In this document: in pieces, positions 1-42,297 of the stretch | How positions within the stretch are numbered: the stretch's first letter is position 1 | How the letters are laid out: every line of letters begins with the position of its first letter | Assembly: GCA_947458405.1 (NCBI GenBank) | Contig: CANGZW010000018.1 | Coordinates: forward strand, 1-42,297 | Direction: 5' to 3' | DNA from: Leptospiraceae bacterium | Lineage (GTDB): Bacteria > Spirochaetota > Leptospiria > Leptospirales > Leptospiraceae | DNA: 42,297 nt | Program-made: the position numbers and the translations under genes | Notes under the pieces: model-generated | Database searches by the model: none | What the model was told of the DNA's origin: nothing | The model's input: the letters and a program-made list of their open reading frames with translations, nothing else

Positions 1-458
1 AAATGCTCTCCAAGAGCGGGTGCGGCTAGTTCAATAAGTTTAAAGAGTAAATTTACACCCACGCTCATGTTAGGAGAATGAATGAGTGGAATTTTTTCTG
101 AGTATGACTTAATCTTTTTTGATTGGTCTTCGCTGTGACCCGTCGAACCGATCACAATCGGTTTATTAAACTCTAGAGCCATTTCCAAAACAGACTCAGT
201 CTCGATATGTGAACTAAAATCAATAATTATATCTGATTCTTCAATTCCTTTTTTAGTTTCAGACATATATAAAATATGATTATCTTTGATACCGGAGTTT
301 ATACCACTGTCCATTCCTATAAGAATGCTATCACTTCTTTCAATAGCACTCCCTAAAACTAGAGTGTTTGAATGGGATAGAACTTGTGTAATGGACTTTC
401 CCATCCTTCCTGCGGCACCAATAAGGCAGACTTTTTTTTTATTTCTATTCAAATCCAT
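1..458 (-). CDS. dapB: 4-hydroxy-tetrahydrodipicolinate reductase DapB, C-terminus cut by window edge
   Basis: DapB reduces the product of DapA to tetrahydrodipicolinate with NAD(P)H, the second committed step to diaminopimelate and lysine. The reading frame starts at ATG 458 and stays open to base 1, so about 152 residues are visible. It begins MDLNRNKKK and carries the Rossmann dinucleotide motif GAAGRMG at about residues 14-20. A DFSS segment and [10 protein letters not shown] near the cut edge match the family's central region. The start overlaps the end of dapA by 14 bases, so the two are translated from one transcript in the order dapA-dapB. The catalytic His/Lys region lies mainly beyond the window. 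Confidence 0.93.
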
Positions 459-1329
459 TCTCCCTCAAAGTATTTACCAGTGACTTTAATTCTTCCCTAC
501 CTCTTCCTTCGCTGAGAGCGGTGAGGGGAAGGCGGAGTTCATTTGTGCAGTAACCCATCCAATTTAATATTGCCTTCACAGGAATTGGATTGGTTTCAAT
601 AAATACCATAGAAAACAATTTTAGCAATGAATAATGTATTTCTTTTGCTTTCTGTATTTCTCCTCTTGAAAATGAATCTACTAATTCTTTCACACGGGAA
701 GGAAAAATATTGGAGACTACAGATACAACCCCTCTTCCCCCCACAGCCATGAGTGGTAAGGTTAGGTTATCATCCCCCGAAAGAACGGTAAAACTTTCCG
801 GTACAAGAGAAATTGTTTTAGACATTTGACCAAGATCACCCGTAGCTTCTTTTACAGAGACAATATTGGGGATTTGTGAAAGCCTTAGAATAGTTTCTGG
901 AAGCAAATTCACAGCAGTTCTACCGGGAATATTGTATAACATTAGAGGGGAATCAGAAGATTTTGCTATTGCCTGAAAGTGAAGGAATAATCCCTCTTGA
1001 GTTGGCTTATTGTAGTACGGATTCACAGATAAAATTCCATCGACCCCATCTTTACTGGCATGTTCGGTTAGTTCAATGGCTTCTTTAGTTGAATTTGATC
1101 CCGTTCCCGCGATAACTTTAATTTTTCCGCGACAGATTTCTACTGTCTTTCGTATAAGCTCACTGTGTTCTTCATAGGTAAGTGTTGGGGATTCCCCTGT
1201 CGTTCCGCAGGGAACCACTCCGGAAACTCCCGCTTTGATTTGTCTTTCTAAGAGGGAATGATAGGAATCATAATCAATTCTGTCATTTTTAAAAGGGGTG
1301 ATGATTGCTGTATAAACGCCTGTAAACAT
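445..1329 (-). CDS. dapA: 4-hydroxy-tetrahydrodipicolinate synthase DapA
   Basis: DapA condenses pyruvate with aspartate semialdehyde, the first step of the diaminopimelate/lysine branch. The 294-residue length is normal for this TIM-barrel aldolase family. Visible signatures are GTTGE at residues 42-46, Tyr106, the YNIPGRT segment with Tyr132 and Arg137, and the Schiff-base lysine K160 in VKEATG. All expected catalytic residues are present. The gene overlaps downstream dapB by 14 bases. I see no strong Shine-Dalgarno before the ATG, but the start [13 protein letters not shown] aligns with family starts. Confidence 0.97.
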
Positions 1330-1413
1330 AATTTAATAAACTTTAAGGTTCTTTCCAAAAAGCAACCCCTTTTCCCTGAAGCAAATTGCCTAACTTGGTA
1401 GGTGCTAATTTAC

Positions 1414-3789
1414 CTATCTTCCTCCCCTAGAAGCGGCAGAATCTAAAATAAAACCATCTATAAATCGCCTTTCATTTGACAAAGAACAATAATCATTGAG
1501 TCTTTTTAATTTAATATCTATAATAAAACATGACTCTGATTCTTTTTCTTTAACTAAGGCTTTTTGGTTTGAAAATGATTCTATCAATGGATATTCTACA
1601 CTAAATTTCACTTTTCCGGAAGTATCTATCAAACCATATTTATCATCTATACACACTACAGAAAAATTATCATAAAATCCTAATATATCTGTATAGGTAG
1701 GCTTTAAAATTATCTTACCCTCATTATTTAAAATTCCCCATTTTTCATCTCTTTGAAATGCATATAAATCATTATTAATATATTTCAAATTTGAATATTT
1801 AGCCTTTAAAGTGAACTGTCCACTTTTATTTATTATACCAAATATTTCATTACCTTCGGAAGTAACTTCTTTGTAAATTGCCCTACCTGAAATAAATGCT
1901 TGGACTTCCTGAATATCTTTTGCTAAAACTTTTAAATCCGATAATCGTAGTACGCTTGATAATTTATCTTTATTTATAACAACCAAATCTTCACTTTCAT
2001 AAACATCAATATTATCATTTTCAATTTCAATATATGGCTTACCGTTAGTATCAATCAATCCCCATAAATTATTGATACTAACTTCATAATAATTCCCATA
2101 TTTACTTCCCACTCCATCATATTTAAGTCGAATTATAACTTTTCCTTTTTTATCAATAAATCCCCATTTATTGTTATTTCTCACTGAAGCTACACCATTT
2201 TGAAATACAGAGGCGTCTTCATATTTATTAAATATTTTTAATTTACCTGCTTTATCTACATATCCCCACTTTTCATTTAATTTAACCGGGGTTAATTCGT
2301 TATCATTAAAATTATACATGAAGTTTTCATAAGCTAGATTTAGAATCACTTCAGAGTTATTATTAATGATTCCGCATTTTAAAAAATCATTGCAGACTAA
2401 AAATAAGTTATTATTTACATATTCTATTTCAGAATAGACTGGATCTGAAATAATTTTCATCGGATTAGAGTTTATATTGATAATTCCATATTTTCTATTA
2501 TCATCATTATTGTTATTATAATTAATATACTCCGTTCTAAAATATCCATCCCCAAGATATGATAAACTTGAATAGGCGGGTTTTAAATAAGCCTTTAAAA
2601 TCATATTTAAGATTCCTACAAGAGTTTCACCCTCAGAAGCCCCCGATTCTCTCATTCTATAAACATCTTTCCCTATGTCTTCAAAATCTAGAGAATTGTA
2701 GTATGGAGGAATAATTAAATTTCCATTCAAATCAACAACTCCATTTTTTTCGATCATACGATCATTCTCTGAATCACCATAATTTACGTACTCCGAAATT
2801 ACTAATTTATAAAATTTATTATTATAATTTTCAACATAAATTTCATTGTCATACTTTGGCTCCAAAAAGTATTTCCCTTTTTTGTCTAAGAGTCCCCAAA
2901 AATTATTAACTTTTACACCCAAAAATGATTCTTTATACTGACCAATCGCTTGAAGGTTAACTTTAGATATAGCCTTCCCTTCTTTGTCTAATACACCATA
3001 TTTTCCCTTTTTTTGTATTACAATAAATTCATCCTCTCTAGGCTCTATACTTTGAAATTTAGGCGGTAGAATTTCAGTTCCCGAAAAATTATAGAGACCA
3101 AAATCACCATTCAAATTTACCAACATCAAGTTTTCATTGAACTCCTTAATTTCATCAAAACTGATTGGAATAATTATTTTACCGGAGGAATTAAAGAGAC
3201 CCATATCCCGATTTTTACTCACAAGCAAAAAATTTTCTTTGTAGGGTTCAATTGTATCAAATTCTGTTGGAATTATTTTATTACCTAAAAAATCAATCAA
3301 TCCTAATTTATTCTTAAGGCTAACTTTGAGTATTTTTTCCTGAAAGATTTGTATATCATCAAAAGTAGCATTTGTAATGATTTTAGATGCACTTAGTAAG
3401 CCCCATTTTTCAAGATTTTCATATTTATAAATACCTTCCGTTATCAGTTCTAAATTGCTATACTTTGGTTTTTGAAGAGTAACTGCTTTTGAGGACAATA
3501 GACCATATTTACCATCCACTTTTACTATATAACCTCCATCAAAATCTTGTATAGAATCGTACTCAGCCGTTAGGATTTGATTGTCTTCCGAGAGGACAAC
3601 AAAAGAATCATTCAAATTTTTCTTGATATAGTTATTGTTCCTGTCCTTTACTTTCTCAAAAATTTCTGTTTTTCTAGGTTGAGCTAAAGGTTTGGCCTCA
3701 GAGATAATTTCTTCAGATGAGCAAAAAGAAGTTAGAATTATAATAAATATATAGGAAGTTATGTTTAATAAGTGTATTAAATTATTCAT
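1414..3789 (-). CDS. WG-repeat protein, probable exported or lipid-anchored
   Basis: A 791-residue protein built almost entirely from about 17 degenerate WG (KWGxxDxxGKxIIPxxYdxI) beta repeats spaced roughly 40-45 residues apart, for example KWGFIDKKGKVIIRLKYDGV and KLGLIDFLGNKIIPTEFDTI. The N-terminus has a hydrophobic stretch ending LTSFCSS with a cysteine at residue 23. That suggests a signal peptide and perhaps a lipobox, but Phe just before the Cys is atypical, so lipidation is uncertain. WG repeats are thought to form solenoid or propeller-like binding surfaces and have no assigned enzyme activity. The gene is very rich in Asn, Lys and Ile codons. It stands alone between dapA and the aquaporin gene; no clear ribosome binding site precedes the ATG. 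Confidence 0.86.
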   Translation of the reverse strand: MNNLIHLLNITSYIFIIILTSFCSSEEIISEAKPLAQPRKTEIFEKVKDRNNNYIKKNLNDSFVVLSEDNQILTAEYDSIQDFDGGYIVKVDGKYGLLSSKAVTLQKPKYSNLELITEGIYKYENLEKWGLLSASKIITNATFDDIQIFQEKILKVSLKNKLGLIDFLGNKIIPTEFDTIEPYKENFLLVSKNRDMGLFNSSGKIIIPISFDEIKEFNENLMLVNLNGDFGLYNFSGTEILPPKFQSIEPREDEFIVIQKKGKYGVLDKEGKAISKVNLQAIGQYKESFLGVKVNNFWGLLDKKGKYFLEPKYDNEIYVENYNNKFYKLVISEYVNYGDSENDRMIEKNGVVDLNGNLIIPPYYNSLDFEDIGKDVYRMRESGASEGETLVGILNMILKAYLKPAYSSLSYLGDGYFRTEYINYNNNNDDNRKYGIININSNPMKIISDPVYSEIEYVNNNLFLVCNDFLKCGIINNNSEVILNLAYENFMYNFNDNELTPVKLNEKWGYVDKAGKLKIFNKYEDASVFQNGVASVRNNNKWGFIDKKGKVIIRLKYDGVGSKYGNYYEVSINNLWGLIDTNGKPYIEIENDNIDVYESEDLVVINKDKLSSVLRLSDLKVLAKDIQEVQAFISGRAIYKEVTSEGNEIFGIINKSGQFTLKAKYSNLKYINNDLYAFQRDEKWGILNNEGKIILKPTYTDILGFYDNFSVVCIDDKYGLIDTSGKVKFSVEYPLIESFSNQKALVKEKESESCFIIDIKLKRLNDYCSLSNERRFIDGFILDSAASRGGR

Positions 3790-3904
3790 ATTATGTTTTA
3801 TTTATAAGAATAGGCATTAAATTACAATAATTTTTTAATTATTGCGAATGAATTTGTAATTATTTAGACCCTAACTTTTCAATTGTTAAAATTTAATATT
3901 CAAA

Positions 3905-4627
3905 TTATAATTTAATTAAAAATGCGGCAAAAGCTGATCCACATAAGGGCGCTAAAACAGGAATCCATGCATATTGCCAATTAGAACTCCCTTTGCCGGG
4001 GATAGGTAACAAAAAATGAACTAAACGGGGAGCTAGGTCTCTTGCAGGATTAATTGCATATCCAGTAGTTCCCCCCATTGATAAGCCCAAACTCCAAACT
4101 AAAATTCCCACTAAAAATGTTCCCAAATGGGGTTGTAAATCGGGCGTTCCTTTATGAAAAATAGAATAGAGACCTAATAGTAATACAAATGTTCCTAAAA
4201 ATTCACTAAAAAAATTAGATACTTTATGAAAGATAGCAGGTTCTGTTGAGAAGATAGCAAGAATGCTATTACTGTTATTACTCTCTTTCCAATGCGGAAG
4301 AAAATGAAGATATACCAAAATAGCTCCACAAAATGCACCTAAAAACTGTGCTATAAAATAAGAGAAAATTTTTGAGAAATCAGAATCTAATATAGCAAAT
4401 CCAAGGGTCACTGCAGGATTTAAATGAGCGTCTGTACTACCAAATGCCTTAGCTGTAAATACACCCATAACAACCGCAAAAGCCCACCCAGCTGTGATAA
4501 CAATCCATCCTGAATCTTTAGATTTAGATTTCTCAAGTAAGACACCTGCTACAACTCCATCTCCCAGAAGTATTAAAATTAGGGTTCCCAAAAATTCTCC
4601 AAAAAAAGGGGATATCAAATGACTCAT
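3905..4627 (-). CDS. glpF: MIP-family aquaglyceroporin (GlpF-like)
   Basis: A 240-residue inner-membrane channel of the major intrinsic protein family with six hydrophobic segments. Both half-helix motifs are intact: NPA at 70-72 and NPA at 193-195, the latter followed by Arg196-Asp197. Asp after NPAR is characteristic of glycerol-conducting members rather than strict water channels. The selectivity-filter positions that can be aligned with E. coli GlpF are Trp48, Tyr190 (Phe in GlpF) and Arg196, which fits glycerol or small-polyol passage. AGGA precedes the ATG by about 8 bases. No glycerol kinase sits next to it, so it appears monocistronic. Substrate preference is inferred. Confidence 0.92.
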   Translation of the reverse strand: MSHLISPFFGEFLGTLILILLGDGVVAGVLLEKSKSKDSGWIVITAGWAFAVVMGVFTAKAFGSTDAHLNPAVTLGFAILDSDFSKIFSYFIAQFLGAFCGAILVYLHFLPHWKESNNSNSILAIFSTEPAIFHKVSNFFSEFLGTFVLLLGLYSIFHKGTPDLQPHLGTFLVGILVWSLGLSMGGTTGYAINPARDLAPRLVHFLLPIPGKGSSNWQYAWIPVLAPLCGSAFAAFLIKL

Positions 4628-4751
4628 ATAAGTTTCCTATGATAAGTAAGTAGATTCTAATTAAATATAAGTATTAAAATAAAGAAACTTAAAAAATTTC
4701 TTTATTTATGATTTAAGAGAAATTCAAATAGAAAATATAAATTCTTTTTGG

Positions 4752-5111
4752 TTATATCCTTCTTTTTTTCAAAATTTGCATTACAAACATTCCTATAAAC
4801 GGAATCAAGGGAAGATACAAAAAAGGAGTGAAAATCCAATATATTGAGAGTGATGGGAGAATTTTTCGAACAGCAAAAAATCCCGGATATCTTTTTGATT
4901 CATAAATTAATTGAACTTCCCCTTCCAAAAGATCTTCTGTCAACTGGGGATGAATTTTGCCTAACGTATCTAAATCAAAGTCCCTAAAAGATATAAATTG
5001 AAGATTTTTGTTTTGATTGATAGATTTTAATTTTTTAGCTAAATGGGAGCAAAAGATGCAGTCTCCATCATAAAAAAAAATATTTTTTGAAGGGTCGAAT
5101 TCTTCATTCAT
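4752..5111 (-). CDS. DCC family (DUF393) thiol-disulfide oxidoreductase-like protein
   Basis: A 119-residue protein with the family hallmark YDGDCIFC at residues 14-21, in which Cys18 and Cys21 form a thioredoxin-like CxxC pair. DCC proteins are predicted thiol-disulfide oxidoreductases; substrates are generally unknown. A hydrophobic stretch (about residues 90-113) near the C-terminus could associate with membrane. The start overlaps the end of the upstream acetyltransferase-like gene by 8 bases, so it is the last gene of a minus-strand operon. Confidence 0.88.
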   Translation of the reverse strand: MNEEFDPSKNIFFYDGDCIFCSHLAKKLKSINQNKNLQFISFRDFDLDTLGKIHPQLTEDLLEGEVQLIYESKRYPGFFAVRKILPSLSIYWIFTPFLYLPLIPFIGMFVMQILKKRRI

Positions 5112-6258
5112 AGAAATCAGCAGGTAATTTGTTAAGAAATGTTACTACTTTTTCTATGTTTTTAAAGGGTAATCCTATCCAATAAATATTCCACTCCTCC
5201 TGTTTAACAAGACCATCACATTCTTTGTGATACCATTTATTGATGGGATTATCTTTTTTAGCTCTCCAGAATATGGTAGGAAATTCTTGTTTCATCTTGT
5301 CCCAAATTTCTCTCCCGATTCCTTCCCCTCTAGCGATTTCATCCACAGCAAATTTTGACAATAGAGAACCTAATTTTGTTTTTTTTATAATTGCCGCACC
5401 TCTATATTCTGATTCTAAAATTAGATATTGTAAATTAGATTCTAAAAATTCTTCTCTGACTTTTTTTTGAAAAGATATTTCCAAAAGATTTCTTAATTTC
5501 TCTTTATCCACATTCCTTGGTTTAATTTTTTTTATCTCGCTCCCTAATTTAAAAAACGTTCCGCTACCCTTTACGGTGAATAATTCTTTAAATAATGAAA
5601 TAGGAGTAGTTACTGAAACTGACCTGAGTATTTCATTTTTTAGAGTAAGTAGGTATCTAATTTTTCTCACCAAATTTTGTTCTTTGGAAGAATAATTTTT
5701 CATTTTTAATTCAATATCTGATTCTTGATTATAATTTATCAATGATATCGTGTTACCATTCTCATTTAAAAAAAGTCTTTCAGGAGATAGATAAACAATT
5801 TTTCTAAATTTGATAACTTCTATTAATTCTTTTAAGATTTCAGTCAGTTTATCCTCATCGATATTTTCTTCAGGTATTACAAGCATTGGAATTTTATTAT
5901 TTGAGATTGAAAGTTTAATGTTTTCAAAATACTTATCATTTTTAAATTCTATATAAGCTAAATTCAAGAAATTAGGTAAATTTTCTCCTTCATCAAAGTT
6001 CACCAATTTTCCATAAAATAATTTAATATAATCGGGGATAGAATTGTTTACTAATAAAATTGGAAATAACTCCAATTGAAGTAATAGTTTTAAATTAAAA
6101 AGTAGAGACTCGCCTGTCTCTATGAAAGATTGTGGATCACAATAAATTAAAGCAAATGATTCGGGACTTTGTTTACGAAAATTTCTTAAATATACTAAAC
6201 TGTCTTTATCGTTTCCTGTAATTTCAAAAAATCTATAAAGTAATTCTTTCTTATTCAT
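5104..6258 (-). CDS. N-acetylglutamate synthase-like protein: eroded amino-acid-kinase domain plus DUF619-type NAT domain
   Basis: A 384-residue protein. The C-terminal part (about 260-365) resembles the DUF619-type acetyltransferase domain of bifunctional NAGS/K enzymes and vertebrate-type NAGS. It has SKFAVDEIARGEGIGREIW with an RGEGIG acetyl-CoA loop at 310-315, FWRAKKDNPINKWY at 330-343 and a KQEEWNIYWIGL end. Before it lies ELFTVKGSGTFFKLG (225-239), the linker motif found in these kinase-NAT proteins. The N-terminal half fits a divergent amino-acid-kinase fold but I cannot find the lysine/glycine-rich kinase motifs, so it is probably non-catalytic or regulatory. The predicted role is acetyl-CoA plus glutamate to N-acetylglutamate for arginine synthesis. 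It overlaps its neighbours by 4 and 8 bases. The family match is strong; the specific activity is inferred. Confidence 0.8.
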   Translation of the reverse strand: MNKKELLYRFFEITGNDKDSLVYLRNFRKQSPESFALIYCDPQSFIETGESLLFNLKLLLQLELFPILLVNNSIPDYIKLFYGKLVNFDEGENLPNFLNLAYIEFKNDKYFENIKLSISNNKIPMLVIPEENIDEDKLTEILKELIEVIKFRKIVYLSPERLFLNENGNTISLINYNQESDIELKMKNYSSKEQNLVRKIRYLLTLKNEILRSVSVTTPISLFKELFTVKGSGTFFKLGSEIKKIKPRNVDKEKLRNLLEISFQKKVREEFLESNLQYLILESEYRGAAIIKKTKLGSLLSKFAVDEIARGEGIGREIWDKMKQEFPTIFWRAKKDNPINKWYHKECDGLVKQEEWNIYWIGLPFKNIEKVVTFLNKLPADFYE

Positions 6259-7406
6259 TGAATTTGATAAGATACAAACTTCCCTTTTAATTTAGAAATG
6301 GAAATATTTTTTTCTTTATCAGCCTTGAGACGAAAATGACCCAAGAGAGATTTATCTCCACAAATTAAAGTAAAACGATACCCACTAAATTTATTTTTTA
6401 AAATCTTTCCTATTTGAAAGTAAAATTCTTTTAAATCTTCAGTACTGCCCATTCTTTCCCCGTACGGAGGGTTTGTGATAATAAATCCAGTTTCACTTGA
6501 AAATGTATTTTCTAATTCTAAAATATTCTTACATTCTAAATGAATTAAATGTGATACACCAGCTCTCTCAATATTTTTTTTGGCTTTCTCAATTGCTAAA
6601 GGATCATTATCAAATCCATATAAAATTTTATTTGGATTCGTATCTAATGGTTTTACATTATAATTTAAATTAAAAAACATTTCATTAAATATAAAAGAAT
6701 CGTACATTAATTCTTTATTTATATAACCTCTTTCTTTGAGTAATAATGCCGCTTCAATTAAAATTGTCCCGGAGCCACACATAGGATCAATTAAGATGGA
6801 TTCCTTGTCCCAATCAGAAAAATAAATTAATGCCTGAGCTAAATTTTCTCTGATGGGTGCAGAGACTGTATCGAGTCTGTATCCTCTCTTATTTAAGGGT
6901 CTAGACGTTATATTTATTCCAATACTAACATTTTCCCTGTTTGATCTTAGAATTATTTCTATGTCAGGATATTCTCTATCAATAAGTGCTTCTCGATTTT
7001 GTTTTTGTCTAATTCTATCCTGTATTGCATCTTTTAATTTATATAATGCATATCTAGAGTTCTCTAATGAGTCCTTAGTCATGGATTCAATTTTATAGGC
7101 ATACTCTTCTAAGATAATTCTTTCCCATGGAATACTATAGGCTTTGTCGTACAATTCATTAGGATCATGGGCAACAAATTTTTGAAGTGTAAATGCAATA
7201 CGGGAGCTAAATCTTGTGCTTAAGAAAAAATTATACAAGAGGGATTTGTTTCCATGGTAAAAAACTCCTCCTCGATTAGAAGATATTATCTTTAATCCGG
7301 AGTTTTTTACTTCATCTAGGAGAAACTCGTCTAAACCCTCTGAACAGCTAGAATGAAATTCTAATTTATCCGCGTCAATAGTTATAAATTTATTAAAATT
7401 AGTCAT
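6255..7406 (-). CDS. class I SAM-dependent rRNA guanine-N2-methyltransferase (RlmL/THUMP type)
   Basis: A 383-residue methyltransferase with an N-terminal THUMP-like region (about 10-165) followed by a Rossmann methylase domain. Motif I is DPMCGSGT at 207-214, an acidic SAM-binding segment GFDNDP lies at 264-269, and the catalytic motif IV is NPPYG at 312-316, typical of N2-guanine or N6-adenine RNA methylases. The domain order and length match the N-terminal half of E. coli RlmKL and the stand-alone RlmL-like family, so 23S rRNA is the likely substrate. The stop overlaps the next gene's start by 4 bases. Confidence 0.9.
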   Translation of the reverse strand: MTNFNKFITIDADKLEFHSSCSEGLDEFLLDEVKNSGLKIISSNRGGVFYHGNKSLLYNFFLSTRFSSRIAFTLQKFVAHDPNELYDKAYSIPWERIILEEYAYKIESMTKDSLENSRYALYKLKDAIQDRIRQKQNREALIDREYPDIEIILRSNRENVSIGINITSRPLNKRGYRLDTVSAPIRENLAQALIYFSDWDKESILIDPMCGSGTILIEAALLLKERGYINKELMYDSFIFNEMFFNLNYNVKPLDTNPNKILYGFDNDPLAIEKAKKNIERAGVSHLIHLECKNILELENTFSSETGFIITNPPYGERMGSTEDLKEFYFQIGKILKNKFSGYRFTLICGDKSLLGHFRLKADKEKNISISKLKGKFVSYQIQ

Positions 7407-7417
7407 CTTTATTGAGA

Positions 7418-8374
7418 TTAGATCTCTATTGTCAATCCCTCATGTGCCATTATTATTTCTAGTTCATTTCTCTCATCCATCATATTTTTATAATTTAATG
7501 CTCTCAAATATACCGCATCGAGCTTTTCATCATTGTATGACGGGTCATGATGAAACATGACTAACTTCTTTACACCAGCTTTTAATGCAATATCTGTTGC
7601 TATTGAAGCTGAACTGTGCCCCCAATCAATTTTATTGAGAGATTCTTCAAATGTGTATTGCGTATCAAAAACCAAAACATCTGCAGATCTAAAATAACTA
7701 ATATAGCTTTCAATATTTTCCATCTCATCCACATTAAATTCCGCATCCGATGCAAAAATAAATGTCTTATTACCTTCACATAATTTATAAGAAAAACTCC
7801 CACCGGGATGTCGAAGTGCCTTTGAAGTTACCCTTACACTTTCATTTATTTCTGTCCATTCTCCCTCTTTAATACCGAAATAGTTTCTTTGGGCTCTCAT
7901 ATCTTCAAAGTTTATAGGGAAATGACTAGGAGAATGCTGGTAAGCCAGTCGATTATAGAGATCATCCACCGATGTATAAATATCAAATTTATTTCCAGGG
8001 ATATACAGAGGAACAAAGAAGGGAATTCCTTGGATATGATCCCAATGGGAATGGGTAAATAGCCAGTAGGCATGCCCTTTTCCAGAAAGATAGCCTTCTT
8101 GTAGTACTTTGTTTCCGAGTTCACGAAGTCCCGTACCTGCATCAATAATATATAATCTATCTTTACTGTCTCTTACTTCAATGCAGGTTGTATTTCCCCC
8201 ATAAGTGCTTCGGGATGAAAAATTAAGAGTCTTTAAAAATGTTTGTATAGATTCGGAACTTTGAATATCAGCAGGTGTGGCTAAAGATAAAATTTTTTCT
8301 ATTTTTTCTTCAATAACTTTCCCGGATATAGGAGTGGCAATAGATCCCCTAACTCCCCAAAATATAACTTTCAT
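7418..8374 (-). CDS. MBL-fold metallo-hydrolase
   Basis: A 318-residue metallo-beta-lactamase-fold hydrolase. Metal ligands are visible as H108-x-H110-x-D112-H113 in THSHWDH, then H189, D210 in FASDAEF and a C-terminal FHHDP histidine near 275. A YGGNTTC segment and FWGVRGS start put it with the phosphodiesterase/RNase-Z-like MBL branch (PhnP-like and cyclic-nucleotide-like enzymes). Substrate is unknown. I start it at ATG 8374 rather than at the TTG one codon upstream. It lies 11 bases before the rRNA methyltransferase and probably heads that operon. The 8375-8518 spacer to the divergent STAS gene must hold both promoters. Confidence 0.88.
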   Translation of the reverse strand: MKVIFWGVRGSIATPISGKVIEEKIEKILSLATPADIQSSESIQTFLKTLNFSSRSTYGGNTTCIEVRDSKDRLYIIDAGTGLRELGNKVLQEGYLSGKGHAYWLFTHSHWDHIQGIPFFVPLYIPGNKFDIYTSVDDLYNRLAYQHSPSHFPINFEDMRAQRNYFGIKEGEWTEINESVRVTSKALRHPGGSFSYKLCEGNKTFIFASDAEFNVDEMENIESYISYFRSADVLVFDTQYTFEESLNKIDWGHSSASIATDIALKAGVKKLVMFHHDPSYNDEKLDAVYLRALNYKNMMDERNELEIIMAHEGLTIEI

Positions 8375-8518
8375 CAAAAGAAATTTGCAATCTTAGTCTC
8401 TAAAATCAATTAAAAAAAAAAGTCTATTTTCAAAAATTAATATTTTTTATAAATCATCTGAATAATATTCTTTTAAATTTTACTTGATATTAAGCGACAA
8501 TGGGGAAGCCTTACAAAT

Positions 8519-8824
8519 ATGTATAAGATAGACAGAGATGGGGAAAATAAAATTTGCACAATTTTTTTGGAGGGCGTAATCAGCCTGAAAAGTGCAATAA
8601 CACTGAAAGAACAAATAATTAAAGAATCTGAAACTGGTTATAATAACATAATTCTGGATTTTAATGGCAATGTTCACATAGATTCCTCTGGAATTGGGGC
8701 AATCTTTAATTCTCAAAAATATTTACTTGAAAAACAAGGATCCCTAAAAATCAAAAATCTTGGACATGAAACCCTATCTATTTTAAAAATCGCCAATCTC
8801 GATAAGCATTTGAATATAATTTAA
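8519..8824 (+). CDS. STAS-domain anti-sigma factor antagonist
   Basis: A 101-residue single STAS domain. The loop HIDSSGIGA at residues 53-61 contains the conserved phosphoacceptor serine (Ser56 by alignment to SpoIIAA). The whole protein is the domain, as in SpoIIAA/RsbV-type partner-switch antagonists. No anti-sigma kinase or PP2C phosphatase gene is adjacent, so its partners are encoded elsewhere. It ends with a 4-base overlap against the convergent gene at 8821-9540. The ribosome binding site is weak. Confidence 0.9.
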   Translation: MYKIDRDGENKICTIFLEGVISLKSAITLKEQIIKESETGYNNIILDFNGNVHIDSSGIGAIFNSQKYLLEKQGSLKIKNLGHETLSILKIANLDKHLNII

Positions 8825-9540
8825 TTCAAAAATAGCTCATTGTTTAAAATTTTCAATATTGAGGAGTATGGTATTTTTAAAAAGATTTCTTTTTCATTTT
8901 TTGATTCTAAGATTATCCCTAAATCTGTATCAAAAAGTGCATAGTCATAACTCTTTTTTCTATACTTATCAAAATTTGACTCTACTGTTATAAATTCTTT
9001 TTGCAATAGGGAATCAATAATTATAGTCTCAATATTCATTTTATATCCTGTTTTTTTGCTGAAAAGATCGTCAAATAATATTGTATAACCATCTTTTAAG
9101 TTAAAAGTTATTCCCCTCTTTGTAATGGAAGGTTCTTTTGCACCGGCGGGATATCCTGTAGCATTATATATCAATGATAAATAATTCCCTTTATTATATG
9201 TGATAAAAAAGTCAACTTCCATGTAGTACGCAAGGTCTGCTTTTCTGAACTTTGAGTTACAGGCTACATCATTATTAAAACTTCTGGCTTCAAAAAATAC
9301 TTTCTTTAAATATTTATTTATCTTTGCCTTAATAGTTTCACTTAATTCGGAGCCTGTACTCTCCAAAATTGGATAGGTAATTTGAAAGGTACAATTTTTA
9401 CTATTAATTTGGGAAGTATATGAATTGACCCTCACGATAGGTTGTTCATAAGGTAATCTATAGAATTCAGTAGATTCTGTATATAGCTTGATGTTAAACA
9501 AAACTAAGTTTAAAATCCAAACAATTACCATTTTATTCAT
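8821..9540 (-). CDS. exported DUF3298/DUF4163-like protein
   Basis: A 239-residue protein with a hydrophobic N-terminus (MNKMVIVWILNLVLFNI) acting as signal peptide or anchor. A DUF4163-like segment (residues ~48-115) is followed by a DUF3298-like segment with GYPAGAKEP and FNLKDGYTILFDDLF at about 147-161. These domains occur together in PdaC and RsiV-type extracytoplasmic proteins; here there is no deacetylase domain attached. Function is unknown, probably periplasmic. The first 50 bases overlap, antisense, the start of the divergent lipoprotein gene. Confidence 0.75.
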   Translation of the reverse strand: MNKMVIVWILNLVLFNIKLYTESTEFYRLPYEQPIVRVNSYTSQINSKNCTFQITYPILESTGSELSETIKAKINKYLKKVFFEARSFNNDVACNSKFRKADLAYYMEVDFFITYNKGNYLSLIYNATGYPAGAKEPSITKRGITFNLKDGYTILFDDLFSKKTGYKMNIETIIIDSLLQKEFITVESNFDKYRKKSYDYALFDTDLGIILESKNEKEIFLKIPYSSILKILNNELFLN

Positions 9541-9961
9541 TGGTCATTTTTTCCTATTTTCCTGTGCAATTACTTTTGAATTTATACCGGAATCTGAGGT
9601 TAATTCAAGAGCTTTTGTGTACACTAAACTATCTCCTAAAGAAGTGGAAGTATTATTTCAAAAACCAAATACTCCCACAAAAACCATGGGAATTGTAATA
9701 ATTAGAAGCTTTACAAATGAGAATGAGTTTGATAAGCTAAAAAAAGAAATTCAACAAGAATTATTCGAAAGAAAGATTGATGGAGTTTATTTCTCAGGAA
9801 AGATGGAGTGGTCCGAGGGATCTCCCTTTGTAATTCGGGCAGAGAATCAAACAGGAGCCATAGTTTCTTTAGCAGAGGCAGAGCAGGAAATAGGGAAAAT
9901 TACAGGAATAGCCTACAGGTATATTAACAATGGAAACAAGCCCAAGAATCTTCGACAGTGA
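9491..9961 (+). CDS. small putative lipoprotein, unknown function
   Basis: A 156-residue protein starting at ATG 9491 (a TTG lies one codon upstream). A basic N-terminus and hydrophobic core end in FFLFSC, giving a spirochaete-type lipobox with lipidated Cys25. The mature part is mixed alpha/beta with no motif I recognise. The signal peptide fixes the start upstream of 9540, so the gene truly overlaps the 5' end of the divergent gene by 50 bases. Its end overlaps the next plus-strand gene by 32 bases, so they are probably co-transcribed. Confidence 0.7.
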   Translation: MLNKTKFKIQTITILFIGHFFLFSCAITFEFIPESEVNSRAFVYTKLSPKEVEVLFQKPNTPTKTMGIVIIRSFTNENEFDKLKKEIQQELFERKIDGVYFSGKMEWSEGSPFVIRAENQTGAIVSLAEAEQEIGKITGIAYRYINNGNKPKNLRQ

Positions 9962-10391
9962 AATTATTATAACACCCAATTCAAAATGGATCTTTAGGGG
10001 AAATGAAATAACCCTAGACTCGGTTTTGAAGTATTTCAAAGAAAATCTTTCCGAAGATGAAAAAGGAGTATTTATCACCAATCAATACGGAGAGCTCAGC
10101 GAAAAAGGTTATGTTACCCTAGAGGGTTTCGCCTTAAAAATCGTTGGGTATGAGGAACTCGAAGATAACTTATATCTACTCGGGGATAATTCCAAAAAAC
10201 TCTCCTTAGAGGAGATTGAATTTCATGCAGATTTTGAAAAAAAATTATACATCAAGAGAAAAACTGATAAATTATTAAAATATTTTTTAACGAGAGACCC
10301 CCACTCAAAAATTGCAAACTATCTCGAAGAAGAAGGAGATGATTTTTTTATCCATTATGGAAAATGGAAAAAAAAAGTCATTCAGGACTGA
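9930..10391 (+). CDS. conserved-looking hypothetical protein, possibly DUF1285-like
   Basis: A 153-residue soluble protein with no signal sequence. The N-terminus RIFDSEIIITPNSKWIFRG followed by ITLDSVLKYFKENL loosely resembles DUF1285 proteins (a short strand pair, a W-x-x-x-G turn, then a helix), but I would not assign the family without a profile search. The C-terminal third is charged (RDPHSKIANYLEEEGDDFF). It overlaps the upstream lipoprotein gene by 32 bases and is followed within 3 bases by a 23-codon ORF. Confidence 0.7.
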   Translation: METSPRIFDSEIIITPNSKWIFRGNEITLDSVLKYFKENLSEDEKGVFITNQYGELSEKGYVTLEGFALKIVGYEELEDNLYLLGDNSKKLSLEEIEFHADFEKKLYIKRKTDKLLKYFLTRDPHSKIANYLEEEGDDFFIHYGKWKKKVIQD

Positions 10392-10394
10392 AAA

Positions 10395-10466
10395 ATGAAA
10401 ACTATACCTAAAAATTATGGTTTTCTGGTAAGGTTCTTTGTGGGCTTTCCGATAGATTTAATATGA
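10395..10466 (+). CDS. 23-codon small ORF, possible coupling leader
   Basis: A short ORF reading MKTIPKNYGFLVRFFVGF then PIDLI and TGA. It has a good Shine-Dalgarno, AGGA at 10384-10387, seven bases before its ATG. Its TGA overlaps the next gene's ATG as ATGA, and that next gene has no obvious ribosome binding site of its own. This fits translational coupling. The peptide is basic and hydrophobic but too short for family assignment. It could be chance. Confidence 0.4.
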   Translation: MKTIPKNYGFLVRFFVGFPIDLI

Positions 10467-11254
10467 AACGTCTCTTACTATCCTTATTATTTTTACCATT
10501 TGGTTTTCTTTCTGCACAGTCTTCCCTCAATGCCTTTGGAGACTCACCCTGGGGATCTTCTTATAAAGATGTCAAAGAAAAGTTTGCTTCTCTTTTAAAA
10601 AATCCTTCTTCTACAGAGGATATAAAAATACTAAATGAAGTGAAAAATAAGCTCCTGGTTGTAAAACGAAACAATGTAACTTACTATTATAGATTCTACA
10701 AACAACCCAAAGAAGTAGCAGACTTTAAGGCAAATGAGAAAAATGCAGACGGTTCAAAAGTCGATCACAAAGCTATGACTGGTCTTTTTTCAGTGGGTCT
10801 CTTCTTTTCTCCGGTAGAATCCTCTATGGTAAAGGAATCTCTAAAAAAATATGGTTCCCCCACTCGTGAATATCTAGTGGAAAATAAATTTGGTATTATG
10901 AAAGAAGCAAAATCTGCTCCCGTAGTCAAAAAAGCGGAAGAAGATCCTGCTCAAGACAAAGATGACGCTGATGAAAACACCGAAGCTGAAAGAAAAATTC
11001 CAATGGCTTTAATTTGGAATTTAAGTGCTGAAAACAATGGCGCTAAAGAGGGTGGTTTTATTTTTCAATGGAACGAGCCTTACAATAAAAAGTTATACAC
11101 CAAAAGACTCGACTATTTCAGCGCAGAAGTGACAGCGTTAATCAATGATGATTACAAAAAGTTTTTCAGTGCTTCTGAATCCAAAATCTTACAAGACTTA
11201 ATGAGTGAATCAGGAGAAAATTCCAAGGGATCCACTTCCCCCTCCACTCCTTAA
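10463..11254 (+). CDS. secreted protein of unknown function
   Basis: A 263-residue protein with a clear Sec signal peptide (KRLLLSLLFLPFGFLSAQ, cleavage probably after SA at about residue 18-19). The mature part starts with a GDSPWGSSYKDVKEKF segment, of the kind seen in periplasmic proteins where a ligand-like 'PWG.s..ev' motif opens the domain. A low-complexity acidic stretch (about 155-175) divides the protein, and the C-terminus is Ser/Pro-rich. The start has no visible ribosome binding site; translation may be coupled to the small ORF that ends on its ATG. A hairpin follows the stop. Confidence 0.78.
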   Translation: MKRLLLSLLFLPFGFLSAQSSLNAFGDSPWGSSYKDVKEKFASLLKNPSSTEDIKILNEVKNKLLVVKRNNVTYYYRFYKQPKEVADFKANEKNADGSKVDHKAMTGLFSVGLFFSPVESSMVKESLKKYGSPTREYLVENKFGIMKEAKSAPVVKKAEEDPAQDKDDADENTEAERKIPMALIWNLSAENNGAKEGGFIFQWNEPYNKKLYTKRLDYFSAEVTALINDDYKKFFSASESKILQDLMSESGENSKGSTSPSTP

Positions 11255-11266
11255 TCCTATAATTAA

Positions 11267-11292
11267 AATCGCCTGAAATAAATCGGGCGATT
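11267..11292. terminator. bidirectional terminator-like hairpin between convergent genes
   Basis: AATCGCC pairs perfectly with GGCGATT (7 bp, extendable by two pairs including one wobble) around an AT-rich loop. It sits in the 47-base gap between the convergent genes ending at 11254 (+) and 11302 (-). On the minus strand it is followed by TTTAATTAT, so it fits best as terminator for the minus-strand gene. Confidence 0.6.
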
Positions 11293-11301
11293 GAAATCTA
11301 T

Positions 11302-11724
11302 CTAAAAAATACCAAGTCTACTCTTAGCAGAATTAACATCCTTGTGAAATGTTATATTAATATGAAATCCCAATGCCATAACAGCTTTTGCTAATAAATC
11401 TATTGTGATACCTTCAAAAAAGTTTTTTGTATTCAAAATCCCTACTTCAAATACACCTTCATATTTGGAATAAAACCTAGGAACAAAATTCAATACCAAC
11501 CAAGTTCTACCCGCAAGAGTTGTGGATTTCATTTTTTCTATGTCTATTAATAGCTTTCGGTAGGGGTGATTGTCCATTTCTTTCAGGAGAGCCTCAAATA
11601 CTCCCTGGAAATACTCAGTGGGTACATCTCCATCGGAATACAATAGATAGTATTCTTCTTTTTCAAAAACCGATAAACGATTCACCGGACTCTTGTAGGA
11701 AATGATCTCATTTTGTTCACTCAT
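11302..11724 (-). CDS. STAS/SpoIIAA-like small protein
   Basis: A 140-residue protein. I start it at ATG 11724 (MSEQNEIISYKSP) because AGGGAGAAGAAG immediately precedes it; an ATG 34 codons upstream would add a hydrophobic, basic tail with no binding site. The body (strand, helix, then LIDIEKMKSTTLAGRTWLVL at about 60-79) resembles SpoIIAA-like STAS folds that bind hydrophobic ligands or partners. It lacks the DSSG phosphorylation loop, so it is unlikely to be a classical partner-switch antagonist. Function unknown. Confidence 0.72.
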   Translation of the reverse strand: MSEQNEIISYKSPVNRLSVFEKEEYYLLYSDGDVPTEYFQGVFEALLKEMDNHPYRKLLIDIEKMKSTTLAGRTWLVLNFVPRFYSKYEGVFEVGILNTKNFFEGITIDLLAKAVMALGFHINITFHKDVNSAKSRLGIF

Positions 11725-11855
11725 CTTCTTCTCCCTTTTCCTCTGATTTTTATTGCGAATTAAATTTCGCAGTTCAAAAAAACTTAAAAAAATACTGAAA
11801 CATAACAAATGAATTTTGCAAGACATTTTAAATAATTCCGAAAATCATTGTCCGA

Positions 11856-12683
11856 ATGAATGGCTTTCTAATCGATCAAACTTCCAATAGAAATTGTTAC
11901 TTTAACTTAGCATTTGAGGAGGCACTTTGTTTAAATTTCACTAGATATAATCTTTTGGGTGGATTAAGATTTTGGTGGAATGAAAACTCTATAATTGCAG
12001 GAATCAGTGATCCTTTAAGTAAAAATATTCCAGAAGAAACACTTCTTATCTTTAAGGAGAATCTTGAGAAGACTAAAAAAAGCAAGAGTAAAGATATACC
12101 TCCCTATATTTCCATAGCGAGGAGAGCATCGGGTGGAGGAACCGTTTATCAAGAAAAAGATTGGAATTTGAATTACTCAATTTTTATCAATTTAAAAGAA
12201 AAAAAAGAACTTTATCCTATAAATGATTCTTATTCCATCCTATCAAAAATAGTTATCTCATCTCTTCAAAAATTAGGAATTAATGCCCTACAAGCTGGAA
12301 AATCCGATTTATCCATCCAAGGTGACAATAGTTTGTTGAAAATTTCAGGCAATGCTCAGTTTCGAAAAAAAGACTGCTTGGTTCATCATGGTACATTGAT
12401 TTTAAAACAAGAATTAATAGATAAAGTGAAAACAATTCTCAAACACCCTCCTATAGAGCCTGATTACAGAAAAGGTAGATCTCATGAAAAATTTATAACT
12501 TCCTTACCGGAAAATTTCTCAGTCAGTGTATTTAAAAAATCACTCAAAATTGAGCTCGAAGAATATTTAGGCCTGGAATTGAAATCTCCAGATCTCTCCT
12601 ATTTGAAAAATAGCATTCGTCTAACCTTTCCCCTAATCGAGGAAAAATATCTAAATTCTGAATTTATTTTTAGTAGGGAATAA
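11856..12683 (+). CDS. lipoate--protein ligase A family protein
   Basis: A 275-residue member of the biotin/lipoate ligase superfamily. The lipoate-binding motif [12 protein letters not shown] lies at 88-99, and [20 protein letters not shown] around 163-182 supplies the conserved lysine region. It lacks the extra C-terminal accessory domain of E. coli LplA, so it could be a ligase needing a partner, an octanoyltransferase (LipM type) or an amidotransferase. glyA follows after 13 bases. Because the glycine cleavage H protein carries lipoate, pairing with serine hydroxymethyltransferase makes one-carbon sense; this link is inferred. Confidence 0.85.
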
Positions 12684-12696
12684 TTACTCTGGTAGT

Positions 12697-13944
12697 ATGA
12701 ATAGTTTCATTGAATCCCAAGATACCGAAGTATTTGAAGCATTAAAAAAAGAAGACGAGAGACAGGAAAGTTCTCTTGAATTAATTGCCTCCGAAAATTT
12801 TGTTTCCCGTGCAGTCTTAGAAGCGTATCACTCTTCTTTAACTAATAAATACGCTGAGGGCTATCCCGGAAAAAGATATTACAATGGATGTGAGAACGCC
12901 GATACAATTGAGCAATTGGCAATAGATAGAGCTAAACAAATGTTTGGTTCAACTTATGCGAATGTTCAACCACATAGCGGTGCTCAGGCGAATATGGCTG
13001 TTTTTTTAGCATGCCTAAATCCCGGAGATACATTTATGGGAATGAATTTAGCACATGGTGGACACCTAACACATGGATCTCCTGTAAATTTCAGTGGTAG
13101 AACCTATAAAGTTGTGTCTTACGGTGTAAGACAGGATAATCATAGAATTGATTATGAAGAAGTCGAGAAATTAGCAAAAGCTAATAAGCCCAAATTAATA
13201 GTTGTCGGTGGATCTGCTTATCCAAGGATCATTGATTTTAATCGATTTGGCGAAATTGCAAAAAGTGTAGATGCAAAACTACTCGCCGATGTAGCACATA
13301 TTTCAGGTTTAATTGTGGCGGGACTTCATCCATCCCCTATTGGAATATGTGATTTTGTAACCACAACAACTCACAAAACACTCAGAGGCCCAAGGGGCGG
13401 AATTATTCTTTCTCAATCCGAAAATGAAAAAATTCTAAACTCTAGAGTTTTTCCCGGTGTACAGGGTGGACCATTGATGCATGTTATTGCGGCTAAAGCA
13501 GTTGCATTTAAAGAAGCCTTACAACCCTCATTCAAGGAGTATATTGCAAGAGTTATTGAAAATGCAAATACACTCTCTGAAGTTTTTTTAAAGAGGGGCT
13601 ATCGAGTAATTTCTGGTGGGACTGATAACCATTTAGTTTTGGTAGATGTATCTGTGAAAGGTATTACAGGTTTAGATGCGGCAAATAAATTAGATGAAGC
13701 ACATATCACAGTGAACAAAAATGGTATTCCTTTTGATGAAAAACCTCCTGCAGTAACATCTGGAATTAGACTTGGCTCTCCTGCCCTCACTACTAGGGGT
13801 TTTGGAAAATTAGAATTCGAAAGAGTAGGACAATTAATTTGTGATTTATTGGATAATCTGTCGGATGAAAGTACAAAAATTAAAGTTAAACAAGGAGTAA
13901 AAGAACTAACTGATAAGTATCCTATGGCTCACTTTAAATTATAG
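12697..13944 (+). CDS. glyA: serine hydroxymethyltransferase
   Basis: GlyA interconverts serine and glycine while charging tetrahydrofolate with a one-carbon unit. The 415-residue length is typical of bacterial fold-type I PLP enzymes. The PLP lysine is K227 in [14 protein letters not shown], with LASENFVS near the N-terminus and DVAHISGL at 198-205. All hallmark segments are intact. It is the second gene of a pair with the lipoate-ligase-like gene and converges on the response-regulator operon. Confidence 0.98.
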
Positions 13945-13987
13945 AGTATAGTTATACTGAAAATTTTAGTTTTTATACTAATTTATA

Positions 13988-14027
13988 AAATATCTCTTTA
14001 ATTAATGAATTAAATAAGGAGATATTT
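13988..14027. terminator. AT-rich hairpin between convergent glyA and response-regulator genes
   Basis: AAATATCTC (13988-13996) pairs with GAGATATTT (14019-14027), with an inner TTTAATT/AATTAAA helix offset by a small bulge. It spans the 81-base gap and touches the stop codon of the minus-strand gene. No strong T-run follows on either strand, so terminator function is only probable. Confidence 0.4.
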
Positions 14028-15180
14028 AATTTGCAAAAACTTGAATTGGTTCTTTGACACCAATTTGAAAATGAATATTTTTAATTCTTTCAATAATACC
14101 ATCAGTTGCTTCCTGCCATTGTGCGGCGATTTTTCTATTATTGGATGTGAATACATCGTTAGCAAATATCATTCCCGGTTTTAAAAGTATTACTTTTAAT
14201 TCTTTTAGATCTCTGCTATCCTCTTTAATCATCACTTGATGTAAGGCTTTATATATATTTGGATCTATAAATGACTCTCTCGACTTCAATAAATCACTAA
14301 ATTCCAGAGCACTATTTGCTCTAATCCTACAATTTTGAAATTCAATTGCACCTCTTAAAATTCTGGCAGAAAGCGGAATATCCACACCTGAAATTTTATC
14401 AAACTGGGGGGTTCCACTTCCATCATAATTTTTATTTTGGTAAAGAACTGCAATGGAAACATTTTCTAATAATTGTATATTTTTTAATAATTTATAGCCT
14501 AACAAAGGATGGTTATCATATATTTGTTTTTCTTCTACAAGTAAAAATTTACCATTTATTAGTTTATCAATAATATCACTAGATAAAGAGATGCATCCTA
14601 TATGAGAAAATAAGGCCGCTAGTTCTATCTCATTTGATTCATGATAATTTATTTCTTGACAAATTGATTTAGCAATTCTTCTTATTTGATTAGATTTTCC
14701 AAATATTTGAGGACTAAGTGAAGACATTAAATCATTCAAAAGTTTTACACTTCCAAAAAATGTTTTTTCTACTAATTCTTTTTCATTTAAAAAAGTTTCA
14801 TAACGCTTAAGGACTCCTTTAATTCTAGCAATTAGTATATCTTTTTCAAATGGTTTTGTAATATAATCAGACGCACCTTTATTTAAAGAATCAACCACAC
14901 TTTTCGTATCTTCATTTCCTGTTACCATAATTATAGGTATCACAGATAATGATAAATCTCGCTTTATAATCTCTAAAAATTCAATTCCCGACATAACTGG
15001 CATTTGAATATCAAGCAGAATACAATCTACTTGATGATTCCTTATTAAATCTAAAGCTATTTTTCCATTTTCTGCTGAGATGAATTGCATACCTATAGAT
15101 GAACATATATCTTCAAGAATTAATCTATTTTCTTCAGAATCATCAACTATCATAATTTTTTTTATTATTTTTTTTATCAT
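14026..15180 (-). CDS. response regulator with catalytically degenerate HD-GYP-like output domain
   Basis: Residues 8-125 form a receiver domain with acidic pair D13/D14, phosphoacceptor D57, T87 and K109 all present. The rest (about 135-300) follows the HD-GYP layout, but the signatures are altered: the HD pair in 'LLHDIGK' reads FSHIGC (S192, H193), the HHE-type histidines read Q248-N249, and GYP reads G256-T257-P258. His224 in NHPLLG is kept. Cyclic-di-GMP hydrolysis is therefore unlikely and binding or protein-interaction output is more plausible. It is the last gene of a chain with ispD, malQ and a lipoprotein gene, overlapping ispD by 4 bases. Confidence 0.88.
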   Translation of the reverse strand: MIKKIIKKIMIVDDSEENRLILEDICSSIGMQFISAENGKIALDLIRNHQVDCILLDIQMPVMSGIEFLEIIKRDLSLSVIPIIMVTGNEDTKSVVDSLNKGASDYITKPFEKDILIARIKGVLKRYETFLNEKELVEKTFFGSVKLLNDLMSSLSPQIFGKSNQIRRIAKSICQEINYHESNEIELAALFSHIGCISLSSDIIDKLINGKFLLVEEKQIYDNHPLLGYKLLKNIQLLENVSIAVLYQNKNYDGSGTPQFDKISGVDIPLSARILRGAIEFQNCRIRANSALEFSDLLKSRESFIDPNIYKALHQVMIKEDSRDLKELKVILLKPGMIFANDVFTSNNRKIAAQWQEATDGIIERIKNIHFQIGVKEPIQVFAN

Positions 15181-15869
15181 AATTGTTCCTGTTTGGAAAA
15201 TAAAGAAAAATAATATTCTGCTTTAGTTAAATCTTCTTTAGTAGTAATTTTTATATTATAAGGATTGGATTCTATAAGTGATACTTTTATTCCGATTTGA
15301 ATTAACCAAGTACATAAATCTGTTATTTCACTTACCTGTTTAACCTCTAATAATGATTTTAATAGAGATGAATGAAAAGCCTGAGGAGTTTTAATTGCAA
15401 ATGCATTGTCTCTGTTTATAATTGTATTTACTTTATTATTTAATGATGAAACAAGAGTTTCTGATACTTTTTCAGATAGACTGGATGCTCCAAATTCTAA
15501 TACAGAATTTGTTATCTCATCTATTTCTTTGGAAGTAACGAAAGGTCTAGCTCCATCATGAATTACAATAATATCATTTTCATAAGAATTTGCACTCAAT
15601 CCTTTGAGTGTGGATTCATGCCTAGTTTGTCCACCCTCTATGATTCTGTCATTATTTTCAAGTAGATCACTTAACTCCGACTCTGTTTGTTCTAGATAAT
15701 CTTCAGGAGCTACTATGACTATATTTTTAAATAATCCCCAATTTTTAAAATTTCTTACTGTATGACGAATTATAGACTCACCATTTATTTTAAGAAATTG
15801 TTTAGGAATTTCTGAATTCATTCTCTTTCCTAATCCCCCACTGAGGATTATTCCATAGACTGAATTCAA
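15177..15869 (-). CDS. ispD: 2-C-methyl-D-erythritol 4-phosphate cytidylyltransferase
   Basis: IspD transfers CMP to methylerythritol phosphate in the non-mevalonate isoprenoid pathway. The 230-residue protein has the nucleotide-binding loop SGGLGKRM at 10-17 with Lys23, Arg84 in QTRHES, and IHDGARPF at 103-110. The start is a TTG at 15869, preceded by GGGAG six bases upstream and overlapping the malQ stop as TTGA. The N-terminus MNSVYGIILSGG aligns with family starts, supporting it. No ispF is adjacent. Confidence 0.95.
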   Translation of the reverse strand: MNSVYGIILSGGLGKRMNSEIPKQFLKINGESIIRHTVRNFKNWGLFKNIVIVAPEDYLEQTESELSDLLENNDRIIEGGQTRHESTLKGLSANSYENDIIVIHDGARPFVTSKEIDEITNSVLEFGASSLSEKVSETLVSSLNNKVNTIINRDNAFAIKTPQAFHSSLLKSLLEVKQVSEITDLCTWLIQIGIKVSLIESNPYNIKITTKEDLTKAEYYFSLFSKQEQL

Positions 15870-17647
15870 ACCAATCTCCCATTCATTTTAATTAATTCTT
15901 TAATATTTTTTGTTAACTCTAAATCTTCTAATAAATCTTCTGCATAAAATGGAAATACATATCCCCAATTTTTATCTTCTGGAGATCCAGGTGTATTAAT
16001 TTTTTGCTTGTTAGGATCTTTTAATATTCCCGTATTACCATTCCTTTCCATTCCTAATGCACCCGAGAGAATATAATCCTGTAACATGTGTATTGAAAAT
16101 TGACTGCTACATTTCATTGCTACTTCAAGAAGTAATCCTGGAATTTCATCTAATGTGATAGGTTTTATTTCTTCTGATAATTTATTTTTATTTACTTCAT
16201 CATGTTTAAATAATTTTGCAAACTCTTTTCGATCATTTTCACTCGCTTCCAACCACCAGCCTAAAGCTGTAGATGTATCATGAACTGATAGAGACGAAAC
16301 TGCAACTTTTCTATAACCTTCGGGTTTAATATAACTTCCATCTTCAAATGATCTAGTCCATCGAATAATATCGAGTCCTAGTAACTTCATTTCATGAATA
16401 CTGTCCCGAACAAAAGAGGGAACTGCTCCTAAGTCTTCTGCACATGGCAACATAGATGAATTTTCAAATAAAAAATTTAATATCTCCTCTCCTGCTTTTT
16501 TCCAATGTTCTTCATCAATTTTTAAATGCAATTCACTGAGAGGATAAAATTTAGCTTTAATTTCTTCTGGAAGACTTTGGTATTGATTTGTTTTAAAAAA
16601 ATCCCAATAAAAAATATAATGATCCGACTTAAATTCATAAATTAGTCCCAGCTTTTCAAAGTCTTCGGGAAAAAGTCTAGCCTGATTAAATTCTTTACGT
16701 GATACACCTTTTTGAGGATGAAAAAAACCATATTTTGCAGATTCTTTTCCCTTGGGAATTGCCCAAATTCTATACATACCCAATACATGATCTATGCGGT
16801 ACAAATGATAAAAATTTTCCAAATATTCCAATCGCATCTTCCACCAGGAATATTTTTCTTTTTTCATTTCCCTCCAATCTATCACAGGAAATCCCCAATT
16901 TTGACCTTCTGCATTAAAATAATCTGGAGGTGCCCCCGATCTTAAATCTCTATTGAATAAAAAAGTTCGAGCCCAAACATCAGCACTATGATCAGATGTT
17001 AAAATAGGCATATCTCCCTTGAGATACACTCCTTTATTTTGTAATTTTAACTTTTGCTCTTTTAACTGTTCAAAAGCTATTAATTGAAGCCATGCAATAA
17101 AATAAAATTCTAGTTCATTTTTATTTCTTAAATCTGTAACCAATTCCAACGAGAATTGTTTTTGCCATAATGACCAATGAACTCCATTAAATTCATAATT
17201 TAAAATAACAAATGATATATATTCATTTAACCAATCATTCCTCTGAATAAAATTGTTAATATTTCTGATAATATCGTCATTTATAATTTTATTGAAATGC
17301 TCTTTTAATATTTTTAATTTTCTCTCTTTTATTTTAACTTTATCATCAAATCTATTCTGAATATCTAAATCTAAATCTTCAATTCCCAACAAATAAAGTG
17401 AAATATAAACAGGATCAATTGCAAATGCTGAGATTGAACTATATGGACTCCTGCCAAATCCTAAATCATTTAGAGGAAGTATCTGAATAATTGTAATACC
17501 AGATTTTTGTGACCACTCTCCTAATACTTCCAAGGAATATATATCACCTACAGCAAATGACTTTTTAGTGAAGAGTGAAAATAATGGAAAAGAAACACCC
17601 GCTCTTTTTTTTGATTTGATTATTTCAGTAATATTTTGATTTATCAT
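15866..17647 (-). CDS. malQ: 4-alpha-glucanotransferase (amylomaltase)
   Basis: A GH77 amylomaltase of 593 residues that disproportionates alpha-1,4-glucans. The nucleophile is D286 in YRIDHVLG, the acid/base E404 in AEDLGAVP and the third carboxylate D457 in SVHDTST. ILPLNDLGFGRSPYSS near residue 56 is the family's substrate-binding N-terminal signature. It overlaps the upstream lipoprotein gene and downstream ispD by 4 bases each. The protein is longer than the short bacterial amylomaltases (~500 residues), from insertions around 90-200. Confidence 0.95.
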   Translation of the reverse strand: MINQNITEIIKSKKRAGVSFPLFSLFTKKSFAVGDIYSLEVLGEWSQKSGITIIQILPLNDLGFGRSPYSSISAFAIDPVYISLYLLGIEDLDLDIQNRFDDKVKIKERKLKILKEHFNKIINDDIIRNINNFIQRNDWLNEYISFVILNYEFNGVHWSLWQKQFSLELVTDLRNKNELEFYFIAWLQLIAFEQLKEQKLKLQNKGVYLKGDMPILTSDHSADVWARTFLFNRDLRSGAPPDYFNAEGQNWGFPVIDWREMKKEKYSWWKMRLEYLENFYHLYRIDHVLGMYRIWAIPKGKESAKYGFFHPQKGVSRKEFNQARLFPEDFEKLGLIYEFKSDHYIFYWDFFKTNQYQSLPEEIKAKFYPLSELHLKIDEEHWKKAGEEILNFLFENSSMLPCAEDLGAVPSFVRDSIHEMKLLGLDIIRWTRSFEDGSYIKPEGYRKVAVSSLSVHDTSTALGWWLEASENDRKEFAKLFKHDEVNKNKLSEEIKPITLDEIPGLLLEVAMKCSSQFSIHMLQDYILSGALGMERNGNTGILKDPNKQKINTPGSPEDKNWGYVFPFYAEDLLEDLELTKNIKELIKMNGRLV

Positions 17648-18165
17648 TTTATTATCTTTAATTTTTGAACATTATTTAGTGTTTCTATCGTAGATTTTAA
17701 ATTATTTTTAATTATCTCAGTTTCCGATACACTAAAATCAAAATTTATACTGGACTTTCTATTTGAATATGAAAGAGAAATATTTTCCTTTGTATTACTA
17801 ATTAATTTTATCAAATCATCTGATAGCTCACTTCTTAATTTAAGAGCTTCAGAATAATCTGTTAATGTTTTTTTTAATATATAATATGTGCCATCTACTT
17901 TGATTGAAATACCAACCGGTAAATCAGTATCAAAACTATCTATATAATAATCAATATAGTATTTCTTATCTCCATTAGAGTTTTGATATACTCCTCTGAA
18001 AGTAAAACTATTCGGCTTTGTATCAATACAAATAGGATGCCAATTCCATGTTGGACAATATGATTTGGATTTCACAGAAATTAAATCTAATGTAGGTTCG
18101 GGAACTACCTGCAATGAAGAGCAGTTTACTAAAAAAAGTGTTAAAACTAAAAAAAAATAATACAT
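17644..18165 (-). CDS. putative lipoprotein, unknown function
   Basis: A 173-residue protein with a short signal peptide ending LFLVNC, giving lipidated Cys15. The mature part is strand-rich with two further cysteines (CPTWNWHPIC) that could form a disulfide. I do not recognise a family. GGGAG lies six bases before the ATG, and this is the first gene of the lipoprotein-malQ-ispD-regulator operon. The 168-base gap to divergent serA must contain this operon's promoter. Confidence 0.75.
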   Translation of the reverse strand: MYYFFLVLTLFLVNCSSLQVVPEPTLDLISVKSKSYCPTWNWHPICIDTKPNSFTFRGVYQNSNGDKKYYIDYYIDSFDTDLPVGISIKVDGTYYILKKTLTDYSEALKLRSELSDDLIKLISNTKENISLSYSNRKSSINFDFSVSETEIIKNNLKSTIETLNNVQKLKIIK

Positions 18166-18333
18166 ATAAATCTCCCTTTAACATATTCCTCAAAAGTTAA
18201 AAGTTATCCAAGTAAAAAAAATGAAAGATTTAACATTTACTGATATTAATGAAAAAGAATAAATTTTTAAAAGTAGCAATGTAATTTCAAAAATCATCTT
18301 TCAAGAAATTCATTGTACCCTGAAGTTGTTATT

Positions 18334-19554
18334 ATGATTTCCTATCCTAAAAATAAAATAAACGTTTTACTTCTAGAAAATATTCACGAAAACGCTGTAA
18401 ATTTATTTAAAAATGATGGTTTTACAGTTACAACTGTCAAAGAGGCATATTCTGAAGAAGAATTAATAAAAGTACTTCCTGACATTCACATTTTGGGAAT
18501 TCGATCCAAGACTAATATTACTCCAAAAGTATTAAACTCAAGTCCTAAATTAATGACAATAGGATGTTTTTGCATAGGAACCAACCAAGTAGATTTAGAT
18601 CATTCCCAAGAATTGGGTATTCCAGTTTTCAATGCCCCCTATTCTAACACCAGGAGCGTAGCCGAATTAGTCATAGCAGAGATTATAATTTTAGCCAGGA
18701 AGGTCGGAGATCAATCGAGGGATGCCCACAATGGAAAATGGAATAAAATTGCGACCAATTGTTTTGAAGTCAGGGGAAAAACCTTAGGGATTATCGGATA
18801 TGGTCATATAGGCTCTCAGGTCTCTGTTTTAGCTGAATCATTAGGTTTAAAGGTAATTTTTTTTGACATACAAACAAAGCTTCCCCTCGGAAATGCTATC
18901 AGCATGCCCACTTATGATTCTGTCTTAGAAGGCTGTGATTTCCTTTCGTTTCATGTTCCGGAAACCCCCGAAACAAAAAATATGCTCTCTAAAAATGAAA
19001 TCCAAAAAATGAAAAAAGGTAGTTATATACTTAATCTATCTAGGGGGACTGTTATTGATATAGATAGCCTAAGTGATGCCCTAAAAAGTGGACACATTGC
19101 GGGTGCAGGTGTTGATGTATTTCCTGAGGAACCAAAATCCAATAAGGATCCATTTGTTAATCAATTACAAAATCTTCCAAATGTATTTTTGACACCCCAT
19201 ATTGGCGGAAGCACTGAAGAAGCTCAAAAAAATATTGGTGTTGAGGTTGCTTCCAAATTATTGAAATACACAAATAATGGCTCAACTACTTTTAGCGTTA
19301 ATTTTCCTAATGTAGAGTTACCAATTTTACGTGATCATCATAGAATATTAAACGTTCACAAAAATCTTCCAGGTTTCTTAAGAGATATAAATAAAAGTGT
19401 ATCGGACTTAGGTGGAAATATTGCCGGTCAGTATCTCAGTACTACTAAAGATATTGGATACTTAATTATGGATATCAACAAGAATATAGGAGAGTTACTA
19501 AAAGAAGAAATTAAAAAGCATCCTCATTCTATTAAAACAAGAATTTTATATTAG
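18334..19554 (+). CDS. serA: D-3-phosphoglycerate dehydrogenase with C-terminal ACT domain
   Basis: SerA oxidises 3-phosphoglycerate, the first step of serine synthesis. With ATG 18334 the protein is 406 residues and closely follows the E. coli-type enzyme; a TTG seven codons upstream is possible but adds residues not expected. The NAD loop GYGHIG is at 155-160, and the catalytic triad is R237, E266 and H289. The ACT domain (about 335-406) keeps the serine-binding residues known from E. coli: H342, N344 and N362. Feedback inhibition by serine is therefore likely. With nearby glyA it supplies serine, glycine and one-carbon units. Confidence 0.96.
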   Translation: MISYPKNKINVLLLENIHENAVNLFKNDGFTVTTVKEAYSEEELIKVLPDIHILGIRSKTNITPKVLNSSPKLMTIGCFCIGTNQVDLDHSQELGIPVFNAPYSNTRSVAELVIAEIIILARKVGDQSRDAHNGKWNKIATNCFEVRGKTLGIIGYGHIGSQVSVLAESLGLKVIFFDIQTKLPLGNAISMPTYDSVLEGCDFLSFHVPETPETKNMLSKNEIQKMKKGSYILNLSRGTVIDIDSLSDALKSGHIAGAGVDVFPEEPKSNKDPFVNQLQNLPNVFLTPHIGGSTEEAQKNIGVEVASKLLKYTNNGSTTFSVNFPNVELPILRDHHRILNVHKNLPGFLRDINKSVSDLGGNIAGQYLSTTKDIGYLIMDINKNIGELLKEEIKKHPHSIKTRILY

Positions 19555-19578
19555 TTTTGGGATTATCGTGAAAAAATT

Positions 19579-19653
19579 TGGTAGTGCCACGGGGAATTGA
19601 ACCCCGGTTACAAGGATGAAAACCTTGTGTCCTAACCACTAGACGATGGCACC
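19579..19653 (-). tRNA. tRNA-Glu (TTC)
   Basis: Read on the minus strand, a full cloverleaf: acceptor GGTGCCA pairing with TGGCACT (one G-T pair), D arm with GTGGTTAGGA, anticodon loop TTTTCAT between CAAGG and CCTTG giving anticodon TTC, and T arm GGGGTTCAATTCCCC. The discriminator is A and the 3' CCA is encoded. A run of six T follows. Confidence 0.96.
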
Positions 19654-19662
19654 ATAAAAATG

Positions 19663-19735
19663 TGAGTCGTTCGGGATTCGAACCCGAGACCCTCTCCTTA
19701 AAAGGGAGATGCTCTACCAGCTGAGCTAACGACTC
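19663..19735 (-). tRNA. tRNA-Lys (TTT)
   Basis: Minus-strand cloverleaf: acceptor GAGTCGT/ACGACTC, D arm AGCTCAGCTGGTAGAGC, anticodon loop CTTTTAA between TCTCC and GGAGA giving anticodon TTT, T arm CTCGGGTTCGAATCCCGA. Discriminator A is followed by CAT, so CCA is not encoded, unlike the tRNA-Glu nine bases downstream. The two are probably one transcript. Confidence 0.96.
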
Positions 19736-19750
19736 TCGCCTGTATTTGCC

Positions 19751-19778
19751 AGATTATTTTTAACTATTAATAGAGCAA
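19751..19778 (-). promoter_or_regulatory. candidate promoter for the tRNA-Lys/tRNA-Glu pair
   Basis: On the minus strand TTGCTC (19773-19778) and TAATCT (19751-19756) are separated by 16 bases and placed about 15 bases before the tRNA-Lys 5' end. Both boxes deviate from consensus, and read-through from purA is an alternative. Confidence 0.3.
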
Positions 19779-19807
19779 TCTAAAAATGAATTAAATCTTC
19801 CCCTTTT

Positions 19808-21100
<1,293 letters not shown>

Positions 21101-22108
21101 TTAATTTCCTAAAATATCTTCATAAACATCTACATTCAAAGCAAATCCACAGGCTTTTCTCTCAACACCTGTAAATTTTTCAAATAATTTATCATAAGCT
21201 CCCCCGGAGAGTATAGGTTCAGGGGAACCGTCTGTATAGGCTTGAAAAATAAACCCAGTATAATAATCTAAATCTCTATATAAAGAATAATCCAAACACA
21301 AATTTATATTTTCCAAATTATTTATAGCATATTGAAAAATATCTTCAGTATCGATTAAATTACTTCCCATACCTAAATTGTATTTTTCATTTACCGATTT
21401 TAGTTCCGGTAGAATTTCACTTGGATTAAAACTAAGTAATAATTTGAAGAATATTTTTTTTAATTCAGGATAAGTATTAAATTTTATTAGAATATTTTCA
21501 AGCTCTACTTTATTTTTTGAGTACAACAGATTTAAAACTATAGAAATCTCTTCTTCTGTCACACCAATTTTATTTAATATTGATAAAATAACGTCCATAT
21601 TCCCCATTACTAGGGTTACCTTAGATTCTATATTTAATGTCTTTAATAATCCATTCATTAATAATAAAATATTTTTAATAGTTGATGAATCTGAATTTCC
21701 AATTACCTCAGCTCCTGCCTGGCAAAATTCCCTTCTACTTCCTGTTGAGCCGTCTGAATCCTTAATAATTTTTCCTATGTAGTACACTTTAAGATTTTTA
21801 TCTATATTCCCTGATCCTGCAATTCCTTTTACAACCTGAAGTGTCAAATCAATGCTCGGGGAAATTTCATTTCCTTTTAAATCTCTTGCCTTGAATAATT
21901 TTGACTTATCCGCATAAATAATATGATCATAAAATGAGGATGAAAAATCAAAAATAGGAGGATCTACTTCCTCAAAATTATTCTCTAAAAAATAAGCATG
22001 AATCTTATCTAGGTTATTTCTCCTTTTTTTTGCTTCCACAGGACTCAAGAAATGAAAACCATCCGGAATCCATTTAATTTCAGAGCCTTTTCGATATTCT
22101 TTTTTCAT
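21101..22108 (-). CDS. hisZ: ATP phosphoribosyltransferase regulatory subunit HisZ (HisRS paralogue)
   Basis: A HisRS-like catalytic-core protein that lacks the anticodon-binding domain. HisZ partners short-form HisG to allow histidine-regulated ATP phosphoribosyltransferase activity. WIPDGFHFLSP at residues 13-23 is a HisZ-type opening, and motif 2-like FCQAGAEVIG and motif 3-like SGGAYDKLFEKF are seen; the usual GGRYD arginine is Ala here. I start at ATG 22108 because AAGGA lies ten bases before it; a TTG at 22168 would add 20 residues. A HisRS pseudo-enzyme with another role cannot be excluded. Confidence 0.85.
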   Translation of the reverse strand: MKKEYRKGSEIKWIPDGFHFLSPVEAKKRRNNLDKIHAYFLENNFEEVDPPIFDFSSSFYDHIIYADKSKLFKARDLKGNEISPSIDLTLQVVKGIAGSGNIDKNLKVYYIGKIIKDSDGSTGSRREFCQAGAEVIGNSDSSTIKNILLLMNGLLKTLNIESKVTLVMGNMDVILSILNKIGVTEEEISIVLNLLYSKNKVELENILIKFNTYPELKKIFFKLLLSFNPSEILPELKSVNEKYNLGMGSNLIDTEDIFQYAINNLENINLCLDYSLYRDLDYYTGFIFQAYTDGSPEPILSGGAYDKLFEKFTGVERKACGFALNVDVYEDILGN

Positions 22109-22255
22109 TCTAAAAAATTCCTTTTTATAACCCTCAGACAGAATAAATAACTCTAATCGAGAATACAACTAAAATGGATTTTTAAATAAATACTTGACTT
22201 AGAAAATTTAAATATTATCTCTAAAGGGCATACATAATCAAAACGGAGAAATAGA

Positions 22256-24277
22256 TTGGAAAAAGAAGCAACAGTTGGTAGATGGCAAAAAGAATTCTTT
22301 GAAAATATTCATATTTTCGTAAAGAGTGGAATGGCTGAAGATGATGCAAGAAAGCTATTAGAAAATTTTCTAATTCGTTCCGGTTCTACCCCAATTCCTC
22401 CCGTAATGAACATTTTTAAAGAACCCGAAACTCTCGAAAAAATTGGAGTTTATACTGAGGGGAATGAATCAGCGAGAGAGTTCATGATAAATTTTTTAAA
22501 CCCCATTATGAGTAATTTTAAAGTAGTGGGCTTAGAAAATCTTGAATTAATTGATAAAGTAATAGGAAAATATCCTGTCACCCTTATTTCAAACCACCTA
22601 AGTCATTTAGATGCACCTGGTATTTTTCATTTACTATATACTTCAGGAGAACTTGGCAAAAGGATTGCCGAGAAAATCGTCTTTATTGCCGGAAGGTTAG
22701 CTTTTGAACCCGATTTCACGCGATTGGGATTGTATATGTTCGGTACTCTTTTGGTATGCTCAAAAAGAGACATGTCAGATAATCCATCCCTATCCGATTT
22801 AATGACTAAAATTAACATGAGAGCCTTCAGACTCTCCCAAAAGTTACAATCAGATGGAAAAATAATATCTATCTTCCCGGAGGGAACTAGATCTAGGGAT
22901 GGTAGACTTATGCCTTTTGTTGATACTGTCTATCACTATGTTGCTAATAAAGTTGTAATACCAATTTCTCTAGAAGGCACAGATAAAATCCTCCCGACAT
23001 CAGGCTTTTTATTCAATGCGGCAAGAGGGAAACTTGTAATAGGAAAACCTGTTTTAGTTGGAGATATTAAAAGGAAACCGGGAGGAGAAATTCTTGATGA
23101 GCTTGAACATATAGAATTCCCCGAAATTGGTGATAAAAAGCAATTTTTAATTGATAATTTAGCACTTTTAGTAGGTTCCAATTTAAGTAAACATAAACAT
23201 GGGATTTATAGAAATCTTTACAATGCTGATAGGCCGATTAAAGAAAATGTTTTAATTCAAAGCAATTCAAAACCTGAAGAGACAATTGTTGTAATCGGTC
23301 AAAGTTATAGATCGACTGCAACAGCGACTATTTTAGCAAACAAGAATGTTGAGGTTATTGTTTATAATCCAGATAAAGAGGTAACTGATGTTTGTAATAG
23401 TGAACACAGAGATATTGTTAACTTTCCCTTATTCAAACTTCCTCCTAATATTAAATTCTCTTCAGATCCTGAGATACTAAGAAAAGCAACCCTCTTTATT
23501 CAAAGTACAAATCCCTGGCAATTTGAATCTGTATATCCTTCTATTCAAAATGAGCTGAATAAAAATAAATCAGTAATCGTGAATGTAGTGAAAGGTTTTT
23601 CTTCCTCACCTAGGGGTTTAATTTCTTATGATTTAGAAGAGATGGGCATTGAAAAAAGCCGATTGGCAGTAGCGGCAGGAGCTGGATACCCTGAACAAAT
23701 GATGGAAAGAAAAATTTCAGGATTGGAAATTGCAGCTATAGATACCAGTCAGATCCCAAGACTTGTAAAGCTGTTTTCAACGGGTTATATCTTTTCAAGA
23801 CCAGCCTTAATTGAGCATGACATAATTGGTGTTCAACTTGGGGGAGCTTTAAAATCCGTTTATGCTCTAGTAATGGGAATGATAGAGGGCTATTTTAAAG
23901 ATGCACTAGGAGGAGATGTTGACAATACCCTATTTCATCTCTCCAACAGATTTTTTCGTGAAATGGTTGACATTGGTGTAATACTTGGGGGCAAAGAAAT
24001 CACATTTAATGGATTGAGTGGTTTAACAGATTTTATGCTGTCATGCTTTGGAGCCGATTCCCATGACCGAAAGTTTGGTTATGATTTAGTTAATGGTATC
24101 ACATCTCAAAAAGTAACCAGTGGTAGTTTTGGAATTAAAGTTATTTCAAATTTACTACGTCTAGATTTTGAAAAATATCCAATTATGACTGCTGCACATG
24201 AAGTTGTTGTAAATAATGCTGATGGGGAGGAAATGATTATGGTAATTCAAGAGAGGCTTTCCAAATTACATCATTAA
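22256..24277 (+). CDS. fused 1-acylglycerol-3-phosphate/G3P acyltransferase and glycerol-3-phosphate dehydrogenase
   Basis: A 673-residue two-domain protein starting at TTG 22256 with CGGAG seven bases upstream. Residues ~80-270 are a PlsC-type acyltransferase with the catalytic NHLSHLD motif (H114, D119) and FPEGTRSRDG at 207-216. Residues ~342-665 are GpsA-like: K446 in NVVKGF and K533 in GGALKSV match the GpsA catalytic lysines, and GLSGLTD (586-592) is the family signature. The NAD loop is altered to GQSYRST instead of GxGxxGT. The GpsA part would make sn-glycerol-3-phosphate from DHAP, and the PlsC part would acylate it or lysophosphatidate at the inner membrane. The fusion suggests direct hand-over of product. 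Domain calls are strong; whether both sites are active is uncertain. Confidence 0.92.
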   Translation: MEKEATVGRWQKEFFENIHIFVKSGMAEDDARKLLENFLIRSGSTPIPPVMNIFKEPETLEKIGVYTEGNESAREFMINFLNPIMSNFKVVGLENLELIDKVIGKYPVTLISNHLSHLDAPGIFHLLYTSGELGKRIAEKIVFIAGRLAFEPDFTRLGLYMFGTLLVCSKRDMSDNPSLSDLMTKINMRAFRLSQKLQSDGKIISIFPEGTRSRDGRLMPFVDTVYHYVANKVVIPISLEGTDKILPTSGFLFNAARGKLVIGKPVLVGDIKRKPGGEILDELEHIEFPEIGDKKQFLIDNLALLVGSNLSKHKHGIYRNLYNADRPIKENVLIQSNSKPEETIVVIGQSYRSTATATILANKNVEVIVYNPDKEVTDVCNSEHRDIVNFPLFKLPPNIKFSSDPEILRKATLFIQSTNPWQFESVYPSIQNELNKNKSVIVNVVKGFSSSPRGLISYDLEEMGIEKSRLAVAAGAGYPEQMMERKISGLEIAAIDTSQIPRLVKLFSTGYIFSRPALIEHDIIGVQLGGALKSVYALVMGMIEGYFKDALGGDVDNTLFHLSNRFFREMVDIGVILGGKEITFNGLSGLTDFMLSCFGADSHDRKFGYDLVNGITSQKVTSGSFGIKVISNLLRLDFEKYPIMTAAHEVVVNNADGEEMIMVIQERLSKLHH

Positions 24278-24292
24278 AAGGAAAAGATTTTC

Positions 24293-24324
24293 AATACTAT
24301 ATAATAATTTTATTATATAGTATT
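24293..24324. terminator. 12-bp AT-rich inverted repeat between convergent genes
   Basis: AATACTATATAA (24293-24304) and TTATATAGTATT (24313-24324) are perfect inverted repeats around an 8-base loop. The hairpin occupies the 55-base gap between the fusion gene and the convergent NTF2-like gene, so a bidirectional transcription end is likely, though the stem has only two G-C pairs. Confidence 0.5.
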
Positions 24325-24332
24325 AGATTATT

Positions 24333-24812
24333 TTAAGAGATTCTTTTCCTCTTCATATAAAGCTCTAAACCACTTAATGCTTCAGATTTAATTTTACCAG
24401 TTACAATGGGAGTAAAACCCAGTAGATAACCTTTCCATCCAAGTGCCATTCCAGACCATTTCCAAAGATTAAAATTATCCTTATGAGATATAATTTTATT
24501 ATCTTTAAATTTAAAGTTTGCATGAATTTTATTTATAACTTTACGATTTGTTTTGCTAAAGTTATATTCTGCAACCCAATCTGCTTCGCCTGCCTCATCA
24601 TTAGCAACTATATTTGAAAAATTAAGGGTAAGTCCAGCACTTCTTTCAATTAGCATTTGCCACATTGCTTTTGCTTTCGTTCCGATTAATTTTCCAAAGA
24701 CAGGGTCTTCAAATTCAATAGAATCATCATAACATTCTATCATACCAGCAACATTTTTATTTGAAAAAGATGTATAAAACTTATTTATTATATCTTCATT
24801 AGGATGACTCAT
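24333..24812 (-). CDS. NTF2-like / SnoaL-like domain protein
   Basis: A 159-residue protein that opens with the helix-then-strand pattern of the NTF2-like superfamily (EDIINKFYTSFSNKNVAGMIECYDDSIEFEDPVFG), with the mid-protein IHANFKFKDNKIISHKDNFNLWKW strand pair. Many members are small hydrolases, isomerases or binding proteins; nothing here fixes which. It lies downstream of the ribosomal locus on the same strand but behind a hairpin, so it is probably a separate unit. Confidence 0.82.
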   Translation of the reverse strand: MSHPNEDIINKFYTSFSNKNVAGMIECYDDSIEFEDPVFGKLIGTKAKAMWQMLIERSAGLTLNFSNIVANDEAGEADWVAEYNFSKTNRKVINKIHANFKFKDNKIISHKDNFNLWKWSGMALGWKGYLLGFTPIVTGKIKSEALSGLELYMKRKRIS

Positions 24813-24859
24813 AAGATTTACTCCTATTAGAAAGAGAGTGATTTTTAAGATTAGAATTC

Positions 24860-24890
24860 TGAAGAGAGTGAAGAACTCTCTTCATTTTTT
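24860..24890. terminator. terminator hairpin beyond rplQ, end of the ribosomal locus
   Basis: TGAAGAGAGT and ACTCTCTTCA form a perfect 10-bp stem with a 5-base loop (24860-24884). On the plus strand it is followed by TTTTTT (24885-24890), a canonical intrinsic terminator. Read on the minus strand, the direction of the ribosomal operon, the tail is weaker (GAATTCTAATCTT). It lies 5 bases past the rplQ stop region and probably works in both directions. Confidence 0.7.
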
Positions 24891-24895
24891 AAAGA

Positions 24896-25384
24896 TTATT
24901 TTTTTGTTTTTTCTTTTTTTACTTTTGTCTTATTTCTTTCTTCTTTTGCTTTAAGAAATTCTTCTGTTTTTGATTTTTTTATTTCTTTAAGTTCAACTTT
25001 TGACTTTTTACCTACAAGCTCTAAAATTCCCATTTCAGAATTGTCAGATGGTCTATTTACTAACCTATAAATTCTTGTATATCCACCCTTTACTTCTTTG
25101 TATCTAGGTGCTATTTCAGTAAATAACTTATTCACGATTTCTTTATCATGAATTCGCTTCATAACCTCTCTCTTATTGTGTAGAGAGGCTCCCGGCTCTG
25201 ATAATTCTAAATTTTTCTTTGCTCTAGTAATTAACTTTTCTGCATGAGAACGTATTACCTTAATCTTTGTAAGGGTTGACTCAATTCTTTCATGCTCAAA
25301 AAGACTAGTAACCATATTGTTTATTAATGCTTTTCTATGGTTAACATCTCGATTTAATTGCTTTAATTTGTTACGCTTGTTCAT
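24896..25384 (-). CDS. rplQ: 50S ribosomal protein L17
   Basis: The first ~115 residues follow bacterial L17 ([20 protein letters not shown] opening, [16 protein letters not shown]). A lysine/glutamate-rich tail extends the protein to 162 residues; this tail is longer than in E. coli and is probably disordered on the ribosome surface. It is the last gene of the locus, and its start codon directly abuts the rpoA stop. Confidence 0.97.
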
Positions 25385-26362
25385 TTAAAAATCCCTCATT
25401 CCAAAAGAAAGACCTAAACTAGAAAGTTTAGCTTTAAGCTCTGTTAAACTATTCTCGCTATAATGTCTAGATTTAGTTAATTCATCTTCATTTCTCTTTA
25501 CTAAGTCTGAGATAAAATCAATTTCTAGGCTTCTCAAAACATTTAAAGATCTAACTGATAGCTCAAGTTCTTCCACATGTCTTGATAAAGATGCCTTTAG
25601 CTTTTGATCAGCTTCATCTAACTCGTCTTCTTCTTCTTCAATTTCTTCTTCAAAATTTATGAATATTGTAAGATGTTCTTTTAGTATTTTCGCTGCTTGT
25701 GCCAAGGCATCTTCAGGAGAAACCGAACCATCCGTCCAAATTTCGATAGATAATTTTTCGTAGTCTGACCTTTGTGCAATTCTAGTTTCCGTAGTCTCAA
25801 AAATAACTTTTGTGACTGGTGAAAAAAGAGAATCAATTGGTATAGTTCCTAAAACTTCTACTTCTTTTTTCTTTTCTTCTGCTGGAAAGTAGCCTTTCCC
25901 TCTTTGGATTTCTATATCCATTATTAGATTAGCATCTTCATTTAGAGTTGCTATTAAATGATCTGGATTCATTATTTCTATTGAGGAATCTACTGCCAAA
26001 TCCCCTGCTCTAAAATATCCAGGACCTTTTAATTCTAAATGAATAACCTTATTTTGGTCTTTATCTTCAGGCTCATACTTAATTCTAACCTGTTTAAGAT
26101 TCAATATTATTCTAGAAACGTCCTCTGATATTCCCTCTATAAAAGAAAATTCATGGGTCACACCTTCAATTCTTATAGCGGAAATGGCAGATCCTTCAAT
26201 AGAAGACATTAGGGTTCTTCTAAGAGAATTTCCTACTGTTGTTGCAAAGCCTCTTTCAAATGGCTCAGCAACAAATTTTCCATAATTTGGGGTGTTTACT
26301 TCGGTGAAGTAATCTATTTTTTTAGGTCGTTTAAAACCTTTTAACAAATTTTTATGAGACAA
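25385..26362 (-). CDS. rpoA: RNA polymerase alpha subunit
   Basis: A 325-residue alpha subunit with assembly domain (GRFATTxGNSLRR-type segment) and C-terminal DNA-contacting domain ([13 protein letters not shown] ... [10 protein letters not shown]) joined by an acidic linker. I place the start at TTG 26362, which gives [16 protein letters not shown], matching the usual alpha N-terminus. GGGA lies seven bases before it. The longer frame beginning at ATG 26404 adds 14 residues, overlaps rpsD and has no such site. In the C-terminal domain the arginine and asparagine that contact UP elements appear conserved (VRSLN). Confidence 0.96.
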
Positions 26363-26381
26363 TTTAGTTTCCCTTAAAAAA

Positions 26382-27014
26382 TTACTTTGAATACAATTCA
26401 ACAATTACCTGTTCTTTGACAGGTAAATCAACATGCTCACGCTTAGGAAGAGATATGACTTCTCCCGTAATTTTTGAATAATCAGGTGTTAACCAACCTG
26501 GGTTTCTATTCAAAGACTGAGCAAACTTTATATTTAGATCAATTAATTGGTTTTTTTGAAATTTATCTTTAAATCCAACAACATCTCCGACTTTTATTTG
26601 AAAAGATGGAATATTTACACGAACACCATTAACTAAAACATGTCCTTGGTTTATAAAGTTTCTTGACTGAGCTCTTGAAGAAGCAAAGCCCATTCTATAA
26701 ATTACATTATCCAATCTTCTTTCAAGTAACTGTAATAATATTTCACCAGTGATACCTTCCATATGGTTCGCTTTTTCAAAATAATCCCGGAACTGTTTTT
26801 CTAAAACACCATATATTCTTTTTACTTTTTGCTTTTCACGTAATTGTGATGAATATTCAGAAACTTTCCCTTTCTTCTTAGGAGGAAGACCCGGGGGAGA
26901 CTTTCTGTCTTCAAAACTACATTTATCCTTATTTAAGCATCTACTACCTTTTAAGAATAATTTTAGTCCTTCTCTTCGGCATAACTTGCATACTGGTCCT
27001 GTATATCTAGCCAT
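26382..27014 (-). CDS. rpsD: 30S ribosomal protein S4
   Basis: A 210-residue S4 with N-terminal zinc ligands C9, C12, C26 and C32, the zinc-binding form. The S4 RNA-binding domain follows ([29 protein letters not shown]). It nucleates assembly of the 30S body. Placement between rpsK and rpoA is the usual alpha-operon position. Confidence 0.98.
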
Positions 27015-27032
27015 ATTATTTATTTACTCCTA

Positions 27033-27434
27033 TCATACTCTTCTTCTTTTTCTAGGTCTACAACCATTATGAGGCAATGGTGTTATATCTTTTATGATTT
27101 TGATAGCAAGACCTTTATTAGCGAGTGATCTAATGGCTGACTCTCTCCCAATACCTGGACCTGAAACTAATACATCTACTTCTCTCAAACCAGCCGCCTC
27201 TATTGCTTTTTCGGCGGCGTTAGATGCAGCTACTTGTGCTGCATATGGAGTTGATTTCTTAGATCCTCTAAAACTCATTAATCCTGAAGATGACCATGAT
27301 AGAACATTTCCTGCCATATCAGTTATTGTTACAATTGTGTTATTAAAAGAAGCTTGAATATATACTTTACCTTTTGGTACGTTTTTTTTCTCTTTTTTCT
27401 TTACTTTTTTTGTTTTTTTGTCTTTTTCTGCCAT
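27033..27434 (-). CDS. rpsK: 30S ribosomal protein S11
   Basis: A 133-residue S11 with a lysine-rich N-terminal extension (first ~18 residues) before the conserved [29 protein letters not shown] and the C-terminal [12 protein letters not shown], which contacts 16S rRNA at the platform, are intact. It is 5 bases downstream of rpsM. Confidence 0.98.
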
Positions 27435-27439
27435 ATTAA

Positions 27440-27817
27440 TTATTTAGTTACCTTTTTCTTATTGGCTACTGTCTTTTTGACACCTTTTCTAGTTCTGGCA
27501 TTAGTTCTAGTTCTTTGTCCTCTAACAGGGAGTCCCTTTCTATGTCTAAGTCCTCTATATGAAGAAATATCCATTAATCTTTTTATGTTTAGATTAATTT
27601 CAGATCTAAGATCCCCTTCAACACTGAAGCTATCTTCTAATACTTTCCTAATTGCTGTTTCTTGAGCTTCTGAAAGATTTTTTACACGTATACTTTGGTC
27701 AATACCAGCTTTTTCAAGTATTTTCTCAGAAGAGGATCTTCCGATTCCAAATATATAGGTTAATCCTACAACAATTCTTTTTTCTCGTGGTAAATCAATT
27801 CCAGCAAACCTTGCCAT
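27440..27817 (-). CDS. rpsM: 30S ribosomal protein S13
   Basis: A 125-residue S13 of the 30S head. The [15 protein letters not shown] start and YIFGIG turn are typical, as is the basic C-terminal tail ([15 protein letters not shown]) that reaches the A and P sites. Its ATG abuts the rpmJ stop codon. Confidence 0.98.
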
Positions 27818-27931
27818 TTATCTTTGCCTCTGTTTATGTTTTGGATTTGTGCAAATCACTCTAATTACATTTTTTCTTCTAATAACTTTGCAATTACTAC
27901 AAATCTTTTTAACGGATGCTCTTACTTTCAT
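27818..27931 (-). CDS. rpmJ: 50S ribosomal protein L36
   Basis: A 37-residue protein, [14 protein letters not shown] then a basic tail ending KHKQRQR. It is the zinc-binding form with C11, C14, C27 and H32. It fills the gap between infA and rpsM exactly, with its TAA adjoining the rpsM ATG, which is its normal location. Confidence 0.97.
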
Positions 27932-27941
27932 CTGAAACTTC

Positions 27942-28160
27942 CTATTTTTTTCTATAAGTGATTCTACCCTTAGTTAAATCATAAGGGGATAATTCTACTG
28001 TAACCTTGTCTCCTGGTAAAATTCGAATATAATGCATTCTCATTTTTCCAGAAATATGAGCCAAAATATTGTGGCCGTTTTCTAATTCTACGCGAAACAT
28101 CGCATTTGGTAGAGGTTCTTTAACAGTTCCATCTACTGTTATGGCTTCTTCTTTTGCCAT
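27942..28160 (-). CDS. infA: translation initiation factor IF-1
   Basis: A 72-residue single S1/OB-fold domain ([41 protein letters not shown]), the standard length and sequence pattern of IF-1, which binds the 30S A site during initiation. Its ATG touches the adk stop without a gap. Confidence 0.98.
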
Positions 28161-28721
28161 TTATTTTAGGGTCTCTCTAATTATATTTGTTATTTGATCC
28201 ACACTTCCCAGACCATTAATTTCTCTCAACAAACCAGAGTTCTTGTAATAGTCTAATAAAGGTAGAGTTTTTTTGTTGTAATTTAATAATCTATTTTTTA
28301 TAGTTTCTTCATTATCATCCGCTCTACCTTCTATTTTAGCTCTTTCTAATAATCTGGAAAGAAGTTCATTATCGGGTACTGCTAGATTTAATACATGTTG
28401 TAAAGATATACTCATATCAGAGAGAAGTACATCCAAAGCCTTAGCTTGTTCAATTGTTCTAGGAAATCCATCTAATAAAAATCCATTTTTACAATCATTT
28501 TCTTTTAATCTATCTTTTATTATTCCAATTACTACTTCATCAGGAACTAAGTCTCCTGCATCCATAAATTTCTTAGCTTTTAAGCCCATCTCTGTTCCAT
28601 TTTGAATAGCAGATCTTAGAATATCACCAGTGGAAATTTGTGGAATATTTTTCTCGTTACAAATGATTTTAGCCTGTGTTCCTTTTCCTGCTCCGGGAGG
28701 TCCCATAAAAATCAGTCTCAT
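28161..28721 (-). CDS. adk: adenylate kinase (short, LID-less type)
   Basis: Adk interconverts ATP, AMP and ADP. The P-loop [10 protein letters not shown] spans residues 7-16, and FLLDGFPRT marks the AMP/NMP region. At 186 residues it is the short form, without the zinc-type LID insertion found in ~215-residue enzymes. It lies between secY and infA, as is usual in spc operons. Confidence 0.97.
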
Positions 28722-28723
28722 AA

Positions 28724-30097
28724 TTATTTCCTTATCTTAGATTTCTTCATAAATCCATCATAATTTCGCATGGTGAGCTGAGCTTCAATTTGTTTTAGTG
28801 TTTCAAGGGCTACACCAACCATAATTAACAGCGAAGTTCCACCAAATGTATATACCAAGGCTCCACCACCAGTGTTACTTCCTAAACTAAGTAACTTAAT
28901 TAGTATATATGGAGCTATTGCTAAGCAGGCAAGTAAAACAGATCCAGGTAGGGTTATTCTATTTAAAACTTTTTCTATAAATTCTTTTGTTTGGGAGCCG
29001 GGTCTTATATTAGGAATAGAACCACCGTATTTTTTTAAATTTTCAGCAAGCTCTGCCGGATTAAAAAGTATGTTAGTGTAGAAGTATGCAAATGAAATTA
29101 TCAATCCTGTATAAATTAGATAGTAAAATAAAGATCTATACCAGACTACACTAAAAGGATTAAAGAAATCTAGTATTACAGCCCAACCAGCCCAAGACGA
29201 TGAATTAGATGATAAAGTTTGAATAATTGTCTGAGGGAAAAGAATCAAGCTGGAAGCAAATATAATTGGCATTACATTAGCTCCATTAACTTTAAACGGT
29301 AAACTCTGGCTTTTAGCTTGAACCATCATTCTTCCTTTCATTTGCTTCCCATATTGAAGGGGAACTTTTCTAACTCCTTGAGTTAGGATAATTGTAAATG
29401 AAATGAGAAGTATAAATATAACAAATAAGATTAATATAGCTAAAGGATCAGATTTGTCTGTGGTGAATAATTGGACTAATGCTTCAGGCATTCTGCCTAT
29501 AATTCCTGCAAATATTATCAGAGAAATTCCATTACCAATTCCCCTTTCCGTGATTTGTTCACCCATCCACATTAATAGCATAGTACCTGTTGTAATGGTT
29601 AATATACCAATGGGAACAAACATTCCAATTACATTATCATCTATAAGGCCAGGATATCTTGCTGGACTTGATGAAGTACCAGTTGACCAGCTTTTTGCTA
29701 AGAAAACAACAGCTAAACTCTGAATACTACACAATACAATTGTTCCATACTTAGTAAATTGCATTATTTTTTTTCTTCCTTCATCCCCTTCTTTTTGTAA
29801 TTTTTGCAATTGTGGAATCAAAACCATAACAAGTTGCATAATAATTGAAGAAGAAATATAGGGCATTATTCCAAGAGCAAATATTGAAAATTTAAGAAGA
29901 GCACCACCAGCAAATAAATCAACCATTCCCAAGAACCCATCTGAGGAGTCAGAGGATATTCCTGATACTACAAGACTATTTATTCCAGGGATGGTGACAT
30001 GTGTTCCCATTCTAAACAAAAGGAGCATTGTAACAGTAAACAGAATTTTTTTTCTTAATTCTGGAATTTTAGTAATATTAGAAATTGTACTCCACAT
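28724..30097 (-). CDS. secY: protein translocase subunit SecY
   Basis: A 457-residue channel subunit of the Sec translocon with about ten membrane spans. The GTHVTIPG segment, the plug-region [20 protein letters not shown] and the [12 protein letters not shown] stretch (near residue 185) are family hallmarks. The C-terminal cytosolic loops contain the basic residues that bind ribosome and SecA. It abuts adk within 2 bases. Confidence 0.97.
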
Positions 30098-30109
30098 AAT
30101 TAATTCCTG

Positions 30110-30640
30110 TTAAGGTTTTATTCCTCTGATGATAACATCCCCACCTGCATTTTTTATCTTTTCAAGAGCTGAGGTAGAAACAGCATCCGCAGTTATTTTA
30201 ATTGAAGACTTTATATCACCGGAACCTAAAATTTTAATTTTATTATTCTTATTAGAAATTATACCTTTTTCTTCAAGAATTTCTGGTGAGATATCACCAG
30301 ATAATCCAAGTTTAGAGATAATAAGCAAATTAACTGGTTGAAATTTTTCTTTAAAAATATTTTTAAAGCCTCTTTTGGGCATTCTTAAGTAAAGTCTCAT
30401 TTGACCACCTTCAAATCCGGGTCTTATTGAAGAAGCTCTAGCTTTTTGACCTTTTTGCCCTCTACCAGCAGTGGTTCCGTTTCCTGAACCTGGGCCCCTA
30501 CCAATTCTTTTTGGGGATTTTCTTGAATTACTTGGGATTTCAATATTATTTATATTATTTGAATCTTTAACTGTATTCTTAGTTTTAGGTTTAGATAGAA
30601 TTGCTCCTCTATTTAATCTCTTAGTTACTCTTTTTGACAT
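30110..30640 (-). CDS. rplO: 50S ribosomal protein L15 with N-terminal extension
   Basis: The L15 signature GRGPGSGNGTTAGRGQKGQK begins near residue 48, about 25-30 residues later than in E. coli. The extra N-terminus is rich in Lys, Asn and Ser. An alternative internal start is possible but no better ribosome binding site is seen. The rest (GFEGGQMRLYLRMPKRGF) is standard. The start is 2 bases from the rpmD stop. Confidence 0.94.
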   Translation of the reverse strand: MSKRVTKRLNRGAILSKPKTKNTVKDSNNINNIEIPSNSRKSPKRIGRGPGSGNGTTAGRGQKGQKARASSIRPGFEGGQMRLYLRMPKRGFKNIFKEKFQPVNLLIISKLGLSGDISPEILEEKGIISNKNNKIKILGSGDIKSSIKITADAVSTSALEKIKNAGGDVIIRGIKP

Positions 30641-30642
30641 TA

Positions 30643-30822
30643 CTATACCTTTTCAACCTTTAACAAATAACCAACTTGTCTTAGCTTTCCTTTCATAGAA
30701 TCATTTAAAGTGTGAACTCTTGATTTTCCAATTCTTCCCAATCCTATAGCTCTGAGAGTTAATCTATGCTTAGGTATAGTTCCAATTTCACTTTTTATTT
30801 GTGTTATTTTTATCTTATCCAA
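30643..30822 (-). CDS. rpmD: 50S ribosomal protein L30
   Basis: A 59-residue bacterial L30 starting from TTG 30822, with AAGGA before it. The translation KIKITQIKSEIGT ... LRAIGLGRIGKSRV ... VGYLLKVE follows the family throughout. It fits the otherwise empty gap between rpsE and rplO, where L30 normally lies. Confidence 0.95.
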   Translation of the reverse strand: MDKIKITQIKSEIGTIPKHRLTLRAIGLGRIGKSRVHTLNDSMKGKLRQVGYLLKVEKV

Positions 30823-30834
30823 ATTGTCCTTCCC

Positions 30835-31347
30835 TTAATTGAGAGCATCCTGTCCAAATAATTTTTTTAGTGAGATCCCTCTTTTTCTAGCTACCATAAC
30901 AGGAGTTTCTAATTGTTGAAGTGCGTCATAGGTTGCTTTAACAATATTTAATGGGTTTCCAGATCCATATGATTTTGTTAAAATATCCTGGATTCCTGCT
31001 TTTTCTACAACCGAGCGAACAGATTCCCCTGCAATAATTCCAGTTCCGGGAGCAGCTGGTTTTAAAAGAACTCTAGCAGATTTAAATTTTCCTATAACTT
31101 CATGAGGAATAGTATGACCAATTATATTAATTTTAATTAAACTCTTCTTGGCAGAGTCTATTGACTTTCGAATTGCATCAGGTACTTCATTTGCTTTTCC
31201 AAATCCAATTCCTATTCTGTGTTTTGAATCTCCTACTACAGTTAAAGCATTAAAAGAAAATCTTCTACCACCCTTAACAACTTTTGCTACTCTATCAATT
31301 TTTACTACTTTTTCTGAAAATTCTTTTGAGTCATCATCATAAGCCAT
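30835..31347 (-). CDS. rpsE: 30S ribosomal protein S5
   Basis: A 170-residue S5 with double-stranded RNA-binding N-terminal domain ([20 protein letters not shown]) and [14 protein letters not shown], followed by [10 protein letters not shown]5 helps decoding fidelity near the mRNA entry. It overlaps rplR by one base. Confidence 0.98.
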
Positions 31348-31715
31348 TAGAATACCAATCCTCCTTCTCTCGCTGAATCTGCGAATGCGGCAATATTGCC
31401 ATGATATATCGAACCTGATCTATCAAGCATAACTTTTTGAACACCCTTGGTCTTTGCACGTTCAGCTATAATTTTGCCTAATTCTACTGCCGAATTTTTA
31501 TTTTTTCTAGAATATCCAGTGATAGGAAATGTTTTTTCTGATGATGAGGCATATGCTAATGTACTACCATTTTTATCATCTATGACTTGTGCTATTAAGT
31601 ATCTGTTTGTCTTATTTATCACTAGCCTAGGACTTGAGCCAGTTATCTTTAATTTATATCTAATTCTTTCTATTCGTCTTTCTTTTGTTTCACGAATTTT
31701 TTTTCTACTTATCAT
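31347..31715 (-). CDS. rplR: 50S ribosomal protein L18
   Basis: A 122-residue L18, a 5S rRNA-binding protein. It starts with a basic tail ([19 protein letters not shown]), has [20 protein letters not shown], and ends [12 protein letters not shown], the family's terminal motif. One-base overlap with rpsE. Confidence 0.98.
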
Positions 31716-31717
31716 AC

Positions 31718-32257
31718 TTACTTCTTACCTGTCTTTCCGGCTTTTCTTCTGATTGTTTCCGTATTATATTTTATTCCTTTACCTTTGTATGGTTCAGGCA
31801 TTTTTAATGATCTAATATTAGCTGCAACCTGACCCACTAATTGACGATCAATACCTTGAATTTTAATTTTCAGCTGATCTGTAACTTCAATTTTTATACC
31901 CTGAGGCTCGGGAAAAACTACCTCGTGTGAATACCCTAAACTCATAACTAAAGAGTTACCTTTCTTTTGAGCTCTATATCCAACACCAAAAATTTCTAAA
32001 TTTTTCTCCCAACCCAGAGTCACTCCCTTGATACAATTATTAAAGAGAGCTCTCACTAAACCATGCAATGCTATGATTTCTTTTTCTTCTTTAACTCTTG
32101 AGAATTTAACTAAATTATCCTCAACTTTCATTTCAATTCCTGAATAAATTGGTGTGTGAAGCACTCCTAATGGTCCTTTCACTTCTATCTTATCTCCAAT
32201 TTGTTTTACTTCTACTTTTGGAGGTATTGCAACAGGTTCTTTTCCTACTCTTGACAT
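31718..32257 (-). CDS. rplF: 50S ribosomal protein L6
   Basis: A 179-residue L6 with its two tandem domains; [14 protein letters not shown] marks the junction and the C-terminal [11 protein letters not shown] motif near residue 154-164 is intact. It sits near the GTPase centre of the 50S subunit. Two-base gap to rplR. Confidence 0.98.
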
Positions 32258-32272
32258 ATAAATTTATTTGCA

Positions 32273-32671
32273 CTATGATACCGTGCAAATAACCTCCCCG
32301 CCTATTTTGAGTTTCATAGCTTTTTTATTTGTCATTATACCTTTAGAGGTTGATATAATGGATATACCCATATTACTTTTTACAGGTACAACTTCTTCAG
32401 AACTTGCATAAACTCGTCGTCCTGGTTTTGAAATTCTATCTATAGCTCTTATCACATGCTTTTTATTAGAATCATATTTTAAATTGATTTGAATTCCGCT
32501 TATTTTTCCATCTAAATTTTCTTGGAATCCTTCTATAAAACCTTCATCTTTTAAAATATCTAATACAGCTACTTTTAGTTTACTTTTAAAAACCTTACAG
32601 TTAGGATGCTTGGCTCTACCAGCATTTCTTATTTTAGTTAGCATGTCTGCTATTGGATCTGTTAAACTCAT
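32273..32671 (-). CDS. rpsH: 30S ribosomal protein S8
   Basis: A 132-residue S8 beginning SLTDPIADMLTKIRNA and ending GGEVICTVS, with STSKGIMTNKKA as the conserved C-terminal RNA-binding motif. In E. coli S8 also represses the spc operon; no such site was sought here. Confidence 0.98.
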   Translation of the reverse strand: MSLTDPIADMLTKIRNAGRAKHPNCKVFKSKLKVAVLDILKDEGFIEGFQENLDGKISGIQINLKYDSNKKHVIRAIDRISKPGRRVYASSEEVVPVKSNMGISIISTSKGIMTNKKAMKLKIGGEVICTVS

Positions 32672-32680
32672 AATTTTTTC

Positions 32681-32866
32681 CTACCAAGACGCCTTTGTTA
32701 CACCTGGAATCTGACCAGATCCAGCTAAGTCCCTAAAACACAATCTACACATACCAAATCTTCTTATATATGCTCTAGGTCTCCCACATAATGGACATCT
32801 GTTGTATTGTCTTACTTTAAATTTGGCTTTTTTGCTATGCCTAGCTATCATTGATATTTTTGCCAT
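32681..32866 (-). CDS. rpsN: 30S ribosomal protein S14, zinc-binding (type Z)
   Basis: A 61-residue short S14 with zinc ligands C24, C27, C40 and C43 ([22 protein letters not shown]). This is the type Z form common in Gram-positives and spirochaetes, unlike the 101-residue E. coli form. It lies between rplE and rpsH as usual. Confidence 0.98.
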
Positions 32867-32875
32867 GATGTACTC

Positions 32876-33424
32876 CTATTTTTTATAAGGCATTCCAAAT
32901 GCCTTTAAAAGATCAAACGCTTCTTTATCGTTTTCAGCTGAGGTTACAAAAGTAATATTCATACCGTGAATACTATGAACTTTATCAAATTGAATTTCTG
33001 GAAATATAATCTGTTCCTTGATACCCATATTGTAATTCCCTTTTCCATCAAAGCCTTTAGGGCTTACACCCTTAAAATCCCTTACCCTCGGTAAAGCCAC
33101 ATTTATAAACCTATCTAAAAATTCAAACATTTTATCGCCACGTAGAGTTACCATACAACCTATATTCATATTTTCTCTTAGTTTAAAACCAGCGATAGAT
33201 TTTTTGGCTTTAGTTTTAACTGCTTTTTGTCCGGTAATCAGACCGAGAGTGTCTAATGCAGAATCTAGTGCTTTAGGATTAGTATGACCATCTCCCATAC
33301 CAACGTTTAGTATAATCTTTTCAATTCGTGGTGCTTGCATTGAAGATTTATATTTATATTTTTCTATTAAAGATGGTTTAATTTCTTTTAGATATTTACT
33401 TTTTAATCTAGGGCTAGTAGTCAT
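32876..33424 (-). CDS. rplE: 50S ribosomal protein L5
   Basis: A 182-residue L5, the 5S rRNA and P-site tRNA contacting protein. [29 protein letters not shown] and the C-terminal [15 protein letters not shown] are typical. Confidence 0.98.
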
Positions 33425-33432
33425 TTTTTATA

Positions 33433-33786
33433 TTACCTTTTTACTCTGGAAACTCGTTCTTTCTTTTCCTTAGTTACTTCGAAACCAACTCTAACACCTT
33501 TCTTTAATTTTGAATCATAAAGCATAACGTTAGAAATATGGATCGATCTTTCAATTTCAATTTCACCACCTTGAGGATTTTCCTGAGTTGGTCTTACAAA
33601 CTTTTTCTTTTTATTTATTCCACTGACATAAACCCTATCACGCTTTTTATCAATTGACAAGATTTTTCCTTTTTTTCCTTTATCTTCTCTACTTCCACTA
33701 ATAACTATTACTTCATCATCTTTTCTAAGATTAAATTTTTTAAATTTAGTGGGCTCTGATCCTCTATATGGTAGTTTTTTAGCCAT
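33433..33786 (-). CDS. rplX: 50S ribosomal protein L24
   Basis: A 117-residue L24 with the KOW motif near residues 25-48 ([20 protein letters not shown]) and [17 protein letters not shown]. It initiates 50S assembly. The first ~20 residues are longer than in E. coli. It overlaps rplN by one base. Confidence 0.97.
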
Positions 33787-34178
33787 TATAAAACCTCCGG
33801 AGCAAGAGAAACAATCTTCATATATTTTTTATCTCTGAGCTCTCTTGCAACAGGTCCAAAGATTCTAGTTCCCTTTGGATTCCCTTTTTCATCTATTAAT
33901 GCGACAGCATTATCATCAAAGCGAATATAAGTACCATCAGCTCTTCTGATTTCTTTTCTAGTTCTAACTACTACTGCTCTTTGGACAGCTTTGTTGTGAA
34001 CTTTTTTTCCAGTACTATCTTTTAGGCCGTAAGCAGGTTGGGAATCTTTTACTGCAACAATTATCTCATCTCCGATGGAAGCATATCTTTTCTTCGATCC
34101 ACCTAAAACTTTAATACACATTACTTTTTTTACTCCAGAGTTATCTGCAACTTGAAGCATTGTTTGTTGTTGTATCAT
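33786..34178 (-). CDS. rplN: 50S ribosomal protein L14
   Basis: L14 of 130 residues, about 8 longer than the usual 122. The opening [19 protein letters not shown] and the [11 protein letters not shown] end are standard. The extra residues lie around 46-60 ([17 protein letters not shown]), between the 'VAVK' and 'KAVVVRT' segments. I recall this insertion in Leptospira L14, which supports the taxonomic placement. Confidence 0.98.
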
Positions 34179-34179
34179 T

Positions 34180-34440
34180 TTATTTTGCCTTTTCTATGAT
34201 CTTTTTTAAAGTATGTCTTTTTTCTCGTGATAAAGGTCTAGTTTCTTCTGCTAAGATGATATCACCCTCACCACATTCTTTCTTTTCATCATGGACTTTT
34301 AATCTTGTAGTTTTTTTAGTAATTTTTCTAAAAATAGGGTGAACTTGCCTAACTTCAAATTCCATTACAACAGTTTTATTCATTTTGGTACTTACTACTT
34401 TACCTTGAATAGTCTTTCTTGCTTTAATTTTGTTTTCCAT
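34180..34440 (-). CDS. rpsQ: 30S ribosomal protein S17
   Basis: An 86-residue S17 with the OB-fold pattern [16 protein letters not shown], then [15 protein letters not shown] and the [13 protein letters not shown] signature. Binds the 5' domain of 16S rRNA. Confidence 0.97.
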
Positions 34441-34455
34441 GTTTATTTAATTCAC

Positions 34456-34659
34456 CTATTTTTTTACTTTTTTTATTTCCCGATCTCTTTGAATTGTTTT
34501 CAAGCGAGCGATTTTCTTTTTCAAATCCCTAATAATCTTGGGATTTTCAAGTGATCTAGCTATAGCATATTGAAATCTTTGCTCTCTAACTTGTTTAGTT
34601 GCATCTGATAATTGCTCTACTATTTCAGAATCTTTTAACTCAGAAATTTTAACCTTCAT
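34456..34659 (-). CDS. rpmC: 50S ribosomal protein L29
   Basis: A 67-residue, two-helix L29 located at the peptide exit where trigger factor and SRP dock. [13 protein letters not shown] at the start and [18 protein letters not shown] are diagnostic. It overlaps rplP by 4 bases. Confidence 0.97.
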
Positions 34660-35069
34660 ACTAAAGACCTCTTAACGAAGATAGTTTTTATTGGTAGTTT
34701 AAATGCGGCCATTTCAAGAGCTTTTTTTGCGGCAACTTCTTCAATGCCTGACATTTCAAATAGCACTCTACCTGGTCTAACTTCACTTACCCAAAATTCA
34801 GGGTTTCCTTTTCCTTTTCCCATTCTAGTTTCAGCTGGTTTTTTTGTAATAGGCATATGCGGAAAAATTCTGATCCATAATTTACCGCCCCTCTTTACTC
34901 TTCTATTGATTGATACCCTAGCGGCTTCAATCTGTCTGGCTGTTAATCTACCAGAAGTAACTGCAATTAATCCGTATTCTCCAAAAGAAACCTTATTTCC
35001 GGATTCATCATTTCCTTTTAATCTGCCTCTTTGGCTTTTTCTAAATTTAATTCTCTTAGGAGCTAACAT
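34656..35069 (-). CDS. rplP: 50S ribosomal protein L16
   Basis: A 137-residue L16 with the opening [38 protein letters not shown] and [12 protein letters not shown] segments. It organises the A-site region of 23S rRNA. Confidence 0.98.
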
Positions 35070-35089
35070 AACTATCTCTCTTTTAAACC

Positions 35090-35770
35090 TTAGTTTGTTC
35101 TACGCTTTACAGCATATTTATCTTCAACTTCCTCATCTTTTCCAGTAGGAAGATGATCTCCTGAATATGTCCATACTTTAACACCAATCTGCCCATAGGT
35201 TGTTTTGGCTTCTTTGAATCCAAAATCAATTTTTGCTCTTAGGGTATGCAATGGAACTCGTCCATCCTTGTATGATTCTACTCGAGCCATATCTGCACCG
35301 TTGAGTCTTCCGGAAATAGTAATCTTTAATCCTTCAATTCCACCACGCATTGCTCTTCTAAGTTCTGCCTTCATTACTCTTCTAAATGGCATACGTTGTT
35401 CTATTTGCTGTGCTATTGTTTCGGCAATTGCTTGGGCGATAACTTCAGGCTTTTTAACTTCTACTATATTTATATTAATAGGTTTATCAGAATAAGTTTT
35501 AATCAGATTTTTTACATTTTCTATATTTTGCCCTTTCTGACCAATTACAACTCCAGGTTTTGCAGTATGAAGATTAACATTTACTTTTTCAGGAAATCTT
35601 TCAATGACAACCCTTACCAAAGCAGAATTTTTAAACTTTTTTTGAAGAAATTCTCTAATTTTAATATCTTCATGTAAGTTTTTTCTATAATCTTCTTTTG
35701 AGAACCAGATTGAATCCCAAGTTCTGGTAATACCTAATCTTAAACCTATTGGATTTACTTTTTGACCCAT
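35090..35770 (-). CDS. rpsC: 30S ribosomal protein S3
   Basis: A 226-residue S3 with the type-2 KH domain ([16 protein letters not shown] near 71-86) and the C-terminal [11 protein letters not shown] and GVKVWTY segments. It forms part of the mRNA entry helicase. [13 protein letters not shown] is the expected start. Confidence 0.98.
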
Positions 35771-35780
35771 TTATTATTCC

Positions 35781-36113
35781 TTAGTTTGAAAGAACTACTG
35801 TTATGTGACTTTGTCTTTTACGAATTTTTGATGCTCTTCCCCTAGCCCTAGCTCTAAATCTTTTTAAGAAAGGACCATCATCTATGTATATTTTTTTTAT
35901 ATACAGGGAATTTTCATCAATAGATGAATCACTCACTACTGCATTAGCCGCGGCTGAATTTAAAACATTTAAAATTAAATCAGCGGCACGTTTGTTAATA
36001 TATTTTAAATAATCTCTGGCTTCTAAGTAATCATAGCCTCTAATTTCATTGGCTACTAATCGAGCTTTTCTTGAAGAGATCCTAACGTATTTCGCAACAG
36101 CTTTTGCTTCCAT
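35781..36113 (-). CDS. rplV: 50S ribosomal protein L22
   Basis: A 110-residue L22 lining the exit tunnel. [19 protein letters not shown] and the hairpin with [20 protein letters not shown] are conserved; this loop is the macrolide-resistance hotspot in other bacteria. One-base overlap with rpsS. Confidence 0.98.
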
Positions 36114-36391
36114 TACTTCTTCACCTTTTTATCTTGATTACCATGCCCACGATAAGTTCTAGTTGGTGCAAATTCACCGAGCTTGTGCCCAACCATATTA
36201 TCACTTATAAAAACTGGCAAAAACTTATTTCCTGTGTGAATCATAACTGTATGACCAATCATATCAGGAAATACAGTACTACGTCTAGACCATGTTTTGA
36301 AGGGTTTTTTGTTATTTTCAGAATTCATTTTATTAATTTTTTTTAATAAATGATCATCTATAAACGGTCCTTTTTTTAAACTTCTGGACAT
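36113..36391 (-). CDS. rpsS: 30S ribosomal protein S19
   Basis: A 92-residue S19 beginning [16 protein letters not shown], with [19 protein letters not shown] and [17 protein letters not shown]. It contacts the A-site tRNA in the 30S head. Confidence 0.98.
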
Positions 36392-36394
36392 ACT

Positions 36395-37240
36395 TTAATT
36401 ACCTCTATTTCTATTTCGTTTTCTACCCTGGACGATAAACTTATCACTGGGTCTTGCTTTTCTTCTAGTTTTATAACCTTTTGTAGGTTGTCCCCATGGG
36501 GATACAGGATGTCTTCCACCAGAAGTTTTACCTTCCCCACCACCGTGAGGGTGATCTACCGGGTTTTGAACGACCCCTCTAACTGCGGGTCTAATTCCCA
36601 ACCATCTTGATCTTCCGGCTTTTCCTAAAGAAACTAGATTATGATCTTTGTTACTAACAATTCCAACAGTGGCATAGCACTCTTTTCTGATTTTTCTAAC
36701 CTCAGAGGAAGGAAGCTTTAGGAGAACGTAATCCCCATCTTTTGCAGCAATGGTAGCAAATGCTCCAGCAGTTCTTACCATTTGTGCACCTTTACCCTGA
36801 TGCAATTCAATATTGTGTACACTTGTTCCGGGAGGAATTTTATCAAGTGGTAAAGAATTTCCAGATTTTATTTCAGCGGATTCTCCAGAAATTACTTTAT
36901 CACCAACTTTTAATCCTTCTGGTGCTAATATATAATTATATTCACCATCTGCATAAGAAAGTAGAGCAATAAAGGCAGATCGATTTGGATCATATTCTAT
37001 TGTTTTTACGGTAGCAGGTATATCTCTCTTATATCTCTTGAAATCTATTTGCCTATATCTTCTTTTTACTCTTCCGCCTTTATGTCTAACGGTTATTCTT
37101 CCTTTAAACCCTCTTGCGGCTTTGTATGGAATAGATTTAGTTAGAGGTTTAAAAGGAGTTTCTGTTGTTATTTCCGCAAAATCTAATACAGTTTTATATC
37201 TTGTAGAGGAATTAACAGGTTTATATCTTCTAATACCCAT
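36395..37240 (-). CDS. rplB: 50S ribosomal protein L2
   Basis: A 281-residue L2, a core component near the peptidyl-transferase centre. The N-terminal [11 protein letters not shown]-type segment and the C-terminal [12 protein letters not shown] motif (near 225-236, with the functionally important histidine) are present. Confidence 0.98.
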
Positions 37241-37242
37241 CT

Positions 37243-37551
37243 CTATACTCCTTTACCAAATTCTAGGGTTGCACCATTTTCAAAAGTGACGATTGCTTTT
37301 TTCCAATGGGGTCTTTGTGAAGGCATATTTCTAAATTTTTTAGTTTTGCCCTTGTAAACCATTATATTTACAGAAGATGGAGTAAGGTTAAAGATTTTTT
37401 TAATTGCATCTTTTACCTGAATTTTATTTGCCGAGGGATGAATTCTAAATGAATATTTAACCATTCTTTTCCCTTGTGAAGTTCCAATCTCTTGTAATAC
37501 TTGTGCTTTTTCAGTAACTAGAGGAGTTATTATAATATTTTCAATGTTCAT
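37243..37551 (-). CDS. rplW: 50S ribosomal protein L23
   Basis: A 102-residue L23 at the exit-tunnel rim. [10 protein letters not shown] near the start and [21 protein letters not shown] are typical of the bacterial protein. It overlaps rplD by 4 bases. Confidence 0.97.
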
Positions 37552-38192
37552 TTTTTTATAACCTCTTTATAGTGACTTATTAGTTCTTGTAATGCACTTT
37601 CAGTTATAACTAAATTGTTGTTAAATAATAATTCCCTACAACCTACCCTTTTAGCATTAATATACTTAATGTAAGGAATATTTCTTGTGGAAACTTTTAA
37701 TTTTTCATCTTCCCCAGTTACAAGAACTGCTATATATCCAGTATTGTTTAATCCCATATTTTTAAATACACTATAAACTGCTTTTGAGCTAAACTTATCT
37801 AATGAGAGATCTTCTAAAATAGATATTTTAGATTCTTCGGCTTTTTTATTTAGAATGGAAACAACAGCCTTTCTTTTGACATTTCTAGATAATTTGGAAG
37901 AATAATCCCTTTTTTTTGGACCTTGAACAATACCACCGCCTGTCCAATGTGGAGCCCTAGATGACCCTTGTCTAGCTCTTCCTGTCCCTTTTTGTGACCA
38001 GGGCTTTTTACCACCACCTCTCACTTCACCTCTATCCTTAGTGGAATGATTACCATGTCTTAAATTGGCATTTTCAGCTTTTATTGCATCGTAAATAGCA
38101 CCGCGACTTACATTATCTGGTGCAAAAAGTGATACAGGTAAATCCACTTCGTTTTGAAAATTGCCTGTTTTTGAATACTTTCGGGCTTTCAT
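37548..38192 (-). CDS. rplD: 50S ribosomal protein L4
   Basis: A 214-residue L4 with the extended internal loop [20 protein letters not shown] around 60-80 that reaches the exit tunnel. In E. coli L4 represses its own S10 operon; here the operon starts with tuf, and no comparable leader was recognised. Confidence 0.98.
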
Positions 38193-38211
38193 TTTGTTGT
38201 GGTTCCTTCCC

Positions 38212-38832
38212 TTAGATTTTCTCTATTGTTATTAATGATTTATTGTGTCCGGGTATATTTCCAGATACAAGCAGTATGTTCTTATCATGTAAAATCTTAA
38301 CTATTTTTAAGTTTTTTACAGTGTTATTTAATCCACCCATTCTACCTGGATATTTCATACCTTTAAATATCCTTGCTGGTGTAGTCCCCGCACCACTTGA
38401 ACCTGGATGTCTATGAAATCTAGATCCATGAGCGGATGGACCACCATGATGACCATGCCTTTTAACAACCCCCTGAAAGCCTTTGCCTTTAGTAATTCCA
38501 CTAACTTTCACGGTATCTAATTCTTTAAAAACATCCAAAATGTTTATCGTAGAACCTACAGCAGGAGCATCACCATCCAACTTGAACTCTTTTAAGTGTC
38601 TTTTAGGTGGTATGCCATTTTTTTGTAGGTGAGTCTTTTCTGGTTTAGATAGAGAAGATTCTTTTACATCTCCAAAAGCAAGTTGGATGGAGAGGTAGCC
38701 ATCTTTTTCCGGTGTTTTCACTTGTGATACACTGCAGGGCCCTACTTCTAGAACCGTAACAGGAATAACATCACCATTGTCTGCATATACGTGGGACATT
38801 CCTATTTTTCTGCCAATTAGACCTCTTGTCAT
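38212..38832 (-). CDS. rplC: 50S ribosomal protein L3
   Basis: A 206-residue L3 starting [16 protein letters not shown]. The loop [20 protein letters not shown] (near 127-146), which approaches the peptidyl-transferase centre, and the PGRMG motif are intact. Confidence 0.98.
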
Positions 38833-38843
38833 TTTACTATTCC

Positions 38844-39152
38844 TTATGATTTTATATCTACAGATACACCAGCGGGAAGCTGAAGTTTCATTAACGCTTC
38901 CACAGTATCCTCATTTGTGTCTAAAATATCTATGAGTCTCTTATGAGTTCTCATCTCGAACTGTTCCCTAGATTTTTTATTAACATGAGGAGATCTCAAT
39001 ACTGTATATCTCTCAATTTTAGTAGGGAGTGGTATAGGACCGGAGACTTTTGCTCCGGTTCTTTTTGCAGTTGCTACAATCTCGTAAGTTGATTGGTCAA
39101 TTAACTTATGATCAAAAGCTCTTAATTTAACTCTAATTCTTTGTCCTGTCAT
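38844..39152 (-). CDS. rpsJ: 30S ribosomal protein S10
   Basis: A 102-residue S10 with [18 protein letters not shown] and [19 protein letters not shown]. Besides the 30S head role, S10 is NusE in antitermination. It lies 7 bases downstream of tuf. Confidence 0.98.
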
Positions 39153-39159
39153 TTCAGCC

Positions 39160-40377
39160 TTACTCGGTGATCTCAGCTACAACGCCTGAACCAATGGTTT
39201 TTCCACCCTCACGGATTGCAAAATTCAAACCTTTATCCATTGCAATCGGGTGAATTAACTCTATGTCCATAGAAACATTATCGCCAGGCATAACCATCTC
39301 CATTCCATCTGGTAATTTACAAACTCCAGTTATGTCAGTAGTTCTAAAATAAAATTGAGGTCTATAATTATCAAAGAATGGCTTATGTCTTCCACCTTCA
39401 TCTTTTGTTAAGACATATACTTCAGCCTTAAACTTTTTATGAGGAGTAATCGTTCCAGGTTTAGCAAGAACCTGCCCTCTTTCAATATCTTCTTTTTTGG
39501 TTCCTCTTAAGAGTGCACCAATATTATCTCCAGCTTCCGCCTGATCTAACAACTTTCTGAACATTTCGATTCCAGTAACAACTGTTTTGCTTGTTTGTTC
39601 TCTGATACCGACTATTTCCACTTCTTCATTTATTTTTAAAGTTCCAGTTTCTACTCTACCGGTAGCAACTGTTCCTCGTCCTGTAATCGAAAAAACGTCT
39701 TCAACGGGCATTAAAAATGGTTTATCTGTAATACGCTTAGGTTGAGGAACATATGTATCAAGTGCTTCCATCAATTTATCTATCGATTTCATACCTAAAT
39801 CATCATCCTCTCCATTGAGTGCCTTGAGAGCTGATCCATAAACAATCGGAATTTCTCCCTGCCCTTCTTTTGGAAAATTATATTTTTTCAAAAGGTCTCT
39901 AATTTCTTCTTCAACCATTTCAATCATCTCAACTCTTTCATCTTCTTTAAGCTGATCTGCTTTGTTTAAATATACAATTATGTAAGGCACACCAACTTGT
40001 CTTGCTAAAAGAATGTGCTCTTTTGTTTGTGGCATAGCACCATCAGTTGCTGAGACTACCAATATTGCAGCATCCATTTGTGCGGCGCCTGTGATCATAT
40101 TTTTAACATAATCTGCATGACCTGGACAATCTACGTGTGCATAGTGCCGATTCTTAGTTTCATATTCCTGGTGAGAAGTTGCAATTGTAATACCTCTTTC
40201 TCTTTCTTCAGGAGCATTATCGATTTCGTCATATTTAACAGCTTTATTTTTTCCACCAATTCTCTTAGCTAGAGTGGATGTAATAGCCGCTGTAAGAGTT
40301 GTTTTACCATGATCTACGTGACCGATTGTTCCCACATTTAAATGAGGTTTACTTCTATCAAATTTTTCTTTAGCCAT
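39160..40377 (-). CDS. tuf: elongation factor Tu
   Basis: EF-Tu delivers aminoacyl-tRNA to the ribosome. The GTPase motifs are G1 GHVDHGKT at 19-26, G3 DCPGHADY and G4 NKAD. At 405 residues it is about ten longer than E. coli EF-Tu, with extra residues around [22 protein letters not shown] lies nine bases before the ATG. It heads the S10-spc-alpha locus; no fusA, rpsG or rpsL is adjacent. Confidence 0.98.
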
Positions 40378-40687
40378 TTACTTTAACTCCTGTTCTTTTA
40401 ACAATGCTGTGGGTATTTACACCGGGAATTTTATGAATTCGGTTTATTATATTTCAAAAAATATCTAAAAAAATACAGATTCTAGGTTAAAAAAATTACT
40501 TAAAATCATTTTTCTTAATGGATACTAAACCATATTAAAAATCCAATCAGGACCCTGAGAAGCCCTATATAAGTCTTCTTTCCAGTAAGGAATCGGGTTC
40601 CCGAAAAACACCTTTTTTTCCATATTTTTTTTTAGTGGATAATTATCAATCTTAAAATATATTTATTTAATTAAAAAGGATACAAAT
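40378..40687. other. intergenic region between divergent tuf and panE-like genes
   Basis: 310 bases with no gene. The tuf promoter lies near 40446. A less AT-rich patch at 40541-40612 holds short palindromes CAGGACCCTG (40548-40557) and TCGGGTTCCCGA (40593-40604). AAAGGA before 40688 is the ribosome binding site of the plus-strand gene; its -10 may be TAAAAT at 40653-40658, without a convincing -35. No RNA gene was recognised. Confidence 0.6.
40446..40451 (-). promoter_or_regulatory. -10 box, candidate promoter of the tuf-ribosomal operon
   Basis: On the minus strand TATAAT is a perfect -10 about 70 bases upstream of the tuf ATG. The region 17 bases further upstream is T-rich without a clear TTGACA. 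An upstream stretch of A/T runs (to 40520) could act as an UP element. It would leave a 5' leader of about 60 bases. Confidence 0.45.
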
Positions 40688-41695
40688 ATGAAAATTACAA
40701 TCATTGGAGCAGGAAATATTGGAATTTATATAGGGGGATTCTTATTGAATAGTTCTTTAGATGTAACATTTCTAGGTAAGGATCGAATCAATAAAGAATT
40801 AATTGAGAATGATTTATTATTAAGTGATTTAAAAGGATTTCAAATAAAAATTCCTTATGTTAATTTAAATTATAAAACTAACCCTAATGAATTAGCGAAA
40901 TCAGATATTTATATTATAACAGTTAAATCGCATGATACAAAATCAACTCTTAACTCTTTTAAAAATATAATTGAAGAGAAAAATATAATCATCAGTCTTC
41001 AAAATGGTGTAAGTAACTTTGAGCTTATTAAATCCATTTATCCTAATAATATTATAATTTCTGGTATGATTCCATTTAATATTTTTAATCAAAGTCCGGG
41101 TGTTTATAAGTGTACTACGAGTGGTGAATTGATTTTTCAAAACTCAGAATGTAATTCAATTTTAAATAATTTATTTCATGATAGTAAATTATCATATAAA
41201 TTTGATAATAATATTGAGGGAATTTTATATGGAAAATTAATCTTTAATCTAAATAATCCTATAAATGCTTTATGCAATCTTCCTTTAAGAGAAGAATTAT
41301 TGAACCCTGAATTTAGGTTAATCCTATCTAATTGTATAAATGAAGCCCTGGATGTTTATAGTCTGGCTAAAATTAAACCGAAAATTTTAGGAAAAATGAT
41401 TCCTTGGTTAGCACCTTACGTATTACGACTTCCAAACTGGCTCTTTTCTAGAGTAGCGTCGAATATGATTAAAATTGATCCTTACGCTAGATCATCTATG
41501 TGGGAAGATTTAAAAAAATTAAAAACGACTGAGATAGATTATATAACCGGCGAAATCCTTAGACTAGCCAATAAATTTAATGTCCAAACACCCTATAATT
41601 CTCTAATTTATAACTTAATAAAGGAAGCAGAAAAACAAAATATAGGCTCACCATCCTTAACATCTTCTTACATTCTTAATAAAATAAAAAGTTGA
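40688..41695 (+). CDS. panE: 2-dehydropantoate 2-reductase (ketopantoate reductase) family
   Basis: A 335-residue Rossmann oxidoreductase of the PanE/ApbA family, expected to reduce ketopantoate to pantoate for coenzyme A synthesis. The NADP loop GAGNIG is at 7-12, VKS with K80 and LQNGV (104-108) follow, the catalytic lysine is K183 in GKLIFNLNNPINAL, and TEID at 281-284 with SSMWEDL (269-275) matches the C-terminal signature. PanE paralogues with other 2-keto acids as substrate are common, so the pantothenate role is probable, not certain. Codon use is strongly AT-biased like the nearby intergenic DNA. Confidence 0.85.
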   Translation: MKITIIGAGNIGIYIGGFLLNSSLDVTFLGKDRINKELIENDLLLSDLKGFQIKIPYVNLNYKTNPNELAKSDIYIITVKSHDTKSTLNSFKNIIEEKNIIISLQNGVSNFELIKSIYPNNIIISGMIPFNIFNQSPGVYKCTTSGELIFQNSECNSILNNLFHDSKLSYKFDNNIEGILYGKLIFNLNNPINALCNLPLREELLNPEFRLILSNCINEALDVYSLAKIKPKILGKMIPWLAPYVLRLPNWLFSRVASNMIKIDPYARSSMWEDLKKLKTTEIDYITGEILRLANKFNVQTPYNSLIYNLIKEAEKQNIGSPSLTSSYILNKIKS

Positions 41696-42228
41696 TAAAT
41701 ATTTTTTAAAATTTTAATAATTATAAAAAATATTAGGATTGTTTTCACTGCAGAAACAATTGAAAAATATCTATATAAGTAAATAAACGATAAAAAAATA
41801 AAAGTAATTTTACAATTCTTTTGCTTACACATTCGAAATTTCCCCAAGCTAAAGATTTTAAAATAACTTGGAGTTGGACGGGAAAAAAGAATTTTGAATT
41901 TGTGAGTGTAAACGAAAAGAAAATTGCAAATACTATCAAAAATGTATTTAGTGCGAATATTTATTTAAATTCAGCTAAAACTAATATTTTTAATGGCCTA
42001 TAACAAAAGATTTAAAGGAAAATTATATAATTAAAATATATATTATCTAAAAAATAGAACAGATCGCTTAAAAACAAAGCCTATTTTACAAAATCCCTTT
42101 ATGTTAATATAGTTATACCAGTTTTAAAGTATAATTTTTATAATCTTTTTTCTTCAAAAAATGTATTTAAGAGTTAAAAAGGAAAAGTTAAGAAGGAAAG
42201 GGATATAGAATTTACTAAAAGAAAAGTA
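41696..42228. other. gene-poor AT-rich stretch
   Basis: 533 bases, extremely AT-rich with many A and T runs. Apart from one weak 60-codon ORF (41821-42003) I see no coding region, RNA gene, or long repeat. ORFs on the minus strand are shadows. The stretch could be degraded sequence or a regulatory spacer. Confidence 0.5.
41821..42003 (+). CDS. weak 60-codon ORF, possible gene remnant
   Basis: It would start at TTG and contains KITWSWTGKKNFEFVSVNEKK, a less biased composition than the flanks, suggesting former or current coding. No ribosome binding site precedes it and no family is recognised. The frame is open upstream to 41794 without a start. It may be a fragment of a decayed gene. Confidence 0.2.
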   Translation: MLTHSKFPQAKDFKITWSWTGKKNFEFVSVNEKKIANTIKNVFSANIYLNSAKTNIFNGL

Positions 42229-42297
42229 GTGCGACCAGGTGAAGGATCAACCTTGTCTTTATTTCCCAAACGTTCGTGACTGTTTGAGATCAAGACC
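42229..42297 (+). mobile_element. possible 5' end of a group II intron or other inserted element (speculative)
   Basis: From 42229 the DNA changes abruptly from a very AT-rich tract to about 46% GC (32 of 69 bases by hand count). The change begins exactly at GTGCGACC, which matches the GUGYG 5' end consensus of group II introns. Only 69 bases are visible and no catalytic domain can be tested. A different explanation is the edge of a gene: on the minus strand a frame is open from the window edge to a stop at 42174. Confidence 0.15.

Follow-up and report, generated by a model that had tools for sequence, protein, structure and literature searches.

What does a bacterium do with a single polypeptide that joins an acyltransferase to a relative of the glycerol 3-phosphate (G3P) dehydrogenase GpsA? 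Membrane building is committed once glycerol phosphate receives its first acyl chain, and the enzymes that perform this step vary by bacterial lineage (PlsB, PlsX/PlsY or PlsE). The gene that raises the question lies at 22256–24277 on the forward strand of a 42,297-nucleotide stretch of Leptospiraceae DNA (the window), which is contig 18 of a draft genome of 3.94 Mb and 96.5% completeness (labelled G000). In agreement with the sequence-only reading of this DNA, the gene forms one open reading frame without internal stop; it encodes 673 aa from a TTG start, and a GGAG motif (22245–22248, forward strand), likely the ribosome-binding site, lies 7 bases 5' of the TTG. The gene stands alone on the forward strand; a hisZ-like gene and purA are oriented divergently to it, and the hisZ–purA neighbourhood is also present around the fusion gene of another family member (G001). 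On its reverse strand the window further encodes a 791 aa protein built from WG repeats (1414–3789) and a MIP-family channel with two NPA motifs (3905–4627), possibly a glycerol facilitator and then relevant to G3P supply; a forward-strand gene of the ketopantoate reductase family (40688–41695; ApbA, ApbA_C) also triggered the NAD_Gly3P_dh_N model.

Profile searches recovered both halves proposed for the protein, all three domains exceeding the curated Pfam cut-offs. The acyltransferase domain (PF01553, aa 89–237, 22520–22966, 3.7e-12; this and all features below lie on the forward strand) carries the anticipated HX4D catalytic motif (NHLSHLD; H114–D119, 22595–22612) and an EGTRSR motif within FPEGTRSR (aa 209–214, 22880–22897); the His and Asp of the former and both Arg of the latter are invariant (30/30). 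An inter-domain segment conserved throughout the class, HGxYRNLY (aa 315–322, 23198–23221), is followed by NAD_Gly3P_dh_N (aa 344–496, 23285–23743, 6.1e-11) and NAD_Gly3P_dh_C (aa 522–661, 23819–24238, 5.1e-24).

The fusion is genuine. A tblastn search of 61 genomes retrieved it as one open frame in 34, with relatives ranging from 75% down to 48% identity and the copy of one genome (G007) interrupted by a contig end; the identical single-frame arrangement in 34 genomes rules out the frameshift or assembly join between the halves that was looked for. In one further genome (G020; L058, 630–2715), a frame change between the halves splits the fusion, through either sequencing error or a real event. 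An N-half profile applied to 393 genomes of the phylum detected the fusion, in part or whole, in 40 of 48 class members, comprising all eight genomes of the family, 21 of the 22 other members of the order and most of a third family. The profile found no match in 345 sampled genomes outside the class, in seven class members (families f4–f6 and genus g19) or in the small, incomplete genome G029. Both halves are under purifying selection, with pairwise dN/dS of 0.01–0.09 where dS is unsaturated (about 0.02–0.08 for the GpsA-like half), and these values reject a pseudogene. The N half is better conserved than the C half (54–79% versus 44–70% identity to this sequence). A plasmid collection returned only ordinary GpsA, at <60% identity over half of the query, and a search of the open-access literature found no published description of the fusion, which may be annotated elsewhere. 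Two known enzyme families are thus joined in a class-wide fusion, the second half of which is unusual.

That second half is a GpsA-family domain, as had been proposed: GpsA models alone score well among the NCBIfam profiles, and on this ground other dehydrogenase families, such as ketopantoate reductases, were rejected. It nevertheless falls under every NCBIfam cut-off, the best GpsA match reaching 137 bits versus a required 257. The C half aligns over its full length with solved G3P dehydrogenases (3k96, 2.8e-30; human GPD1, 4e-19). In GPD1, K120, K204 and D260 perform the chemistry, and the substrate phosphate is bound by R269 and N270, with a cost of 5.6 kcal/mol for N270A and 9.1 kcal/mol for R269A (PMC12874384). 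By alignment, the two catalytic lysines already recognized in the sequence-only reading correspond to K120 (K446, in VKGF, 23591–23593) and K204 (K533, in ALKS, 23852–23854), and D592 (24029–24031) corresponds to D260; all three are retained in 28 of 28 fusions, with which four further sequences agree. The substrate-phosphate pair is replaced by H603–D604 (24062–24067). Across the fusions, the N270 equivalent is Asp in 31 of 32, and the R269 equivalent is Arg in 18, His in seven and Lys in three of 28; the N205 equivalent is replaced in four of 28. The sole fusion read with Asn at the N270 position (L103, G033) has His beside it at the R269 position.

The nucleotide loop has also been remodelled. 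It reads GQSYRS (23297–23314) at the position of the canonical GxGxxG, bearing out the suspected loss of its glycines, and in an alignment of the fusions the second Gly is Ser or Thr in 28 of 28 and Ser in four more, so that, with all 32 fusions read affected, the loss is ancestral. GxGxxG and the Asn are intact in all canonical GpsA rows of the alignment and in those of a second, opposite-order fusion described below. In a maximum-likelihood tree the GpsA halves of all fusions group as a single clade (100/100), the stem of which measures 2.69 substitutions per site. Within this clade divergence is not very much faster than in canonical GpsA, the respective identities being 70% versus 73% between the present genome and its nearest relative (G004) and 57% versus 72% between the present genome and G001. 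Given the single long-stemmed clade and the purifying selection, the GpsA-like half is an ancient, remodelled and maintained paralogue, as opposed to a decaying gene, and the changes in the nucleotide loop and the phosphate-binding Asn mean that DHAP reduction by it is not to be assumed.

The acyltransferase half had been described as PlsC-type, a label that our comparisons do not favour. TIGR00530 (PlsC) is its top NCBIfam match, but at 25.5 bits against a cut-off of 102.95, and the PlsB model TIGR03703 gave no match at E values up to 1. Against solved structures, an N-half profile ranks Thermotoga PlsC (5kym, 1.4e-9) ahead of plastid GPAT (1iuq, 3e-8), whereas the single sequence favours GPAT over PlsC (2.7e-6 versus 1.1e-5), and the half shares with 1iuq a FIAG...CSK.M.D.P.L...N.R stretch. 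Foldseek, queried with a model of the N half, lists the plastid GPATs 1iuq and 8ia1 first (1.8e-5 and 2.2e-5, ~340 columns) and PlsC later (2.1e-3); AlphaFold modelling gave low confidence (pLDDT 56) both for the full-length protein and for the N half alone, so that its support for this ranking is weak. Of the G3P-binding residues H139, K193, H194, R235 and R237 of plastid GPAT, the His and both Arg are kept in the fusion; the K193 site is variable and the H194 site is Asp. By sequence plastid GPAT is therefore about as close as PlsC, and by predicted fold closer. That the N half acylates lysophosphatidic acid or another lysolipid in the manner of PlsC, and is no first-step enzyme, is a reading we regard as possible, though doubtful: the top profile match to 5kym, the best NCBIfam score and EGTR, the usual PlsC form of the motif, speak for it, while the wide shortfall from the TIGR00530 cut-off, the modelled fold resemblance to plastid GPAT and the presence of an ordinary-looking PlsC in the same genome (L063, contig 133) speak against it. 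Weighing sequence and predicted structure, we favour a first-step role in G3P acylation for the half over a PlsC identity. Genus g21 (third family, f3) contains stand-alone paralogues of the acyltransferase half at 33–35% identity (for example L061, 958–1908, in G032, at 34%).

The separate gpsA, plsY and plsC genes whose survey the sequence-only reading had suggested were recovered only in part: the genome encodes a canonical GpsA on a separate contig (C159) and the PlsC-like L063, but PlsY was not found in this 96.5% complete assembly by HMM or by tblastn with the PlsY of a relative. The fusion is thus an addition to canonical GpsA. GlpK and PlsX are present, PF01553 yields 14 matches at 13 loci, and no GpsA–PlsB fusion was found in this genome. 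The channelling or locked stoichiometry that the sequence-only reading drew from the fusion is a hypothetical consequence, and free canonical GpsA and GlpK are available alongside it. Because the genome has PlsX and no detectable PlsY, the fusion is a good candidate for the first acylation here, beside the other acyltransferases as possible candidates. The nearest relative (G004, 75% complete) likewise has PlsX and no detected PlsY. Canonical GpsA is found in most fusion-bearing genomes, and so is PlsY, so that the fusion is usually not the sole first-acylation candidate. Of the 40 fusion carriers, 15 have no PlsY, whereas all seven non-carriers have it (Fisher p 0.08, uncorrected for kinship, with some genomes incomplete and G029 omitted as too incomplete). 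In two genomes, G009 (92% complete) and G012 (91%), the fusion is kept and PlsX, PlsY, canonical GpsA and the GpsA–PlsB fusion were not detected; these two and G025 have no GpsA-family match besides the fusion. Since G009 and G012 both possess GlpK, which can supply G3P, the absence of canonical GpsA is no proof that the fusion synthesizes it.

We consider it about an even chance that the protein is a two-domain enzyme at the entry to phospholipid synthesis, with a GPAT-like N half and a GpsA-like C half that supplies G3P or gates its use. The N half would be a soluble acyltransferase of the PlsC/GPAT superfamily, most likely converting G3P to lysophosphatidic acid in the manner of plastid GPAT and of chlamydial PlsE, which belongs to the plastid kind and is proven to acylate G3P from acyl-ACP (PMC6167442). 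The C half, which retains the hydride-transfer residues and is altered in its nucleotide loop and phosphate recognition, may be a modified dehydrogenase that has kept its binding of a triose-phosphate or NAD(H)-type ligand and provides G3P, or gates its use, during acylation. Preservation of the Lys/Lys/Asp set points to some retained chemistry; simple reduction of DHAP at a normal rate is hard to reconcile with the changes in the loop and the phosphate site.

Rival readings of the protein are each less probable. The C half could be a classical dehydrogenase turning DHAP and NAD(P)H into G3P and handing it to the acyltransferase half, a tentative reading that draws on the three invariant catalytic residues, on true G3P dehydrogenases as the closest solved relatives, on the lack of another GpsA-family match in G009, G012 and G025 and on the opposite-order fusion with an intact active site in related genomes; it has to contend with the loss of the second GxGxxG glycine in all fusions, the near-universal Asp at N270, the His or Lys at R269 in 10 of 28, and the canonical GpsA that most of these genomes own, with GlpK as another source of G3P. 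The same loop and phosphate-site changes, the coexisting canonical GpsA and the better conservation of the N half would suit a non-catalytic sensor, in which the GpsA-like half gates the acyltransferase according to its binding of G3P, DHAP or a nucleotide, but three invariant chemistry residues under strong purifying selection go beyond what is expected of a binding-only domain, and we rate this reading, too, as rather unlikely. Least probable is a DHAP route, with DHAP as the acyl acceptor of the N half and 1-acyl-DHAP reduced to lysophosphatidic acid by the altered GpsA half, a scheme in which domain order matches reaction order, the chemistry residues are kept while the substrate-recognition end is changed and the undetected PlsY of this genome finds a place, but which does not obviously explain the loss of N270 (acyl-DHAP retains the phosphate), found no bacterial precedent in a literature search and sits poorly with the GPAT-like similarity of the N half to G3P enzymes. 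The broader notion of a GpsA-like half with a new substrate such as 1-acyl-DHAP, giving a DHAP-first phospholipid route in one spirochete protein, is similarly improbable; to our knowledge, no such route has been established in bacteria.

A second fusion bears on the proposed two-domain enzyme. Frames of about 800–877 aa with a GpsA domain occur in the sister family f2 (14 members) and, in another part of the phylum, in the genome G053. In the five copies read (L053, 759–3224, in G018; L054 in G013; L056 in G014; L057 in G008; L104 in G010), about 820 aa long, GpsA comes first and is followed by a PlsB-like acyltransferase (TIGR03703, 2.1e-19); the GpsA part, with GxGxxG and the RN pair intact, groups in the tree as a clade of its own, and the origin of this fusion is independent. 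The G053 protein (L055, 1449–3887) has the same length class and an intact GpsA; its C-terminal half seemingly lacks HX4D and EGTR and matched no acyltransferase model. That these two steps have been joined twice, in opposite orders, suggests that selection in this lineage favours their coupling.

Taken together, the fusion may act at the start of membrane-lipid synthesis in the Leptospira class. If so, the union with a remodelled GpsA across the class would represent a further solution to the first acylation, in spirochetes, and could account for genomes without PlsY. It offers a naturally occurring case in which to study the link between G3P supply and lipid synthesis and, having lost GxGxxG and N270 while keeping its chemistry residues, a test case for dehydrogenase repurposing.

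Among known systems, canonical GpsA (3k96, 1z82) shares with the C half the entire domain pair and the K120, K204 and D260 equivalents; the fusion differs in the change of GxGxxG to Gx[S/T]xx[S/G/A] and of N270 to Asp, in its separate long-stemmed clade and in scores below the NCBIfam cut-offs. The N half resembles plastid GPAT (ATS1; 1iuq, 8ia1) and PlsE as a soluble-type acyltransferase of similar length with the FIAG / CSK.M.D.P.L / N.R stretch and both motif III Arg, ATS1 being its best fold match in the low-confidence model; motif III is SGGRDR there and EGTRSR here, K193 and H194 are not retained, and neither enzyme is fused to GpsA. With PlsC (TIGR00530, 5kym) it shares HX4D and FPEGTRSR, but it lies under the family cut-off, has an additional N-terminal helical region of ~80 aa and a different block II. 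The GpsA–PlsB fusion likewise unites the GpsA family and a G3P acyltransferase in one chain, in the same bacterial order, with reversed domain order, an intact GpsA site and a PlsB-type partner. The Dunaliella bidomain GPDH (6iuy) offers a further parallel, in which a G3P dehydrogenase domain is joined to an adjacent-step enzyme, a phosphatase and not an acyltransferase.
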